This document shows positions 1 to 64,000 of a DNA stretch of 64,000 bases, one piece after another. Every line of letters starts with the position of its first letter. Position 1 is the stretch's first letter. A program made the position numbers and the translations under genes. The stretch is from Pseudarthrobacter sp. NIBRBAC000502770 (GTDB lineage Bacteria; Actinomycetota; Actinomycetes; Actinomycetales; Micrococcaceae): NCBI RefSeq assembly GCF_006517815.1, contig NZ_CP041198.1, positions 4,216,001 to 4,280,000 of the forward strand. The letters are read 5' to 3'. The notes beneath the pieces are model-generated. The model did not search any database. It worked only from the letters and a program-made list of their open reading frames with translations, and was not told where the DNA came from.

Positions 1-890
1 CGGCCGGCGCGGTAGGAGGAGCGGACCAGGGGTCCGGACATGACGCCGAGGAAGCCGATTTCTTCGGCTTCGTGCTGGAGGTCCACGAATTCCTGGGGTT
101 TGACCCAGCGGTCCACGGGCAGGTGCCGTTCGGAGGGGCGGAGGTATTGGGTGATGGTGATCAGGTCGCAGCCGGCCTGGTGGAGGTCGCGGAGGGCTTC
201 GCTGATTTCTTCGCGGGTTTCGCCCATGCCCAGGATGAGGTTGGATTTGGTGACCATGCCCAGGTTCCGGCCCTGGGTGATGACGTCCAGGGAGCGTTCG
301 TAGCGGAACGCGGGGCGGATCCGTTTGAAGATCCGGGGGACGGTTTCGACGTTGTGGGCGAAGACTTCGGGGGCGGAGTCGCAGATCGCCTTGATGTGGT
401 CGGGGTTGCCGGAGAAGTCGGGGATGAGCAGTTCGACGCCGGTGCCGGGGTTCAGTTCGTGGATCTTGCGGACGGTTTCGGCGTAGAGCCAGACGCCTTC
501 GTCTTCGAGGTCGTCGCGGGCCACGCCGGTGACGGTGGCGTAGCGCAGCTGCATGGATTGGACGGAGCGGGCCACCTTGGTGGGTTCGAACAGGTCCACG
601 GGGGAGGGTTTGCCGGTGTCGATCTGGCAGAAGTCGCAGCGGCGGGTGCATTCGGAGCCGCCGATCAGGAAGGTCGCTTCCTTGTCTTCCCAGCATTCGA
701 AGATGTTGGGGCAGCCGGCTTCTTCGCAGACGGTGTGCAGGCCTTCTTTTTTGACCAGGTTCTTCAGTCCGACGAACTCGGGGCCCATCTGGACCTTGGC
801 CTTGATCCACTCCGGCTTGCGCTCCACCGGGACCGCAGCGTTGCGCTGCTCGATCCGCAGCATCTTCCGGCCTTCAGGTGCCAGGGTCAT
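1..890 (-). CDS. lipA: Lipoyl synthase LipA (3' end cut by window edge)
   Basis: Radical-SAM enzyme that inserts two sulfurs into octanoyl groups on lipoyl domains; here its likely client is GcvH, encoded upstream in the same run. About 296 residues are visible and the C-terminus is off the window. Both iron-sulfur sites are present: the auxiliary cluster cysteines at 55, 60 and 66 ([12 protein letters not shown]) and the radical-SAM motif CTRRCDFC at 81-88. The ATG is preceded by a purine-rich AAAGGAAA. The start lies 46 bp after the sdaA stop on the same strand, so it is probably the last visible member of the gcv-glyA-sdaA-lipA run. Identity is very secure. Confidence 0.97.
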
Positions 891-936
891 GATCGTGTTT
901 CCTTTGTCTTCTGGGGGAGTCGGAGTGTGCCGGGTG

Positions 937-2376
937 TCAGCATTCAACGACGTTGACGGCGAGGCCGCCCATGGCGGTTTCCTTGTATTTGTCGCTCATG
1001 TCCTTGCCGGTTTCGCGCATGGTGATGATGACTTCGTCGAGGGAGACGCGGTGGGTGCCGTCGCCCCAGAGCGCCATTTTCGCGGCGTTGATCGCTTTCG
1101 CGGCCGCGATCGCGTTCCGTTCGATGCAGGGGACCTGGACCAGCCCGCCGATCGGGTCACAGGTCAGGCCCAGGTTGTGTTCCATCGCGATTTCCGCGGC
1201 GTTCTCCACCTGGGCGGGGGTGCCGCCCATGACTTCGGCCAGGCCCGCGGCGGCCATCGAGGACGCGGAGCCGACCTCGCCCTGGCAGCCGACCTCGGCC
1301 CCGGAGATCGAGGCCTGTTCCTTGTAAAGCACCCCCACGGCGCCGGCCGCGAGCAGGAACCGCACCACCACATCATCCCGGTCCGCCTGCGTTGCCTGGT
1401 CCATGCCCGGGGCGAAATGCAGGGCGTAGAACAACACCGCGGGGATGATCCCGGCCGCCCCGTTCGTGGGCGCGGTGACCACCCGGCCGCCGGAGGCGTT
1501 TTCCTCGTTCACGGCCAACGCCACCAAGTTAACCCACTCCTGCCAGTACCGTGGGTCGTAGTGGTCCTGCCCGTCCTGCCCGTCCTGGCCGGTGTCTTCG
1601 GGGCGGGCGGTTTCCTTCTTCAACCGCTCGTACCAGTCAGGGGCGCGGCGGCGGACCTTCAACCCGCCCGGCAGCACCCCTTCGCGTTTGAGCGAGGTCT
1701 GCACGCAGTTCTCCATCACGGACCAGATGTGCAGCAGCCCCGCACGGATCTCCTCCCCCGAGCGGGAGGCCAACTCGTTCGTGAACATCACGTCGGCGAT
1801 GCCCAGCCCGGTCACCGCGCAGTGCGCCAACAACTCCGCCGCGGTCCGGAACGGCAGCGGCAGCCCGTCCTTGGACGCGTCCAGTTCCTGCTGCGCCGCG
1901 TCCTCCTCCCCCTCCCGGACGATGAACCCGCCACCGACCGAGAAGAACGTCGCCGCGTGCACCACCGAACCCTGCGCGTCGGTGACCGTGAACGTCATCC
2001 CGTTCGTGTGCCGCGGCAGCACCGTCAACGGCCGCAACACCATGTCCTTCACCCCATACGGCAGCGCCACCGACCCGGCCAGGTTCAGGACCCCGGTCTC
2101 CGCGATCGAGGCCAGCCGCTCCTCGACCTCTTCGGGCAGGATCAACTCCGGATGGAACCCCTCCAAGCCCAGCAGGACCGCCGTCATCGTCCCATGCCCG
2201 TGCCCCGTCGCTGCCAACGACCCATACAAATCCACCCGCAACCCCGCCACCGCAGCCAGTTTCCCCGAGGCCTTGAGCTCCTCAGCGAACACAGCAGCAG
2301 CCCGCATCGGCCCCACAGTATGCGAAGACGACGGGCCAATCCCGATCGAAAAAAGATCAAAGACTCCGACTGCCAT
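937..2376 (-). CDS. sdaA: L-serine dehydratase, single-chain iron-sulfur type
   Basis: Converts L-serine to pyruvate and ammonia. The 479-residue protein has both halves fused: the beta-type N-terminus with [14 protein letters not shown] (residues 10-23) and the alpha-type half with cysteines for a 4Fe-4S cluster. It ends in Cys; in characterised relatives a C-terminal cysteine acts as a cluster ligand. The frame stays open upstream to 2544, but the family N-terminus MAVGVFDLF and an AAGGAT Shine-Dalgarno place the start at 2376. [10 protein letters not shown] tripeptide repeat near the middle comes from a short DNA tandem repeat around 1568-1592. It lies between glyA and lipA, so glycine turned into serine by GlyA can be drained to pyruvate. 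Confidence 0.95.
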
Positions 2377-2664
2377 AACTAAATCCTTACTGAAACTGTG
2401 GTTCGGTTGGTGTGGCCGGGCTGGGGTGGAGCGGGCAGGACATCCTCTGCGTGCTCGGTCGCGAAGACGCCCGCTAAGCGGACGTGACGCTCCCTTAGAC
2501 GCACGCTGCCGGATGCCCCGCCCACTCCGAGGGTCTGTCACCAAGGCGACATGCCCACGAGGGGACGGCGGAGCCGGACTTTTCGAAAGCCTGCGTCAAA
2601 GCGACGAAGGAGCAGCAGGCGTGAAAATGTCCGGTCCGCCGGGCCCGTTAGCGATCACGATCCC
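2377..2664 (-). other. glyA-sdaA intergenic leader (288 bp)
   Basis: No convincing gene. The gap is unusually long for this otherwise tight run, so sdaA may have its own promoter or leader. I see a small dyad, CCGCT-A-AGCGG, at 2471-2481. I do not see the conserved glycine-riboswitch core words found upstream of gcvP. Function unknown. Confidence 0.4.
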
Positions 2665-3983
<1,319 letters not shown>

Positions 3984-3987
<4 letters not shown>

Positions 3988-4367
3988 AGTTCGCCGCCGT
4001 TCGCTTCGGCGTATTCCTCTGCGGACAGCAGCGGGCCCTCTTCGGTGACGGTGACCTTGAAGAGCCAGCCGGCGCCGTACGGATCGTTGTTGATCACGGC
4101 AGGGTCGCTGACGACGTCGTCGTTGACTTCCGTGACCTCGCCCGTGACGGGGGAGTACAGGTCCGAGACGGACTTGGTGGACTCGATCTCGCCACAGGTC
4201 TCGCCGGCCGTCACGGTGGAGCCAACCTCGGGCAGGTCAACGTAGACGATGTCGCCCAGTGCTTCGGCGGCGACAGCGGACACGCCAACCACGGACGGGC
4301 CGGAGCCGTCAGCGGCGATCCATTCGTGCTCGGCGGAATACTTCAGTTCGGCGGCAACTTTAGCCAT
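3984..4367 (-). CDS. gcvH: Glycine cleavage system H protein
   Basis: Small lipoyl carrier (127 aa) that shuttles the aminomethyl group from GcvP to GcvT. The lipoylated lysine is K65 in the motif [12 protein letters not shown]. The hydrophobic strands and length match the family. It lies 46 bp after gcvT and overlaps glyA by four bases. LipA, encoded downstream, would install its cofactor. Confidence 0.97.
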
Positions 4368-4413
4368 GGTGTTTTTCCTTAAGTTTGGGGTTCAAGAGTG
4401 GGGAAGCGCGAAG

Positions 4414-5526
4414 CTACTTTTGGCGCTTGTAGAACGGCAGGGCGACAACCTCGAAGGGCTCGGCCTTGCCGCGCAGGTCCACGTCCAGGGGGGTGCCCAG
4501 CCCGGCGTGCTCGACGTCGACGTAGGCCAGTGCTACAGGGTAGCCGAGGGTGGGGCTGGGCTGGCCGGAGGTCACCTCGCCCACCACGTTGCCGTCCTTG
4601 AGGACCGGGTAGCCGCCACGGCCGGCGCGGCGGCCGAGGCCCTTCAGGCCCACGAGCTTCCGCTTGGAACCGGCTTCCTTCGCAGCTTCCAGGGCGGAGC
4701 GGCCCACGAAGTCGCCTTCCTTGGACTTGAGCGCCACGACGGGGCCCAGGCCGGCGTCGAACGGTGAACGTTCCAGGGACAGCTCATTGCCATAGAGCGG
4801 CATGCCGGCCTCGAGGCGGAGTGAGTCGCGGGACGCAAGACCGCACGGGATGATGCCAAACTCTTCGCCGGCTTCGGCCACCTTGGCCCACAGGTTCGCG
4901 GCGTCGGCGTTCGGAATGAACAGTTCGAAGCCGTCCTCGCCGGTGTAGCCCGTCCGGGCCAGGATGACATTGTGGCCGGCGATGGTCAGCTCGTTGAACG
5001 CGTAGTACTTCAGGCCGGTGACCAGGGCGTGCTGGGATTCATCCGTGAGCTTGAGCAGGATGGCCTCGGCGTTGGGTCCCTGGACTGCGACGAGGGAGGT
5101 GGCCGACGAAGCGTCCTCCACCTTGACGTCGAAGTTAACTGCCCGTTCGGCGAGGGCTGCCGCCACGGTGGGGGCGTTGCCGGCGTTGGGGACCACCAGG
5201 TATTTTTCGTCGCCGAAACGGTAAGTGATGAGGTCGTCGATGATGCCGCCGTCCTCGTTGCAGATCAGCGAGTACTTGGCCTTGCCATCCGCGATGGCGG
5301 ACAACTTGCCCACCAGGGCGTAATCCAGGAAGGCGCCGGCTTCGGGGCCGGTGACCCAGACTTCGCCCATGTGGGAGAGATCGAACAGGCCCGCAGCTTT
5401 GCGGACGGCGTGGTGCTCGGCCAGTTCGGAGCTGTACTTGAGCGGCATCTGCCAGCCGCCGAAGTCGGTGAAGGAAGCGCCCAGGTTCTTGTGCTCTTCG
5501 TAGAGAGCCGTGTAGTTCTCAGTCAT
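4414..5526 (-). CDS. gcvT: Glycine cleavage system T protein (aminomethyltransferase)
   Basis: Takes the aminomethyl group on lipoyl-GcvH, releases ammonia and forms 5,10-methylene-THF. It is 370 residues, normal for bacteria. Visible family features are the N-terminal DFGGWQMPLKY segment, LFDLSHMGE, the folate-binding domain with GYTGEDGFELF, and the C-terminal barrel with VGEVTSGQPSPTLGYPVALAYV. It starts 10 bp after the gcvP stop, so both are almost certainly co-transcribed under the glycine riboswitch. Confidence 0.97.
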   Translation of the reverse strand: MTENYTALYEEHKNLGASFTDFGGWQMPLKYSSELAEHHAVRKAAGLFDLSHMGEVWVTGPEAGAFLDYALVGKLSAIADGKAKYSLICNEDGGIIDDLITYRFGDEKYLVVPNAGNAPTVAAALAERAVNFDVKVEDASSATSLVAVQGPNAEAILLKLTDESQHALVTGLKYYAFNELTIAGHNVILARTGYTGEDGFELFIPNADAANLWAKVAEAGEEFGIIPCGLASRDSLRLEAGMPLYGNELSLERSPFDAGLGPVVALKSKEGDFVGRSALEAAKEAGSKRKLVGLKGLGRRAGRGGYPVLKDGNVVGEVTSGQPSPTLGYPVALAYVDVEHAGLGTPLDVDLRGKAEPFEVVALPFYKRQK

Positions 5527-5536
5527 TGGGGGATCC

Positions 5537-8373
<2,837 letters not shown>

Positions 8374-8389
<16 letters not shown>

Positions 8390-8660
8390 GAGGAACTCCA
8401 GGATTGGCCGGCCACGAGTGGCTCGGCATGGATCGGGTCCCTCCCCGCTCTGTATTGGACCTGAGAGATTCCGCAAACCCAGCAAAGGCCTGCTTGCACC
8501 GTCGGTGAGTGCCGCCGGAGCAGCACTGCTTTCCAGAGTCGCCTCGCCGTGACGGTACATGGGCCTGAGAGATTCCTGGGGAGGATTTGCTCCTACGGCG
8601 CCTGCCCGGTGATGGCCGGGAGAACTCTCCCGCCACAGCTCGAAAGGCTTATTGAAATGT
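8374..8660 (-). repeat. Copy A of a 287-bp near-identical inverted repeat
   Basis: The reverse complement of this stretch matches 11714-12001 with about six substitutions and one single-base gap (near 97.5% identity by eye). It covers a putative -10, the whole tandem riboswitch, the leader and the first 16 bases of gcvP. The high identity in non-coding DNA points to a recent duplication or ongoing gene conversion. Confidence 0.9.
8440..8634 (-). promoter_or_regulatory. Tandem glycine riboswitch of the gcvP operon
   Basis: Read on the minus strand, two glycine aptamers follow each other. Aptamer 1 opens with GCGGGAGAG and has the core words GGCGCCGTAGGAGCAA and CTCTCAGGCCC. The linker GACTCTGGAAAGCA leads to aptamer 2, with CACCGACGGTGCAAGC, CTCTCAGGTCC and the closing ACAGAGCGGGGAGG. 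These match the known glycine class. The leader runs about 50 nt to the gcvP ATG. No clear U-tract terminator is visible between aptamer and gene, so control could be at translation. By family precedent glycine would turn expression on. A possible promoter just upstream is TTGTGA, 17 nt, TCAATA. Confidence 0.95.
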
Positions 8661-8962
8661 GGGTGATTCGGCTCACAAGTTACAGGATGGCGGCCCCGGG
8701 GAGCAAATCGGTCCGTCATGAAGCACGCAGGCGGGACCGTTAGGCAGATGCTGTCATGGCGGGCTTGACTTTTGTTCGTGACGGACACCACACTGAACCC
8801 CGTGATCCGGCCGGGCAGCGGAACTGGCCCAAAGAGCGCTGGGCGCTCCGTCGCCGGCTGTGATTACCGGAGGCCCAAAAATGCGCCGTGCGGCTGGAAA
8901 GCCCGCAGCGGATGCACTCCGATAACTGAACACTGATTTACCAATCAACGCTTTTGACCTGC
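8635..8962. promoter_or_regulatory. Divergent promoter region between two glycine riboswitches
   Basis: This 328-bp gap has no gene I can support. It must hold the promoters for gcvP (minus) and for the transporter-purU unit (plus). On the minus strand TTGTGA-N17-TCAATA lies just before the riboswitch. A dyad TGATT-TACC-AATCA lies at 8934-8947, close to the plus-strand riboswitch, and a TTGACC occurs at 8954. Confidence 0.55.
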
Positions 8963-9152
8963 GGCGGGAGAGCCCTGCCGGTACGTTCAGCAGGCGCCGT
9001 AGGAGCAAACCCTCCCCAGGAAACTCTCAGGCCCACGTACCGCCGCGGTGAGGCAACTCTGGAAAGCAGCCAGGCCCTGTCCTGGCTCACCGACGGTGCA
9101 AGCACGCCATCCCGGCGAGTGGAAACTCTCAGGTCCAAGACAGAGCGGGGAG
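8963..9152 (+). promoter_or_regulatory. Tandem glycine riboswitch of the transporter-purU unit
   Basis: It has the same two-aptamer layout as the gcvP element: GCGGGAGAG opening, AGGCGCCGTAGGAGCAAA, ACTCTCAGGCCC, the linker AACTCTGGAAAGCA, then CACCGACGGTGCAAGC, ACTCTCAGGTCC and GACAGAGCGGGGAGG. The variable stems differ clearly from the other two copies, so this is an older paralogue. The leader ends in GGAGTTCCTCA before ATG, almost the same start context as at gcvP and the MTHFR-like gene. Confidence 0.94.
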
Positions 9153-9205
9153 GAAATCCAATCTTTGCGACACCCCGGGTGCCGCTCGAACGATGGAGTT
9201 CCTCA

Positions 9206-10717
9206 ATGACGACCCATTCCCCGACGTCCCCCGGCGGCGGAGCCCCGCACCTGGAGCGGCAGCTCAGCAACCGCCACATCCAACTGATCGCCATCGGCGG
9301 CGCAATCGGCACTGGCCTGTTCATGGGTTCCGGCAAGACCATCTCGGCAGCCGGCCCCTCGGTGATCTTCGTATACATGATCATCGGTTTCATGCTGTTC
9401 TTCGTCATGCGTGCCATGGGTGAACTGCTGCTCAGCAACCTCAACTACAAGTCCTTCAGCGATTTCGCCGCAGACCTGCTGGGCCCGTGGGCCGGCTTCT
9501 TTACGGGCTGGACCTACTGGTTCTGCTGGGTCATCACCGGCATCGCCGATGTCATCGCCATCGCCGGCTACTCCCGGGAACTGTGGCCCGGGGTGCCCCT
9601 GTGGATCCCCGGCCTGGCCACCGTAGCCATCCTTCTCCTGCTGAACCTCACCACCGTCAAGGCCTTTGGCGAGACGGAGTTCTGGTTCGCGCTCATCAAG
9701 ATCATTGCCATTGCTGCGCTGATCATCGTTGGCCTGTTCATGATCTTCACCGGTTTCCAGTCCGACGCCGGTCCTGCCACCTTCACCAACCTGTGGAGCC
9801 ACGGCGGATTCTTCCCGAACGAGTTCATGGGCTTCGTGGCGGGCTTCCAGATCGCCGTCTTCGCCTTCGTGGGAATCGAACTGGTGGGCACCACCGCCGC
9901 CGAGGCCAAGAACCCGGAGCGGAACCTGCCCAAGGCCATCAACTCCATCCCCATCCGCGTGCTCCTCTTCTACGTAGGCGCCCTCATCATCCTGATGGCA
10001 GTCACCCCCTGGACCGAGTTCAGGGCCGGCCACAGCCCCTTCATCGCCATGTTCTCCCTGGCAGGCCTGGGCGCCGCAGCCACCATCGTCAACCTCGTGG
10101 TGCTTAGCTCCGCGATGTCCTCCGCGAACTCCGGCATCTACTCGACCTCCCGCATGGTCTTCGGCCTTGCCCAGGAAGGCGACGCTCCCGACGTCTTTGG
10201 CAAACTGTCCCGGCGGAAGGTGCCCCAGAACGCACTGTTCCTCTCCTGCGTGCTGCTGCTGTCCGGCGTCGTCCTCATGTATGCCGGCCAGGACGTGGGC
10301 AAGGCCTTCGACATGGTTACCACCGTCTCAGCTGTCTGCTTCGTCTTTGTCTGGTCGATCATCCTGGCCAGCTACATCGCCTTCCGCCGCCGCCGGCCGC
10401 ACCTGCATGAAGCATCGAAGTTCAAGATGCCCGGCGGTGTTGCCATGGTCTGGGTGGTCTTCGCCTTCTTCGCTTTCGTGATCTGGACCCTCACCACCCA
10501 GCCGGACACCCTGCTGGCCCTGCTGGTCACGCCGGTCTGGTTCATCCTGCTGGGCGCCGCATGGTTCGTCCTCCGCCGCCGGCCCGCACACCAGGCCCGA
10601 TTCGCCGCGTTCCAGGCTGAACTGCAGGCAGACCAGGACTTCACCGACGCCGCATCCGGCCAGGCCGCCCGTCAGGTTGCCGCCGCAGAAGCGGGGGAAG
10701 AGCGGGTCAAGCGGTGA
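9206..10717 (+). CDS. cycA: Amino-acid permease, CycA-like (glycine/D-serine/D-alanine)
   Basis: APC-superfamily proton symporter of 503 residues with about 12 membrane segments. The N-terminal signature RHIQLIAIGGAIGTGLFMGSG is typical of the AAT family, and GIELVGTTAAEAKNPERNLPKAINSIPIRVLLFY matches the CycA branch. The glycine riboswitch directly upstream supports glycine (or related small amino acids) as substrate. The frame is open upstream through the riboswitch; GGAG before the ATG at 9206 and family alignment fix the start. It ends in a GTGA overlap with purU. Whether it serves uptake or overflow export is not visible from sequence. Confidence 0.88.
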   Translation: MTTHSPTSPGGGAPHLERQLSNRHIQLIAIGGAIGTGLFMGSGKTISAAGPSVIFVYMIIGFMLFFVMRAMGELLLSNLNYKSFSDFAADLLGPWAGFFTGWTYWFCWVITGIADVIAIAGYSRELWPGVPLWIPGLATVAILLLLNLTTVKAFGETEFWFALIKIIAIAALIIVGLFMIFTGFQSDAGPATFTNLWSHGGFFPNEFMGFVAGFQIAVFAFVGIELVGTTAAEAKNPERNLPKAINSIPIRVLLFYVGALIILMAVTPWTEFRAGHSPFIAMFSLAGLGAAATIVNLVVLSSAMSSANSGIYSTSRMVFGLAQEGDAPDVFGKLSRRKVPQNALFLSCVLLLSGVVLMYAGQDVGKAFDMVTTVSAVCFVFVWSIILASYIAFRRRRPHLHEASKFKMPGGVAMVWVVFAFFAFVIWTLTTQPDTLLALLVTPVWFILLGAAWFVLRRRPAHQARFAAFQAELQADQDFTDAASGQAARQVAAAEAGEERVKR

Positions 10718-11640
10718 TCGGCACGGAAGCCCGCATGTCGCAGGGCAGCACGGCCGCGGCCGGGCAGCGCCAGGCCGTGGCTCCGGAAACGGGCAAGGAA
10801 TTCGTCCTGACATTCCATTGCCCGGATGCGCTCGGCATCGTCCAGGCGGTGGCGGCCTACCTGCTCGAGCAGGTATGCTACATCGTGGACATCAAGCAGT
10901 TCGGGGACCGCGCGAGCGGCAGGTTCTTCATGCGGATCCACGTCACCGCCCAGGTAGAGCTGGAACTCGACCACCTCCGGACCGGTTTCGAGCAGGTGGC
11001 CCGGGAGTGGCAGATGGACTGGCGCCTCGAACGCCACGGCCGCAAGCAGCCCATCCTGGTCATGGTGTCCAAATACGACCACTGCCTCAACGACCTCCTG
11101 TTCCGCGCCCGCAGCGGTGAGTTGCCCGTCCGGATTGCCGCCGTGGTGTCCAACCACCCGGACCTGGAACCCCTTGCCGCGTGGCACGGTGTCCCGTTCC
11201 ACCACATCCCGGTCACGCCCGATACCAAGGCGGAAGCTGAGGGGCGCCTGCTGGAACTGGTGGACCAGTACGCAGTGGAACTGGTGGTGCTGGCCCGCTA
11301 CATGCAGGTGCTCAGCGATGAAGCCACTACGCGCCTCAGCGGCAAGGCCATCAACATCCACCACTCGTTCCTGCCCAGCTTCAAGGGCGCAAAGCCGTAC
11401 CACCAGGCGTACGAACGCGGCGTCAAGACAGTGGGCGCCACTGCCCACTACGTGAACTCGGAGCTGGACGAGGGGCCCATCATTTCGCAGCAGGTCATCG
11501 AGGTGGACCACACGTATTCCGCTTCAGACCTGGTCACGGTTGGCCGCGACGCCGAATGCAAGGCGCTCACGAATGCCGTCCGCTGGCACGCTGAAGGGCG
11601 GATAGTCCTCTCCGGCAACCGGACGGTCATCCTCCGCTAG
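10714..11640 (+). CDS. purU: Formyltetrahydrofolate deformylase
   Basis: Hydrolyses 10-formyl-THF to formate and THF. An N-terminal ACT domain (FVLTFHCPDALGIVQAVAAYL) precedes the formyltransferase-fold domain, with NIHHSFLPSFKGAKPYHQAY and the catalytic-region sequence ATAHYVNSELDEGPII. Length is 308 residues from the GTG that overlaps the permease stop; an in-frame ATG at 10735 is an alternative start. In E. coli PurU balances one-carbon units against glycine and methionine, so placing it under a glycine riboswitch makes physiological sense: glycine cleavage would otherwise fill the one-carbon pool and trap THF. Confidence 0.94.
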   Translation: MIGTEARMSQGSTAAAGQRQAVAPETGKEFVLTFHCPDALGIVQAVAAYLLEQVCYIVDIKQFGDRASGRFFMRIHVTAQVELELDHLRTGFEQVAREWQMDWRLERHGRKQPILVMVSKYDHCLNDLLFRARSGELPVRIAAVVSNHPDLEPLAAWHGVPFHHIPVTPDTKAEAEGRLLELVDQYAVELVVLARYMQVLSDEATTRLSGKAINIHHSFLPSFKGAKPYHQAYERGVKTVGATAHYVNSELDEGPIISQQVIEVDHTYSASDLVTVGRDAECKALTNAVRWHAEGRIVLSGNRTVILR

Positions 11641-11656
11641 TTGCAGGCCCATCCAC

Positions 11657-11704
11657 GCGGCCGGCGCTGCACTCCTCCCAGGCGGAGGGGCAGGCGCCGG
11701 CCGC
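11657..11704 (+). terminator. GC-rich hairpin after purU
   Basis: Perfect 11-bp arms GCGGCCGGCGC (11657-11667) and GCGCCGGCCGC (11694-11704), with a smaller CCTCC/GGAGG stem inside the loop. It sits between the purU stop and the next riboswitch and lacks a clear U tract. It probably ends or insulates the transporter-purU transcript. Confidence 0.6.
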
Positions 11705-11713
11705 CGTGGCACC

Positions 11714-12001
11714 ACATTTGAATACAGCCTTTCGAGCTGTGGCGGGAGAGTTCTCCCGGCCATCACCGGGCAGGCGCCGTAGGAGCAAATCCTCCCCAGG
11801 AATCTCTCAGGCCCATGTACCGTCACGGCGAGGCGACTCTGGAAAGCAGTGCTGCTCCGGCAGTACTCACCGACGGTGCAAGCAGGCCCTGGCTGGGTTT
11901 GCGGAATCTCTCAGGTCCAATACAGAGCGGGGAGGGACCCGATCCATGCCGAGCCACCCGTGGCCGGCCAATCCTGGAGTTCCTCATGACGATTCAATCC
12001 C
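11714..12001 (+). repeat. Copy C of the 287-bp near-identical inverted repeat
   Basis: This is the partner of 8374-8660 in opposite orientation. Differences by eye: one base in ACATTT(C/G)AATA, one inserted C, two in the second aptamer's stem (GGCGGCAC versus GGCAGTAC), two near GGCC(TTT/CTG)GC, and one in CAC(T/C)CGTGG. The stem changes appear to keep pairing, by exchanging G-U and Watson-Crick pairs. The match ends abruptly after ATGACGATTCAATCCC, inside the coding sequence. Confidence 0.9.
11742..11935 (+). promoter_or_regulatory. Tandem glycine riboswitch of the MTHFR-like gene
   Basis: Two glycine aptamers with the same core words as the gcvP element (GGCGCCGTAGGAGCAA, CTCTCAGGCCC, CACCGACGGTGCAAGC, CTCTCAGGTCC, ACAGAGCGGGGAGG), nearly identical to it throughout. 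The likely -10 element is inside the duplicated block, but sequence further upstream differs from gcvP, so the two promoters may differ in strength. Confidence 0.95.
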
Positions 12002-12822
12002 TCATGGCACCAGCCGCCGCATCGATCCCCGCGGCAGGACAGGCCTCCGGTTCCGGGGCAGCGCTGCCCGTCCGGATGCAGATCAATCCCACCGAGGATG
12101 TTGCCGCCCTCGTCCAGGCACACGCTCCCGCCGGCACGGCCCTGACGGTGACCTGCCTGCCGCGCCAAGGTGTGGGGCCGACCATCCGGACAGCCATCGA
12201 GCTTGCCTACCTCGGCTTCGAGGTTGTCCCGCACCTGGCCGCACGGAGCATCGAAAGCCGTGGGCAGCTGGCCGGTGTGGTCCGGAACTGCCACGATGCC
12301 GGGATCACCGAAGTATTCGCCGTCGGCGGTGACGCAGGGGAGCCCGCCGGGCCCTATGACAGCAGCCTTCCGCTGCTGGAGGACCTCGCCGAGCTGTCCG
12401 GCGGCACCATCCGGGCCGGTGTGGCGGGCTACCCGGAAGGCCATCCCGGCCACGGCGAGCTGCACATGCTTGATGCGTTGCTGGAAAAGCAGCATCTGGC
12501 CTCATCCGTGGTGACGCAGCTGTGCTTCTCGGCCTCCCGCATCCAGTGGTACGCAGAAATGCTCCGCCGGGAAGGGGTGCGGCTCCCTGTCTGGGCCGGA
12601 GTTCCCGGCGCCGTTCCCCGGGAGCAGCTCATCCGCGCCGCACTGAAAATCGGGGTGGGCCCCTCCCTCAAATTCCTGAATCGCAGGGGCCCGCTCGGCC
12701 GCCGCCTGCTCAAGGGCGGCCTCTACTCACCGCAGGCGATCCTTGCGGAGCTGGAGGGCGGCGGGGTGGTGGAGGGGGTGCACCTGTACACGTTCAACAA
12801 CCTGGCGGGCACCGGCAGCTAG
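11986..12822 (+). CDS. Methylenetetrahydrofolate-reductase family protein
   Basis: The protein has 278 residues and the TIM-barrel style of the MTHFR family: VTCLPRQGVGPTIRTAIELAYLGFEVVPHLAARSI near the N-terminus, EVFAVGGDAGEPAGPY in the middle, and LYTFNNLAGT at the end. It looks shorter and more divergent than canonical MetF, so it could be a second MTHFR working with glycine or methyl-group catabolism rather than methionine synthesis. The start ATGACGATTCAATCC was copied with the riboswitch from gcvP, so its first residues MTIQS are borrowed. With glycine control, a role in methylene-THF disposal is reasonable but inferred. Confidence 0.8.
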   Translation: MTIQSLMAPAAASIPAAGQASGSGAALPVRMQINPTEDVAALVQAHAPAGTALTVTCLPRQGVGPTIRTAIELAYLGFEVVPHLAARSIESRGQLAGVVRNCHDAGITEVFAVGGDAGEPAGPYDSSLPLLEDLAELSGGTIRAGVAGYPEGHPGHGELHMLDALLEKQHLASSVVTQLCFSASRIQWYAEMLRREGVRLPVWAGVPGAVPREQLIRAALKIGVGPSLKFLNRRGPLGRRLLKGGLYSPQAILAELEGGGVVEGVHLYTFNNLAGTGS

Positions 12823-12944
12823 GGAAGAGCGGCGGGGAAGAACCAAGTGCCGGCCGGAAAGTTCAGCATGCTTAGTGTTTGTCCACATAGGATGGATAAG
12901 CACGGCAGCCCACCCGCTGCAGGTCGATTTGAATGAAGGTGACC

Positions 12945-13748
12945 ATGGCCAGGCGCAGCAATCCCGCAGTACGAATCGCACAGGAAACCGCCCATAACGC
13001 AATGTTCGATGCCGAGGGCAAGCCCAAGCCCGGCGTCCACAACATGCTCCTGAAGGCAGTGCAGATCCAGCGGCCCTTGGTGGTGGCCTATATCCGCCGG
13101 CTCCAGAAGAAGCATCCGCGGGCTACCGCAGCGCAGCTCGCAGACATCGCGGAGCGTGACTACCTTAGGGCGGTGGCCGGCGGAGGTGCCTTGGTGGGCG
13201 CCACCGCCGTCGTCCCGGGCGTGGGTACCGTCGCGTCGCTGGGACTATCTGCGGCCGCGACGGTTGGCTTCCTGGAGGCGACAGCCCTCTATGCGACGTC
13301 GCTGGCCGAGCTCCACGGCATTCGCCTCACCAACCCGGAGAAAGCCGGCACCATGGTCATGGCCATCATGCTGGGCGAGGAAGGAACTGCCCTGCTGGGA
13401 ACCCTGAGCGGTCAGGCGGCCGGCGGAGCAAAGCCCGCGGACGTCTGGGGAAACGTGCTGTCCAGGTCCTCGATCCCGGGATTCGGCAGCGTCCGGAAGC
13501 GGATCCAGAACGCCTTCCTCAAGAACCTGCTCAAGCGGCAGGGCACCGCGCTGTTCGGACGGGCCTTGCCCTTCGGCATAGGGGCGGTTGTGGGCGGAGC
13601 CGGTAACCTCGTGATGGGCCGTGCAGTGGCCAAGAACGCCCGGGAGGCGTTCGGACCCATGCCGGACACCATCCCCGGGGAGCTGACCGCGGCTGCCGGG
13701 CCGGACAACCTGACCCTGGAAGGCAACATCCTTGGATCTCAACGCTGA
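12945..13748 (+). CDS. Unknown glycine-rich hydrophobic-core protein
   Basis: I do not recognise this 267-residue protein. It has a basic N-terminus, an alanine- and glycine-rich hydrophobic stretch (about residues 80-120, including VGATAVVPGVGTVASLG) and a second hydrophobic patch with ALFGRALPFGIGAVVGGAGN near the C-terminus. It could be membrane-associated and is loosely reminiscent of the EcsC family, but I would not name it. The ATG at 12945 has AAGGTG just upstream; an ATG at 12933 is also possible. Its 3' end overlaps pxpA by 17 bp. Confidence 0.7.
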   Translation: MARRSNPAVRIAQETAHNAMFDAEGKPKPGVHNMLLKAVQIQRPLVVAYIRRLQKKHPRATAAQLADIAERDYLRAVAGGGALVGATAVVPGVGTVASLGLSAAATVGFLEATALYATSLAELHGIRLTNPEKAGTMVMAIMLGEEGTALLGTLSGQAAGGAKPADVWGNVLSRSSIPGFGSVRKRIQNAFLKNLLKRQGTALFGRALPFGIGAVVGGAGNLVMGRAVAKNAREAFGPMPDTIPGELTAAAGPDNLTLEGNILGSQR

Positions 13749-14481
13749 CGTAGGCCAATCATTCGGTTCCTGGACCACGGGAGGCGATCCGGCGATGTTC
13801 CAGCTGGCCACCAGCGCCAACGTCGCGTGCGGCCTCCACGCGGGCGACCCCGTCACCATGCTGGACAGTTGCCGGGCCGCCTACGAACTGGACGTCACCG
13901 TGGGTGCGCACCTCGGCTACCGCGACATGGCCGGTTTTGGCCGCCGCTCGCTGGACATGAGCTTTGACGAGCTTTTCGGCGACGTGCTGTACCAGCTGGG
14001 CGCGCTCGACGGCGTCGCGCACGCCGTGGGTGCCTCGGTGGACTACGTGAAACCGCACGGTGCGCTGTATGACGCGGTGATCCACGACGCCGAGCAGGCT
14101 TCCGCGCTCGTGGCGGCCGTGAACGCCTATGATCCGGGGCTGCCCATCCTCGGATTCCCCCGCTCGGAGCTGTTGAAGCAGGCCAAGGAGGCCGGCCACC
14201 CTGTTTTCACCGAGGCCTACGCCGACCGTGCCTACTTTGCAGACGGAACCTTGGTGCCGCTGTCCGGGGAAGACGCCGTGTTGAACGACGTCGACACGAT
14301 CGTTGAGCGGGCCGTGCGGTTGGCAACAAAAGGCGAAGTGGTGGCGGTTGACGGTTCGGTGGTCCGGATCCAGCCGGACTCCCTGCGGCTGCCCGGCGGC
14401 AGCCCCGCAGCCTTGGAGGCGGCGTCCCGCATCCGGGCAGGTCTTGAGGCCGTAGGCGTGGAGCTGGAGGCCTTCGCGTAG
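13732..14481 (+). CDS. pxpA: 5-oxoprolinase subunit A (LamB/YcsF family)
   Basis: PxpA works with PxpB and PxpC to open 5-oxoproline to glutamate at the cost of ATP. The N-terminus DLNADVGQSFGSW, SANVACGLHAGDP, VGAHLGYRDMAGFGRR and KPHGALYD are all family hallmarks; 249 residues is a full-length protein. The start is TTG, within the end of the preceding gene, and begins at the conserved NADxG motif. No pxpB or pxpC is next to it, which is unusual since the three are often clustered; partners may be elsewhere. Confidence 0.92.
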   Translation: MDLNADVGQSFGSWTTGGDPAMFQLATSANVACGLHAGDPVTMLDSCRAAYELDVTVGAHLGYRDMAGFGRRSLDMSFDELFGDVLYQLGALDGVAHAVGASVDYVKPHGALYDAVIHDAEQASALVAAVNAYDPGLPILGFPRSELLKQAKEAGHPVFTEAYADRAYFADGTLVPLSGEDAVLNDVDTIVERAVRLATKGEVVAVDGSVVRIQPDSLRLPGGSPAALEAASRIRAGLEAVGVELEAFA

Positions 14482-14558
14482 AAGGCGGAGTTGCGCTTCT
14501 CACCCAGCGATTCAGGACCCAACGACTTCTAGCTCAGGCAGTGGTTAATCAAGGACTG

Positions 14559-14598
14559 CCGACCGTTGGACCAGGGGCCCACTGATTACCGACCGTTG
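14559..14598. repeat. Short direct repeat CCGACCGTTG, 30 bp apart
   Basis: CCGACCGTTG occurs at 14559-14568 and again at 14589-14598 in the gap between the convergent pxpA and HNH genes. It could be a remnant of an insertion or a paired binding site. Nothing else supports a function. Confidence 0.35.
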
Positions 14599-14690
14599 TA
14601 CTGTCCAGGGCTCGCATCATCCCGACGGCACTAATGGCGTCGCGAGGAGTTCGGCCCAGAGTGGATCGTCGGGGGAGAGGTCGCTGGGGT

Positions 14691-16247
14691 CTATTGACGC
14701 TTCGTCGTCGGGTTCCTACTGCGGGAGGTTCTCGAGGCTGGCCGCCCGGCCCGGCATTCACCGGGCACGGCCCATTGAAGTGGCGGTGGCAGGCTTCCCG
14801 GTGGCCAGTGGGTTGGTTCTGAATCCTGCTGGTCGGGGTTGTAGTGGCGCCCGGTGGGTGAGGTCCAGCCCGGTGGGTCCTTGCTTGTGGCCCGGCCGGG
14901 GGTCCATTGGCTGTGGTGTTTGAGCCGATGATGCTTACGGCAGAGCTGGGCCAGGTTGCTGACGTTGGTGGTGCCACCGTGTTCCCAGGCGGTGAGGTGG
15001 TCTGTCTCGTTGTCGGGGGTCTTGTTGGTGCAGCCGGGGAACGTGCATTGGGCATCGCGCAGCCTGATCCAGTGTTTGATGGACCTCGTCAGCCGGTAGT
15101 TTTTCCTGCCGATTTCCAGGGGCGCCCCGTCCCGCGGGTCGACGAGGACCCGGTAGAACGACTCCGCCCCACCAGCGACGAGTTTCCGGGCCATGGACGC
15201 CGGGATCGGGCCGAAACCATCGACGACTGCTGGTTCGTCGGTGAGGCCGAGAAGCGCGAATACCGGCACGGTGACCAGCACGTCGGCCCGCGGGGTGGGG
15301 ACCTTACCGATCCCTGTGACAGCTTGTGTGACCGAACCCTGTGTGCCCGGGGCGCTGGGATCGAGCACGTCTTCGCCGGCGCCGGCGGCGGTTTCCTCGG
15401 CGCTGGGCGTCATACCGGCGCCGAGGAGGAGGCTGGCGGCGATGTCGGGGCGGAGCTGGGTGAGCGTGCGGGGTTCGTTGGGGCCCTGGAGGCCGCGGGC
15501 GGTGGCGGTGGTCCGGTTCCAGATGGCGCACGCGGTATCGCCGGGAAGGTAGAGGGAGATCCAGGCCATGCCGTCCCGGTCCGGGGTGTACTCCATCCGA
15601 CGATCCGCCAAACCCTTGACATGGCGCTTCTCGATCGATTCCGGATGATGGCGTTCCCGCCAGCCCCGGACCTTGGCCCGGAACCGGGACGGGACCAGGT
15701 CACCGGGGGCCGCGCCACGGGCCGGGTTTGGGGCGTCAGGGTCGAAGAAATGCGCCACCAAACCTGCAGCTCCGGCAGAGGTCAACCCCTCGGTCTCGTC
15801 CGCTACGACCTTCGCGTGTTGCCACGACACCGCACCTCCAGCCAAGGCCTCGAACACCGGCGGCAGGGAACAGATCCGCCGGGACTGGTCCACGAACGCG
15901 GCCGCGGCCCCGGAGCTGATGGTCAAAACCCCGGCAATTTCCTCCACGGCCGACATCTCCGCGTAGGTGCGGTCCTCCACGGACGCGTCAGCCGGGGTCA
16001 TGGCCTCCTGAAACCCGACGGCCTCGGCAGCGTACCGCGCTTTCATCGCCGCCAGCTGCGCCTCCAGGCAAGCAGTGAGCTCCAGCCGTTCCAACCGGAT
16101 CTCATACCGCCGCTGCAACACGTCAACACCAGCACCAACGCCGACCCCGGTAGCCAGGAAAGCGTCCTCCCGCTCCAGCGCATCCAGGGCAGCAACAGAG
16201 ACGCCAATACCTTCCGATATCGCTGCCCGGTCCGTGCTGTTTCCCAT
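14691..16247 (-). CDS. DUF222 / HNH endonuclease protein, copy 1
   Basis: The 518-residue protein has an N-terminal DUF222 (13E12-type) region and a C-terminal HNH nuclease domain: RDAQCTFPGCTNKTPDNETDHLTAWEHGGTTNVSNLAQLCRKHHRLKH carries the zinc cysteines and the catalytic histidines (first 20 residues and key Cys/His pattern visible near residues 420-470). The function of such genes in actinobacteria is not established; in mycobacteria related 13E12 sequences are repeat elements and a phage insertion target. A close paralogue lies at 60689 in the opposite orientation and the similarity continues upstream. Start chosen at MGNSTDR, where the paralogues align. Confidence 0.88.
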   Translation of the reverse strand: MGNSTDRAAISEGIGVSVAALDALEREDAFLATGVGVGAGVDVLQRRYEIRLERLELTACLEAQLAAMKARYAAEAVGFQEAMTPADASVEDRTYAEMSAVEEIAGVLTISSGAAAAFVDQSRRICSLPPVFEALAGGAVSWQHAKVVADETEGLTSAGAAGLVAHFFDPDAPNPARGAAPGDLVPSRFRAKVRGWRERHHPESIEKRHVKGLADRRMEYTPDRDGMAWISLYLPGDTACAIWNRTTATARGLQGPNEPRTLTQLRPDIAASLLLGAGMTPSAEETAAGAGEDVLDPSAPGTQGSVTQAVTGIGKVPTPRADVLVTVPVFALLGLTDEPAVVDGFGPIPASMARKLVAGGAESFYRVLVDPRDGAPLEIGRKNYRLTRSIKHWIRLRDAQCTFPGCTNKTPDNETDHLTAWEHGGTTNVSNLAQLCRKHHRLKHHSQWTPGRATSKDPPGWTSPTGRHYNPDQQDSEPTHWPPGSLPPPLQWAVPGECRAGRPASRTSRSRNPTTKRQ

Positions 16248-16330
16248 ACCGACATCATCGCGCGACCCACTGACATTCTGACCGGCTGCCAGTGAGCACC
16301 AAAGCCGCGTGCCGTCGTCGTACGCATTCC

Positions 16331-16390
16331 CGCTGCGCAGGCTCCTCCCCGCACCCCGAATATGCGGCACGAAAAGGAATTTGCGCAGCG
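16331..16390 (-). repeat. 60-bp nested hairpin upstream of DUF222-HNH copy 1
   Basis: In the sense (minus) orientation the outer arms are CGCTGCGCA and TGCGCAGCG, nine base pairs, perfect. Inside, after five bases on each side, lie CTTTTCGT and GCGGGGAG, which pair completely if G-U is allowed, around a 16-nt loop. The geometry 9-5-8-16-8-5-9 is identical to the element at 60513-60572. It ends 83 nt before the HNH start and begins 16 bp after the DUF445 stop. Confidence 0.75.
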
Positions 16391-16406
16391 AAAGATCCCG
16401 AAGGGG

Positions 16407-17768
16407 CTACCCAAAAATCAGTTGCGCCACCGTGAAGATCGCCAGCCCGGCCAGGGACCCCACCACGGTGCCGTTAATGCGGATGAACTGCAGGTCCTTG
16501 CCTACCTGGAGCTCGATCTTCTGCGAGGTTTCCTCGGCATCCCACCGCGCCACGGTGTCCGTAATAACGCCGGCGATGTCCGAACGGTAGGTGCGGACCA
16601 AGTACCCGGCGGCGTCACCGATCCATGCGTTGACCTTCCCGGCCAGTTCGGGGTCGTCCACGAGCCGTGACCCAAAGTCGCGCACCGCGGCCTTGAACTT
16701 GATGGTGAGTTCGCTGTCCGGATCATCCACGGCACCCAGCAGCGCGTTCTTGACCGTGCCCCAGGTCCGGGAAGCGAGCTCGCGCACCTCGGGATCACCC
16801 AACACCTGCGCCTTGATGTCCTCCGCGCGGGCAATCATCGCCGGATCGTGCTGCAGGTCCTGGGCGAGGTCGTTCAGGTATTTGTCGATCGACTGGCGCA
16901 CCTGGTGGCGGGGATCGGCCTGTACCGCGCGCACGAACTTGAGGATTTCGAGGTAGACCTTGTCGCCCACCAGGCCGTCCACGAACTGCGGAACCCAGGT
17001 GGGGGAGCGGTCGGACACCAGACGGGTGACGGTCTCGTGGTTGTCATCCACCCAGTCCGCGGCGCGGTCCACCAGCAGGTCCACCAGCGTGTGGTGGTGC
17101 CCGTCGTGGAAGACCCGCTCCGCCAGCCTGCCCACCGGCGGCCCCCACGGCGGAGCGAGGAGATGCTTGCGGACCATGCCCTCAATGACGGCCTGGACGT
17201 CGTCGTCATTCAAAACCTTGAACGCGCCACGGATCACCGCGGCACCTTCCTTGGCCACCCGGTCGGCGCCACCGGGCGCTGCCAGCCAAACACCTGCCCG
17301 GCGGGCAATGTTGACGCTGGCCAGCTTGTCCTGGACCACCTGCTCGGAGAGGAAGTTGGTCTCCACGAACTCGCCCAGGGAGGCGCCGATCTGGTCCTTG
17401 CGGCGCGGAATGATGGCGGTGTGCGGAATCTTGATGCCCATGGGGTACTTGAACAGGGCCGTCACAGCGAACCAGTCGGCCAGTGCGCCCACCATGCCGC
17501 CCTCAGCCGCCGCACGAACGTACTGCAGCCACGGATACTCCTTCTGCAGGGCGAACGCGAAGACAAAGATCACGGCCATGGCGATCAGCAGGCCTAGCGC
17601 CAGCAACTTCATTTTCCGCAGCGCTGCCACCTTTTCGGCGTCACCGGCACCAAGCTGGCGGCTTACGACGGCGCCTGCCGCCATAGTGCCCGGCCGCGGC
17701 TCCCGCGCTGGTTCGGCGGGTGCTTCCTGCGTGGTTGGCCCAGTGGTTGCCTCAGAGTTCACCTGCAT
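16407..17768 (-). CDS. DUF445 family membrane protein
   Basis: The 453-residue protein has a hydrophilic N-terminal tail, a transmembrane segment at about residues 53-73 (LLALGLLIAMAVIFVFAFAL), the family signature EGGMVGALADWFAVTALFKYPMG, a long helical middle, and a final hydrophobic segment (GSLAGLAIFTVAQLIFG). This layout is standard for DUF445 (YjiN/YheB-like), whose function is unknown. It is divergent from the glycerophosphodiesterase at 17818 and shares a very short promoter region with it. Confidence 0.9.
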   Translation of the reverse strand: MQVNSEATTGPTTQEAPAEPAREPRPGTMAAGAVVSRQLGAGDAEKVAALRKMKLLALGLLIAMAVIFVFAFALQKEYPWLQYVRAAAEGGMVGALADWFAVTALFKYPMGIKIPHTAIIPRRKDQIGASLGEFVETNFLSEQVVQDKLASVNIARRAGVWLAAPGGADRVAKEGAAVIRGAFKVLNDDDVQAVIEGMVRKHLLAPPWGPPVGRLAERVFHDGHHHTLVDLLVDRAADWVDDNHETVTRLVSDRSPTWVPQFVDGLVGDKVYLEILKFVRAVQADPRHQVRQSIDKYLNDLAQDLQHDPAMIARAEDIKAQVLGDPEVRELASRTWGTVKNALLGAVDDPDSELTIKFKAAVRDFGSRLVDDPELAGKVNAWIGDAAGYLVRTYRSDIAGVITDTVARWDAEETSQKIELQVGKDLQFIRINGTVVGSLAGLAIFTVAQLIFG

Positions 17769-17817
17769 GTGCCAAGCCTAGCCCTGAAGGCGGGGACCAG
17801 TCGGCTACCGTGTGTCC

Positions 17818-18717
17818 ATGACAATTGACGAGTCAGTGCCGCAGCGGCCGCTGGTCTTTGCCCACCGCGGTTCCAGCGGCACGTATGCCGAACACACCCG
17901 CGCCGCCTACCTCCAGGCCCTGGCCGACGGCGCGGACGGAGTGGAGTGCGACGTCCACCTGACGCGCGACCAGCACGTGGTCCTGCTCCATGACGCCAAC
18001 CTGGACCGCACGTCGGACGGCACAGGTCCGGTGGCCGAGCGGACGCTGGAGGAGTTGCGCCAGCTGGACTTCTCGTCCTGGAAAGGCGTCCGGATCCCCG
18101 AAACGTTCGGGGCACGCTCCGAACAGCTCCTGACCCTTCCGGAACTGCTGGACATCCTTCGCGGCGCGGGCCGGCCCATAAAACTCGCCATCGAGCTCAA
18201 GCATCCCAGCCCGTACCAGCTCAAACTGGAGGACCGGGTCCTGGAGGTGCTCCGCAGCGAGGGCTGGGAACCGCAAAGCTCAACCGTGGACAACGTGGCC
18301 GTGACCTTCATGAGCTTCAGCCCGGATTCAGTCCGCCACCTGCTCCTCTCCGTACCGCCGCAATATATTTGCCAGCTGGTGGACGACCTCACCATCCATG
18401 AAATCCGTGGCGGCCTGGGGGTTGGGCCGATTACCGGCGGGGCCATCGCGAACCTGATGAAAGCCACCCAGTTGGAGGGCGAACGGATCCTGGATGACTG
18501 CGAGGTGGGCATGGCCGGCCCCGGCATCGAATACGTCAGGGAACGCCCTGAAACAGTCCGCCGCTGGCTGGACTCCGGCCGCCGCTTCAGGGTGTGGACC
18601 GTGGACTCCCCTGAGGACGTGTCGCTCTGCCGGGAATTGGGCATCCAGGAGATCACCTCAAACGTGCCGGCGCGTGTCTTGGAACAGCTCCACGCGGCCG
18701 CACCGCAGGGAAAGTAG
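17818..18717 (+). CDS. Glycerophosphodiester phosphodiesterase
   Basis: Hydrolyses glycerophosphodiesters to glycerol-3-phosphate and an alcohol. The 299-residue protein begins with the GDPD motif VFAHRGSSGTYAEHTRAAY, followed by the metal ligands in DGVECDVHLTRDQHVVLLHD and the conserved ELKHP. There is no signal peptide, so it is cytoplasmic. The ATG at 17818 is preferred over a GTG six bases upstream. Next to it, after 7 bp, lies a CoA-transferase gene. Confidence 0.92.
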   Translation: MTIDESVPQRPLVFAHRGSSGTYAEHTRAAYLQALADGADGVECDVHLTRDQHVVLLHDANLDRTSDGTGPVAERTLEELRQLDFSSWKGVRIPETFGARSEQLLTLPELLDILRGAGRPIKLAIELKHPSPYQLKLEDRVLEVLRSEGWEPQSSTVDNVAVTFMSFSPDSVRHLLLSVPPQYICQLVDDLTIHEIRGGLGVGPITGGAIANLMKATQLEGERILDDCEVGMAGPGIEYVRERPETVRRWLDSGRRFRVWTVDSPEDVSLCRELGIQEITSNVPARVLEQLHAAAPQGK

Positions 18718-18724
18718 CGCGGAC

Positions 18725-20116
18725 ATGGGCGCCCGCGGCATGCCCGCCGCGCCCCGGTGGTGGGCGGGGAAGCTCGACGTCGAAGGCTTGGCGCTGCAGT
18801 CGGTGGAAGCCGCGGCCCAGGCGCTGAACCTGTACTCAGGGATGCCGGGCCGTTTCAGCACCACAACCGAACTGACAGCGGCCGCCTTCGATTCCTTCGG
18901 GCACCTCCGGATTGCGGGGCGCAAGCCGCAGGGCTTCGCGCCCCTGTCCGGCTTCCGGAAGACCGCTGACGGCTGGATCCGGCTTCACGCCAACTACCCC
19001 CACCATGAGCAGCGGCTCCTGCACGCGCTGGCTGCCACTGGCGCGGAGGATGTGGACAGGAAACTCCGCTCCATGGCCGCGCTGGACGCCGAGGCCGCAA
19101 TCCAGGAACAGGGAGGGATAGCCGCGGCCGTCCGGACCCGCAGTGAATGGCTCGCAACCGACATGGGTCGGGCGGCCGGCTCGGGACCATGGATTGCGGT
19201 GGAGCATGCGGACGGCACCACCGGTGGCTTGGGACTGCGGGAAGCTGCAGAAGGAGCAGGCGCCGCTTCCGGGGCGGGACGCGGCGCCAGGGACCTGCCG
19301 CTGGCCGGGCTGCGGGTGCTGGACCTGACGCGGGTCATCGCCGGCCCAGTCGCTACCCGGCTGCTGGCCGCGCTCGGGGCAGACGTCCTGCGGATCGACC
19401 CGCCTGCCTTTCCCGAGATCCAGGACCAGTTCGTGGACACGGCGTTCGGAAAGCGCAGTGCCGTACTCGACCTGGGGCAGGCGGCAAGCCAGGGAAACCT
19501 CCAGCAACTCCTGGCCGGCGCGGATGCCGTGGTCACCGGCTACCGGCACGGTGCCCTGGACCGTTTTGGCCTCAGCGGGCGGGAGCTGCTGGCAGCCCGT
19601 CCGGAACTGGTAGTGGTCACCTTGGACAGTTGGGGAAGCGCGGGGCCCTGGAGCGGCCTGCGCGGCTTCGACAGTATTGTCCAGGCCGCCTGCGGAATCG
19701 CCAGCACTTACGGCATGGAGGACGACGGCGGGTGGCGCCCGGGTGCGCTGCCGGTCCAGGCGCTGGACCATGCCACCGGCTATGGGGTGGCGGCGGCCGC
19801 AGTCCGCCTCCTGGCCGCCCGCCGCCGGACCGGGTTGGGCGGTGCCGCGCACCTGTCGCTGGTGCGTACCGCGGACGAGCTGTTTTCCCTGGCCGGTGGG
19901 CAAGACCCTGACAGCATGAGTGGCCCAACCAGCACGGAAAGCCCTGCTGGACTGCGCACCCCAGAATACCGGTCCGTGGCCAGCAGCTATGGGGAGCTGA
20001 GCTACGTTGGGCCGCCCCTGCTTGACGCGGGACACCCCCTGGATTTTCAGTCACCGCCGCCACCATATGGCAGCTCGCAGCCTGCCTGGCTGGAAGGCCG
20101 GGCAGCGCAGCCGTGA
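18725..20116 (+). CDS. CaiB/BaiF (class III) CoA-transferase family protein
   Basis: The protein has 463 residues. The second half carries the family III signature LAGLRVLDLTRVIAGPVATRLLAALGADVLRID and the lower-conservation RFGLSGRELLAARPELVVVTLDSWGSAGPW. The first ~190 residues look like a diverged copy of the C-terminal half of such enzymes (PHHEQRLLHAL, AAVRTRSEWLA), so the domain order appears rearranged relative to ordinary class III proteins. The usual catalytic aspartate region is weak, and substrate is unknown. It starts 7 bp after the GDPD gene and overlaps the DoxX-like gene by four bases. Confidence 0.82.
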   Translation: MGARGMPAAPRWWAGKLDVEGLALQSVEAAAQALNLYSGMPGRFSTTTELTAAAFDSFGHLRIAGRKPQGFAPLSGFRKTADGWIRLHANYPHHEQRLLHALAATGAEDVDRKLRSMAALDAEAAIQEQGGIAAAVRTRSEWLATDMGRAAGSGPWIAVEHADGTTGGLGLREAAEGAGAASGAGRGARDLPLAGLRVLDLTRVIAGPVATRLLAALGADVLRIDPPAFPEIQDQFVDTAFGKRSAVLDLGQAASQGNLQQLLAGADAVVTGYRHGALDRFGLSGRELLAARPELVVVTLDSWGSAGPWSGLRGFDSIVQAACGIASTYGMEDDGGWRPGALPVQALDHATGYGVAAAAVRLLAARRRTGLGGAAHLSLVRTADELFSLAGGQDPDSMSGPTSTESPAGLRTPEYRSVASSYGELSYVGPPLLDAGHPLDFQSPPPPYGSSQPAWLEGRAAQP

Positions 20117-20712
20117 GGCCGTCGCCGCTGTGCCCTAGCGCCGGTTTCCGGGCCGCGCTGTGGCTGTGGTTGAGTGGTTCCATGTCTTTTCCCAGGTCCG
20201 GCACCGCTGCTAAGGGCTTGTCCGGTCCGTTCCGATCCATCCACGTCCCGGCCCTGCGGCATCTGTCCGCAGCGGCCATGGGAGCCCTTCTCCTGGCCAG
20301 CGCAGGCAAGCATTTCCGGGACCCAGGTTTTTACCGGGACGTCGTTCCCGGGTACCTGTGCCGGCAGGACGCGGTGCCGGGCGAACCCCGCAGCAGCACA
20401 GCCCAGCGTCCTTGGGCCGTCCTGTCCCGGGATGAATGGATCGCCCTGAGCGGTCTGCTGGAGCTCGCCGCCGCCGTCGGAATCCTGCTCCCACCCACCC
20501 GAAAGCCCACAGCCACTGCCCTCACCGCCATGTTCACGGCATTCCTGGCCGGGCATGTTGATGCCCTCCTGGGGGCGTACGGGCCGCAGGGCACACCCCG
20601 CCGGCGGAAGATCCATGCCGTGCGGCTTCCCCTCCAGGCGCCGCTGATCATGTGGGCCTGGAGCCTGCGAAAAGCCGCCGTGCCCGCGGTCAACCCGGGA
20701 AGCCGGGGGTGA
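20113..20712 (+). CDS. DoxX-like membrane protein
   Basis: 199 residues with about four hydrophobic segments. The pattern GALLLASAGKHFRDPGFYRDVVPGYL, then LSGLLELAAAVGILLPPTRKPTATALT, resembles DoxX/DoxD-like membrane proteins, which are poorly characterised. The first ~45 residues after the GTG are not family-like, so translation may begin later (for instance the ATG at 20182 or 20278). It overlaps its neighbours by GTGA on both sides, so it is translated in a chain with the CoA-transferase and azlC. Confidence 0.72.
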   Translation: MRPSPLCPSAGFRAALWLWLSGSMSFPRSGTAAKGLSGPFRSIHVPALRHLSAAAMGALLLASAGKHFRDPGFYRDVVPGYLCRQDAVPGEPRSSTAQRPWAVLSRDEWIALSGLLELAAAVGILLPPTRKPTATALTAMFTAFLAGHVDALLGAYGPQGTPRRRKIHAVRLPLQAPLIMWAWSLRKAAVPAVNPGSRG

Positions 20713-21509
20713 AGCTGCTGGCTTCGCCGGCGGTGAAGGTGGGCATCTCCATCAGTATTGCCACCGGTCTTTACGGCGTATCGTTCGGCGCGCTGGCGGT
20801 CACGTCCGGGCTCAACTTCTGGCAGACCATGGCGCTGAGCCTGCTCCTCTTCAGTGGCGGCTCCCAGTTCGCGTTCATCGGGGTGGTGTCCGGGGGCGGT
20901 TCAGGCGTTGCGGCGATGAGCGCGGCCACCCTCCTGGGCATGCGCAACGGCATCTACGGCATGCAGTTGAACGCGCTGCTCCGGCCCACCGGCTGGCGCA
21001 AGTACATCGGAGCGCAGCTGACCATCGACGAATCCACGGCCACCAGCACGGGCCAGACGGACCCGGACGAACAGCGCCGCGGCTTCTGGACCGCAGGCGT
21101 AGGGGTCTACCTACTGTGGAACATCTTCACGGCCGTGGGCGCGCTGGCCGGCAGCGGGTTGGGCGACCCCATGCAGTGGGGCCTTGACGGGGCCGCCGTC
21201 GCCGCCTTCCTGGCACTGCTCTGGCCCCGGCTCAAAGGACGCGAGCCGATCGCCATCGCGGTGGTTTGTGCAGTGGCCACGGTGGTTGCTGTCCCCTTTG
21301 TCCCGGCGGGCGTGCCCATCCTGGTGGCTGCGGTCGTTGCCGCGGTGGTGGGCTGGTTCAGCCACGGCCGCCGCGACGAAGGCCTTGAGCCGGACGTCGA
21401 ACCCTACGGCGACCACGGCCATCACCCGGGCGGCGCCCATCTCCGGGGCAGGAGCGTCCGCAGGGAAGCCGGCCGCAGGGGAGCTGCGGACCCGGAGGAG
21501 GGCAGGTGA
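20709..21509 (+). CDS. azlC: AzlC family branched-chain amino acid exporter, large subunit
   Basis: The 266-residue membrane protein is the AzlC/BrnF-type large subunit. Family features are GLYGVSFGALAV, LLLFSGGSQFAFIGV and LLGMRNGIYGMQLN near the N-terminus, followed by more membrane helices and a hydrophilic, histidine-containing C-terminal tail. GTG start overlaps the preceding stop. It pairs with AzlD immediately downstream to export branched-chain amino acids or similar compounds; substrate is inferred from the family. Confidence 0.9.
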   Translation: MKLLASPAVKVGISISIATGLYGVSFGALAVTSGLNFWQTMALSLLLFSGGSQFAFIGVVSGGGSGVAAMSAATLLGMRNGIYGMQLNALLRPTGWRKYIGAQLTIDESTATSTGQTDPDEQRRGFWTAGVGVYLLWNIFTAVGALAGSGLGDPMQWGLDGAAVAAFLALLWPRLKGREPIAIAVVCAVATVVAVPFVPAGVPILVAAVVAAVVGWFSHGRRDEGLEPDVEPYGDHGHHPGGAHLRGRSVRREAGRRGAADPEEGR

Positions 21510-21817
21510 CTTTGTGGATCTGGCTGCTCATCGCCTGCGTGCTCGGCTACGCCTGGAAACTGGTGGGCTACTTCGTCCCCGCCAAATTCCTTGAGGATCC
21601 GCGCACCTCACGTGTCGCGGGAACAATGACTATCGGCCTGCTGGCCTCGCTGACGGTGGTGAACGCGGTGGTGTCGGGGCAGGGACTCGCCGCGGATGCC
21701 AGGCTGGGAGCGCTGGCCGCGGCCGCGATCGCCCTGGTACTGCGGGCTCCATTCCTGGTGGTGGTGATCGCCGGTGCCGGCACGGCGGCGCTGCTGAGGA
21801 TGCTGGGGTGGAGCTGA
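21506..21817 (+). CDS. azlD: AzlD family small subunit
   Basis: The 103-residue, four-helix membrane protein (WIWLLIACVLGYAWKLVGYFVP at the start, FLVVVIAGAGTAALLRML at the end) matches the AzlD/BrnE small subunit. The GTG start overlaps the azlC stop in GTGA, the usual pairing for this two-component exporter. Confidence 0.9.
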   Translation: MTLWIWLLIACVLGYAWKLVGYFVPAKFLEDPRTSRVAGTMTIGLLASLTVVNAVVSGQGLAADARLGALAAAAIALVLRAPFLVVVIAGAGTAALLRMLGWS

Positions 21818-21933
21818 GCTGTTGAATCCACTCCGGGGCATGGTGACGTGGGTCACTTCGCCGGCGGGGTGCCAGTTGTACTATGGGATCGGCTTATGCA
21901 GTTGGCCATGGAATTCCTTATTGAACGGCACCC

Positions 21934-22191
21934 ATGGAAAATCAGCTGCACCCTGCGGGCGGCTTGGCGGGCAGAATCCGCCAAAAGAACGCCCGACGGC
22001 GGGCGGGCCTTCCCGCCAAACGGTTCTTCAGGCGCTTTTCCGGACTTTCGGACGTGCCGGAAGAGGAACTGGAAATTCTCTGCCAACGGCTCCGGGCGGC
22101 ACTCGACCTGGATCCGTCGTCGTCCGTTCCGGCCCTTCAGGCCCTGCTGCGGGAGGAAATGCGCAGGCGGGCAGATGCAGCCCAGGCCTAG
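21934..22191 (+). CDS. Small basic protein of unknown function
   Basis: An 85-residue reading frame with a very basic N-terminal half (RRRAGLPAKRFFRRF) and an acidic, then helical C-terminal half (DVPEEELEILCQRLRAAL). Third-position G+C bias is compatible with coding. No clear Shine-Dalgarno is visible and no family is recognised, so it may not be real. Confidence 0.45.
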   Translation: MENQLHPAGGLAGRIRQKNARRRAGLPAKRFFRRFSGLSDVPEEELEILCQRLRAALDLDPSSSVPALQALLREEMRRRADAAQA

Positions 22192-22274
22192 TGGCCCAAC
22201 ATTCCGGCAGCCATCTGTGATGCACTGGATGAGAGGCAGCCCACACCCAGGCGGCCACCGAAGGAGGATTCGAG

Positions 22275-22742
22275 ATGGACGAACAGTCACGGCCTGTTGA
22301 GCCGCATGGCGGCCAGGGCACCGAGGATACCGGCAGGAACGCCAAGGACGAACAAGGCGCGGGGGTACCGGCAGAACAGTCTGCGAAGTCGCGGGCCACC
22401 TATTTGGACCCCCGCGGCTCGGAATCAACGCGCGAGCTGCGAGACACCGCCAGGCGTCGGCGGGATGCGGAGGAGAAGCTCCAGCAGCACCTGATGGAAG
22501 CGAAGGACCACGTTCCCAACGAGTTCCATGAACACCCCGGCCACGGCTACCAGGGACACGGGCACGCCGAACACGGGCACCTGGGCGCTGGGCACGCGGA
22601 CGGGCCATCCGCGCAGGAGCAGCCCGGCCACGCAGACCCAGGGTCGCAGCACCAGGAAACCCCGCCGGCTGGACAACGGGCCGGCGGAGATGCCCACGCC
22701 GGGGACAGCGCCGCCGGCGAACCCGGTGCGGAGAAGCGCTGA
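22275..22742 (+). CDS. Histidine-rich hydrophilic protein
   Basis: The 155-residue protein has a perfect AAGGAGG ribosome-binding site eight bases before the ATG. It has no membrane segment. A charged, helix-prone middle (ELRDTARRRRDAEEKLQQH) is followed by a histidine-glycine tract around residues 86-107 (HEHPGHGYQGHGHAEHGH), then a glutamine/alanine/glycine-rich tail. Such tracts often bind nickel, zinc or copper, but no domain is recognised. It is convergent with the next gene. Confidence 0.65.
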   Translation: MDEQSRPVEPHGGQGTEDTGRNAKDEQGAGVPAEQSAKSRATYLDPRGSESTRELRDTARRRRDAEEKLQQHLMEAKDHVPNEFHEHPGHGYQGHGHAEHGHLGAGHADGPSAQEQPGHADPGSQHQETPPAGQRAGGDAHAGDSAAGEPGAEKR

Positions 22743-22767
22743 CACAGTTAGGGGAATCGGGACGAAC

Positions 22768-22784
22768 GGGTAGCTAGGCTACCC
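22768..22784. terminator. Short bidirectional hairpin between convergent genes
   Basis: Perfect 7-bp arms GGGTAGC and GCTACCC with a TAG loop, lying over the stop codon of the minus-strand gene at 22774 and 26 bp after the plus-strand stop at 22742. No T tract; weak evidence as a terminator. Confidence 0.4.
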
Positions 22785-22998
22785 CGTGCGCCGCGCCGTC
22801 AGGGGAGACGGACCGGCGGCCGCATTCCTCCACGCCCATCTCGTACCAGACCTGTGCGCCAAACTCGGGTTCGGGGGTATCGAGGTTCTGGTACAGCGCG
22901 TCGAGCAACTCGACCAGCTCGCCGGCGTTCAGCTCGGGAAGGACTTCCTCCGGCCCGCGCGGATCCGTCAGGTAGTGGAGAAGCTTTGAGTGGTTCAT
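22774..22998 (-). CDS. Small acidic protein of unknown function
   Basis: A 74-residue acidic protein, rich in Leu and Glu in its first half (NHSKLLHYLTDPRGPEEVLPELNAGELVELLDALYQNLD, helical in appearance). The frame is open further upstream to 23052, but MNHSKLLHYL is the more protein-like start. No family recognised. Confidence 0.6.
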   Translation of the reverse strand: MNHSKLLHYLTDPRGPEEVLPELNAGELVELLDALYQNLDTPEPEFGAQVWYEMGVEECGRRSVSPDGAAHGVA

Positions 22999-23242
22999 GG
23001 CAGTGCGGCCGTTGTCTGGGGGGCAGGCGCAAAGTGCATGGGGTTGCTCCAACGTGGAAGTGCCGAGGCTGGCTGCCTAACCCCACCTCCGAGTTTATTG
23101 CACGTACCTGCAGGTAACAATGGGGCCCGACTGGTGACCTGACTCCCTCGGCGGAACAGCCCGGCAGCGGGATTCCGGCACCGGAGCTGCGTACGCCGGC
23201 CTCGCCCGGCATGGACTGGCCGGCAGGCTGACTGCATGTTAT

Positions 23243-23890
23243 TCAGCCCGGCTGGCCCGGCGTGGTGGCGGTGAACCCAGGGGCGGCGGGGACGGGGACG
23301 AACACCGGAAGCGGTCGGGATGGCCGGACTGTGCGGATGGCGTCCTCCACCAGCGCAAGCGGCCTGCGCCAGGCATCGGACCCCGGTTCCATGGTGTCCA
23401 CCACACCGATCAGCATGGCCAGCAGCCGAAACATGTCCGTCATGGAAATGTCAGGGCGCAGGCTTCCCTGGCCCTGCCCGCGGACCAGAAGCACTCCCAT
23501 GGATTCCATCAGCGATCCGGTGATCCCGGTGAGGAGCTCGCGCCGGCCCGCCACCGCACACAGCAGGTTGGCGTCGTCGCTCGCTGCGGCCATCAGGGCT
23601 TCGAGGACACGCAACATGCCTGCGGCAGCATCGATATCGGCGAGGGCGCCGTCCATGACGGGGTCCACGGTGAGCCGGAGCTGCCGGTTGAGCGCCGCCA
23701 GTACCAGTTCTTCCTTGTCAGCGAAGTTTCGGAATAGGGTTGCCGGGCCAACGCCGGCCGTGGCTGCGATGGTCTGGAGCGGTACCTCCGGGCCGAACTC
23801 GCGGAAGCACTGGCGCGCCGCAGTAATGATCTTGTCCACGTTCCGCGCTGCGTCTGCGCGGAGGGGCTTTCGGGCGACTGCGAGGCTCAT
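23243..23890 (-). CDS. TetR family transcriptional regulator
   Basis: The 215-residue protein has an N-terminal TetR helix-turn-helix (ARNVDKIITAARQCFREFGPEVPLQTIAATAGVGPATLFRNFADKEELV) and a ligand domain ending in a TetR_C-like region (MTDMFRLLAMLIGVVD). The DNA-binding residues TLFRNFADKEEL are intact. It is divergent from the thiamine-binding-like gene; GTAAC and GTTAC at 23901-23905 and 23928-23932 could be operator half-sites. The ligand is unknown. Confidence 0.92.
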   Translation of the reverse strand: MSLAVARKPLRADAARNVDKIITAARQCFREFGPEVPLQTIAATAGVGPATLFRNFADKEELVLAALNRQLRLTVDPVMDGALADIDAAAGMLRVLEALMAAASDDANLLCAVAGRRELLTGITGSLMESMGVLLVRGQGQGSLRPDISMTDMFRLLAMLIGVVDTMEPGSDAWRRPLALVEDAIRTVRPSRPLPVFVPVPAAPGFTATTPGQPG

Positions 23891-24014
23891 GCCAAAAAGG
23901 GTAACAACGGAGACTGCCGCCACCATGGTTACTTCGGGGTAGCCGCTTATGTGACGCAGCCGACCGGCGCCCCGGCCCTGCGGCTGCCCGCGGGCACGTG
24001 GGAGACTGGTGAGC

Positions 24015-24338
24015 ATGTTGCTTGCATTTTCTGTTGCTCCGTCAGGCGTTCCCACCGAGGGCTCCAGGCCCAACGACGCGTCAGTGCACGACGCCGTTGC
24101 TGCCGCAGTGAAGATCGTCCGCGAGTCCGGGCTGCCCAATCAGACGGATTCCATGTTCACCACCATCGAAGGCGAGTGGGACGAAGTGTTCGACGTGGTC
24201 AAGCGCGCCACCGAAGCCGTGGGCCGGTACGGCAGCCGCGTTTCACTGGTGATCAAGGCGGACATCAGGCCCGGGTACAGCGGCGAACTGACAGCGAAGG
24301 TTGACCGCCTGGAGACCGCACTGGCGCAGGAGCCCTAA
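24015..24338 (+). CDS. MTH1187/YkoF-type thiamine-binding-like protein
   Basis: The 107-residue protein (AFSVAPSG at the start, VHDAVAAAVKIVRESGLPNQTDSMFTTIEGEWDEVF, then VSLVIKADIRPG) matches the DUF77 / thiamine-binding family, which forms ferredoxin-like tetramers and binds hydroxymethylpyrimidine or thiamine in some members. ATG at 24015 aligns with relatives; GTG at 24009 has the better-spaced GGGAG. Physiological role here unknown. Confidence 0.85.
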   Translation: MLLAFSVAPSGVPTEGSRPNDASVHDAVAAAVKIVRESGLPNQTDSMFTTIEGEWDEVFDVVKRATEAVGRYGSRVSLVIKADIRPGYSGELTAKVDRLETALAQEP

Positions 24339-24398
24339 GCGTCCTTTGAGGGGCCGGATTGTCTGGACCGCCGGGGCGCCGCGTGCCAAACTGTGGCA

Positions 24399-25091
24399 AT
24401 GTTCGAGCACAAACCACGGCCGGAATGGGTTGCCACCGAGGAGTTCCTGTCCGACACCGTGGTGCATCCGGACGGTGCCGTCCAGCAGGCCATCCGCGCC
24501 GCCGCGGAGGCCGGGATGCCCCCCATCGAGGTGGCGCCGAACGCAGGAAAGCTCCTCAAGCTCCTGGTCCAGCTCTCGGGTGCGCGGCGCATCCTGGAGA
24601 TTGGGACCCTCGCGGGCTACAGCACCATCTGGATGGGCAGGGGACTTCCACACAACGGCACACTGGTTACCTGCGAATACCTGCCCCAGCATGCGGAGGT
24701 GGCCTGGGCCAATATTGATGCGGCCGGCCTGGGGGAGCGGGTGGAAATCCGGCTGGGCCCTGCGCTGGAAACCCTGGCTGCCCTCGAGGAAGAGGAGCGG
24801 GAGCCGTTCGATTTCATCTTCATCGACGCGGACAAGGAAAACAACAGCCGCTACCTGGACTGGGCTGTCCGGCTTGGCAGGCCCGGAGCGGCAGTGGTCC
24901 TGGACAACACCATCTGGGAGGGCGCCGTCCTGGACCCGGAGCTCGACCCCGTCAACGCGCCTGGAATCATCGACGCCCTCAAGCTGCTGGGCGACCACCC
25001 GCGGCTGGACGCCACGGTAATCCAGACGGTGGGCTCCAAGGGCTGGGACGGATTCGCCCTGGCGCGCATCCTGCCGAAAAATAGTAAGTAA
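24399..25091 (+). CDS. SAM-dependent O-methyltransferase
   Basis: The 230-residue protein belongs to the small O-methyltransferase family (PF01596-type). The SAM site LEIGTLAGYSTIWMGR, the acidic residue in VTCEYLPQHAEVAW, the metal-binding FIFIDADKENN and VVLDNTIWEGAV are all present, so a cation-dependent catechol-type enzyme is likely. It lies 50 bp before the acyl-CoA dehydrogenase on the same strand and might belong to that cluster, but its own promoter is possible. Confidence 0.9.
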   Translation: MFEHKPRPEWVATEEFLSDTVVHPDGAVQQAIRAAAEAGMPPIEVAPNAGKLLKLLVQLSGARRILEIGTLAGYSTIWMGRGLPHNGTLVTCEYLPQHAEVAWANIDAAGLGERVEIRLGPALETLAALEEEEREPFDFIFIDADKENNSRYLDWAVRLGRPGAAVVLDNTIWEGAVLDPELDPVNAPGIIDALKLLGDHPRLDATVIQTVGSKGWDGFALARILPKNSK

Positions 25092-25141
25092 GCTGTTGAG
25101 ATGCGTCCGGTGCCACCGGACACCTTTCATGGAGGACGTAC

Positions 25142-26230
25142 TTGCCAGCGACAACTACTCCTGTGCTCCTGGGCTCCACTCCCGCCGGGCTCTCCCCGTG
25201 GTTTCCAATCCTTGACTCAGCCGGCGGTACTGCCGGTGACGTGCCCGCCCTGCTGGACCTTGCCGTGGACGCCGGGCACACCTGGCCACGGCCTGGTGAG
25301 GGGCGCACCATGGTGTTGTGGGAGCTCCTCGCCTCCGTGGCCGCCGTCGATGTGGCGGCCGCAAGGGTGTTCGAGCCGCACCTCGACGCCGTCGCCATCC
25401 TCGCCCAGGCCGCCAATTCTTCCCCGGTGGACCAGCCCATGCCTGCAGGTGCCGCCGACGCATCCTGGGGCGTCTTCGCCGCAGAGGCGCCCAATGCCAG
25501 GCTCGAGGCGCGCTCCGAAGGCACCGGGGTGGTCCTCAACGGGACCAAGCCCTGGTGTTCACTTGCAGGCAGGCTGGACTGCGCCATCGTCACTGCCCAT
25601 ACGGACGACGGCGGCAGGGCGGCTTTCGCTGTCAGCCTTCGCCACCCAGGGGTGCAATGCGAGGAACCGGCCTGGATCGCACGCGGGCTCCGGGAGATAC
25701 CCAGCGGAAGCGTGCACTTCGACCAGGTCCCGGCAACACCTGTGGGAGGTACCGGCTGGTACCACAGCCGGCCCGGTTTCGCCTGGGGCGGGATGGGCGT
25801 CGCCGCCTGCTGGCTGGGCGGCGCCGTGGGGGTTGCGCGGGACTTCCGGGACGGGCTGCTCGCCGGTGCCGGAGCCGGACGGGAACCGGACCAGCTGGCG
25901 CTCGCGGCTTTGGGTGAGGTGGACCGGACCATCGCAGCCGCCCTCCAGTACCTTGCCCGCACCGCAGCCCGCATTGATGACGGATCGCTCGGTGCTGACG
26001 GGAACCAAAGCACCTGGAGCGAGGCCCAGCGTGTCCGGGGGACTGTTGCCGCCGCCGTCGAACGTGTCCTTCACCTGGTGGGCTCCAACCGCGGGCCCGG
26101 GCCGCTCGCCTTTGACGAAAAGTACGCCAAGAGGATGGCGGACCTGGCCCTCTACGTCCGGCAGCATCACGGTGCGCGGGATGATGCCCAGCTGGGCCGG
26201 CTCGCGCTCAAGGGGGACTGCCCGTGGTGA
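25142..26230 (+). CDS. Acyl-CoA dehydrogenase-like flavoprotein
   Basis: The 362-residue protein shows the middle beta-domain pattern of acyl-CoA dehydrogenases (WGVFAAEAPNARLEAR, LNGTKPWCSLAGRLDCAIVTA, VHFDQVPATPVGG) and a helical C-terminal domain. It is a little short for the family, and I cannot confirm the catalytic glutamate. TTG start, supported by GGAGG seven bases upstream. It overlaps the deacetylase-methyltransferase gene, so it is part of a three-gene chain. In this setting it might oxidise an acyl chain or a sugar-linked intermediate rather than serve beta-oxidation. Confidence 0.85.
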   Translation: MPATTTPVLLGSTPAGLSPWFPILDSAGGTAGDVPALLDLAVDAGHTWPRPGEGRTMVLWELLASVAAVDVAAARVFEPHLDAVAILAQAANSSPVDQPMPAGAADASWGVFAAEAPNARLEARSEGTGVVLNGTKPWCSLAGRLDCAIVTAHTDDGGRAAFAVSLRHPGVQCEEPAWIARGLREIPSGSVHFDQVPATPVGGTGWYHSRPGFAWGGMGVAACWLGGAVGVARDFRDGLLAGAGAGREPDQLALAALGEVDRTIAAALQYLARTAARIDDGSLGADGNQSTWSEAQRVRGTVAAAVERVLHLVGSNRGPGPLAFDEKYAKRMADLALYVRQHHGARDDAQLGRLALKGDCPW

Positions 26231-27600
26231 CCTTTTCGCACACGGACGATGGCACCAGTGAAGCAGCCTGGACCCGGAGCGGCCTGGCTGTGGCCCCTGA
26301 GCTGCCGCTCAATCCGGCCGAATTGTCGGGCATGCGGTTCGTTGTCCTGGCGGCGCATCCGGATGACGAAACTCTTGGTGCCGGTGGGCTGATGGCCACG
26401 TTGGCGGCCCTGGGAGCCGGGGTGGAAGTCGTGCTCTGCACTGCGGGGGAGGGGTCACATCCGGACTCACCCAGCACCACCCCCGAGCAGCTGGCTGCCG
26501 TCCGGCTTGCCGAATTTTCCGCGGCCCTGGACGCCCTTGGCCTGGCGGACCGCTGGACGTTCATCGGTCTGCCGGACCGGGGACTGGCCGGCCATGCGGA
26601 AGCGGTTGCCGGCGCCATCCGGGACGCCGTTCGGCGGCTCCCCGGCCGCCCGGACCAGCTGGCCATCGTTGCTCCGTACCGGGCCGACGGCCACGGTGAC
26701 CACGACGCGCTGGGGGCGGCAGCGGCAGAGGTTGCCCGCCGCGACGGCCACGCCCTCCTGGAATATCCAATCTGGTTTTGGCACTGGGCCACGCCGGGCG
26801 ACCTGGACCGGCAGCAGTGGGTCCGCTTCCATCTCGATGAACGCGCCCGGCGGGCCAAAAAGCGCGCCATGGAGGAGCACGCAACCCAGGTGCAGCCGCT
26901 TTCGCCCCTCCCCGGGGACGAAACCCTGCTCAGCGCCGCTTTCCTGGAGCACTTCGGGCGAGGCTATGAAGTCTTCGCCTGGACCCCGGCGCCCGGTTCA
27001 CCCGGCCCGTTGCATTCCAGCGCGGACGCAGAGGCGGTATTCGACGGCGTCCACGACCATTCCAAGGATCCCTGGAACTACGGCAGGAGTTGGTACGAGC
27101 GCCGCAAACGGGCCCTCACCCTGGCCGCCCTCCCGGAGGAAGGCTATGAGCGCGGGCTGGAAGTGGGCTGCTCCATCGGAACACTGACGGCCGAGCTGGC
27201 TGCCCGCTGCCACAACCTGTTGGCGGTGGACGCCAGCGGAACCGCCGTGCGCCGCGCCGAAGACCTGCTGGCGGGCACGCCGGGGGTCCGGGTCGAACAA
27301 CGCGTGCTGCCTGGATCCTGGCCCGGAGGAACGTACGACCTGGTGGTGGTCTCGGAAGTGGGCTACTACCTGGCCCCTGCCGAGCTGGCCCGGCTGTGGG
27401 ACAGGGTGGAGGCATCCCTGGAACCTGGCGGAACCCTGCTCTTGTGCCACTGGCGGCATCCCATCGAAGGGTGGGAGCTCGACGGGGACACCGTCCACAC
27501 CCTGGCCCGGCAGCGGCTTGGTTGGCGGACTTCCGGGCTGTACCAGGAGCGCGACTTTGTGCTGGAAGTCCTGGTGGCTCCGGACCGGGAGCCGGGATGA
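26224..27600 (+). CDS. PIG-L deacetylase fused to NodS-like methyltransferase
   Basis: A two-domain protein of 458 residues. The PIG-L/LmbE half has the metal motif AHPDDETLGAGG (residues 44-55) and the second ligand motif HGDHD (157-161), as in zinc N-acetylglucosaminyl deacetylases such as MshB. The second half has a class I SAM motif, LEVGCSIGTLTAEL (312-325), and YDLVVVSEVGYYLAP, which resembles NodS, the N-methyltransferase of Nod-factor synthesis. The logical reaction is removal of an acetyl group from an amino sugar, then N-methylation, but the substrate is inferred. GTG start; a second GTG at 26227 gives a GTGA overlap. It overlaps the glycosyltransferase gene by ATGA. Confidence 0.92.
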   Translation: MVTFSHTDDGTSEAAWTRSGLAVAPELPLNPAELSGMRFVVLAAHPDDETLGAGGLMATLAALGAGVEVVLCTAGEGSHPDSPSTTPEQLAAVRLAEFSAALDALGLADRWTFIGLPDRGLAGHAEAVAGAIRDAVRRLPGRPDQLAIVAPYRADGHGDHDALGAAAAEVARRDGHALLEYPIWFWHWATPGDLDRQQWVRFHLDERARRAKKRAMEEHATQVQPLSPLPGDETLLSAAFLEHFGRGYEVFAWTPAPGSPGPLHSSADAEAVFDGVHDHSKDPWNYGRSWYERRKRALTLAALPEEGYERGLEVGCSIGTLTAELAARCHNLLAVDASGTAVRRAEDLLAGTPGVRVEQRVLPGSWPGGTYDLVVVSEVGYYLAPAELARLWDRVEASLEPGGTLLLCHWRHPIEGWELDGDTVHTLARQRLGWRTSGLYQERDFVLEVLVAPDREPG

Positions 27601-28388
27601 CCAGGACTGTCCCGGGCAACGGTGGTCCAACGACGCCGGGTGGCCAGGCAAACCACGGCATCCGGCACGTGGCAGTGGTCATTCCGGCCCACAACGAGGA
27701 GCAGCACCTGGAACGGGCTCTCACCGCCGTCAGGCACGCGGCCGACCGGGTCGAGTCGGAAGTGCCGGATGTTGCCGTGCAGGTGGTCGTCGTCCTGGAT
27801 GGTTGCACGGACCGGTCCCCGGCGGTGGCCGCCGACGCAGTTGCGGGCGATCCGCGGTGCGTGCTGCTTTCGGCGAACTTCGGGAGCGTGGGTAAGAGCC
27901 GGCAGGCCGGTGTGCGGGCGGCGTTGGAGAACGCCGGCGGTCCTGCGCAGTCCGGTGCGCCGGCAGATCCAATGCGGGGAATCTGGCTGGCCAACACAGA
28001 TGCGGATTCCTGTGTTCCCGGGCACTGGCTGCTGCGGCAATTGGAACTGGCCGCCGGAGGCACCGATGTTGTCCTGGGCACCGTTCAGCCGGACCCCCAC
28101 GGCATGCACCACGAGCTCCTGGCCCGCTGGCACGCCCGGCACGCCAGCACCGAGAACCACCCCCATGTCTACGGTGCCAACCTGGGGGTCCGGGCGTCGT
28201 CCTACCTTGCGGCCGGAGGCTTTCCCGGCGTCGATTTCGATGAAGACCAGGCCCTGGTGGCCCGGCTTCGGCACAGCGGCGCACGCATCGTCGCCACGGA
28301 CACCACCCGGGTCCTCACATCAGGACGGACTGCGGGACGGGCACCGCAGGGGTTCGCCGCTTATCTCCTGGCACTCGCCCGGCCTTAG
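27597..28388 (+). CDS. Family 2 glycosyltransferase
   Basis: The 263-residue GT-A enzyme has VVIPAHNEEQHLERAL at the N-terminus, VVVVLDGCTDRS, the DXD-like IWLANTDADSCVP (metal/nucleotide-sugar site), and GANLGVRASSYLAAGGFP with a downstream DEDQAL. No membrane segment, so it is probably cytoplasmic or peripheral. ATGA overlap with the deacetylase-methyltransferase gene implies coupled translation. Acceptor and donor unknown. Confidence 0.92.
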   Translation: MTRTVPGNGGPTTPGGQANHGIRHVAVVIPAHNEEQHLERALTAVRHAADRVESEVPDVAVQVVVVLDGCTDRSPAVAADAVAGDPRCVLLSANFGSVGKSRQAGVRAALENAGGPAQSGAPADPMRGIWLANTDADSCVPGHWLLRQLELAAGGTDVVLGTVQPDPHGMHHELLARWHARHASTENHPHVYGANLGVRASSYLAAGGFPGVDFDEDQALVARLRHSGARIVATDTTRVLTSGRTAGRAPQGFAAYLLALARP

Positions 28389-28422
28389 CTGCAACGCGCT
28401 GACGGCGGGGGTGGTATCCCTG

Positions 28423-28680
28423 TCAGACCAGGTCCGGGGCGCTGGCAACGATGTAGTCAGCGGCGGCCGGTCCTGTCATGGAAAGGTTGTTGCTGTCCGG
28501 GTTGATGCCGGCGTTGTGCAGGGCGTCCCAAAGGGCTGCCGGCGGCTGGAGTTCCGCTTTATGCAGGAGGCACCAGCTTGTGTAGAGACCGTATAGCTCG
28601 TCGCGTCGGAGACCCAGTCCGGGCTCCCTGTCCGCAACGACTGCTTCGGCAAGAAACTGTTCAAAATGGATAGCAGGCAT
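28423..28680 (-). CDS. Small unknown protein, helical
   Basis: The 85-residue protein (FEQFLAEAVVADREPGLGLRR, then ELYGLYTSWCLLHKAELQPPAALWDALHNAGI) looks like a genuine fold with a winged-helix-like pattern, reminiscent of C-terminal domains in some phage/plasmid primases. No firm family. It follows the next frame by 6 bp, suggesting a two-gene unit. Confidence 0.6.
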   Translation of the reverse strand: MPAIHFEQFLAEAVVADREPGLGLRRDELYGLYTSWCLLHKAELQPPAALWDALHNAGINPDSNNLSMTGPAAADYIVASAPDLV

Positions 28681-28686
28681 GTCCGC

Positions 28687-28872
28687 TCACAAATGGTTGA
28701 CAGTAATCCCGCCGACTGCTTCAGCGGCCTTGCCGGTCTTCCGGGGAATCCCGGCGAGGTATTCACGAAAGTATTGCAGTTCCGCGTGCTTGTCCAGTTG
28801 GTTCCGGGCCGGTTGGGCCTGTGGGGAGGGGCCCGTGTACAGTGGCGCGGCGTCGCCGCGAACGGGGTGCAC
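28687..28872 (-). CDS. Possible small protein upstream of the helical protein
   Basis: A 61-residue reading frame; the C-terminal half (DKHAELQYFREYLAGIPRKTGKAAEAVGGITVNHL) looks protein-like, the N-terminal half less so. GTG start at 28872 is a guess. Support comes mainly from the 6-bp spacing to the following gene. Could be spurious. Confidence 0.4.
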   Translation of the reverse strand: MHPVRGDAAPLYTGPSPQAQPARNQLDKHAELQYFREYLAGIPRKTGKAAEAVGGITVNHL

Positions 28873-28980
28873 GGGCGGGCCTGAGGGGGCCGACGGCGAC
28901 TGGGGGGACTGGCCTCGGTCTCAGAAGAGGCCATCTCACCGCCGACCCCGTATTGCCCCGGGGGTGCTGCCGCCCGGGAA

Positions 28981-29029
28981 AACCAAACAGGACCTCTAGG
29001 ATGAATTTTCCTCCATCCCGAAGGTCCTG
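28981..29029 (-). terminator. Intrinsic terminator of the YihY gene
   Basis: On the minus strand: CAGGACCT, then an inner GGATG/CATCC stem, then AGGTCCTG, followed by TTTGGTTTTC. Arms are 29022-29029 and 28988-28995. A nested stem with a T-rich tail, 35 bp after the YihY stop, is a good rho-independent terminator. Confidence 0.75.
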
Positions 29030-29064
29030 CCTAGTCCCTCTGCGCCGCGGTTGCGCCTGCCTGC

Positions 29065-30294
29065 TTAAGCGCTCCCGCCCCGCCGGATTCCGTCGTCGGA
29101 CTCCCCGCTTTCGGCACGGTGCTGCACCTTGTCGCGGACCCTGTCGCGGTGCCGCTCACCTGGCCGGTCCGCGTCCCGGCCGTTGCGGGCAGGCTGCCTG
29201 TCCCGGTCCTCGCCGGAGCCCTGCCGGCCACTCTCCGCGGCGTACTTTTCCCGGAGGTCACGGCCATGCTTGATGTCTTCTTCGACCTGCTTCTGCAGCT
29301 TCTCGCTCTTCTTCGTGTCCCGCGGCGGCAGCTGGATGGTTTCCTCGGCCTTGATCCCGGCCTGCAGTTCGCGGCCGCGTTCCACTTCCGCGTCAAACTC
29401 GGCGCCGAAAAGAAGCGACATGTTCAGGATCCAGAGCCACAGCAGCATGATGATGACACTGCCCAACGCCCCGTACGTCTTGTTGTAGTTGCCGAAGTTC
29501 CCCACGTAGAAACCGAATCCCAGTGAGGCGATCAGGAAGACCACCAGGGCAATCCCGGACCCCATGCTCATCCACCGGAATTTCGGCTGCTTGACGTTGG
29601 GAGTGGCGTAATACAGCACGGCAATGATGGCGATGATCAGGGCGATCATCACCGGCCACTTGGCGATGTTCCAGACCATGAGGAACGGCCCGCTGAGGCC
29701 GATCAGGCCGCCCACGGCCTCGGAAACCGGGCCGCTGAGGACCAGCATGCCGGCCAGCATGGCCACGATGACCACAGCCAGGAGCGTGACGCCGAGCATG
29801 GTTCCACGGAGCTTCACGAAAGCCCGGCCCTCATCCACCTCGTAGACCCTGTTCATGGCCCGGCCAAAGGCTCCGACATAACCGGAGGCGGACCACAGCG
29901 CGGTTACGAGGCCAATAACAAGGGTGAATCCGGCCGCCGGGGCGCTGGTCAGTTCCGAAACCGGCCCGCTGATGGTATTCACGGTTTCCGCCGGAGCGAA
30001 GCCGCGCACGATTTCCAGCAGTGCATTGGTGGTCTTCTGCGGGTCCCCAAACAGGCCAAGGAGCGATACCAGTGCCAGCAGGGCCGGGAACAGCGAGAGA
30101 ACCGCGTAATACGTCAGGGCCGCTGCGAGGTCGGGGCACTGGTCCTTGCTGAATTCCCGGAGCGTCTTCCTGGCGATGTATTTCCAGGACGGTTTATCCA
30201 GGTCCCTGGGGCTGGCAGGTTTCCTCGAGTCATCGGGGGCCGGAGCCTGGCCCGCCTTGGCGGTACTGGTCTCGGATGTGTCGTGAGTGGCCAT
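29065..30294 (-). CDS. YihY/BrkB family membrane protein
   Basis: The 409-residue protein has a hydrophilic N-terminus, then the YihY domain with about six membrane helices (DLAAALTYYAVLSLFPALLALVSL, ALWSASGYVGAFGRAMNRVYEV, LLWLWILNMSLLFGAEFDAEVER). The C-terminal ~80 residues are highly charged (many R, E, D and G) and look disordered. Older names such as ribonuclease BN or virulence factor BrkB are unreliable; function is unknown. Start at 30294 is supported by AGAGGA. A 104-bp gap separates it from the DUF3618 gene on the same strand. Confidence 0.92.
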   Translation of the reverse strand: MATHDTSETSTAKAGQAPAPDDSRKPASPRDLDKPSWKYIARKTLREFSKDQCPDLAAALTYYAVLSLFPALLALVSLLGLFGDPQKTTNALLEIVRGFAPAETVNTISGPVSELTSAPAAGFTLVIGLVTALWSASGYVGAFGRAMNRVYEVDEGRAFVKLRGTMLGVTLLAVVIVAMLAGMLVLSGPVSEAVGGLIGLSGPFLMVWNIAKWPVMIALIIAIIAVLYYATPNVKQPKFRWMSMGSGIALVVFLIASLGFGFYVGNFGNYNKTYGALGSVIIMLLWLWILNMSLLFGAEFDAEVERGRELQAGIKAEETIQLPPRDTKKSEKLQKQVEEDIKHGRDLREKYAAESGRQGSGEDRDRQPARNGRDADRPGERHRDRVRDKVQHRAESGESDDGIRRGGSA

Positions 30295-30326
30295 GGGGTG
30301 TCCTCTCAATCAGGGGGCCAAGGGGA

Positions 30327-30358
30327 CAGGCCGGCCCGCGGATCGCGGTGCCGGCCTG
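30327..30358 (-). terminator. GC-rich hairpin after the DUF3618 gene
   Basis: Perfect 9-bp arms CAGGCCGGC (30327-30335) and GCCGGCCTG (30350-30358) around a CCGCGG-containing loop, 41 bp beyond the DUF3618 stop. No T tract. It may end the DUF3618 transcript or partly insulate YihY. Confidence 0.5.
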
Positions 30359-30387
30359 CCGATCAAACTGTTGCCTTACAGTGCCGC

Positions 30388-30398
30388 GGGGGGGGGGG
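30388..30398. repeat. 11-bp G homopolymer next to a stop codon
   Basis: Eleven consecutive G (C on the coding strand of the DUF3618 gene) directly after its TAG. Length is likely unstable or miscalled in sequencing. It does not alter the protein unless the stop is read through. Confidence 0.9.
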
Positions 30399-31061
30399 CT
30401 AGGTGTTTTGGATGTTGTCTTTGGCGTCTGTGGCGCGGTCTTTGACGTCGGTGGCGGCGTTTTGGCCTTCGGTTTTGACGTTGTGGGCGGCGTCGGTGGC
30501 GGTGGCTTTGACGTTGTCCATGGCTTCCTGGGCGGGTTCCTTGAGGTCCTGGGCCATGGTTTTGGCGGCGTCGGTGACCTGGGTTGCCAGGGGCTGGGCG
30601 GCGGTTTTGAGTTGGTCCGCGGCTTCGCGTTCCTTCTCGCTGGCGGGGATCAGGGAGGAGATGAGCATGCCGGCGCCGAACGCGATGAGCCCGGCGGCCA
30701 GGGGGTTCCCGGCGGTTTTGGCTTTGACCTGGTCCGGGGCGTTGGAGACGGCCTGGCCGGCGTCGGAGAGTTTCGCGGAGACCGCGTCTCCTGCCTGGTG
30801 GAGGTTGTCGCCGGCGGTGTTTAGGGCGTTGGTGGTGTGTCCGGTCCCGGTGGCGGTGGTGTCGTGAACCTTGGTGGTGGCGTGGTCTGCTGCGCCCATG
30901 ATTTTCTCCTTCACCCCGGTCACGGCGTCGCGGACCTTGTCGGTTTGGCGGTGGACGATGTTGGACGGAGTGACTTTGTCGGCCACGGCGTCGACGTTGG
31001 TGCCCAGGCGGGCCCGGGTGGCTTCTATGTCTGCGCGGATGGCATCGGGGTTTTCGCTCAT
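30399..31061 (-). CDS. DUF3618 domain protein
   Basis: The 220-residue protein has the DUF3618 signature at the N-terminus (NPDAIRADIEATRARLGTNVDAVADKVTPSNIVHRQ), a long Ala/Thr-rich amphipathic helix, one membrane segment around residues 120-140 (LAAGLIAFGAGMLISSLIPA), and a repetitive tail of LEA/apolipoprotein-like 11-mers (e.g. VKATATDAAHN, VKDRATDAKDN). It could be an envelope or stress protein. Start overlaps the holin-like stop by ATGA. Confidence 0.88.
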   Translation of the reverse strand: MSENPDAIRADIEATRARLGTNVDAVADKVTPSNIVHRQTDKVRDAVTGVKEKIMGAADHATTKVHDTTATGTGHTTNALNTAGDNLHQAGDAVSAKLSDAGQAVSNAPDQVKAKTAGNPLAAGLIAFGAGMLISSLIPASEKEREAADQLKTAAQPLATQVTDAAKTMAQDLKEPAQEAMDNVKATATDAAHNVKTEGQNAATDVKDRATDAKDNIQNT

Positions 31062-31489
31062 CGGTTTACCTCACCTGGTTTTAGGGTTGGGGGTATTTCT
31101 GCGAGGGTTTCCCCGGTTTGGGGCAGGCCCTTGATCTGTTTGAGTTCCTTCCGGCCGATGGAGGCCAGGACGGCGGCGATGATGGCCCAGAGCACGGCGA
31201 CGATCAGCGCCGCCCAGCCCAGGGCCATGACGGCGCCGAGGGCGAACATCAGGGCCAGGGAGAGGAAGACCAGGACGAAGTGGCCGCCCACGCCGGCGCC
31301 GGCGAGCATGCCGGCGCCTTTGCCCGCGCGGGAGGTGGATTGTTTGAGTTCGGCCTTGGCCAGTTCCACTTCCTGGCGCATCAGGGTGGACAGGTCACGG
31401 GTCACGTCCCCGAGGAGTTCACCGATCGAGGCGTTATCCGCTTTCACATGCGCCGCGCTGGGCGGCGGCTCCGGTATCTGGCTGCTCAT
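31058..31489 (-). CDS. Phage-holin-like DUF1469 membrane protein
   Basis: The 143-residue protein has an N-terminal hydrophilic helix (LLGDVTRDLSTLMRQEVELAKAEL, the DUF1469 signature) followed by two membrane helices (HFVLVFLSLALMFALGAVMAL, LIVAVLWAIIAAVLASI). Such proteins are common next to DUF3618 in actinobacteria and are not evidence of a prophage. ATG at 31489 overlaps the preceding TGA; a GTG one codon upstream is possible. Confidence 0.88.
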   Translation of the reverse strand: MSSQIPEPPPSAAHVKADNASIGELLGDVTRDLSTLMRQEVELAKAELKQSTSRAGKGAGMLAGAGVGGHFVLVFLSLALMFALGAVMALGWAALIVAVLWAIIAAVLASIGRKELKQIKGLPQTGETLAEIPPTLKPGEVNR

Positions 31490-32457
31490 CACAAACCACC
31501 CGCCTGGCCGCCCGGGGTGCGGTCCTGGGTGAGGGGATCGTTGGCCATGGGATCGTCGGCGAGGGCGCGGTCACGGAGCGGATCGTCCGAGAGTTGGTTA
31601 CCGGACCATGGCTCTTCCACGAGTTGCGGACTGTCCAGCCCGCTCGCCGCCCCCGCTGATTCAGGGTAGCTGCTGCCGGGAGCGCCGCCGTCGTATCCTG
31701 CCGTGGTGGTGGCCGGGCCGGGAAGCTGGACCGGCGGAGGAGGAACTGTCCCGCCCGCTACCGGGTACGACTGGTTGTACTGGTCGCCGTAGGTGCTGCC
31801 CGCGTATTGGCCGCCAACACCGGTGCCGGCAGCAGTGGACGCCGATGCTTCGGGCGGGCCTGCGGTGAGGCCGCGGGTGAGGCGGCCGGCCAGGACGCCG
31901 GCGCCGGCGGCGAGGAGCAGGAAGGTCCCGGGCTTGTTCCGGGCGAAGCGCTGGACCTCGTTCAGGAGGTCACCCGGTTCCCGGTTTTCCAGCCAGGTGG
32001 CCATCGAGGAGGTGCGCTCCGCTGCCTGGCGGACCAGGTCACTGGCCATGCCCTGCTGGTCCGGGGCGCTGGCCATGCTGTGCAGCTGGGTGGAGATGTT
32101 GCGGATGCCCTCGGCAGCCTTCTGCTGCTGCGTGCCTGCCTGGCTGGTCAGGCCTGACTTCGCCTGTCCCAGCAGGTCCTGCGCATTTGCCTTCGCCTCA
32201 TGCGAAACGTTCGCAGCCTCGTCCTTCGCCGTCCGGGCCACATTCTGCGCGGACCCTGCTGCGGTACGGGCTACGTCGGCAGCTTCGTCCTTGGCTGCGT
32301 CCTTGCGGGAGGAGCCGTAGGTGTCACCAGCCTGGCTGTCGCCCTCAAGGGGAGCGGCGGTGGAGGGGAAGGTGGCGGGCGGCCGCTCGCCGGGAATTCC
32401 TGTATTGGCCGGCGGAGCCGTGTAGGCGGGGTCCTGGGGCCATTGGTTCTCTGTCAT
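31489..32457 (-). CDS. Membrane-anchored repetitive protein of unknown function
   Basis: 322 residues. The N-terminal part is disordered; residues about 50-105 form Ala/Lys/Asp-rich heptad-like repeats (KDEAADVARTAAGSAQNVARTA, KDEAANVSHEAKANAQ), followed by a conserved-looking region with one hydrophobic segment (NKPGTFLLLAAGAGVLAGRL). The tail is rich in P, G, S and D. It is the first gene of the run with the holin-like and DUF3618 genes. Probably an envelope stress protein, by context only. Confidence 0.8.
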   Translation of the reverse strand: MTENQWPQDPAYTAPPANTGIPGERPPATFPSTAAPLEGDSQAGDTYGSSRKDAAKDEAADVARTAAGSAQNVARTAKDEAANVSHEAKANAQDLLGQAKSGLTSQAGTQQQKAAEGIRNISTQLHSMASAPDQQGMASDLVRQAAERTSSMATWLENREPGDLLNEVQRFARNKPGTFLLLAAGAGVLAGRLTRGLTAGPPEASASTAAGTGVGGQYAGSTYGDQYNQSYPVAGGTVPPPPVQLPGPATTTAGYDGGAPGSSYPESAGAASGLDSPQLVEEPWSGNQLSDDPLRDRALADDPMANDPLTQDRTPGGQAGGL

Positions 32458-32641
32458 CTTCGCTCTCTTTCCAAGAAGGCCGGTTGTTGATCAAGAACCA
32501 GCAATACTGGCCGTAAAATGATAAGCATGATTACTAATGAAAGGTAAGTACCCTTGCTAAACGAGTTATAACCGTTCCAAAAATGTCAGCCGGAAGGCGA
32601 GGGCCTGCCCGGTCACAACGAAGTGGAAAGTGGTGGGAAAC

Positions 32642-33496
32642 GTGGACACAGCTCCATGGGTATGGGTTGTAGTTGCCGTTGTTGTGGTGGCGCTGATCGT
32701 GCTGCTGCTCCTGGCCGGAGGCAGGCGCCGGAAGGCAATGCAGGAAAAGCGGGACCAGGAACACCGGGAGAAGGCGGCCGAGATCCGGCGCGAAGCCGAG
32801 AACATGGAAATCGATGCCCGCGAGCGTGAAGCGAAGGCCATCCGGGCCCGTGCGGATGCGGAGCAGGCCAAGGTAGATGCAGCGCGGCTGCAAAAAGAGG
32901 CTGAACAGCGCAGCAAGGAAGCCCAGTCCCTTCGGGGCGACGTTGCCAGCCGCGCCCGGAAGGCAGACGAGCTTGATCCCGACGTCGGCCCGGACGGCAG
33001 CCGGCAGGACCGCCGCGTGGTGCAGGACGCCCGGGAGGAGCGGGGCGGAGTGGATGCCGGGCACGATCGTCACGATGTCCACGACGCCGGGCAGGATCGA
33101 CCCCAGGGGTATGGCGCCGGTTCGGAGCGTCCGCAAACGCACGACGCCGGGACGGATCGTCGCGTAATACACGACGCCCGGCAGGACCGCACCGAAGCCT
33201 ATGGCGCCAGGCATGATGCAAACGAAGGGCTGGGCCACGCCGGACGCAGTGCCTCCCAGTCAGGTTCCGCCGCAGATGTTGGGGCTGGTTCGCGGGGGGA
33301 GCCGGGCTATGTTGACGATGGGCGCGACGACGCTGGACGGGGCCTTGGCGGGGACCGCGAATTTCCCGCTGCCGGTGCAGGCGACAGGGCGCCGGAGGCC
33401 GAGCCGGGACGGAGGCGCCATGCAGAGACCAGGGATGCCGCCGCGGGCGAAGACGTGCGAAGCGACCGGGGCGGCGACCAGGGCGCCGGCATCTAA
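32642..33496 (+). CDS. Membrane-anchored coiled-coil protein with decapeptide repeats
   Basis: The protein begins with one strong membrane segment (WVWVVVAVVVVALIVLLLLAG), then a long charged coiled coil (about residues 35-105, EKRDQEHREKAAEIRREAE...). About residues 120-205 are tandem decapeptides of the form (H/Y/Q)(D/G)A(G/R)x(D/E)Rxxx, e.g. HDAGQDRPQG, YGAGSERPQT, HDAGTDRRVI, HDARQDRTEA. The tail is disordered and acidic. GTG at 32642 (GGTGGG upstream) or 32630. It is divergent from the previous operon, so the two may share regulation. Confidence 0.7.
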   Translation: MDTAPWVWVVVAVVVVALIVLLLLAGGRRRKAMQEKRDQEHREKAAEIRREAENMEIDAREREAKAIRARADAEQAKVDAARLQKEAEQRSKEAQSLRGDVASRARKADELDPDVGPDGSRQDRRVVQDAREERGGVDAGHDRHDVHDAGQDRPQGYGAGSERPQTHDAGTDRRVIHDARQDRTEAYGARHDANEGLGHAGRSASQSGSAADVGAGSRGEPGYVDDGRDDAGRGLGGDREFPAAGAGDRAPEAEPGRRRHAETRDAAAGEDVRSDRGGDQGAGI

Positions 33497-33603
33497 TCGA
33501 CGCTTCAATCAATGGCGCCGGCACAGATGCTCCCGGCATCCCCTGGCCAGGGTACCAGGGCTGACGCATAGGCGCCGGAGCAGCCGGCCGGCCGCTCCTG
33601 CGC

Positions 33604-34643
33604 CTAGCGGGCGCGGGGTTTGAGGGCGGGGAGGGACTGACTCCTTCCCCCGTTCCCATGCCCACAAGCAGCTCCTTGACGGCATCGATCGATGCCACTT
33701 TCGGCTCCCAGGCCAGGATGCGTTCCGCGCGGCTGGTGTCCATGATCGGGGCGCCGGCAGCCATCTCCACCCATCCGGCGTCTGTGGGCTGCAGCCGGGC
33801 CCGCCACGTCAGGTCCACCAGTGCGTGGAGCAGCCGCATGGGGATGGGCAGGATCCTCTTCGCGCCGAAGATGCGGCCCAGTTCCTGGGGCGTGAGGACC
33901 GGCTCGGCGGCAATATTGAAGGCTCCGCTGGCGCGCTGGTCGACTGCCCGCCAATAGGCCTCCGCAACGTCGTCCGCATGGACTGCCTGGAAAACCAGGT
34001 TGTCAGGGACCGGGAGGATGGGCAGCCATGGCCTGGGTGGTACCAGCCGGGACAAGACGCGGCCAAGGAAGTACCTGCCAATTTCAGCCCCGGCCTGTCC
34101 TTGGAAGATCAGCGCAGGGCGCAGCCGCGCGACGGCGATGTCCGGGTGTGCGGCCATGAATCCGTCCAGGAGCTTCTCCTGCTCTGCCTTGTGCCGGCTG
34201 TAATGCGAGCCTGCCATGCCATCTGCCGGCCATGACTCGTCCCGCCGCTGGTCCTTGCCGGACGCCTTGTACGCGCCCACCGAGGAAGCGCAGACAACCT
34301 GCTTGACTCCCGCGCGTGCAGCCGCCTTCAGGACATTTCCGGTCCCCGTGACATTGGTCCGGTGCAGAAGATCCAGATCGCGGTTCGGCTGGATCTGCCA
34401 TGCCAAATGGACCACTGCATCGACCCCGGCCAGCGCTTTTTCCAACAGGGGCATGTCCCGCTCCAGGCCCACATCCAGGGTGTGCCACTGCACGCCGCTG
34501 TAGGGTTCCCCGGACGTATCGGGAAGCCTGCGGCTGATTCCCACCAGTTGCAGGCTGCCGGGCTTCCTGGCCAGCTGGCGCTGCAGGTTGCGCAGCAGTG
34601 CTGTCCCCGCGTTTCCGCTGGCTCCCGTAATGGCGATGCGCAT
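33604..34643 (-). CDS. NAD(P)-dependent epimerase/dehydratase, stop codon displaced
   Basis: Extended SDR: nucleotide motif ITGASGNAGTALLRNL (TGxxGxxG), ASSVGAY, and YSRHKAEQE (YxxxK). The recognisable enzyme spans about residues 1-335. As written, the frame does not stop at 33604 but runs on to 32613 as a Pro/Arg-rich antisense shadow of the gene at 32642. One extra base in the C run at 33628-33631 (minus strand) would give the ending VSPSPALKPRAR and a stop at 33604, a normal size of 346 residues. I annotate that version. Substrate unknown. Confidence 0.78.
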
Positions 34644-34714
34644 ACCTAAGACTCCTTGGCGGCTCGATCCAGTTCCCCCTACTTTCAGAGCTTATAGCGG
34701 AGGAGCATTGTTTT

Positions 34715-34728
34715 ATAAGCAAGCTTAT
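34715..34728. promoter_or_regulatory. Perfect dyad ATAAGC-AA-GCTTAT
   Basis: A perfect 6-2-6 inverted repeat in an AT-rich pocket between the divergent epimerase and sigma-factor genes, 62 bp before the sigma start. A candidate operator or promoter-proximal protein site; no specific regulator can be named. Confidence 0.5.
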
Positions 34729-34790
34729 GATTTCCTACTTCTAAGTCTTGCCGCAGGCTTTCGGAACCAGACCGAGGGAAATCAACACTC

Positions 34791-35747
34791 ATGCCCGAAT
34801 CCTTTGCCGCATTTGCCGTCGACGCTGCGCCCGTCCACCGCCGGCAGCCGGTACCAGCACAAAACCACACTCCGCCCGCCACCTCCGGGCGGCTTCGCGA
34901 GACGTTCGAAAACGATTTGGTCCTCAAATACCTGGACCTTGCAGAAGCCTTGGCTGCGCGCTTCGAAGCCCGCGGCAGGGAGCGGGCAGACCTGAACCAG
35001 GTTGCCTATCTGGGCCTGGTCAAGGCAGCCCGTGGCTTCGACCAGGCCAAGGGGGAAAGTTTCCCCGCCTACGCTGCGCCCACCATCACCGGCGAACTCA
35101 AGCGGTACCTCCGCGACCGGACCTGGGTGGTCCGCCCGCCGCGCCACATCCAGGACCTGAGGACCCGGCTGTTCCGGGCAGAGCCGGAGTTGACCCAGTC
35201 GCTGGGAAGGAATCCCAGCGTGATGGAGCTGGCCAGCGAACTGGGGAGCGATCCGGCCGAGGTGCAGGAGGCCATGTCGGCGTCCAGCAGCATGCACCCC
35301 GATTCCCTGGACGCGGTCAACCCCAACTCGGATGCACCATCCATCGGCGAGGTGCTGGCGTGCCCCGAGACACCGCTGGAGCGCCTTGAAGAACTGTCCT
35401 GCCTGCGCGACGCCATGCAGGACCTGAACGACTCGGACCGCGAGCTCCTGTACCGCCGCTACTTCTGCGAGGAAACCCAGGTGCAGCTGGGGAAGCGGTT
35501 GGGCATGTCCCAGATGCAGGTTTCCCGCCGCCTGGCCAAGGTGCTGGTGGAACTGCATCGCAGGCTGGAGGAAGGCGCCCGTGCCGGAGCAGTGGACGGG
35601 GCCCTCGGCGATGCAACGCCGGGCGGCGCAGGCCGGCGGGGCCACCCTGCCAACACGGTTGCGCCCTTCCACCGGCCGCTGAGGGCCGGACACTCCACCG
35701 CCGCGAAGCGGGCGGACCGGCGCCACGGCGGCACGGGGGCCAGGTAG
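34791..35747 (+). CDS. SigB/SigF-family RNA polymerase sigma factor
   Basis: 318 residues with region 2 (DLVLKYLDLAEALAARFEARGRERADLNQVAYLGLVKAARGFD, ESFPAYAAPTITGELKRYLRD), region 3 (VRPPRHIQDLRTRL... NPSVMELASELG) and region 4 helix-turn-helix (ETQVQLGKRLGMSQMQVSRRLAKVL). This is the SigB/F/G general-stress type. The tail after residue 265 is basic and not conserved. GAGGGA precedes the ATG. No anti-sigma factor is adjacent, which is unusual; partner genes may be elsewhere. The neighbouring envelope genes are plausible targets, by proximity only. Confidence 0.92.
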   Translation: MPESFAAFAVDAAPVHRRQPVPAQNHTPPATSGRLRETFENDLVLKYLDLAEALAARFEARGRERADLNQVAYLGLVKAARGFDQAKGESFPAYAAPTITGELKRYLRDRTWVVRPPRHIQDLRTRLFRAEPELTQSLGRNPSVMELASELGSDPAEVQEAMSASSSMHPDSLDAVNPNSDAPSIGEVLACPETPLERLEELSCLRDAMQDLNDSDRELLYRRYFCEETQVQLGKRLGMSQMQVSRRLAKVLVELHRRLEEGARAGAVDGALGDATPGGAGRRGHPANTVAPFHRPLRAGHSTAAKRADRRHGGTGAR

Positions 35748-35781
35748 CGGCCGCACTGCACGCTCCGGCGGGCACCGCTGC

Positions 35782-35906
35782 GGGTACCGGTACGCAGCAG
35801 AAGTGGCTGTTGCTGCGCAGAGCTGCATCGCCGGCACGGCGTAGCAGTCCCAACGCCTGCGCGGCGCACTCCTTATCTTGCCTGTTCAAGGTGGGTACCG
35901 GTACGC
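35782..35906 (+). promoter_or_regulatory. Two copies of GGGTACCGGTACGC upstream of the heptose cluster
   Basis: The 14-bp box is exact at 35782-35795 and 35893-35906, 111 bp start to start, in the 224-bp gap before gmhB. Its core GTACCGGTAC is a perfect palindrome with a central CG, as in many LacI-family operators. I saw no other copy in the window. A paired operator with looping is possible. Confidence 0.6.
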
Positions 35907-35971
35907 CGCGGATGCGGCCAAAAGGCACGGGGCCTTGTTTAGGAGCAACAGCAGAAGGGAACTGGTTGGCT

Positions 35972-36508
35972 ATGGGAAGCTCTGAAATGTCCACGCTCCG
36001 GGCTGTCCTGTTCGACAGGGACGGAACCCTGGTTGTCGATGTGCCCTACAACGGGGATCCCGGCAAGGTACGGCCGATGGCCGGCGCGAAAGAGGTGCTG
36101 GATGGCCTGCGGGCGGCAGGAATTGCCACTGGGGTTGTCAGTAACCAGTCGGGCATCGCCCGCGGCCTGATCACGGCCGACGACGTGGCAAAAGTCAATG
36201 CCCGGGTGGAAGAACTCCTGGGGCCGTTCGATGTGTGGGAGGTCTGCCCCCACGCGGAACAGGACAGCTGTTCCTGCCGCAAGCCGGCTCCCGGCATGGT
36301 GCACAGCGCCTGCCGCAAACTTGGGATCCACGAATCGGAAGCCGCCCTTATCGGGGACATTGGCGCCGACGTGGGGGCCGCCGAAGCTGCCGGCGCCACC
36401 GGGGTCCTGGTCCCCACGCCCGTGACCCGCGCCGAGGAGGTGGCCGCGGCGCGGCTGGTCGCCTCCGACCTGTCCTTAGCCGTGGGCCTGCTGCAGGAGC
36501 TGCCCTGA
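35972..36508 (+). CDS. gmhB: D-glycero-D-manno-heptose 1,7-bisphosphate phosphatase-like HAD protein
   Basis: HAD-IIIA phosphatase of 178 residues. Catalytic DRDGT (D15, D17), SNQSG (motif II) and GDIGADVGAAEAAG (motif III/IV) are present. The zinc loop typical of GmhB is intact: C92, H94, C100 and C102 in CPHAEQDSCSCRKP. It removes the C7 phosphate from heptose bisphosphate in ADP-heptose synthesis. AGAAGGGA lies upstream; TTG at 35966 is an alternative start. It overlaps the next gene by one base (TGATG), first in a long chain. Confidence 0.9.
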   Translation: MGSSEMSTLRAVLFDRDGTLVVDVPYNGDPGKVRPMAGAKEVLDGLRAAGIATGVVSNQSGIARGLITADDVAKVNARVEELLGPFDVWEVCPHAEQDSCSCRKPAPGMVHSACRKLGIHESEAALIGDIGADVGAAEAAGATGVLVPTPVTRAEEVAAARLVASDLSLAVGLLQELP

Positions 36509-37596
36509 TGGGGCGCGTCCTGGTGGCCCGGCTGGACAGCATGGGCGATGTCCTCCTCTCCGGCCCGGCCGTCCGCGCGGTGGCCAACGGCCGCGCCCAG
36601 CACGGCGGCAGCACCAACCACGTGGTGATGCTGTGCGGCCGGCAGGGTGAAGCCGCCGCTGCCATGCTCCCGGGCGTCGATGACGTCTACAGCTGGGACA
36701 GCCCGTGGATCATGAACCCGGCGCCGCGGATGACGGGCCCGCATGCGGACCGCCTGATCGAATACGTGCGCAATTCCCGCATCACCGAAGCCGTCATCCT
36801 CACTTCCTTCCACCAATCGCCCCTGCCGCTGGCTCTCCTGCTGCGCCTGGCAGGCGTGGAGCGCATCACCGGTGCCTCCACGGATTACGCTGGCTCGCTG
36901 CTCGATGTCCGCCTGAAACCGGGGGAGGACTTCCCCGAGGACCAGCCCGAAGCGGAACGGGCGCTGGGCATCGCGGAAGCCGCCGGCTTCCGGCTCCCGG
37001 CGGGCGACGACGGAAAGCTGCGCATCAACTCCGTGGCCGAAGTGGCTGCCCTCGTAGGTACCGGACCCTACGTCGTGGTCCACCCCGGCGCGGCCGTCCC
37101 GGCAAGGGCGTGGCCTCCGCTGCACCATGCTGCCGCCGTCGAACTCCTCCAGGGGGCCGGGTACCGCGTGGTGGTGACCGGCGGTCCCGGCGAGACGTCG
37201 CTCACGGCCACGGTGGCAGGCCCCTCCGCCTTGGACCTGGGCGGCCGCACCGACCTTGCCACTATGGCGGGCGTCATGGCCGGGGCCGATGCGGTCATCA
37301 GCGGCAACACCGGCCCGGCCCACCTGGCGGCCGCGGTGGGCACGCCTGTCGCTTGCCTGTTTTCCCCCGTGGTCCCTGCGATCCGCTGGGCACCCTACGG
37401 CGTGCCGCTGGAACTCCTCGGAGACCAAAATGCGCCGTGCCGCATGACCCGGGCCCGGATTTGCCCGGTACCGGGCCACCCGTGCCTCGATTCGGTGTCG
37501 CCGGAGGAAGTGGTGGCAGCGGTGGAGCGCCTGGTAAGTGGAGTGAGCTCCTTCAGCACGCACGTCAGCACCCGTAGAAAGGCCCGCAACAGATGA
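36508..37596 (+). CDS. Family 9 (heptosyltransferase-like) glycosyltransferase
   Basis: The 362-residue GT-B enzyme has the GT9 N-terminus VLVARLDSMGDVLLSGPAVRAV, VVHPGAAVPARAWP in the middle, the nucleotide-sugar site DLGGRTDLATMAGVMAGADAVISGNTGPAHLAAAVGTP, and a C-terminal CPVPGHPCLDSVSPEEV. This is the WaaC/WaaF/RfaF family, which transfers heptose from ADP-heptose in Gram-negative bacteria. Here, with ADP-heptose genes on both sides, a heptose donor is likely. Confidence 0.92.
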   Translation: MGRVLVARLDSMGDVLLSGPAVRAVANGRAQHGGSTNHVVMLCGRQGEAAAAMLPGVDDVYSWDSPWIMNPAPRMTGPHADRLIEYVRNSRITEAVILTSFHQSPLPLALLLRLAGVERITGASTDYAGSLLDVRLKPGEDFPEDQPEAERALGIAEAAGFRLPAGDDGKLRINSVAEVAALVGTGPYVVVHPGAAVPARAWPPLHHAAAVELLQGAGYRVVVTGGPGETSLTATVAGPSALDLGGRTDLATMAGVMAGADAVISGNTGPAHLAAAVGTPVACLFSPVVPAIRWAPYGVPLELLGDQNAPCRMTRARICPVPGHPCLDSVSPEEVVAAVERLVSGVSSFSTHVSTRRKARNR

Positions 37597-38627
37597 GGAT
37601 CCTGCTCTGGCACGTCCACGGTTCCTGGACGGATGCCTTTGTCCGCGGTCGCCACGAGTACCTGCTTCCCGTCCTGCCCGGAGGCGGCGCGTGGGGACTG
37701 GGCCGCGCCGGCAGGGACTGGCCGGAATCAGTGCGGGAGGTGGACCTGGCCACGCTCGACGCTGACGCCGTGGACGCCGTCGTCCTCCAACGCCCGGAAG
37801 AGATCGATGAAGTGGTACGAAACCTGGGACGGAAGCCCGGCGTCGACCTGCCGGCCGTGTTCGTGGAGCACAACACCCCCAAGGGAAATTTCCCGAACAC
37901 CAGCCACCCGCTCGCCGGCCAGGACCGCATCCCGGTGGTCCACGTAACCCATTTCAACCGCCTGGCCTGGGACAACGGCTCCGCTCCCATCACCGTGATC
38001 GAGCACGGAATCCCGGACCCCGGACAGCTATACACCGGTGAGCTGCCGGAACTGGGGGTAGTGGTCAACGAACCTGTGCGGCGGGGCCGGGTCACAGGAA
38101 CGGACTTGCTGCCGGCCTTCGCTTCGGTGGCTCCGCTGCAAGTGTTCGGCATGAAGACGGAAGGCCTGGCGGCAGCCACCGGAATCGAGGCTTCACGCGT
38201 GACGGCCCGGGGCGACCTGAAGACACGGGACCTGCACCGGGAACTTGCCCGCTGCCGCGTCTACGTCCATCCCATGCGCTGGACCTCGCTGGGGCTGTCC
38301 CTCCTGGAAGCCATGCACCTGGGCATGCCGGTGGTGGTGCTTGCCACCACTGAGGCCCCACGTGCCGTGCCGCAGGAAGCCGGCGTGGTCTCTGCCGACG
38401 TCGACGAGCTGCTCCGCTGTGCGGCGCGGCTGGTGGCCAATCCGGATGAAGCCCGACGGCGGGGACTCGCCGCCCGGGAGGCGGCGCTGGAGCGTTACGG
38501 CCTGGGCAAGTTCCAGGACCGCTGGGATGGGCTCCTGGCGGACCTGCGGAACCGGCCCCGGCACCCCGTTAACGAGCGGCCGGACGAGCGGATCCTCGTT
38601 CCGGCACGGGAGAGGAAGACACCATGA
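37593..38627 (+). CDS. Glycosyltransferase, GT4-like
   Basis: The 344-residue protein begins MRILLWHVHGSWTDAFVRGRHEYLLPV and has a GT-B C-terminal pattern: RCRVYVHPMRWTSLGLSLLEAMHLGMPVVVLATTEAPRAVP, including the E-x7-E-like SLLEAMHLGMP. ATGA overlaps with neighbours on both sides show coupled translation. Donor unknown. Confidence 0.88.
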   Translation: MRILLWHVHGSWTDAFVRGRHEYLLPVLPGGGAWGLGRAGRDWPESVREVDLATLDADAVDAVVLQRPEEIDEVVRNLGRKPGVDLPAVFVEHNTPKGNFPNTSHPLAGQDRIPVVHVTHFNRLAWDNGSAPITVIEHGIPDPGQLYTGELPELGVVVNEPVRRGRVTGTDLLPAFASVAPLQVFGMKTEGLAAATGIEASRVTARGDLKTRDLHRELARCRVYVHPMRWTSLGLSLLEAMHLGMPVVVLATTEAPRAVPQEAGVVSADVDELLRCAARLVANPDEARRRGLAAREAALERYGLGKFQDRWDGLLADLRNRPRHPVNERPDERILVPARERKTP

Positions 38628-39889
38628 AGATCGCCATGATTTCCGAGCACGCCAGTCCGCTGGCGGCACTGGGCGGCGTGGACGCAGGCGGGCAGAACGT
38701 CCATGTTGCCGCGCTGTCCGAGGCCCTTGCCAAGCGCGGCCACCACGTCACCGTCTACACCCGCAGGGACGCAACGGAGCTTCCCGCACGGGTCCGGGTG
38801 GGGCGCCGGTTCGACGTGGTCCACGTGGACGCCGGGCCCGCCCGCCACGTGCCCAAGGACCAGCTGCTGCCCTACATGGGCGACCTCGCGGACGGCGTGG
38901 CCAGGGACTGGGGGCAGCGGCCGCCGGACGTGGTGCACGGCCACTTCTGGATGTCCGGCCTGGCAGCCTTGGAGGCGGCCAGGCGGCCCGACGCCGGGTA
39001 CCGCGTGCCCATGCTGCAGACGTTCCATGCGCTGGGTACCGTCAAGCGGAGGCACCAGGGCGCGGAGGACACCAGCCCGGAGGCACGCCGCTGGCTGGAA
39101 CCCGGCGTGGGACGCGCTGCCGACCGGATCATCGCTACCTGCTCAGACGAGGTCTTCGAGCTCAAGGCCATGGGCATCGCCACCGGCAAGATCTCCATTG
39201 CGCCCTGTGGGGTGGACCTGGGCTTCTTCTCGGCAAATGGGCCGGTGGCCGAAAGAAAGCGCCGCTACCGGATCCTGTCGGTGGGGCGGCTGGTGCCACG
39301 CAAGGGCGTTGACCTGGTGATCCGATCACTCCCGTACCTCAAGGCGGCGGGATTCGACGACGTCGAACTCCTGATCGTGGGCGGCGGGGGGGACACCAAC
39401 GTCATGCACTCCGACCCCGAGATCCGGCGCCTGCTGGACCTTGCCGCCGGGCTGGGCGTGTCTGAACACGTGACCCTGCAGGGGCAGGTGGCCCGGACGG
39501 AGATGCCCGGCATCTTCCGCAGTGCCGATGCCGTGGTCTGCGCACCCTGGTACGAACCGTTCGGCATCGTCCCGCTCGAGGTGATGGCCTGCGGCGTCCC
39601 GGTAGTAGCAGCAGCCGTGGGCGGCCTCCGGGACACGGTGGTTGACCATGCCACGGGCCTGCACGTCCCGCCACGGGACCCCGAGGCCATCGCCTCGGCA
39701 CTGTCACTGCTGCTGGAAGACCCCGCCCTCAGGACAAAACTCGGCCAGGCCGGGGAGCGGCGCGCACGCACCCGTTACTCCTGGGACCGGGTGGCAGCGG
39801 AAACCGAAAAGGCCTACCAGCTGGCCATGGCCGGTGCCCCGGCCAGCGTTCCGGCCGGGAACGTACCGATGGAAGGAGCTGCCCTGTGA
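38624..39889 (+). CDS. Family 4 glycosyltransferase
   Basis: 421 residues, GT-B fold. ISEHASPLAALGGVDAGGQNVHVAALSEALAKRGH at the N-terminus is typical of MshA/sucrose-phosphate-synthase-like GT4 enzymes; the donor site shows SVGRLVPRKGVDLVI and YEPFGIVPLEVMACGVPVVAAAVGG (E-x7-E motif). It overlaps gmhA by GTGA. MshA itself is a housekeeping gene, and this copy's location argues for a heptose-linked role instead. Confidence 0.9.
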   Translation: MKIAMISEHASPLAALGGVDAGGQNVHVAALSEALAKRGHHVTVYTRRDATELPARVRVGRRFDVVHVDAGPARHVPKDQLLPYMGDLADGVARDWGQRPPDVVHGHFWMSGLAALEAARRPDAGYRVPMLQTFHALGTVKRRHQGAEDTSPEARRWLEPGVGRAADRIIATCSDEVFELKAMGIATGKISIAPCGVDLGFFSANGPVAERKRRYRILSVGRLVPRKGVDLVIRSLPYLKAAGFDDVELLIVGGGGDTNVMHSDPEIRRLLDLAAGLGVSEHVTLQGQVARTEMPGIFRSADAVVCAPWYEPFGIVPLEVMACGVPVVAAAVGGLRDTVVDHATGLHVPPRDPEAIASALSLLLEDPALRTKLGQAGERRARTRYSWDRVAAETEKAYQLAMAGAPASVPAGNVPMEGAAL

Positions 39890-40596
39890 CTGCCGAATCG
39901 TCCCTGCGCGAAGCAGACCTCCGTACCCTCACCGGAGCACCGCCGCTGCCCGCGGTGCTCCCAGGCGCCACATTCGTGGACCCCGCCAGCGCCGAGGCCG
40001 TCCGCACCCACCTGGACAATGTCATTCCGGCCCTTGATTCGCTCCGCAGCCAGTCCGGCCGGCTGGCCGCCTGGGGCGTGGAGCTTGCCCAGCGCCTGCT
40101 GCGCGGGCAGCGGATCCTGGCCGCGGGCAACGGCGGCTCAGCCGCGGAGGCGCAGCACCTCACCGCCGAACTGGTGGGCCGGTTCGACAGCGAACGGGTC
40201 CCGTTCTCCGCCATCTCCCTGCACGCGGAGTCGTCGGCGGTCACCGCCATCGCCAACGACTACGGGTACGACGAGGTCTTTTCCCGGCAGGTCCGCGCCC
40301 ACGGCCGTTCCGGCGACGTGCTGATGCTGCTGTCCACCAGCGGCAAGAGCCCCAACCTGCTGCGCGCCGCAGAAGCGGCGGCCCGGCTCAACGTAACCAC
40401 GTGGGCGCTCACCGGCTCCGGCCCCAATCCGCTGGCGGACGTCTGCGACCAGGCCGTCATGATCGACGCCCTGAACGCCAACGCCCAGGAAGGGCACCTG
40501 ATCGCCCTGCATGCCATCTGCCGTGCCTTCGATCTTGAGGTTGCCCGGCACACCCCGTCCGTAGTGGCCGGGTTCCCGAGAGGGGGCCGGGCATGA
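39886..40596 (+). CDS. gmhA: Phosphoheptose isomerase-like SIS protein
   Basis: GmhA converts sedoheptulose-7-phosphate to D-glycero-D-manno-heptose-7-phosphate, the first step to ADP-heptose. The 236-residue protein has the SIS domain with ILAAGNGGSAAEAQHLTAELVGRF, ANDYGYDEVFSRQVRAHGRSGDVLMLLSTSGKSPNLL, and a late QEGHLIALHAICRAFD segment matching the catalytic histidine region. The N-terminal ~45 residues are extra. GTG start overlaps the upstream stop. Confidence 0.9.
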   Translation: MTAESSLREADLRTLTGAPPLPAVLPGATFVDPASAEAVRTHLDNVIPALDSLRSQSGRLAAWGVELAQRLLRGQRILAAGNGGSAAEAQHLTAELVGRFDSERVPFSAISLHAESSAVTAIANDYGYDEVFSRQVRAHGRSGDVLMLLSTSGKSPNLLRAAEAAARLNVTTWALTGSGPNPLADVCDQAVMIDALNANAQEGHLIALHAICRAFDLEVARHTPSVVAGFPRGGRA

Positions 40597-41984
40597 GGAT
40601 CGTCGTCGTGGGAGACGTGATGCTCGACGTCGACCTTTCAGGTGAGGCCACCAGGCTCAGCCCGGATGCCCCCGTTCCCGTGGTGGACATTTCGGGTGTC
40701 CGACGCCGCGCCGGCGGCGCAGGCCTGGTGGCGCGCATGCTGGCCCAGGACGGCTGGCCCGTCACCCTGGTGACGGTCCTTGGCAATGACGACGCCGGCA
40801 GCCAGTTGCGTGCACACCTGGCCGGGGTGCAGCTCGTCGCGGGCACCAGTGGCTATCCCTCGCCCGTCAAAACCCGGGTCCGGGCGGGTTCGCATCCGGT
40901 GGTCCGCTTCGACCAGGGTTGTGAAAAATCGCCGGTTCCGGACGTGAGCCCGGCGATGCTCCGCGCCGTGGAACAGGCCGGCGTGGTCATCGTCGCCGAC
41001 TACGGCAGGGGGCTGGCGGCCAACCCCCGGCTCCGCGCGCTGCTGGGCCGGCTGGCGGGTGAGGTCCCCATCGTGTGGGACCCGCACCCTTCAGGGCCGG
41101 AACCGGTGCCCGGGGTTGCCGTGGTGACACCGAACATTTCTGAAGCAACCAAAGCCGTCCAAGCTGGTTCCGGAAGCGCTGCAGGCTCGGCAGACACCGT
41201 GGCGGAAATTCTGCTCCAGCGGTGGCGCAGCCGGGCCGTGCTGGTGACCAGGGGCGAGGAAGGGGCGGTCCTGCTGCGGCAGGGTGATACCTCTGCCCGG
41301 GCCGTCCCCGCGCCAAGGGTGGAAGCCGGCGACCCCTGCGGGGCCGGCGACCGCCTGGCAGCCAGCCTCGCCGTGCACCTCCTGGCCGGCAGCGACCTTC
41401 CGGAAGCTGCCGCGCTGGCAGTCCACGATGCCGCCGACTTCCTGGCGGCCGGGGGCGTCTCGGCCCTGCCGGACACTGCAGGGGCCGACGCTGCCGCCGG
41501 ACATCCGGCGCCGGCTGCCGGCCGGCGCACCACCGAACCCTTGCTCCTGGCCCGTTCCGTGCGCGAGCGCGGCGGGACGGTGGTGGCCACCGGCGGCTGC
41601 TTCGACCTGATCCACGCCGGCCACGTCCGGTCACTCACCGCAGCCCGCGGGTTGGGGGACTGCCTCATCGTTTGCCTGAACTCGGATGACTCGGTGCGGC
41701 GGCTCAAAGGCCCGCAGCGTCCCATTATCGGCCAGCACGACAGGGCCGAACTGCTCCTTGCCATGGAATGCGTGGACGCGGTGATGGTCTTCGATGAGGA
41801 CACCCCGGAAGCCGCCCTGGACCGGCTCCGCCCCGATATCTGGGTCAAGGGCGGCGACTACAAGGGAGCCCGCCTGCCCGAGGCCGACCTCGTGGAAAGG
41901 TGGGGCGGCCGCTGCCTCACCGTTCCCTTCCACCCGGCCCGCTCCACCACCGGCCTGGCTGACGCGCTCGCCAAGGTCAGCTGA
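40593..41984 (+). CDS. HldE-like protein, divergent kinase domain plus heptose-1-P adenylyltransferase
   Basis: 463 residues with two domains. The nucleotidyltransferase half looks intact: ATGGCFDLIHAGHVRS (HxGH at 341-344) and WVKGGDYKG. The PfkB/ribokinase half keeps the catalytic aspartate, but the GGAAN motif is AGGAGL (residues 40-45, the Asn replaced by Leu) and GAGDT is GAGDR (250-254). The kinase may therefore have altered or lost activity. A second HldE-like gene lies 2.3 kb downstream with canonical motifs, so the two may have split roles. Confidence 0.85.
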   Translation: MRIVVVGDVMLDVDLSGEATRLSPDAPVPVVDISGVRRRAGGAGLVARMLAQDGWPVTLVTVLGNDDAGSQLRAHLAGVQLVAGTSGYPSPVKTRVRAGSHPVVRFDQGCEKSPVPDVSPAMLRAVEQAGVVIVADYGRGLAANPRLRALLGRLAGEVPIVWDPHPSGPEPVPGVAVVTPNISEATKAVQAGSGSAAGSADTVAEILLQRWRSRAVLVTRGEEGAVLLRQGDTSARAVPAPRVEAGDPCGAGDRLAASLAVHLLAGSDLPEAAALAVHDAADFLAAGGVSALPDTAGADAAAGHPAPAAGRRTTEPLLLARSVRERGGTVVATGGCFDLIHAGHVRSLTAARGLGDCLIVCLNSDDSVRRLKGPQRPIIGQHDRAELLLAMECVDAVMVFDEDTPEAALDRLRPDIWVKGGDYKGARLPEADLVERWGGRCLTVPFHPARSTTGLADALAKVS

Positions 41985-42028
41985 ACCACTTCCCTTTTCT
42001 GTCTTGTTTTCCCACTGAAAGGAACACC

Positions 42029-42745
42029 ATGACCGCAGAACCAACCGCAACTGCTGCCACCACGCCCGGACGCGTCCTGGTCACCGGAGGTGCCTCCGGA
42101 CTGGGGGCCGCCGTCGTCGAAGCAGTCCTCCGCTCCGGTGGCACTCCGGTGGTCCTGGACCGCGACATCAGTACCGTCTCGGGCGTCAAGGCGTTCGAAG
42201 TGGACGTCGCAGACCGTGCTGCCGTGGAGCACGCAGTCCGGGAAGCCGCGGAAACCCTCGGCGGCCTCGACGCGGTGGTTACCGCGGCAGGGATCGACCG
42301 CTGCGGCAAGCTCGCCGACGTCGAAGCCACCGAGTGGGAAAAGGTCATCGGGGTCAATCTGATGGGCACGGTTTCCACCGTGCGCGCCGCCCTGCCGTAC
42401 CTGAAGGAAAGCCACGGGCGCGTGGTCACCGTAGCCTCCACCCTGGGCAAACGCGCCGTGGCTGATGCCACCGCGTACTGCGCCTCCAAGTTCGGCGTGG
42501 TGGGATTCAGCCACGCGCTGGCCGCGGAAACCGGAGGGGAAATCGGCGTGACCACCATGATTCCGGGCGGCATGAAGACCCGGTTCTTCGATGACCGGAC
42601 CGAGCAGTACAAACCGCAGGACGATTCCCGGCTCAACGATCCCGCCAACACCGCACAGGCCATCCTGTTCGCCTTGAACCAGCCCACCGGCTGCGAGGTC
42701 AGGGAAATGCTGATCTGCCACGAGGAAGAGGGCTCCTGGCCCTAA
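42029..42745 (+). CDS. Classical SDR oxidoreductase
   Basis: The 238-residue protein has VTGGASGLGAAVVEAV (TGxxxGxG cofactor site), VVTAAGIDRCG, a VASTLGKRA strand and the catalytic AYCASK (YxxxK). It is a short classical SDR and not HldD, which is an extended SDR. AAAGGAAC precedes ATG. Between the two HldE-like genes it may modify the heptose or a linker, but this is inferred. Confidence 0.9.
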   Translation: MTAEPTATAATTPGRVLVTGGASGLGAAVVEAVLRSGGTPVVLDRDISTVSGVKAFEVDVADRAAVEHAVREAAETLGGLDAVVTAAGIDRCGKLADVEATEWEKVIGVNLMGTVSTVRAALPYLKESHGRVVTVASTLGKRAVADATAYCASKFGVVGFSHALAAETGGEIGVTTMIPGGMKTRFFDDRTEQYKPQDDSRLNDPANTAQAILFALNQPTGCEVREMLICHEEEGSWP

Positions 42746-42829
42746 ACCGGGCACAGGCCGCCACACCCTGGCGGCACAGCCGGACCACCAGCACACGACA
42801 TACCAGCACCGAAAGGCGGGAGGAACACC

Positions 42830-44269
42830 ATGCCCACCACAGCCACTGAAACAACCGCAGGCAAGGAAACAGTCGAGGGCGCCGGCATCACCATCCAGGA
42901 CCCGCGGACCGGTGAAGTGCTCTGGACGGTGCCCCAGGCGGGCCCGGACGCAGTAAATGATGCCGTGGACGTGGCCCGCAGAGCTGCGCCCGGCTGGGCG
43001 GCGACAGCTCCGGCCGAGCGCGGCGCGGCCCTTCGCGCCGCCGCCAAGGCGCTGGATGCTGCCGCCCGGGAGCTCGCAGGGCTGAATGCCAGCGAAACCG
43101 GGCGGCCCGAAGAAGAAGCGCTGGCCGGAATCGCCGCCGCCGTATCCACCCTTGAGCAGTATGCCGAACTGGGCCCGGTGCACCGCGGCCACAGCCTCCG
43201 CGGGAGCCGGCTCGCCTCCGACTACACCATCGCCGAGCCGCGCGGCGTGGCCGTCCTGCTGACCCCCTGGAATGACCCGGTGGCAGTAGCCTGCGGCATG
43301 ATCGGGGCCGCGTTGGTGACGGGCAACGCGGTCATCCACAAGCCCAGCGAGCGCTGCCCCCGGCTGGGGGAGGCGCTGGGCGAAGTCCTGGCACCGGCCT
43401 TTCCCGCCGGCGTCTTCCTGACCCTCTCCGGCGGCGCAGGGGTGGGGGAAGCCCTGTCCCGGGCGGACGTGGACGTGCTCGCCCACGTCGGTTCCAGCGC
43501 CTCAGGTGCCCGGATCGCGGAGGCAGGAGCCCGTACCGGTGCCCACGTCATCCGCGAAAACGGCGGCAACGATCCCTTGGTGGTGGACCGCGACGTGGAC
43601 CCGGCGTGGGCTGCGGAACAGGCCGCCATCGGCGCCTTCAGCAACAGCGGCCAGATCTGCACCGCCGTGGAACGCATCTACGTCCATCAAGACATCGCCG
43701 AGGCGTTCTGCAGCGCACTCGAAGCCGAGGCTGCCCTCCGGAACAGCAACGGATCCGTGGCGCCGCTGGTTGACCTACGGATGCGCGACGCCGTCCACGG
43801 GCATGTTGCGGAGGCCCTGGACCGCGGCGCCCGCGCCGTGGAAGGCGGTGCACTGCCGGACGGGCCCGGATCCTTCTACCCCGCCACCGTCCTGCTCGGC
43901 TGCACCGAAGGAATGCAGGTTATGGCGGAGGAAACGTTCGGCCCGGTGGCCCCGGTCCAGGTGGTGGACACGTTCGACGACGGCCTGCGCCTGGCGTGCA
44001 GCGGCAGGTACGGCCTGGCCGCCACCGTCCTGAGCAGCAACCTTGCGCACATCCAGCAGGCCGTGGCCGCGCTGCCGGTGGGAACGGTCAAGGTCAACGC
44101 GGTCTTTGGCGGCGCTCCGGGCGGGGCAGCCCAGCCCCGCGGGGAGAGCGGCGCCGGGTTCGGCTACGGGCCCGAGCTGCTGGACGAATTCACGCAGGTC
44201 AAGGTGGTGCACATCGAAGCTCCGCCGGCCTATGCACGGGCCGGCCGTGCCGAAGTGGACCAGCCATGA
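42830..44269 (+). CDS. Aldehyde dehydrogenase family protein
   Basis: The 479-residue NAD(P)-dependent ALDH has the cofactor region LLTPWNDPVAVACGMIGAALVTGNAVIHKPSER, HVGSSASGARIAEAG, the general-base glutamate in RENGGNDP, and the catalytic cysteine in FSNSGQICTAVERIYV. The region replacing the usual ELGGK is ENGGN, a small deviation. GGGAGG precedes the start. It overlaps the second HldE gene by ATGA. Could oxidise a sugar or linker aldehyde. Confidence 0.9.
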   Translation: MPTTATETTAGKETVEGAGITIQDPRTGEVLWTVPQAGPDAVNDAVDVARRAAPGWAATAPAERGAALRAAAKALDAAARELAGLNASETGRPEEEALAGIAAAVSTLEQYAELGPVHRGHSLRGSRLASDYTIAEPRGVAVLLTPWNDPVAVACGMIGAALVTGNAVIHKPSERCPRLGEALGEVLAPAFPAGVFLTLSGGAGVGEALSRADVDVLAHVGSSASGARIAEAGARTGAHVIRENGGNDPLVVDRDVDPAWAAEQAAIGAFSNSGQICTAVERIYVHQDIAEAFCSALEAEAALRNSNGSVAPLVDLRMRDAVHGHVAEALDRGARAVEGGALPDGPGSFYPATVLLGCTEGMQVMAEETFGPVAPVQVVDTFDDGLRLACSGRYGLAATVLSSNLAHIQQAVAALPVGTVKVNAVFGGAPGGAAQPRGESGAGFGYGPELLDEFTQVKVVHIEAPPAYARAGRAEVDQP

Positions 44270-45795
44270 ACGCGTCCCCGGACTCCATCGACCTCTCAAC
44301 CCAGCGGGCGCTGTCTGACTGGCTGCCGGGAAGGCTGGCCGCCGAAAACCCCTCCATCCTGGTGATCGGCGACGTGATGCTCGATGGCTGGTGGAGCGGC
44401 AGCATCGAACGGCTCTGCCGGGAAGCTCCCGCCCCCGTCGTGGACATCCAAACCCGCGAATCGGTTCCCGGTGGGGCGGCCAACACCGCCATGAACCTTG
44501 CGGCCCTGGGAGCGAAGGTGGCAGTGGCCGGCATCATCGGCACTGACGACGCCGGCGAGGACCTGCGCGGGCAGCTTGCCGCCGCCGGCATCGACGTCCG
44601 GCACCTCCACACCCACCCGGATATGGTCACCACCACCAAGATTCGGATCAGCAGCGGCGGCCAGGTGATGCTGCGCCTCGACGACTCGGCCGGCACTGTC
44701 CCGGCCGAGGCCCTGGCCGCGCTCGCCGCCTCGGTGCGGGCCGCCGTCGAACGCCAGGACGCCGTGCTGGTCTGCGACTACGGGACCGGTGTGGTGGCAG
44801 GCCCCGTCCGCGCCGCACTGGCGGGAACCCTGGGGAACTGGACCGGGGAAGGCCGGCCACTGGTGGTGGTTGACGCCCACGACCCGCGGCCGTGGGCGGC
44901 CCTGCAGCCGGACCTGGTGACGCCGAATGCCCAGGAAACCGCACGGCTGCTCGACCGCAGGCTGCCGGAGGGGCAGGGCAGGGTGGACGCCGTAGGCGGT
45001 GCTGCTGCAGACCTGCTGGCCAGCACCGGCGCGCGTGCGGTGGTGGTCACCCTGGACCGGGACGGAACCGTCCTGCTGACGCCCGACGGCGTGCGGCACC
45101 GGACGTGGGCGCGGCCGGCTGCCGAAAAGCAGGCGTCCGGGGCAGGCGATACGTTCGTGGCGGCCCTGACGCTGGCCCGTGCCGCAGGCCTCCCGCTGAC
45201 GGCCAGCCTGGACCTGGCACAGTCGGCCGCCGACGTGGTGGTCCACCAGCCCGGCACTTCGGTGTGCAGTACCGCCCAGCTCAGCCGGTACCTGGAGGCG
45301 TTCGCCGATACGGCCTTGAGCGAGGAGGAACTGGAGCGCCAACTGGAGCTGCACCGCGCCCAGGGGCAGCGGATCGTGCTGACCAACGGCTGCTTCGACG
45401 TCCTGCACAGTGGCCACACCCGGTACCTCAACCAGGCCAAGCAGCTGGGCGACATCCTGGTGGTGGCGCTGAACAGCGACGATTCCGTCCGCCGGCTCAA
45501 GGGATCCGGCCGGCCCATCAACACCATGGCGGACCGGGCAGCGGTGGTGGCGGCGCTGAGCTGCGTGGACTACGTGACAGTGTTCGACACCCCCACGGCC
45601 GCCCCGCTGATCCGCCTGCTCCGGCCCGAGGTGTACGCCAAGGGCGGGGACTACACGCCCGAAATGCTGGCCGAGACGCCCGCGGTGGAAGAATACGGCG
45701 GCCGCGTGGCCATCCTGGACTACGTGGCTGAACGGTCCACCACTGCCGTGGTGAATCGGATCCGCGACGGCCAGGGGGCTGCCACGGCACCGTAG
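44266..45795 (+). CDS. hldE: Bifunctional heptose-7-P kinase / heptose-1-P adenylyltransferase
   Basis: 509 residues with both HldE domains canonical. Kinase: VIGDVMLDGWWSGSIERL, PGGAANTAMNLAALG (GGAAN at 69-73), and SGAGDTFVAAL (292-296). Adenylyltransferase: TNGCFDVLHSGHTRYL (HSGH at 381-384), VALNSDDSVRRLKG and YAKGGDYTPE. It forms heptose-1,7-bisphosphate and later ADP-heptose, with GmhB acting between. It is the last gene of the cluster; the 109-bp gap that follows has no gene. Confidence 0.92.
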   Translation: MNASPDSIDLSTQRALSDWLPGRLAAENPSILVIGDVMLDGWWSGSIERLCREAPAPVVDIQTRESVPGGAANTAMNLAALGAKVAVAGIIGTDDAGEDLRGQLAAAGIDVRHLHTHPDMVTTTKIRISSGGQVMLRLDDSAGTVPAEALAALAASVRAAVERQDAVLVCDYGTGVVAGPVRAALAGTLGNWTGEGRPLVVVDAHDPRPWAALQPDLVTPNAQETARLLDRRLPEGQGRVDAVGGAAADLLASTGARAVVVTLDRDGTVLLTPDGVRHRTWARPAAEKQASGAGDTFVAALTLARAAGLPLTASLDLAQSAADVVVHQPGTSVCSTAQLSRYLEAFADTALSEEELERQLELHRAQGQRIVLTNGCFDVLHSGHTRYLNQAKQLGDILVVALNSDDSVRRLKGSGRPINTMADRAAVVAALSCVDYVTVFDTPTAAPLIRLLRPEVYAKGGDYTPEMLAETPAVEEYGGRVAILDYVAERSTTAVVNRIRDGQGAATAP

Positions 45796-45904
45796 CAGTG
45801 GGCCCGTCCCGGCGGCAGCCGAGGGACGAAGCCGAGGCGCGGCCCGACGTCGTCGCGCCCCCCGCTTTCGGTAACTGACCCTCCAGCCCCCTCGGGGCCT
45901 CGCC

Positions 45905-46318
45905 TCAGCTGTACAGGTGGCTGTCCAGGACCGAACGGGGTTTTTCTGCCGGATCCGGGTGGGTGACGATGACGCGGATACCGTCGGGATCCCGGCCTTC
46001 GACGACGGTAACGCCGCCCTTTGCGCGGGTTTCCGTGTAACGCCCCAGGTCTTTCAGCGCCCGCTCGAAGTACGCCAGGCCCTCAGCGGTGTCTGTCGCC
46101 CACATCAGCAGGTGCTGCCCCAGGCCACCCGAGTAGTGCTCCTCACGGGGGCCGCGTTCAATGAGGTAGAGCTCGAAGCCTCCGGGCGCCAGGAGGAGGG
46201 CCGCGTCGGCCGAGCGTATGGTTTCCACGCAGTTGAACAGGTCCCGGTAGAAGGTCACGGACCTGTCCAGCTCCGAGACGAACTGGACGGATGAAGCCAC
46301 CCTCGCTGTGTATTCCAT
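45905..46318 (-). CDS. VOC family (glyoxalase/dioxygenase fold) protein
   Basis: The 137-residue protein has the typical betaalphabetabetabeta repeats (SSVQFVSELDRSVTFYRDLFNC, ALLLAPGGFELYLIERG, VTVVEGRDPDGIRVIVTHPD). Function within the superfamily cannot be told. ATG at 46318 chosen as the family-like start. It is divergent from the spermidine-synthase-like gene across the 17-bp inverted repeat. Confidence 0.85.
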   Translation of the reverse strand: MEYTARVASSVQFVSELDRSVTFYRDLFNCVETIRSADAALLLAPGGFELYLIERGPREEHYSGGLGQHLLMWATDTAEGLAYFERALKDLGRYTETRAKGGVTVVEGRDPDGIRVIVTHPDPAEKPRSVLDSHLYS

Positions 46319-46384
46319 CCTGTCATTGTTGACCCCGCCGCCGCAGACCACCAGCCTTCCATCAGGCGGTGCGGGCTTCCGGGA

Positions 46385-46467
46385 CCGTTGCCCCGCTTCA
46401 GCTCCAATGGCGGGCAACAACTAGGGTTGACCCTGTACAACTCACACGGACTGAAGCGGGGCAACGG
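46385..46467. promoter_or_regulatory. 17-bp perfect inverted repeat in a divergent promoter
   Basis: CCGTTGCCCCGCTTCAG at 46385-46401 and its exact complement CTGAAGCGGGGCAACGG at 46451-46467, 49 bp apart. The right arm ends 3 bp before the ATG at 46471 and holds its likely Shine-Dalgarno (GAAGCGGGG). The spacer holds a small AGGGT-TG-ACCCT dyad. Arms could be protein sites or form a stem that hides the ribosome-binding site, if transcripts start upstream of 46385. Confidence 0.7.
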
Positions 46468-46470
46468 GCA

Positions 46471-47370
46471 ATGGCGAAACGCGGACGGTCGGCGAACCGG
46501 GCCGGACGCCCGGCAGCCGGTGTGGTTGAGGTTCCCAAGGGGGCTGTGGTGAACGGTCCGGCAGAGGGCGTCTACTACATCGATACGGGCGACTGTGAAC
46601 TCATCGCCGACCAGGACAACTCCACCGGCTGGCTCCTGAAGATCAACGGCGTCATGAGCTCGCACATTGACCTGGCCGACCCGTTGTTCCTGGACTTTGA
46701 GTACATGCGGTGGATGGCGGCGCTCATTGAGTCGCGGTGGCCGCCGTCGGACGTCTCCGCAGCAAAGCTGCGCGGGCTGCACCTGGGCGGCGGTGCCTGC
46801 TCCCTGGCCCGCTACTTCTCCGCCGCCTACCCCGATGCGCGGCAGGTGGTGGTGGAGCTGGACGGGAAGCTCGCCGAGTACGTGCGCGGCTGGTTCGACC
46901 TTCCCAAGGCGCCCCTGCTGCGGATCCGCGTGGGGGAGGCCCGTGCCGTGACCGAAACCCTCACGGAGCACACCAGGGACTTCATTATCCGCGACGTCTT
47001 CGCGGGAGCATTCACCCCCCGGCCCCTCACCACCGCCGAATTCAACCAGCACGCCAAGCGGGTCCTGGCGCCGGGCGGCCTGTATGTTGCCAATTCCGGT
47101 GACGCCCCGGACCTGAAGAACGCCCGGGAGGACGCGGCCACCATTGCGGCCGCCTTCAAGCACACGGTGATCATTGCCGATCCCGCCATGCTGAAGGGCC
47201 GGCGGTACGGAAACATGGTGATGGCCGGCAGCGACGTGCCCTTCGGGGACGATCCGCAGCTTCGCCGCCGGCTCCTCGGCGGGGCCGTCCCGGCGCACCT
47301 GTGGGATGACGACCAGGTGCGGGCATTCGCGGCGGGGGCTCCGGTCCGCCACGACGCACCCGCACCCTGA
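46471..47370 (+). CDS. Spermidine-synthase-like methyltransferase-fold protein
   Basis: The 299-residue protein has a class I fold with LHLGGGACSLARYFSAAYPDARQVVVELDGKLAEYVR (polyamine-synthase-like site), IRVGEARAVTETLTEHTRDFIIRDVFAG (catalytic-region aspartate), and GGLYVANSGDAPDL. Actinobacterial members of this group lack proven aminopropyltransferase activity, so spermidine synthesis is not assured. The start is fixed by MAKRGRS and the family layout. Confidence 0.8.
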   Translation: MAKRGRSANRAGRPAAGVVEVPKGAVVNGPAEGVYYIDTGDCELIADQDNSTGWLLKINGVMSSHIDLADPLFLDFEYMRWMAALIESRWPPSDVSAAKLRGLHLGGGACSLARYFSAAYPDARQVVVELDGKLAEYVRGWFDLPKAPLLRIRVGEARAVTETLTEHTRDFIIRDVFAGAFTPRPLTTAEFNQHAKRVLAPGGLYVANSGDAPDLKNAREDAATIAAAFKHTVIIADPAMLKGRRYGNMVMAGSDVPFGDDPQLRRRLLGGAVPAHLWDDDQVRAFAAGAPVRHDAPAP

Positions 47371-47425
47371 CCCCGCAAGCACGGCCAGGGAACCCGGCGG
47401 GCGTGGGCCCACGCAGTTATCGTCT

Positions 47426-48319
47426 TCAGCGGCCCAGGAGTGCATCGCGGTGCTCGGACATCCGTTCCCTGAGGGCCTGCACGACGGCGGCCACCGCAGG
47501 GCGGCGGAGTGAGTCCGGACGCAGGACCATCCAGTAGGGGAGCAGTTCGCCGATCTTTTCGGGCAGCAGGCGGACCAGGTCGTCGTGGAGGTCGGCCATG
47601 AAGCACGGCAGGAAGCCGACGCCGGCGCCGGCACGGGTGGCCTCGACATGGACGAACACGTTGGTGGAGGTCAGGCCGTCCTTCATGGCGGGAACGAGCC
47701 GCCGCGGCGCATCGAGGTCGTCCACCTGGAGCATCGAGTCCACGAAGTAGACCAGCGGATGCCCGTTGAGTTCGGCCACGGTGGCGGGTGTCCCATACTC
47801 TGCAAGGTAGGCGCGGGAGGCATACATGCCCAGCCGGTAATCGCCCAGGCGGATGGCCTCCGCGCGGTGCACCTGCGGCTCGCCCACCACCACTTCGATG
47901 TCCAGCCCTGACCGCTGCTGCAGCGCCCGGCGGGTCATGGTGACCACCTCCACGCTCAGGCCCGGATGGTCCCGGCGCAGCCGTGCCACGGCAGGGGCGG
48001 CAATGTAGGCGCTGAAGCCATCCGTCGCGGTCATGCGCACGACGCCGGCAATCGGGTCGGGTGCCTGGCCGCCCGGTCCCAGCGTGCCCAGCACCGCCTC
48101 CACCTGTTCGGCCGCCCGCACGGCGCGTTCGCCAAGCTCCGTGAGTTCCCAGCCGCCCGCGGCACGGGACAGGACCCGGCCGCCCAGGGACTTCTCGAGC
48201 GCGGCGATCCTGCGCGAGACGGTGGTGTGGTTCAGGCCCAAGGCTTGGGCCGCCGTCGTGAACCTGGCGGAGCGGGACACCGCCAGGAGCACCAGCAGGT
48301 CATCGGGGTTCGCGTTCAT
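47426..48319 (-). CDS. LysR family transcriptional regulator
   Basis: 297 residues with the N-terminal winged helix (DLLVLLAVSRSARFTTAAQALGLNHTTVSRRIAALEKSLGGRVLSR) and a LysR substrate-binding domain. It is divergent from the MFS gene, with a 127-bp shared region. LysR proteins usually control their divergent neighbour, so it is a candidate regulator of the MFS-bdhA unit; its effector might be 3-hydroxybutyrate or a relative, by inference. Confidence 0.93.
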   Translation of the reverse strand: MNANPDDLLVLLAVSRSARFTTAAQALGLNHTTVSRRIAALEKSLGGRVLSRAAGGWELTELGERAVRAAEQVEAVLGTLGPGGQAPDPIAGVVRMTATDGFSAYIAAPAVARLRRDHPGLSVEVVTMTRRALQQRSGLDIEVVVGEPQVHRAEAIRLGDYRLGMYASRAYLAEYGTPATVAELNGHPLVYFVDSMLQVDDLDAPRRLVPAMKDGLTSTNVFVHVEATRAGAGVGFLPCFMADLHDDLVRLLPEKIGELLPYWMVLRPDSLRRPAVAAVVQALRERMSEHRDALLGR

Positions 48320-48328
48320 ATCTGCAAT

Positions 48329-48419
48329 TGTGCACACGTTGACTGCCTCTTTGGCCATTGAAGAGCCGGACCTGTGCAGCAATACTCATCTGAGTCACTT
48401 GTGCTGGAGATCACAGCAC
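48329..48419. promoter_or_regulatory. LysR-type candidate operators
   Basis: Between the LysR and MFS genes lie TGTGCACA at 48329-48336 (a perfect 8-bp palindrome) and GTGCTG-GAGATCA-CAGCAC at 48401-48419 (6-bp perfect arms). The second is 27 bp before the MFS start. Either could be a LysR site. Confidence 0.5.
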
Positions 48420-48446
48420 GTGTCAATGTGGACACTGAGGAGAACC

Positions 48447-49826
48447 ATGAGCATTGAGCAAGGCCTGGCGAACGACGCCGGGCATGCACCCAAGGGAACG
48501 GGCCTGAAGAAGATTGTCGCCGCCTCCATGGTGGGCACGGTGGTGGAATGGTACGAATTCTTCCTGTACGCCACCGCGGCCACGCTGGTCTTCGGCAAGT
48601 ACTTCTTCCCCGCCACAGGCAACGACCTGGACGGGATCATCCAGGCGTTCCTGACCTATGCCGTGGGCTTCATCGCCCGCCCGCTGGGCGGCATCGTCTT
48701 TGGCCAGATCGGCGACAAGCTGGGCCGGAAGCCCACGCTGCAGCTCACCATCATCATCATCGGTGTTTCCACGTTCCTGATGGGCTGCCTGCCGGGCTTC
48801 GCCGACATCGGGTACCTGGCCCCTGCGCTGCTAGTGGCCTTGCGCTTCATCCAGGGCTTCGCGCTGGGCGGCGAATGGGGCGGTGCCGTGCTCCTGGTGG
48901 CCGAACACAGCCCCAACAAGACCCGCGCCTTCTGGTCCAGCTGGCCCCAGGCGGCCGTCCCGGTGGGCAACCTCCTGGCCACCCTGGTGCTGTACATCAT
49001 GTCCACCACCCTGAGCAGCGAGGCCTTCCTCGGTTGGGGCTGGCGCGTGGCGTTCTGGCTCTCCGCAGTGATCGTCTTCGTGGGCTACTACATCCGCACC
49101 AACGTCAGCGAATCGCCCATCTTCCTCGAAGCCAAGGAACTGGTGGAGAAGGAACAGGCCGTCAGCTACGGCGTCTTCGAGGTCCTGCGCAAGTACCCCA
49201 AGGGCATCTTCCAGGCCATGGGCCTGCGGTTCGCGGAAAACATCATGTATTACCTGGTGGTCAGCTTCGCGATCGTGTACCTCAAGAGCGTGCACAAGTA
49301 CGACACTTCCTCGCTCCTGCTGGCGCTGCTGATCGCGCACCTTATCCACTTCGCCATCATTCCGCAGTACGGCCGCCTCGCGGACCGGATTGGCCGCAAG
49401 CCCGTTTACCTGGCCGGCGCCATCCTGGGTGCCACCTGGCCGTTCTTCGCCTTCCCGATGTTCGATACCAGGAACGCCGTCGTCATCGTCCTGGCCGTGA
49501 CCATCGGCCTGTGCCTGCACGGCCTGATGTATGCGGGCCAGCCCGCCATCATGGCCGAGATGTTCCCCACCCGCATGCGGTACTCCGGCGCATCCCTCGG
49601 CTCGCAGGTGACGTCCATCTTCGCCGGTTCGCTGGCGCCGCTGCTGGCCACCCAGTGGCTGAAGGACACGGGTTCGTGGCTGCCCACCGCCATCTACCTG
49701 GTGGTGGCCTGTGCCATCACCACGGTGGCCGTGCTAAGCCTGAAGGAGACCAAGGGCATTGCCCTGGAGGACGTGGACCAGGAAGACGCGGCCCGCGAGG
49801 GGCTGCTGACCGCTGGACGCCGCTGA
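48447..49826 (+). CDS. MFS transporter, metabolite:H+ symporter family
   Basis: The 459-residue, 12-helix transporter has VGTVVEWYEFFLYATAA, typical of the MHS (ShiA/KgtP/ProP-like) branch, the loop 2-3 motif GQIGDKLGRKP (GxxxDRxGRR type), and a second-half copy GRLADRIGRKPV. Organic-acid substrates are usual in this branch. GAGGAGA lies before the start. It is followed at 75 bp by 3-hydroxybutyrate dehydrogenase, so uptake of 3-hydroxybutyrate is a reasonable inference. Confidence 0.92.
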   Translation: MSIEQGLANDAGHAPKGTGLKKIVAASMVGTVVEWYEFFLYATAATLVFGKYFFPATGNDLDGIIQAFLTYAVGFIARPLGGIVFGQIGDKLGRKPTLQLTIIIIGVSTFLMGCLPGFADIGYLAPALLVALRFIQGFALGGEWGGAVLLVAEHSPNKTRAFWSSWPQAAVPVGNLLATLVLYIMSTTLSSEAFLGWGWRVAFWLSAVIVFVGYYIRTNVSESPIFLEAKELVEKEQAVSYGVFEVLRKYPKGIFQAMGLRFAENIMYYLVVSFAIVYLKSVHKYDTSSLLLALLIAHLIHFAIIPQYGRLADRIGRKPVYLAGAILGATWPFFAFPMFDTRNAVVIVLAVTIGLCLHGLMYAGQPAIMAEMFPTRMRYSGASLGSQVTSIFAGSLAPLLATQWLKDTGSWLPTAIYLVVACAITTVAVLSLKETKGIALEDVDQEDAAREGLLTAGRR

Positions 49827-49901
49827 CCTGGCTGTTGGGTTGACCCGGCCGCTGGACCGTCCGGGCGCGCAAGTCGTTGGCTGTACACAAGGAGAACTGG
49901 A

Positions 49902-50651
49902 ATGGACAACACGTTGAATGGACGCAAGGCGCTGGTCACCGGCGGTGCCAGCGGAATCGGGGCCGCCTGCGTGCGCGCACTGGCGGCGCGCGGAGCGAAA
50001 GTGGTGGTGGCCGACGTCGATGCCGCCGCCGCAACGTCCCTCGCCGATGAGGTGGGCGGCAGCGCCTGGGAAGTGGACCTGTTGGACGTCGACGCCCTGG
50101 CCGGGCTGAGCCTTGACTGCGACATCCTGGTCAACAACGCCGGCATCCAGCGCATCAACCCCATCGAGGAGTTCGATCCCGCAGACTTTCGCAGGCTTAT
50201 CAGCCTGATGCTGGAGGCCCCGTTCCTGCTCATCCGGGCTGCCCTGCCGCACATGTACGCCAACAAGTTCGGCCGCGTCATCAACGTGTCCTCGGTTCAT
50301 GGACTGCGCGCCTCTCCGTTCAAAAGCGCGTACGTCTCGGCCAAGCACGGCCTGGAAGGGCTCAGCAAGGTGACCGCGCTTGAAGGGGGACCGCACGGTG
50401 TTACGTCGAACTGCGTCAACCCCGGATACGTGCGCACGCCTTTGGTGGAGAAGCAGCTCGCGGACCAGGCCAAGATGCACGGCATCCCGGAGTCCGAGGT
50501 CCTGGCGAAGGTGATGCTCACCGAAGCCGCCATCAAGCGCCTGGTGGAGCCGGACGAGGTGGCGTCCCTGGTGGCCTGGCTGGCGTCCCCGGACGCCGGC
50601 ATGGTCACCGGCGCCAGCTACACCATGGACGGTGGCTGGTCGGCCCGTTAG
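49902..50651 (+). CDS. bdhA: 3-hydroxybutyrate dehydrogenase-like SDR
   Basis: The 249-residue classical SDR has LVTGGASGIGAACVRAL, ILVNNAGIQ, NVSSVHGLRASPFKSAYVSAKHGLEGLSKV (YxxxK) and NPGYVRTPLVEKQ, a close match to bacterial D-3-hydroxybutyrate dehydrogenases, which give acetoacetate. AAGGAG lies upstream. Together with the MFS and the LysR regulator it would form a ketone-body or polyhydroxybutyrate-monomer uptake unit. Confidence 0.87.
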   Translation: MDNTLNGRKALVTGGASGIGAACVRALAARGAKVVVADVDAAAATSLADEVGGSAWEVDLLDVDALAGLSLDCDILVNNAGIQRINPIEEFDPADFRRLISLMLEAPFLLIRAALPHMYANKFGRVINVSSVHGLRASPFKSAYVSAKHGLEGLSKVTALEGGPHGVTSNCVNPGYVRTPLVEKQLADQAKMHGIPESEVLAKVMLTEAAIKRLVEPDEVASLVAWLASPDAGMVTGASYTMDGGWSAR

Positions 50652-50655
50652 TACT

Positions 50656-50919
50656 TCAGTCCAGGGGTTTGACCAGCCGGTGGTCAAAGAAGAAGACGCC
50701 GTACGGGGTCTTCACTCCCACTGACCGGCGGTCCTGCCACACGACGACCCCTTCGCGCCTGCCGCTGAAGGGGTCGTCGCCTATGACGGTGTCCCCTACC
50801 CGGTAAGGGCAGCGGGGTCCGAAAGCCGTCAACGTGCGGCCCCATGCCCCGGAAAGGGCGGACCCCAGGCTGACGGGCCGGCCCATGCCGGAAAGATCCT
50901 GTGCGTAGTCCCTGGCCAT
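50656..50919 (-). CDS. Small unknown protein
   Basis: An 87-residue protein with a beta-rich, SH3-like feel in the second half (CPYRVGDTVIGDDPFSGRREGVVVWQDRRSVGVKTPYGVFFF). AAGGAG is eight bases before the ATG. No family recognised. Convergent with bdhA, only 4 bp between the stops. Confidence 0.7.
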   Translation of the reverse strand: MARDYAQDLSGMGRPVSLGSALSGAWGRTLTAFGPRCPYRVGDTVIGDDPFSGRREGVVVWQDRRSVGVKTPYGVFFFDHRLVKPLD

Positions 50920-51086
50920 GTGACCAACTCCTTCAAGCGGCAACCTGCCGCCTGCTAACGGTGCTGGTTGGCGGAATGCTCCCAGCGGAGGATGGTCCTC
51001 CCATTCCGGCCGCCACCGTACGGCTACGCTAAGCGCTATTCACACCAGCCACAGCAGTAACAGGTACTCATTTTCCGGTGCTGCGA

Positions 51087-51467
51087 CTACTTGGCCGGGA
51101 CGGCCCCGTTGATGATCTCTTCGGCGTGGTCAAAAGCCCAGGCTGCCAGAGGCACCAGCAGCGCACTCAGTTCGTAGCCCCGGTCGGTGAGGCTGTAGTC
51201 CACCCGGGGCGGAATGACAGGCTGGGCTTTCCTGCTGACCAGGCCGTCGCGCTCCAGGGTCTTCAGCGTTTGTGCCAGCATCTTCTCGCTGATGCCCTCG
51301 GCCCGCCGCCGCAGGTCGCTCCACCGCTGTTCGCCCTCCGACAGGGCAATGAGGAGCAGGACGCCCCATTTGCTGGTGACGTGGTCGAGCAGTGTCCGGC
51401 TGGGGCACCCGGCCGGGAACACGCCGTCGTCAAAGGCCATGGGCAGGGGGCGGCTCGCATGCCACAA
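51087..51467 (-). CDS. HxlR family transcriptional regulator
   Basis: The 126-residue winged-helix protein has CPSRTLLDHVTSKWGVLLLIAL, RWSDLRRRAEGISEKMLAQTLKTLERDGLV and VDYSLTDRGYEL, the HxlR signature. The conserved N-terminal cysteine for redox or electrophile sensing is present (GCPS). TTG start has GGAG five bases upstream; ATG at 51440 is an alternative. It is divergent from the SDR gene, its probable target. Confidence 0.9.
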   Translation of the reverse strand: MWHASRPLPMAFDDGVFPAGCPSRTLLDHVTSKWGVLLLIALSEGEQRWSDLRRRAEGISEKMLAQTLKTLERDGLVSRKAQPVIPPRVDYSLTDRGYELSALLVPLAAWAFDHAEEIINGAVPAK

Positions 51468-51482
51468 GCTTACTCCAAGGTC

Positions 51483-51507
51483 AGTACCTTACTTCAAAGT
51501 GCGTACT
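51483..51507. promoter_or_regulatory. HxlR-type operator candidate
   Basis: AGTAC and GTACT arms (51483-51487, 51503-51507) around a TTACTTCAAAGTG-containing core, in the short gap between hxlR and the SDR gene. HxlR-family operators often have this AGTAC-type dyad. Likely controls one or both genes. Confidence 0.6.
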
Positions 51508-51579
51508 CACTTTTGGGAAGTTATCCGCCGACGGGCCGGTTGTGCCCTTCGACAGAGCAAAATCCCGAAAGGAATCATC

Positions 51580-52442
51580 GTGAGCATTGTTGTTACAGGC
51601 GCCACTGGCCAGTTGGGCCGCCACGTTCTTGAAGCACTCCTGGAGCGTGGGGTGGCGGCCGGGAATATTGTCGCGGCCGGCCGGTCCGTGGCGAAGCTGG
51701 CGGACTTCGTGGAGCGCGGGGTACGCGTACAGCCGATGGACTACGCCGACGCCGGATCGGTTGCCGCTGCCTTGAAGGGTGCCACGCGGGTGCTCCTGAT
51801 CTCCGGCAGCGAAGTGGGACAGCGGGTTGACCAGCACCGCACCGTTATCGAAGCGGCCAAGGCCGAGGGCGTGGAGCTGCTGGCCTACACCAGCATCGCC
51901 AACGCGGACACCACGTCCATGTTGCTGGCCGACGAGCACAAGGCCACCGAGGCGCTGCTGCGTGAGTCCGGGGTTCCGTTCGTGCTGCTGCGCAACGGCT
52001 GGTACCTGGAAAACTACACGGAGCAGCTGCCCGGAACGCTTGCGCAGGGCGCTGTTGCGGGAAGCGCCGGTGACGGCAAGGTCAGCGCCGCTGCCCGGGC
52101 CGACTATGCCCACGCGGCTGCCGCGGTTTTGGTGGCCGACGGCCAGGCCGGCAAGGTTTACGAGCTTGGCGGCGACAAGGCCTTCAGCATGGCGGACCTC
52201 GCTGCGGAGATCAGCGCGGCCACCGGGAAGGCCGTCAGCTACAACGACCTGCCCGCGGGGACTATGCGGAACTGCTCGCGTCCGTGGGTGTGCCGGAAGC
52301 CTTTGCGGAGATCCTGGCGGATTCCGACATGGGCATTGCCCGCGGCGACCTCCTGGTCAGCACCGGCGACCTCCGGCGGCTGATCGGCCGCCCGACGACG
52401 TCCCTTGGCCAGGCGGTGCGGGCCGCCGCTGCTGCCGCGTAG
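51580..52442 (+). pseudogene. NAD(P)H quinone oxidoreductase-like SDR, frameshifted near 3' end
   Basis: A QorB-like atypical SDR: IVVTGATGQLGRHVLEAL at the start, LLISGSEVGQRVDQHR, LLAYTSIANAD and VLLRNGWYLENY. GTG start with GAAAGGAA. The frame is broken at the G run 52257-52260: as written it drifts into an unrelated tail ending at 52383. One extra G restores LPAGDYAELLASVG through to a stop at 52442, giving 287 residues. All upstream motifs are intact. It may be a sequencing artefact or a true late mutation. Confidence 0.85.
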
Positions 52443-52457
52443 GACAGCCGAACTGAA

Positions 52458-52494
52458 AGGTGCCCGTCCCCATATAGGGGCCGGGCACCTTTTT
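52458..52494 (+). terminator. Strong intrinsic terminator
   Basis: AGGTGCCCG, then TCCCC-ATAT-AGGGG, then CGGGCACCT, followed directly by TTTTTC. Arms 52458-52466 and 52482-52490 are perfect. It ends the SDR transcript and may also serve the convergent ABC-transporter transcript. Confidence 0.88.
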
Positions 52495-52552
52495 CTCTGT
52501 CTCTTAGGCGGGCTGGGACGTTGTTCGCTGCGCCGGTTGTGCTTCCCTCGGG

Positions 52553-53632
52553 TTACTTAACCAGGTCGTTGGTGTACGTATCGGCAAGCTTGATGTCCTT
52601 GTTTCCCACGTCAGGGTTGGCCACCTGCTGGGTCTTCAGGACTGCCTGGACGCCGTCGTCGGTAAAAGTGCCGTCCTTGCTCAAAGTGTTCTTGAGGTCA
52701 TCGATGACCTTAGCGTAGAGATCCTTGTCGCCGCCGGCGAAGTTTTCCGGCATCTTGGCCGCGATTTCTGCCCCCGAATGCCCGTTGATGTACTCCAGGG
52801 TCCGCTTGATGGCCTTGGCCAGCTTGGTGGCGGTGTCCTTGTTCTGGTTGAGCCAGTCAGTCTTGGCGTACAGGCAGGCGGAAGGCCAGGAATCGGTGGC
52901 GAACACTTCCTTCAGGCCCTCGGAGCTGCGGACATCCTCCAGGACCACTGGGTTGTGGCCGATGCGCTTGGTAAGCACTGAGACGTCCGGTTCGAGCATC
53001 ACTGCGGCGTCAACCTGGCCCTGCTCAACAGCGGCAACGGCAGATGAGCCGGCGCCGATGGCGGAAACAGCTGCATCAGACTGCTGCATGTTGTTCTTGG
53101 CCAGCAGGAACTTCACGAACATGTCGGTGGAAGAACCCGGAGCTGTGACGCCCACATTCTTGCCCTTCAGGTCCGCGATGGACTTGATCTGGCCTTCGTT
53201 CTTCGGGGACACCAGCAGGGCCAGGCCGGATGACTGGCCCATGTCCACGAACGCTTTGATCTGCTGGTTCTTGGCCTGCATCTGGATGGTGTGCTCGTAG
53301 TACCCGCTGGTCACGTTGGTGCTGCCGCCGATCATGGCGGTCAGGGCCTTGGAGCCGCCCTGGAGGTCCTGGAGCTCAACATCCACGCCCTCATCCTTGT
53401 AGTACCCAAGTTGCTGGGCCAACGTGGTCGGGAGGTAGGTCAGGAGGGTCTGTCCGCCGACGCCAATCACCACCTTGCCACCGCCCCCGCCGCCGGCAGT
53501 GGCCGATCCGCTTTGGCCGGGAGGGGCCGCCGCGGGTGCGCCGCAGGCTGAGAGCGCCAGGGCAACTGACGCAATGAGGGTCAGTGGCCGGAGGAGGACC
53601 CGGCCACGGCGCCGGGTTGCTTTCTGTGTCAT
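52553..53632 (-). CDS. ABC transporter substrate-binding lipoprotein, TauA/SsuA-like
   Basis: The 359-residue protein has an N-terminal signal with lipobox LSAC (Cys30), a short Gly/Ala/Ser linker, then the NMT1/THI5-type periplasmic-binding fold (TLAQQLGYYKDEGVDVELQDLQGG, ADLKGKNVGVTAPGSSTDMFVKFLL). Such proteins bind sulfonates, nitrate, thiamine precursors or aromatic acids; substrate here is open. It is followed in the same orientation by permease and ATPase genes that lie upstream in transcription order. Confidence 0.92.
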   Translation of the reverse strand: MTQKATRRRGRVLLRPLTLIASVALALSACGAPAAAPPGQSGSATAGGGGGGKVVIGVGGQTLLTYLPTTLAQQLGYYKDEGVDVELQDLQGGSKALTAMIGGSTNVTSGYYEHTIQMQAKNQQIKAFVDMGQSSGLALLVSPKNEGQIKSIADLKGKNVGVTAPGSSTDMFVKFLLAKNNMQQSDAAVSAIGAGSSAVAAVEQGQVDAAVMLEPDVSVLTKRIGHNPVVLEDVRSSEGLKEVFATDSWPSACLYAKTDWLNQNKDTATKLAKAIKRTLEYINGHSGAEIAAKMPENFAGGDKDLYAKVIDDLKNTLSKDGTFTDDGVQAVLKTQQVANPDVGNKDIKLADTYTNDLVK

Positions 53633-53705
53633 GAGTGTCCCTTTCAGGCGGGTTGTTGAGTTTCTGCGCAGGTAAAGCAGCTCTTGGGCCGGGCGGGGTC
53701 AGGGG

Positions 53706-54572
53706 TCAGGAAGACCGTACCGGGCGCCACCTGAGCAGGTGCCGCTCCAGGCGGTTGACGAGGAGGTCGATGATCAGGACGACGATCATGAGGATGAACA
53801 TCCCGGCAAACACGCCCTTGGTGTCGAACACGCCCTGGGCCTGGGCGATGGCATATCCGACGCCTCCCGACGCGCCAAGGTACTCGCCCACCACTGCGCC
53901 GGTAATGGCGAAGCCGACGCTGATATGCAGGCTGGAGAAGATCCAGGTCAGGGCGCTGGGGATGAAGACGTGGCGCAGGAGCTGCTTTTCGCTGGCCCCC
54001 AGCATCCTGGCGTTGTCCACCAGGACCCGGTCCACGCTCTTGACCCCTTCCAGGGTGTTAAAGAAGACAATGAAGAACACCAGGGTGAAGCCGAAGGCGA
54101 CCTTGGACCAGATGCCAAGGCCGAACCACAGCAGGAAAATCGGAGCCAGGACCACGCGCGGGAGCGCATTGAACATCTGGAGGAAGGGGTCCAGCAGCCG
54201 CTCAAGGATTCGGACGCGGGCGAGGATAAAGCCCAGGAGGAGTCCGACGGCGGCTCCCACCAGGAAGGCGAGGATGGCTTCCTGCATGGTCACCCAAAGG
54301 TGGGGGAATACGAACCCTGAGGACACCCAGAGCCATACGGTCTGGAAGATGTCCGAAGGGAGGGGGAAGAAGAATTCGTCGATCACCCCGGCCCGTCCCA
54401 GGACCTCCCACGCTCCCAGGACGAGAACCGTGAGGAGGAGCTGGATGCTCCGCATGGCCAAGGGTGACATTTCTCCCCGGCGGGCCGGGCGGCTGGCGGG
54501 CCTGCGGTCCTGGGTGCCGCCGGGAGAGCCGTTCCCGCGGGACCCGGGCCTCCGTGAACCGAGTATGGTCAC
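53706..54572 (-). CDS. ABC transporter permease, TauC/SsuC-like
   Basis: The 288-residue protein has about six membrane helices and the EAA-type loop (DNARMLGASEKQLLRHVFIPSAL) near the C-terminal third. The family-typical LWFGLGIWSKVAFGFTLVFFIVFFN is present. GTG start; GTGA overlaps the repaired stop of the ATPase gene. It forms a transporter with the flanking ATPase and binding protein. Confidence 0.92.
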   Translation of the reverse strand: MTILGSRRPGSRGNGSPGGTQDRRPASRPARRGEMSPLAMRSIQLLLTVLVLGAWEVLGRAGVIDEFFFPLPSDIFQTVWLWVSSGFVFPHLWVTMQEAILAFLVGAAVGLLLGFILARVRILERLLDPFLQMFNALPRVVLAPIFLLWFGLGIWSKVAFGFTLVFFIVFFNTLEGVKSVDRVLVDNARMLGASEKQLLRHVFIPSALTWIFSSLHISVGFAITGAVVGEYLGASGGVGYAIAQAQGVFDTKGVFAGMFILMIVVLIIDLLVNRLERHLLRWRPVRSS

Positions 54573-55407
54573 GCCGCTTCACCTTCCTCCGCCATAGCGT
54601 TTTCGTAGGTCTTTGAAACTTCGACTTTCAGGCGGCCCCAGATCTCGCGGTGCAGCACCACAAACCGGGGGTCGTCACGGATATCCAGCAGGTCGCGCGG
54701 GCGGGGGATGTCGATTTGGTAGCTTCCCACCACCGTGCTCCCGGGCCGGCTCCCAGAATGACCACTTCATCGGACAATGCGATCGCTTCGTCGAGGTCGT
54801 GGGTAATGAAGACCACTGCCTTGCCGGATTCCTGCCAAAGCTGCAGGAGTTCGTTTTCCATGATCTGGCGGGTCTGGACGTCGAGGGCTGAAAATGGCTC
54901 GTCCATGAGGAGGATGTCCGGGTTAACTATCCAGGCCTGTGCGATGGCCGTGCGCTTGCGCATGCCGCCGCTGAGCTGGTGCGGATAGCGGTCCGCGAAG
55001 TTCTTGAGGCCCACCTTTTCGAGCCAGCGCCGCGATTCCGAGTGGGCCTCCGCCTTGGAGACGCCGGCCATGGTCAGGCCCAGGCTGACGTTGTCGATGA
55101 CCGTTTTCCACGGCAGCAGGGCGTCCTGCTGGAACATGTAGGACGCCCGGCGGTTCACTCCCGCCACCGGCTCTCCGAAGCTCTTGACCTCTCCGAAGCT
55201 GGGAGTCAGAAGCCCTGCTGCCATGTTCAGGATGGTGGACTTGCCTGATCCCGTCGGGCCGACGATCGAGACGAAGCGGCCGGGTTCCACCTTCAGGTCA
55301 ATGTCGCGGACTGCGAAGTAGGTCTCGCCCCCGGATGCTGGAAATTGTTTGGTGCACCCGGTGAGCTCCACGGCATATCCGGACGTGGCTGGCTGTGCAG
55401 CTGGCAT
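54569..55407 (-). pseudogene. ABC transporter ATPase, TauB/SsuB-like, frameshifted near 3' end
   Basis: Walker A GPTGSGKST, Q-loop MFQQDALLPW, signature LSGGMRKRTAIAQA, Walker B ILLMDEPFSALD and H-loop FITHDLDEA are all intact. After GAGPG the frame as written goes out at the G run 54740-54742 (minus strand) and ends at 54628. One added G restores GSTVVGSYQIDIPRPRDLL and a stop at 54569 that overlaps the permease GTG, giving about 279 residues. All catalytic motifs precede the break, so the truncated form might still work. The ATG at 55407 has GGAAGAGG upstream. Confidence 0.85.
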
Positions 55408-55564
55408 CTTTGCCTCTTCCCGGCCAACTCCGGCCGTTTGTTTCCCCCTGTTGGTCCACGCTGTCGGAACGAAAGTGGTGCATCGGTCCGCGTCCGGAGA
55501 CCTGCGTGCGGCCTCTGGTGGTGTTACTCGTCGGCAGGTCCTTCCTGCCACATCGTGGGTTCGC

Positions 55565-55616
55565 CATCATGATGTGGACCTGATGCTAACAGTTACTTCG
55601 GTCACACTCAATGACC
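55565..55616. promoter_or_regulatory. Candidate operators in the ABC-IclR divergent gap
   Basis: CATCATGATG at 55565-55574 is a perfect palindrome; GGTCA-N7-TGACC at 55600-55616 is a perfect dyad lying 22 bp before the IclR start. They may be sites for IclR autoregulation and control of the divergent transporter. Confidence 0.5.
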
Positions 55617-55638
55617 CCTCGGCTCATACACTTTCCCC

Positions 55639-56412
55639 ATGAGCTCCAGCGAAACGTCGGCCACGCCCCTGTTGGTCCTGCGGAAGATCACTGCCATCCT
55701 CGATGCTTTCTCCCTCGCGCAGCCCGAGCTGTCGCTGGCCGAGATCCGTTCCAGCACCGGGGTACCGCACTCCACCGTCCAGCGCCTTGTGGCGAACATG
55801 GTGCAGGAAGGGATTCTAGACAGGCACGGAGACCGGTACCGGGTGGGGGTCCGGATGGCCCACTGGGCGGCACCCGCAACCCAGGGGCTGGATTTCCTGG
55901 AGCTGCTGACGCCCGTGCTGCGAAGGCTTCGTGACGAACTGGGCGAGACCGCCTGCATCTTTCGCGAATCCCAAGGGAAACGGGTTTGCATCGCCCTTGC
56001 CGAGACCCGCCGCATGCTCCGGCGGGCGGTAAGTGTCGGTGAAATCATGCCGCTCCACGTGGGTGCGGCGGGGCGGGTCCTGCTGGCCTGGAATCCGGAA
56101 GTTGCCGAGCGGGTGTACCGGTCGGGCCTGGCATCACTGACCGACCAGACCATCACCGATGCCGCGAGCCTGGAAGAATCGGTCGCCAAAGCCCGCGCGG
56201 ACGGCTTCGCCATCACCACCGGTGAGCGCGTGTCCGGCGCCAGCGGCATCTCGGCGCCGATTTTCGGCCCACAGGGCGAACTCTTCGGCGCTCTTACGGT
56301 GATGGGGCCGGCCCTGAGGATGCCCTTCGACGTCTGCGCGTCCTGGGTGGAACAGGTGCTGGCGGCCGCGGAAGAGGGTACCAGGGTCATCGGCGGCACC
56401 ATCCCGCAGTAG
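55639..56412 (+). CDS. IclR family transcriptional regulator
   Basis: 257 residues: N-terminal winged helix (LLVLRKITAILDAFSLAQPELSLAEIRSSTGVPHSTVQRLVANMVQEGIL) and C-terminal IclR effector domain (LHVGAAGRVLLAW, GFAITTGERVSGASGISAPIF). It is divergent from the ABC transporter and upstream of the CoA-transferase and HMG-CoA-lyase genes, so it probably controls both arms of one catabolic unit. Confidence 0.93.
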   Translation: MSSSETSATPLLVLRKITAILDAFSLAQPELSLAEIRSSTGVPHSTVQRLVANMVQEGILDRHGDRYRVGVRMAHWAAPATQGLDFLELLTPVLRRLRDELGETACIFRESQGKRVCIALAETRRMLRRAVSVGEIMPLHVGAAGRVLLAWNPEVAERVYRSGLASLTDQTITDAASLEESVAKARADGFAITTGERVSGASGISAPIFGPQGELFGALTVMGPALRMPFDVCASWVEQVLAAAEEGTRVIGGTIPQ

Positions 56413-56438
56413 CGACGATTTCACCTCCCTCTATCCAC

Positions 56439-56460
56439 ATTGTGAATTTAGGTCCACAAT
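56439..56460 (+). promoter_or_regulatory. Dyad ATTGTG-N10-CACAAT
   Basis: Perfect 6-bp arms at 56439-56444 and 56455-56460, between the IclR and CoA-transferase genes. It sits in the likely promoter of the CoA-transferase if translation starts at 56554. A good candidate operator for the IclR protein. Confidence 0.55.
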
Positions 56461-56553
56461 ATGAGTTGTCGTGCCAACGATGCTTCGCGATCCCACGGCA
56501 GGCCGGGCAACGCGGCCCGGGCACCGGTTGCCGTCAGAACAGGAGTCCCAAAG

Positions 56554-57881
56554 ATGGTGGAAACTTCCCAGACCGCACCCCCTGACGGCATGCGCGCCGG
56601 GCAGAACGCAGACGCTGGACCTGGCAGACGGTCGTGGACAGGGCCCGGCGCTGCACCTGCCCCTGGCGCTGCCATGGAAAAGGCCGGCGGCCCGTTGACC
56701 GGCGTGCGTGTCCTGGAGCTCGGATCACTTATCGCAGGCCCGTTTGCAGGACGGCAGCTCGCAGACTTCGGCGCGGAAGTCATCAAGATCGAGTCTCCCG
56801 ACCGTCCCGACCCCATGCGGGAATGGGGGCGGGCCCGGGTGCATGGCCACACGCTCTGGTGGTCGGTCCAGTCCAGGGGGAAGAAATGCGTGACGCTGGA
56901 CCTCAAGTCGCCCCGCGGACGTGAACTGTTCCTGGAACTCTGCAGGGAAGCCGACGTCATCCTCGAGAATTTCCGCCCTGGAACACTCGAGAAACTGGGG
57001 CTCGCCCCCGATGTGCTTTGGCAAAGCAACCCAGGCCTGGTCATCGCCAGGGTTTCCGGCTACGGCCAGACCGGACCTGATGCCAACAAGCCGGGTTACG
57101 CGTCCGTGGCAGAGGCCCGCGGCGGCCTGCGCCACCTCAACGGCTACCCGGACCAGGCTCCGCCACGGACGGGCATTTCGCTGGGGGACAGCCTGGCGTC
57201 GCTCTATGCGCTGCAGGGAATACTGCTGGCCTTGTATTGGCGGGATGCCAGGGGAGGGACGGGGCAGGTCGTGGACGTGTCCCTTGTTGAGGCATGCTTT
57301 TCCCTCCTGGAAAGTGCCGTTCCCGATTATGCGGCTCAAGGTATTGTGCCCGGCCCCAGCGGTTCCGGGCTGAAGGGCATAGCGCCGTCGAATATCTTCC
57401 GCTCCAGCGACGGAAAGTGGGTGGTGATCGCTGCCAACCAGGACTCTGTGTTCGTGCGGCTGGCTGCTGCAATGGGCACCCCGGAGCTGGCTTCCGACCC
57501 CTCTACAGCAACCATGCTTCCCGGGGAGTCAACCAGGAGGCGTTGGAACAACTGATCGCCGAATGGGCGGCAGGCTTCATCCACTCGGAACTGGTGGCGT
57601 GCCTTGACCGGCACGCTGTTCCCAACAGCACTGTGAGTACCATCGAGGACATCTTCGAAGACCCCCAGCTCCGGGCGCGCGGGATGCTGGTTGAAGTTCC
57701 CGATGAACAGTTGGGGGCGGTGGTCCAGCCGGGCGTCATCCCCAAGCTGTCCCGGACCAGCGGCGGCATCGCGTGGAACGGGCCGCTGTCACCTGGCTCC
57801 CACAACAGCGACGTCTACGGGGGTCTGCTCAAACTGAACGACGAAGAACTGCAGCATGCCAAGGACGAAGGTGCCATCTGA
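56554..57881 (+). pseudogene. Class III CoA-transferase, frameshifted
   Basis: CaiB/BaiF family: LTGVRVLELGSLIAGPFAGRQLADFGAEVIKIE, SRGKKCVTLDLKSPRGRELF, ENFRPGTLEKLGL, VSGYGQTGP, and GDSLASLYALQGILLALYWRDA. AGGAG eight bases upstream selects ATG 56554 (the frame opens at 56461). At the C run 57498-57501 the frame shifts and stops at 57555; one extra C would continue into NHASRGVNQEALEQLIAEW and stop at 57881, giving 442 residues. The repaired stop overlaps the next ATG by one base. It would load CoA onto an organic acid for the lyase. Confidence 0.85.
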
Positions 57882-58810
57882 TGAACGGAATTGCGGGAAC
57901 CGGTACTCGCGGAGATTCAGTCTCCATCGTTGACGTCAGTCCCCGGGATGGGCTGCAGAATGAAAAGATTCCGGTCAGCACCCACGACAAGCTGCGCCTA
58001 ATCAACGATCTGATTGCCCTGGGCGCCAGGCGGATTGAAGCCGTGAGCTTCGTCAACCCCAAAAAAGTTCCGCAAATGGCGGATGCCGATGCCGTCATGG
58101 CCGGGGTGCCACGGGATGCCGGCGCCAGCTACATCGGCCTGGTTCTGAACACCCGCGGTGCGCACAGGGCCGTGGACGCGGGTGTGGACGAGATCAACTA
58201 CGTCCTGCCCGTGACCGATGCCTTCGCCGCAGCCAACCAGAACACGACTGTCGCCGCCGCCCTGGACGCGCTGGAAGAAGTATCCGGAATCGCCGGCGTT
58301 GCCGCCATTCCCGTCACGGTTACGGCCGCCGTAGCTTTCGGTTGTCCGTATCAGGGTGACGTGCCTGGAGAGCAAGCTCTTTCGGTGGTCCGCAGGGCAC
58401 TGCAACGAGGTCAGCTGGCCGAGGTTGCCTTGGCGGACACCATCGGCTGCGCCGTCCCATGGCAGGTCAACGAGGTCTTTGCTGCCCTGGCATCCGAAAC
58501 GGGTGTGCCGCTGAGGGCCCACCTGCACGAAACGCGACACACTGCACTGGCAAACACCTATGCGGCCATGGCAGCCGGCGTCAGGGTCTTTGACAGTGCC
58601 GTGGGAGGCCTGGGCGGATGCCCGTTCGCCCCCGGCGCGGCCGGCAATATCTCCACGGAAGACTTGGTGTGGATGTTGGAACGGGCAGGGTTTGCCACGT
58701 CGATGGATCCGCTGGCAGCCACCGAACTGGGGCGCTGGATCTGCGCCAAAGTGGAGACGGCCCCGCGCTCAGGGCTCGCCGGCGCAGGAGTGTTCCCCAA
58801 GGCTGCCTAG
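57881..58810 (+). CDS. Hydroxymethylglutaryl-CoA lyase-like protein
   Basis: The 309-residue TIM-barrel of the HMGL family has DVSPRDGLQNEK (metal ligand Asp), VSFVNPKKVPQMADA, TVTAAVAFGCPYQGDV, HLHETRHTALAN (metal His pair) and the catalytic-cysteine loop GLGGCPFAPGAAGN. It cleaves HMG-CoA to acetoacetate and acetyl-CoA, or a related 3-hydroxy-acyl-CoA. Start overlaps the upstream stop (TGATG), so it is coupled with the CoA-transferase. Confidence 0.9.
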   Translation: MNGIAGTGTRGDSVSIVDVSPRDGLQNEKIPVSTHDKLRLINDLIALGARRIEAVSFVNPKKVPQMADADAVMAGVPRDAGASYIGLVLNTRGAHRAVDAGVDEINYVLPVTDAFAAANQNTTVAAALDALEEVSGIAGVAAIPVTVTAAVAFGCPYQGDVPGEQALSVVRRALQRGQLAEVALADTIGCAVPWQVNEVFAALASETGVPLRAHLHETRHTALANTYAAMAAGVRVFDSAVGGLGGCPFAPGAAGNISTEDLVWMLERAGFATSMDPLAATELGRWICAKVETAPRSGLAGAGVFPKAA

Positions 58811-58868
58811 GCCCGGGGGAACACTCTGCGCCAAACGCCGCAACGGCGGAGTTGCAGTGACGCTTTCC

Positions 58869-60374
58869 TCAGCCCCGCCTGCTTCCGGCCGAAGCCTTTG
58901 TCCCTGCGGTCCCGACCACCTGCAGCGGCGGGGTCTCGTCCTCAAGGTGGGGCCGCCGTCGTCCGTCACCCTTGGTCCACAGGCGGTAGGCCAGGACCAG
59001 CAGCCCCAGCCACACGGCGCCCACGTACAGCGCGATCCGGGTGTCCTCGAAGGCGCCCAGGACGGCGATCACCAGCGCCATGAACGCGATGGTCAGGACT
59101 GACGCGGCCGGCCACCACGGCGAGGGGAATTCCGACGCCGGCAGTCCCTTCGTTGCGATTTCCCGCTTCATGGCCACATGGGACGCCAGGATCATCACCC
59201 ACACCCAGACGGTGGCGAAGGTGGCGATGGAGGCAATAACGAGGAACACGTCTTCGGGGATGACGGCGTTGAGGACCACGCCCACCAGCAGGATCCCGGC
59301 CATCATGACCACGGTCATCCAGGGGACACCGTGCCGCGAGACTTTCCCGAAGGCGGCGGGCGCGTGGCCCTGGTTGGAGAGTCCGAAGAGGATGCGGCCC
59401 GCGCCGAAGATGTCGCTGTTGATCGCCGACAGCGCGGCCGTGATGACCACGGCGTTGAGGATGTGCGGTGCTGCGGGAATGCCCAGGCTGCTGAAGATCT
59501 GCACGAAGGGGCTGCCGCTGGTGCCTACCTGGTCCCACGGGAAGAGGCTCATCAGGACGCCCAGGGTGAGGACGTAGAACAGCAGCACGCGCACCGGGAC
59601 GGTATTGACGGCCTTTGGGATGACCTTCTTGGGGTCGGCTGCCTCGCCGGCCGTGATGCCCAGGGTCTCGATCCCGCCGAAGGCGAACATCACTACGGCG
59701 AAGGATGCCAGCAGCCCGTCGAAGCCGTTGGGGAACAGCCCGCCGTGCCCAGCCAGGTTGCCAAGACCGGGCGCCACGGTGGAGTCCGCGGCCTGGAAAC
59801 CGAACACGATGATGGCCGCGCCGCCGGCGATCATGGCGACGATGGCCGCTACCTTGACCAGCGAGAACCAGAACTCCAGCTCGCCGAAGACCTTGACGCT
59901 GAGCAGGTTTAGCGCGGCCAGGAAGCAGATGACGGCCAGGATCCAGATCCAGCGGTCAACCTGCGGGAACCAGAATCCCATATAGATGCTGAACGCGGTG
60001 ACGTCGGCAATAGCGACAATGGCCATCTCGAACACGTACGTCCAGCCGGTTACGAACCCGGCGAGGGGCCCAAGGTAGCGGCCTGCGTACTGGCTGAAGG
60101 AGCCCGACACCGGGTGCCGCACCGCCATCTCGCCCAGGGCCCGCATCACCATGAACACCGCGGCGCCGCCGATAATGTAGGCCAGCAGGACGGCCGGTCC
60201 TGCTTTCTGGATGGCGGAGGCGGAGCCGTAGAAGAGGCCCGTGCCGATGGCCGAGCCCAAGGCCATAAAGCGGATGTGCCGGACATTGAGGCCCCTGTTG
60301 AGGACTTGTCCGACGACGGCTGCCGGCTTTTGCGTTTCCACCGGAGTTTGCGTCCGGGTTGGGGTGGGTTGCAT
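58869..60374 (-). CDS. Amino-acid permease, APC/AAT family
   Basis: The 501-residue protein has about 12 helices, [45 protein letters not shown] and [34 protein letters not shown], typical of the AroP/ProY/GABA-permease branch. GAAGGT precedes ATG 60374; the frame extends to 60449. Its position a few kb from hutU raises the possibility of histidine or urocanate-related uptake, but an HNH gene lies between them. Confidence 0.88.
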
Positions 60375-60688
60375 AGAGTTACCTTCTCGTCTTTGGGAGG
60401 GAGCCGCTAACCAGCAGACCATTTCCAGGCCCTTCGTGATGAGGCTCACGGAGGCTTGGTGTCTTCGGTTCCAGACTGTCCGCAGTGCAATTACGCGTCG
60501 GATAGGTTCTTGCGCTGCGCAGGTTCCTTTTCGCGCGGGGTATTAGGGGTGCGAAAAGTAGGTTGCGCAGCGGATACGCGTACGACGGCGGCACGCGGGC
60601 TTTTACGGGTGGGCCACCGTGGCGCCGGGTGGCTTTGGCGGCTAATGGCTCCGGTTTGAATGTCAGTGGGTCGCGCGATGATGTCGGT
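60375..60688. other. 314-bp region between permease and HNH copy 2
   Basis: No gene I can support. It holds the divergent promoters and the 60-bp hairpin at 60513-60572. From about 60508 onward it aligns by eye with the region upstream of HNH copy 1, interrupted by a stretch (about 60598-60655) that is longer here. Confidence 0.55.
60513..60572 (+). repeat. 60-bp nested hairpin upstream of DUF222-HNH copy 2
   Basis: Outer arms CGCTGCGCA (60513-60521) and TGCGCAGCG (60564-60572), inner arms CTTTTCGC (60527-60534) and GCGAAAAG (60551-60558), all perfect, with the layout 9-5-8-16-8-5-9. It ends 116 nt before the HNH start. Outer arms are identical to those at 16331-16390. Confidence 0.8.
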
Positions 60689-62305
60689 ATGGGAAACAGC
60701 GCAGACCGGGCAACGACGTCGGAAGGTATTGGCGTCTTTGTTGCTGCCCTGGATTCGCTGGACCGTGAGGACGCCGTCCTGGCCGCCGGGGTCGGCGGTG
60801 GTGCTGATGTTGACGTGTTGCAGCGGCGGTATGAGCTCCGGCTGGAACGGCTGGAGCTCGTTGCCCGGTTGGAGGCGCAGCTCGCTGCGGTGAAAGCACG
60901 AGATGCTGCCGACGCGGTTGGGTTCCAGGAAGCGATGACCCCGCCGGACGCGTCCGTGGATGACCGCACCTACGCGCAGATGTCGGTGGTGGAGGAGATC
61001 GCCGGGGTCCTCACCATCAGCTCCGCGGCCGCCGGGGCGTTCGTGGACCAGTCGCGCCGGATCTGTTCCCTACCGCCGGTGTTCGCTGCCCTGTCCGCCG
61101 GGGCCATGTCCTGGCAGCACGCGAAGATCGTTGCGGACGAAACCGAGAGCCTCACCGCTGAGGATGCGGCGTCTTTGGTGGCGCATTTCTTCGACCCTGC
61201 CGCGCCCAATGCTGACCGGGGTGCCGCCCCCGGTGAGCTGGCCCCGTCCCGGTTCCGGGCCAAGGTCCGGGGCTGGCGGGAGCGCCATCATCCGGAATCG
61301 ATCGAGAAGCGCCATGTCAAGGGTTTGGCGGACCGTCGGATGGAATACACCCCGGACAAGGATGGCATGGCCTGGGTCTCCCTCTACCTTCCCGGGGACA
61401 CCGCGTGCGCAATCTGGAACCGGACCACCGCGACCGCCCGCGGCCTCCAGTGCCCAGACGAACCCCGCACGCTTAGCCAGCTCCGCCCCGACATCGCCGC
61501 ATCCCTGCTGCTCGGCGCCGGCAATGCTCTTGGCGGGGAGAGTGGCGCGGGACCCGCAGGAGTCACCGCCATCGGGAAAGTCCCCACGCCGAGGGCCGAT
61601 GTCCTGGTCACCGTGCCGGTGTTCGCCCTCCTCGGGCTCACCGACGAACCCGCAACCCTCGATGGTTTCGGCCCGATCCCTGCATCGATGGCCCGCAGAC
61701 TCGTCGCCGGTGGGGCGGAGTCGTTCTACCGGGTCCTGGTCGACCCGCGGGACGGTGCGCCGCTGGAGATCGGCAGGAAGAACTACCGGCTCACCCCGGC
61801 CATCAAACGCTGGATCAGGCTGCGCGATGCCCAATGCACGTTCCCCGGGTGCACCAACCGCACTCCCGACAACGAAACAGACCACCTCCAAGCGTGGGAA
61901 CACGGCGGCACCACCAACGTCAGCAACCTGGCACAGCTCTGCCGTAAGCACCACCGGCTCAAACATCACAGCCAATGGATCCCCGACCCGGCCACCAAGG
62001 ATGAGCCGCCAGGCTGGACCTCACCCACAGGGCGCCACTACAACCCCGAACAGCAGGACTCAGAACCAGCCCGCTGGCCGCAATGGCTCCCGGCTTCGTT
62101 CCGCGGCGCCTCGGAACGCGAAACCTCAATAGGAGCAACCGAGGCGGCGGACGTGTGCGCGCTTGAAGACATCGGCTTTGTTGAGGAGCTTGGTGTCCCC
62201 GACGACCCCGGCCCACTGGAAGGTCAGCTTCCTGCCGACCCTTTTCCGGAGTGGAACCTGTTTTTGGACTTCGTAGAGCTGGAAGCGCCCGTTCTCTCGT
62301 GCTGA
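60689..62305 (+). CDS. DUF222 / HNH endonuclease protein, copy 2
   Basis: 538 residues and a close paralogue of the gene at 14691 across DUF222 and the HNH domain (RDAQCTFPGCTNRTPDNETDH, QLCRKHHRLKH). The C-terminal ~60 residues differ, ending VELEAPVLSC. Start is taken at MGNSADR; nucleotide similarity continues upstream through the 60-bp hairpin. Role unknown; possibly a dispersed repeat-type gene like mycobacterial 13E12. Confidence 0.88.
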   Translation: MGNSADRATTSEGIGVFVAALDSLDREDAVLAAGVGGGADVDVLQRRYELRLERLELVARLEAQLAAVKARDAADAVGFQEAMTPPDASVDDRTYAQMSVVEEIAGVLTISSAAAGAFVDQSRRICSLPPVFAALSAGAMSWQHAKIVADETESLTAEDAASLVAHFFDPAAPNADRGAAPGELAPSRFRAKVRGWRERHHPESIEKRHVKGLADRRMEYTPDKDGMAWVSLYLPGDTACAIWNRTTATARGLQCPDEPRTLSQLRPDIAASLLLGAGNALGGESGAGPAGVTAIGKVPTPRADVLVTVPVFALLGLTDEPATLDGFGPIPASMARRLVAGGAESFYRVLVDPRDGAPLEIGRKNYRLTPAIKRWIRLRDAQCTFPGCTNRTPDNETDHLQAWEHGGTTNVSNLAQLCRKHHRLKHHSQWIPDPATKDEPPGWTSPTGRHYNPEQQDSEPARWPQWLPASFRGASERETSIGATEAADVCALEDIGFVEELGVPDDPGPLEGQLPADPFPEWNLFLDFVELEAPVLSC

Positions 62306-62489
62306 AGCGCGGAGGCGGGCTAGGGGACGACGCCTGGTGCCGGTGTTCAACATTGCCGGCTCGCTGGGACGCGCCATGTCTGGTATCCGAGACACAACGA
62401 AGGGCAATGGATAGCAAACGGCGCCACCCAGGGCGCAAGCTTAAGTACGGGATACCGGACACAGCTATCGAGAAGGACCGTTCCTGCTT

Positions 62490-63317
62490 ATGAGCACTGC
62501 ACTAAGCACCGATTCGTCGGAACCCCGCGCCGCGGCCAAGGTGCCTTCAAAGGTTCCTGCAGCGGAAAACACCCTGCGCATCCTCAAGTTGCTGGCTTCC
62601 AGGCGCGGACCGATGGCGGCGTCGCAGATTGCCTCCAGCCTGGACCTGCCCCGCTCCAGTGTGTACCACCTGCTGGGGGTCATGGAGGCGAATGGCTTTG
62701 TCCTTCACCTCCACGAGGAGCAGCGCTACGGCCTGGGCATCAGCGCCTTCGAACTCAGTTCCGCCTACTCCCGCCAGGAACCGCTGTCCCGGCTGGGCCG
62801 ACCCCTGCTCGCGAGCCTGGTGGACGCCATCGGCGAAAGCGCGCACCTTGCCGTGCTCCATGGAAGGGACGTGTTGTACATCGTGGAGGAGCGGGCCAAG
62901 AACCGCCCCTCCCTGGTGACCGACGTCGGCGTCCGGCTTCCCAGCCATCTCACGGCCAGCGGCAGGGCCATCCTTGCAGCGCTGCCCAAGTCGCAGGTCC
63001 GTGCGCTCTACCCGAACGCCGCCGCCTTCAGTGCCCGGCATGAGGTGGAGGGCGCCATCATGAAGTACTCGTCGCTCTCCTCGCACCTGGACCGGGTGCG
63101 GCAGCGTGGATACGCTACCGAACACGGTGAGGTCACCCCCGGCTTCGGATCCATCGCCGCCGCCGTCACCGACCACACGGGCTGGCCCACCGCCGCTGTC
63201 GCGGTCACCTTCCTGGAAGACAAGCTGGCCCCGGAGGAATGGCCGGCGCTGGCAGCCCGGGTCCAGAAGGCGGCGGACGAACTTTCGGTCCGGATCCACG
63301 GACGCCCCACCAAGTAA
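62490..63317 (+). CDS. IclR family regulator, probable hut regulator
   Basis: 275 residues: winged helix ([44 protein letters not shown]) and IclR domain ([41 protein letters not shown]). ATG has AGAAGGA upstream. It is directly upstream of hutU on the same strand, separated by a hairpin and a dyad, so it probably controls histidine use. Confidence 0.92.
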
Positions 63318-63327
63318 CGCCGTGAAC

Positions 63328-63356
63328 CGCGATCCGGGCAACAGGCCCGGATCGCG
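63328..63356 (+). terminator. GC-rich hairpin after the IclR gene
   Basis: Perfect 12-bp arms CGCGATCCGGGC (63328-63339) and GCCCGGATCGCG (63345-63356) with a 5-nt loop AACAG. No T tract follows, yet this stem is strong enough to act as a terminator or attenuator between iclR and hutU. Confidence 0.65.
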
Positions 63357-63383
63357 TCTGGCATCCCGGACAGCTCCCCGCCA

Positions 63384-63416
63384 AAAGCCCTGTGAAGGGC
63401 GTTTCCAAAGGGCTTT
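63384..63416 (+). promoter_or_regulatory. Dyad AAAGCCCT / AGGGCTTT upstream of hutU
   Basis: Perfect 8-bp arms at 63384-63391 and 63409-63416, 52 bp before the hutU start. A candidate site for the IclR regulator, or part of the hutU promoter. Confidence 0.5.
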
Positions 63417-63468
63417 AGTGGATACAGAACTTCTTTCCTCCAACAGACAACACAAGAAGGAGCCCACC

Positions 63469-64000
63469 ATGGCACCCGCCGATTTCACCACCGGTGCCCG
63501 CCCGGTCAAAGCAGCCCGCGGCACCGAGCTCACCGCCAAGTCCTGGCAGACCGAAGCGCCCCTGCGCATGCTGATGAACAACCTGGACCCCGAGGTCGCC
63601 GAGCGTCCGGATGACCTGGTGGTCTACGGCGGCACGGGCCGGGCCGTCCGCTCCTGGGCCGCGTTCGACGCCATCACCCGCACGCTGGAATCCATGGACA
63701 AGGACGAAACCCTGCTGGTCCAGTCCGGCAAGCCCGTGGGTGTTTTCCGGACCAACGAGTGGGCGCCCCGCGTGCTGCTGGCGAACTCCAACCTGGTGGG
63801 CGACTGGGCCACCTGGCCGGAATTCCGCCGGCTCGAGGCCGAGGGCTTGATGATGTACGGCCAGATGACCGCCGGTTCCTGGATCTACATCGGCACCCAG
63901 GGCATCCTGCAGGGCACGTTCGAAACCTTCGCCGCGATAGCCCGCAAACTCACCGGCGACGAGAACGGCACCCTCGCCGGCACCCTGACCCTGACCGGCG
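63469..64000 (+). CDS. hutU: Urocanate hydratase (5' part; runs off the window)
   Basis: Second enzyme of histidine breakdown (urocanate to imidazolone propionate), NAD-dependent. About 177 residues are visible. Family features include [63 protein letters not shown] and [26 protein letters not shown] precedes the ATG. Other hut genes presumably follow. Confidence 0.96.

Follow-up and report, generated by a model that had tools for sequence, protein, structure and literature searches.

A copied gcvP riboswitch leader and an MTHFR-like gene of the glycine regulon in Pseudarthrobacter

In the glycine island of Pseudarthrobacter sp. NIBRBAC000502770, three tandem glycine riboswitches lie within 3.6 kb. 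Sequence comparison shows the third of these, upstream of an MTHFR-like gene (MTHFRL), to have been copied from the gcvP leader together with its ribosome site, its start codon and its first codons. Gene conversion between two inverted arms appears to have preserved the likeness of the copy to its source, and MTHFRL itself is, on comparative evidence, a member of the glycine regulon across its bacterial family.

The glycine island and its three tandem switches

The window, i.e., the whole 64,000-nucleotide stretch that was analysed, belongs to a genome of 4.48 Mb in two contigs. On its minus strand the gene order is gcvP (5537..8389; TIGR00461, 1324 bits), gcvT (4414..5526; TIGR00528), gcvH (3984..4367; TIGR00527), glyA (2665..3987; PF00464) and sdaA (937..2376; TIGR00720), followed by lipA (1..896), which is truncated at the window edge; its open frame was translated, and its name is that of the earlier note. 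The plus strand carries cycA, encoding a D-serine/D-alanine/glycine permease (9206..10717; NF008272, 736.6 bits for a cut-off of 732), purU (10714..11640; TIGR00655, 325.4 bits for 285.95) and then MTHFRL (11986..12822; PF02219, 44.3 bits for 24). The names previously given to gcvP-gcvT-gcvH-glyA-sdaA and to the cycA-like, purU and MTHFR-like genes agree with these family scans.

Glycine aptamers were scored with the Rfam RF00504 covariance model, whose cut-off is 32 bits. The window scan gives one RF00504 match per leader, as overlapping matches of the same clan may be dropped, and it placed the first aptamers at 8543..8642 for gcvP (minus strand, 54.5 bits), 8955..9052 for cycA (plus strand, 62.7 bits) and 11733..11832 for MTHFRL (plus strand, 54.5 bits). 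The second aptamers came from the whole-genome search: 8440..8546 for gcvP (minus strand, converted coordinates, 46.4 bits), 9049..9153 for cycA (plus strand, 50.8 bits) and 11829..11935 for MTHFRL (plus strand, 44.7 bits). With scores of 44.7–62.7 bits all six exceed the cut-off, and their E-values in the whole-genome search (1.2e-7 to 2.1e-12) exclude chance. Because the two aptamers of each leader lie side by side and both score over the cut-off, all three leaders are tandem. The earlier note had claimed a two-aptamer glycine riboswitch before gcvP, cycA-purU and the MTHFR-like gene, and the RF00504 scan bears this out with no element below threshold; each of the three switches is an ordinary member of its class. 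The gcvP and cycA leaders being divergent, the three leaders are not arranged head to tail. A fourth glycine leader is present in the genome at C2:248331 (60.8 bits, with a second aptamer of 29.9 bits, below the cut-off), and a second gcvP-gcvT-sdaA set lies downstream of it.

A C-rich tract in MTHFRL aptamer 1 (11791..11797, plus strand) and a G-rich tract after aptamer 2 (11929..11935, plus strand), complementary by eye, would make the 5' and 3' sides of a putative P5 pseudoknot. Six to seven complementary pairs were found in 136 of 137 leaders, the lone leader without this potential being the G232 copy described below; as the tracts are mostly invariant there is little covariation, and the complementarity stands for pairing potential only. 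According to passages of PMC13104608, P5 pairing is frequent in ON-type glycine switches and absent from OFF-type ones, and parts of PMC12452182 and PMC6944388 describe a translational preference of glycine riboswitches in Actinobacteria. A terminator scan found none with a U tract in the three leaders; its sole terminator-like site falls inside cycA, compared with 2.7 such sites expected from shuffled sequence. From the P5 potential, the lack of U-tract terminators and the translational preference in Actinobacteria, we infer that all three leaders are translational ON switches. A promoter scan gave no candidate for the third leader, and the full leaders showed nothing notable in RNA folding (z -1.60 and -1.22). 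The 92-nt spacer between purU and the third leader folds at -49.5 kcal/mol (z -3.84) and contains a GC-rich hairpin without U tract (11653..11709, plus strand), which covaries weakly (both sides changed in 1 of 13 pairs) and may be the end of the cycA-purU unit. An Rfam scan of 8300–12100 at an E-value setting returned, besides glycine, sub-threshold chance matches only: SAM_alpha was rejected at 18.6 bits for a cut-off of 36, and microRNA, snoRNA and sRNA families were likewise dismissed as chance.

Origin and apparent upkeep of the third leader

The gcvP arm (8374..8662, minus strand), which comprises the tandem riboswitch, the gcvP start codon and the first codons, forms an inverted repeat with the MTHFRL arm (11712..12001, plus strand). 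Leader alignment and region comparison give 283 identical positions out of 290, with the cycA leader clearly further removed than the two arms are from each other. As the start codon and first codons of gcvP were copied too, the MTHFRL protein starts MTIQS, as GcvP does. The outer coordinates given in the earlier note, 8374 and 12001, coincide exactly with the ends of the inverted repeat; the leader copying itself is absent from that note.

A 400-base probe covering the third leader was run against 206 same-genus genomes, the window genome included, with three candidates scored per genome. By probe search and synteny, the full third leader stands between purU and MTHFRL in six of them (the window genome, G000, and G009, G017, G026, G035 and G194), and to call three clustered riboswitches unusual, as had been done, is fair. 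G007 retains the leader end, with MTHFRL; G056 has leader remnants only and no MTHFRL at the locus; G104 and G198 have neither purU nor MTHFRL there. Elsewhere in G056 and G104, a search without G198 found only weak, paralogue-level MTHFRL matches. A search for related loci gave 7, of which two Cellulomonas sequences with 29–30% identity were set aside.

Traces of the copy extend beyond the six carriers. An 18-base start motif is found in leaderless relatives: complete in G007, at 17/18 in G002, G129, G138, G141 and G191, and more weakly in G024 (16/18), G018 and G050 (15/18) and G180 (14/18, borderline since shuffles, best of 20 per locus, reach 10–14). It is absent from G172 and G025. By eye, the start stretch of G024, G018, G180 and G050 is also like their own gcvP start, and these start-region scars could partly derive from leaders of the cycA type, in which the motif also occurs. 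G232, from another genus and with the same divergent gene order, has a copied MTHFRL leader consisting of aptamer 1 only (45.8 bits). Aptamer 2 is missing, the kept part is identical to the genome's own gcvP leader at 107 of 109 positions, the copy is 88% identical to the window leader, and the MTHFRL N-terminus carries on GcvP-like after it. With the scars and the G232 copy, the event looks older than the six carriers.

The likeness of the two arms would, taken at face value, speak for youth: a single recent duplication of the gcvP leader, made in the common ancestor of all six carriers, would leave arms identical at 283/290 positions in closely related genomes without any gene conversion. 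The scars in more distant relatives and the G232 copy are at odds with this, and so is the divergence of the gene behind the leader: MTHFRL dS is 0.51–0.82 among the four intact carriers, whose MTHFRL leaders are still 93–98% alike. The leaders also pair by genome. Over 282 columns, the gcvP and MTHFRL leaders of the same genome differ at 41 summed positions, compared with a mean of 58.3 over 720 pairings, and 4 of the 720 are as low as the own-genome sum. Broken down by part, the signal comes from the tail (2/720) and aptamer 2 (45/720); aptamer 1 gives none (720/720), being almost invariant and therefore uninformative on pairing. The individual carriers vary: pairing is clear in G009 (3 differences with its own leader, 10–17 with others), G035 is closest to its own (4 versus 6–13), the window genome is tied (5 with its own and with two others) as is G026 (4 and 4), and both G017 (own 13, others 8–15) and G194 (own 12, versus 9 with that of G009) are contrary. 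The lack of pairing in these last two speaks for a recent duplication; the overall pairing and the rejection of a single clade of the six MTHFRL leaders (p-AU 1.5e-8, 275 columns) speak against it, and we regard this alternative as improbable. The trees gave no settled species order among the six close carriers.

Gene conversion is the simplest account of the leader pairing. As the leader comparisons favour it, the copy is probably older than its appearance. Species-paired variants would be equally expected if the gcvP leader had been re-copied independently in several species, rather than copied once long ago and converted, and such re-copying would also yield the G232 case. However, the six carriers have the leader at one site, between purU and MTHFRL, behind spacers that resemble each other, and it joins MTHFRL at the same point, a few codons in; repeated re-copying is in our estimation as improbable as a recent duplication. 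Under gene conversion, the 5' end of gcvP would have been copied once or more, in ancestors with MTHFRL behind cycA-purU; several lineages would then have lost aptamers and kept a start-region scar, while the carrier species group would have retained the full switch, conversion between the inverted arms holding it alike to the gcvP leader. The whole explanation, which joins the leader copy, its later decay in several lineages, conversion, translational ON control and an MTHFRL acting on or binding the folate pool, seems to us a likely one. A gene may thus come to respond to a metabolite when the entire riboswitch leader of a neighbour, start codon included, is copied in front of it; the copy may stay alike through gene conversion, and a tandem switch can decay to one aptamer beside its intact parent. 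For studies of riboswitch evolution this is a caution, as likeness can misdate leader copies.

MTHFRL in the glycine regulon of relatives

To place MTHFRL among glycine-controlled genes, loci were selected by MTHFRL and not by riboswitch, and only mapped genes were considered between leader and MTHFRL. The 77 same-genus loci are the matches from a 150-genome search plus G172, G180, G191 and G194, leaving out the window and three loci that are paralogues or controls (L055, L056 and L106); 11 more high-scoring matches fall outside the 77, and ten of these begin no more than 900 bases from the start of their contig. In 59 of the 77, MTHFRL has a glycine leader upstream that runs in its own direction, with no mapped opposite gene between. 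MTHFRL ends a gcvP-gcvT-gcvH-glyA-sdaA-lipA-MTHFRL series in 27 of these 59 and a cycA-purU-MTHFRL series in 11, follows the leader directly in 9, and is found as lipA-MTHFRL in 7, as sdaA-lipA-MTHFRL in 3, as cycA-MTHFRL in one and behind a gcvP fragment in one. Sixteen of the remaining 18 loci run off the contig (in 15 the upstream sequence is no longer than 1,344 bases, and the contig of L134 begins inside gcvP); L125 is without any glycine leader and L149 has an opposite-strand leader only.

The association extends to other genera. In a same-family search, 54 of 245 genomes matched at E 1e-30, eight of them same-genus, and the best 26 of the other 46 were examined. Read by hand, 25 of these 26 best-scoring genomes have a same-strand riboswitch within 9 kb upstream of MTHFRL; the exception is G403, where a contig end cuts the locus. 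Gene order was concordant in 19 of 20 fetched other-genus regions, the twentieth again being G403. In the window genome, neither the canonical metF (C2:1848696) nor the third paralogue has a glycine riboswitch at a distance of 1.5 kb or less. That glycine controls cycA-purU and the MTHFR-like gene, as had been proposed, holds as a comparative inference, and such control would be common to relatives in several genera, which links this MTHFR-like family to glycine breakdown throughout a bacterial family.

Like the known tandem RF00504 gcv type, the present system has two over-cut-off aptamers in front of gcv, glyA and sdaA and of a permease of the glycine type, and gcvT-gcvH-glyA-sdhA operons under contiguous glycine riboswitches are described for Actinomycetota in sections of PMC12452182. 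It departs from this type in two respects: an MTHFR-like gene is a lasting addition to the targets, and a copied leader forms an inverted repeat of the gcvP leader. The G232 leader, which kept aptamer 1 and lost aptamer 2, resembles the singlet glycine riboswitches derived from decayed tandems that portions of PMC6944388 describe; unlike those, it has its tandem parent in the same genome. In the titles and abstract openings that searches of open-licence literature brought up, no report of an MTHFR-like target or of converted riboswitch leaders was found, and the term 'methylenetetrahydrofolate' is absent from the main texts of PMC3766115 and PMC6944388. As far as these searches reach, the MTHFR-like gene as a target, the leader copied along with gcvP codons, the apparent concerted evolution and the Gln32 change described below are new.

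The MTHFRL protein and its possible role under high glycine

MTHFRL passes PF02219 and stays far under the TIGR00676 equivalog cut-off (51.6 versus 293.7 bits). Its nearest solved relative by sequence is the Sphingobium SYK-6 MTHFR 7xg9 (phmmer, 94.7 bits). Its predicted fold is a TIM barrel with eight long strands (mean pLDDT only 60.6, from five alignment rows), for which the top Foldseek matches are 7xlf and 7xg9, both MTHFRs, with 27–29% identity. The catalytic strand-1 glutamate is replaced by glutamine at codon 32 (12079..12081, plus strand); the position was assigned from the phmmer alignment, where it falls opposite a Glu of 7xg9, and lies in a predicted strand spanning 29–33. Once the multi-piece loci L094 and L151 were excluded, residue 32 is Glu in 72 of 79 aligned rows and Gln in the window, G026, G009 and G017, the other three rows being a wrong-frame G035, a paralogue (Lys) and a canonical MetF (gap). 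Frame-by-frame reading gives Gln32 for G035 and Glu32 for G194, hence Gln in four of the five other carriers. All 20 fetched other-genus proteins have Glu32, and Gln178 is retained in 79/79 rows. As the E. coli Glu28Gln enzyme keeps about 0.01% or less of its activity (passages of PMC11094777) and the catalytic Glu is mostly Gln in the carrier species group, ordinary MTHFR turnover is doubtful there.

If the leaders are ON switches, high glycine would lead to synthesis of the permease, the cleavage system, GlyA, SdaA, PurU and MTHFRL; GlyA and SdaA would convert glycine to serine and then pyruvate, and PurU would split formyl-THF into formate and THF. The probable substrate or ligand of MTHFRL is the methyl/methylene-THF pool loaded by glycine cleavage. 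The earlier note read the island as coordinated removal of one-carbon units. The glycine-control part of that reading stands by comparison; the removal part needs a working MTHFR and is weakened by the missing catalytic Glu. It is also weakened by the SYK-6 enzyme being the closest match to MTHFRL in both sequence and fold, since enzymes of that subfamily favour methyl-THF oxidation according to extracts of PMC13001107. That MTHFRL is a working methylene-THF reductase draining one-carbon units to methionine would fit its PF02219 membership and TIM barrel, its co-regulation with purU and the Glu32 of most relatives; with Gln32 in the window protein and in that of four further carriers, the loss of activity in E. 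coli Glu28Gln, the low TIGR00676 score and a separate canonical metF in the window genome, we find it doubtful.

The same nearest relatives, 7xg9 and 7xlf, and the oxidation preference described for their subfamily make it possible, if still the lesser chance, that MTHFRL oxidises methyl-THF to methylene-THF as in SYK-6, releasing folate for glycine cleavage. The identity to the SYK-6 enzyme is just 27–29%, however, the neighbours mapped here are gcv, cycA and purU genes and do not show its partner setting, in which a LigM-type demethylase would be expected, and Gln32 may hamper the oxidative direction too. Chloromethane degraders reportedly use a divergent second MTHFR, MetF2, jointly with PurU in one-carbon metabolism, for the catabolism of methyl groups, whereas MTHFRL and purU of the window stand in the glycine regulon.

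Alternatively, MTHFRL may be decaying in the carrier species group, its leader a mere passenger. This would account for Gln32, for Asp116His in G026, for the open frames broken in G035 and G194, for the absence of the gene from the locus in G056, G104 and G198, and for the weak matches left in G056 and G104. Against it, dN/dS is 0.18–0.22 among the four intact Gln32 genes (six pairs), compared with 0.11–0.20 for five Glu32 pairs (three cycA pairs were dropped from the run for in-frame stops), so that MTHFRL is still under purifying selection; Gln178 is invariant; and the G194 break may be an assembly error, as gcvP is split in that genome too. We consider such decay unlikely.

A further reading, and a quite speculative one, is that MTHFRL is a selected natural counterpart of Glu28Gln under its own glycine riboswitch, a folate-binding buffer or sensor of methyl-THF instead of a reductase, whose switch is maintained by conversion from the glycine-cleavage leader. 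PDB 1zp4, a Foldseek match titled as the E. coli Glu28Gln mutant with bound methyl-THF, indicates that a Gln variant of this kind is able to bind it, and the Glu32 and Gln32 relatives offer a natural contrast for enzymology.

Two sdaA copies in the window genome

The window genome carries two copies of sdaA, at window positions 937-2376 and at L054:13675-15369, a second locus in that genome. Sequence comparison showed that the two copies are 96.2% identical across 1709 bases, whereas the neighbouring gcvP-gcvT stretches of the two loci are 83.3% identical; this difference suggests that sdaA, too, has undergone gene conversion or been exchanged recently.

Other MTHFR paralogues

A third MTHFR paralogue is encoded in the window genome (locus L056, G000:C2:3679000-3697000), where a further copy of purU and a number of genes resembling gcvT adjoin it. 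It matches the MTHFR-like protein of the window (MTHFRL) at 31-32% and retains the Glu at the catalytic position; no glycine riboswitch was found within 1.5 kb of this gene. At L106 (G036:C60), a riboswitch-led gcvP-gcvT-gcvH-glyA row has as its last gene a distant MTHFR-like paralogue (37%), in which the catalytic position is aligned with a Lys.

Leader arrangements and broken frames in other genomes

At L144 (genome G041), only a fragment of gcvP lies between a glycine leader and MTHFRL, an arrangement that looks like a gcv operon from which the other genes have been lost by deletion. Two glycine leaders lie on the same strand, 1.8 kb apart, at L206 (genome G305), one preceding cycA and the other MTHFRL. 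The MTHFRL open frame is disrupted in two same-genus genomes, G035 (L048) and G194 (L094); as gcvP is likewise split in G194, the break in that genome is possibly an assembly error.
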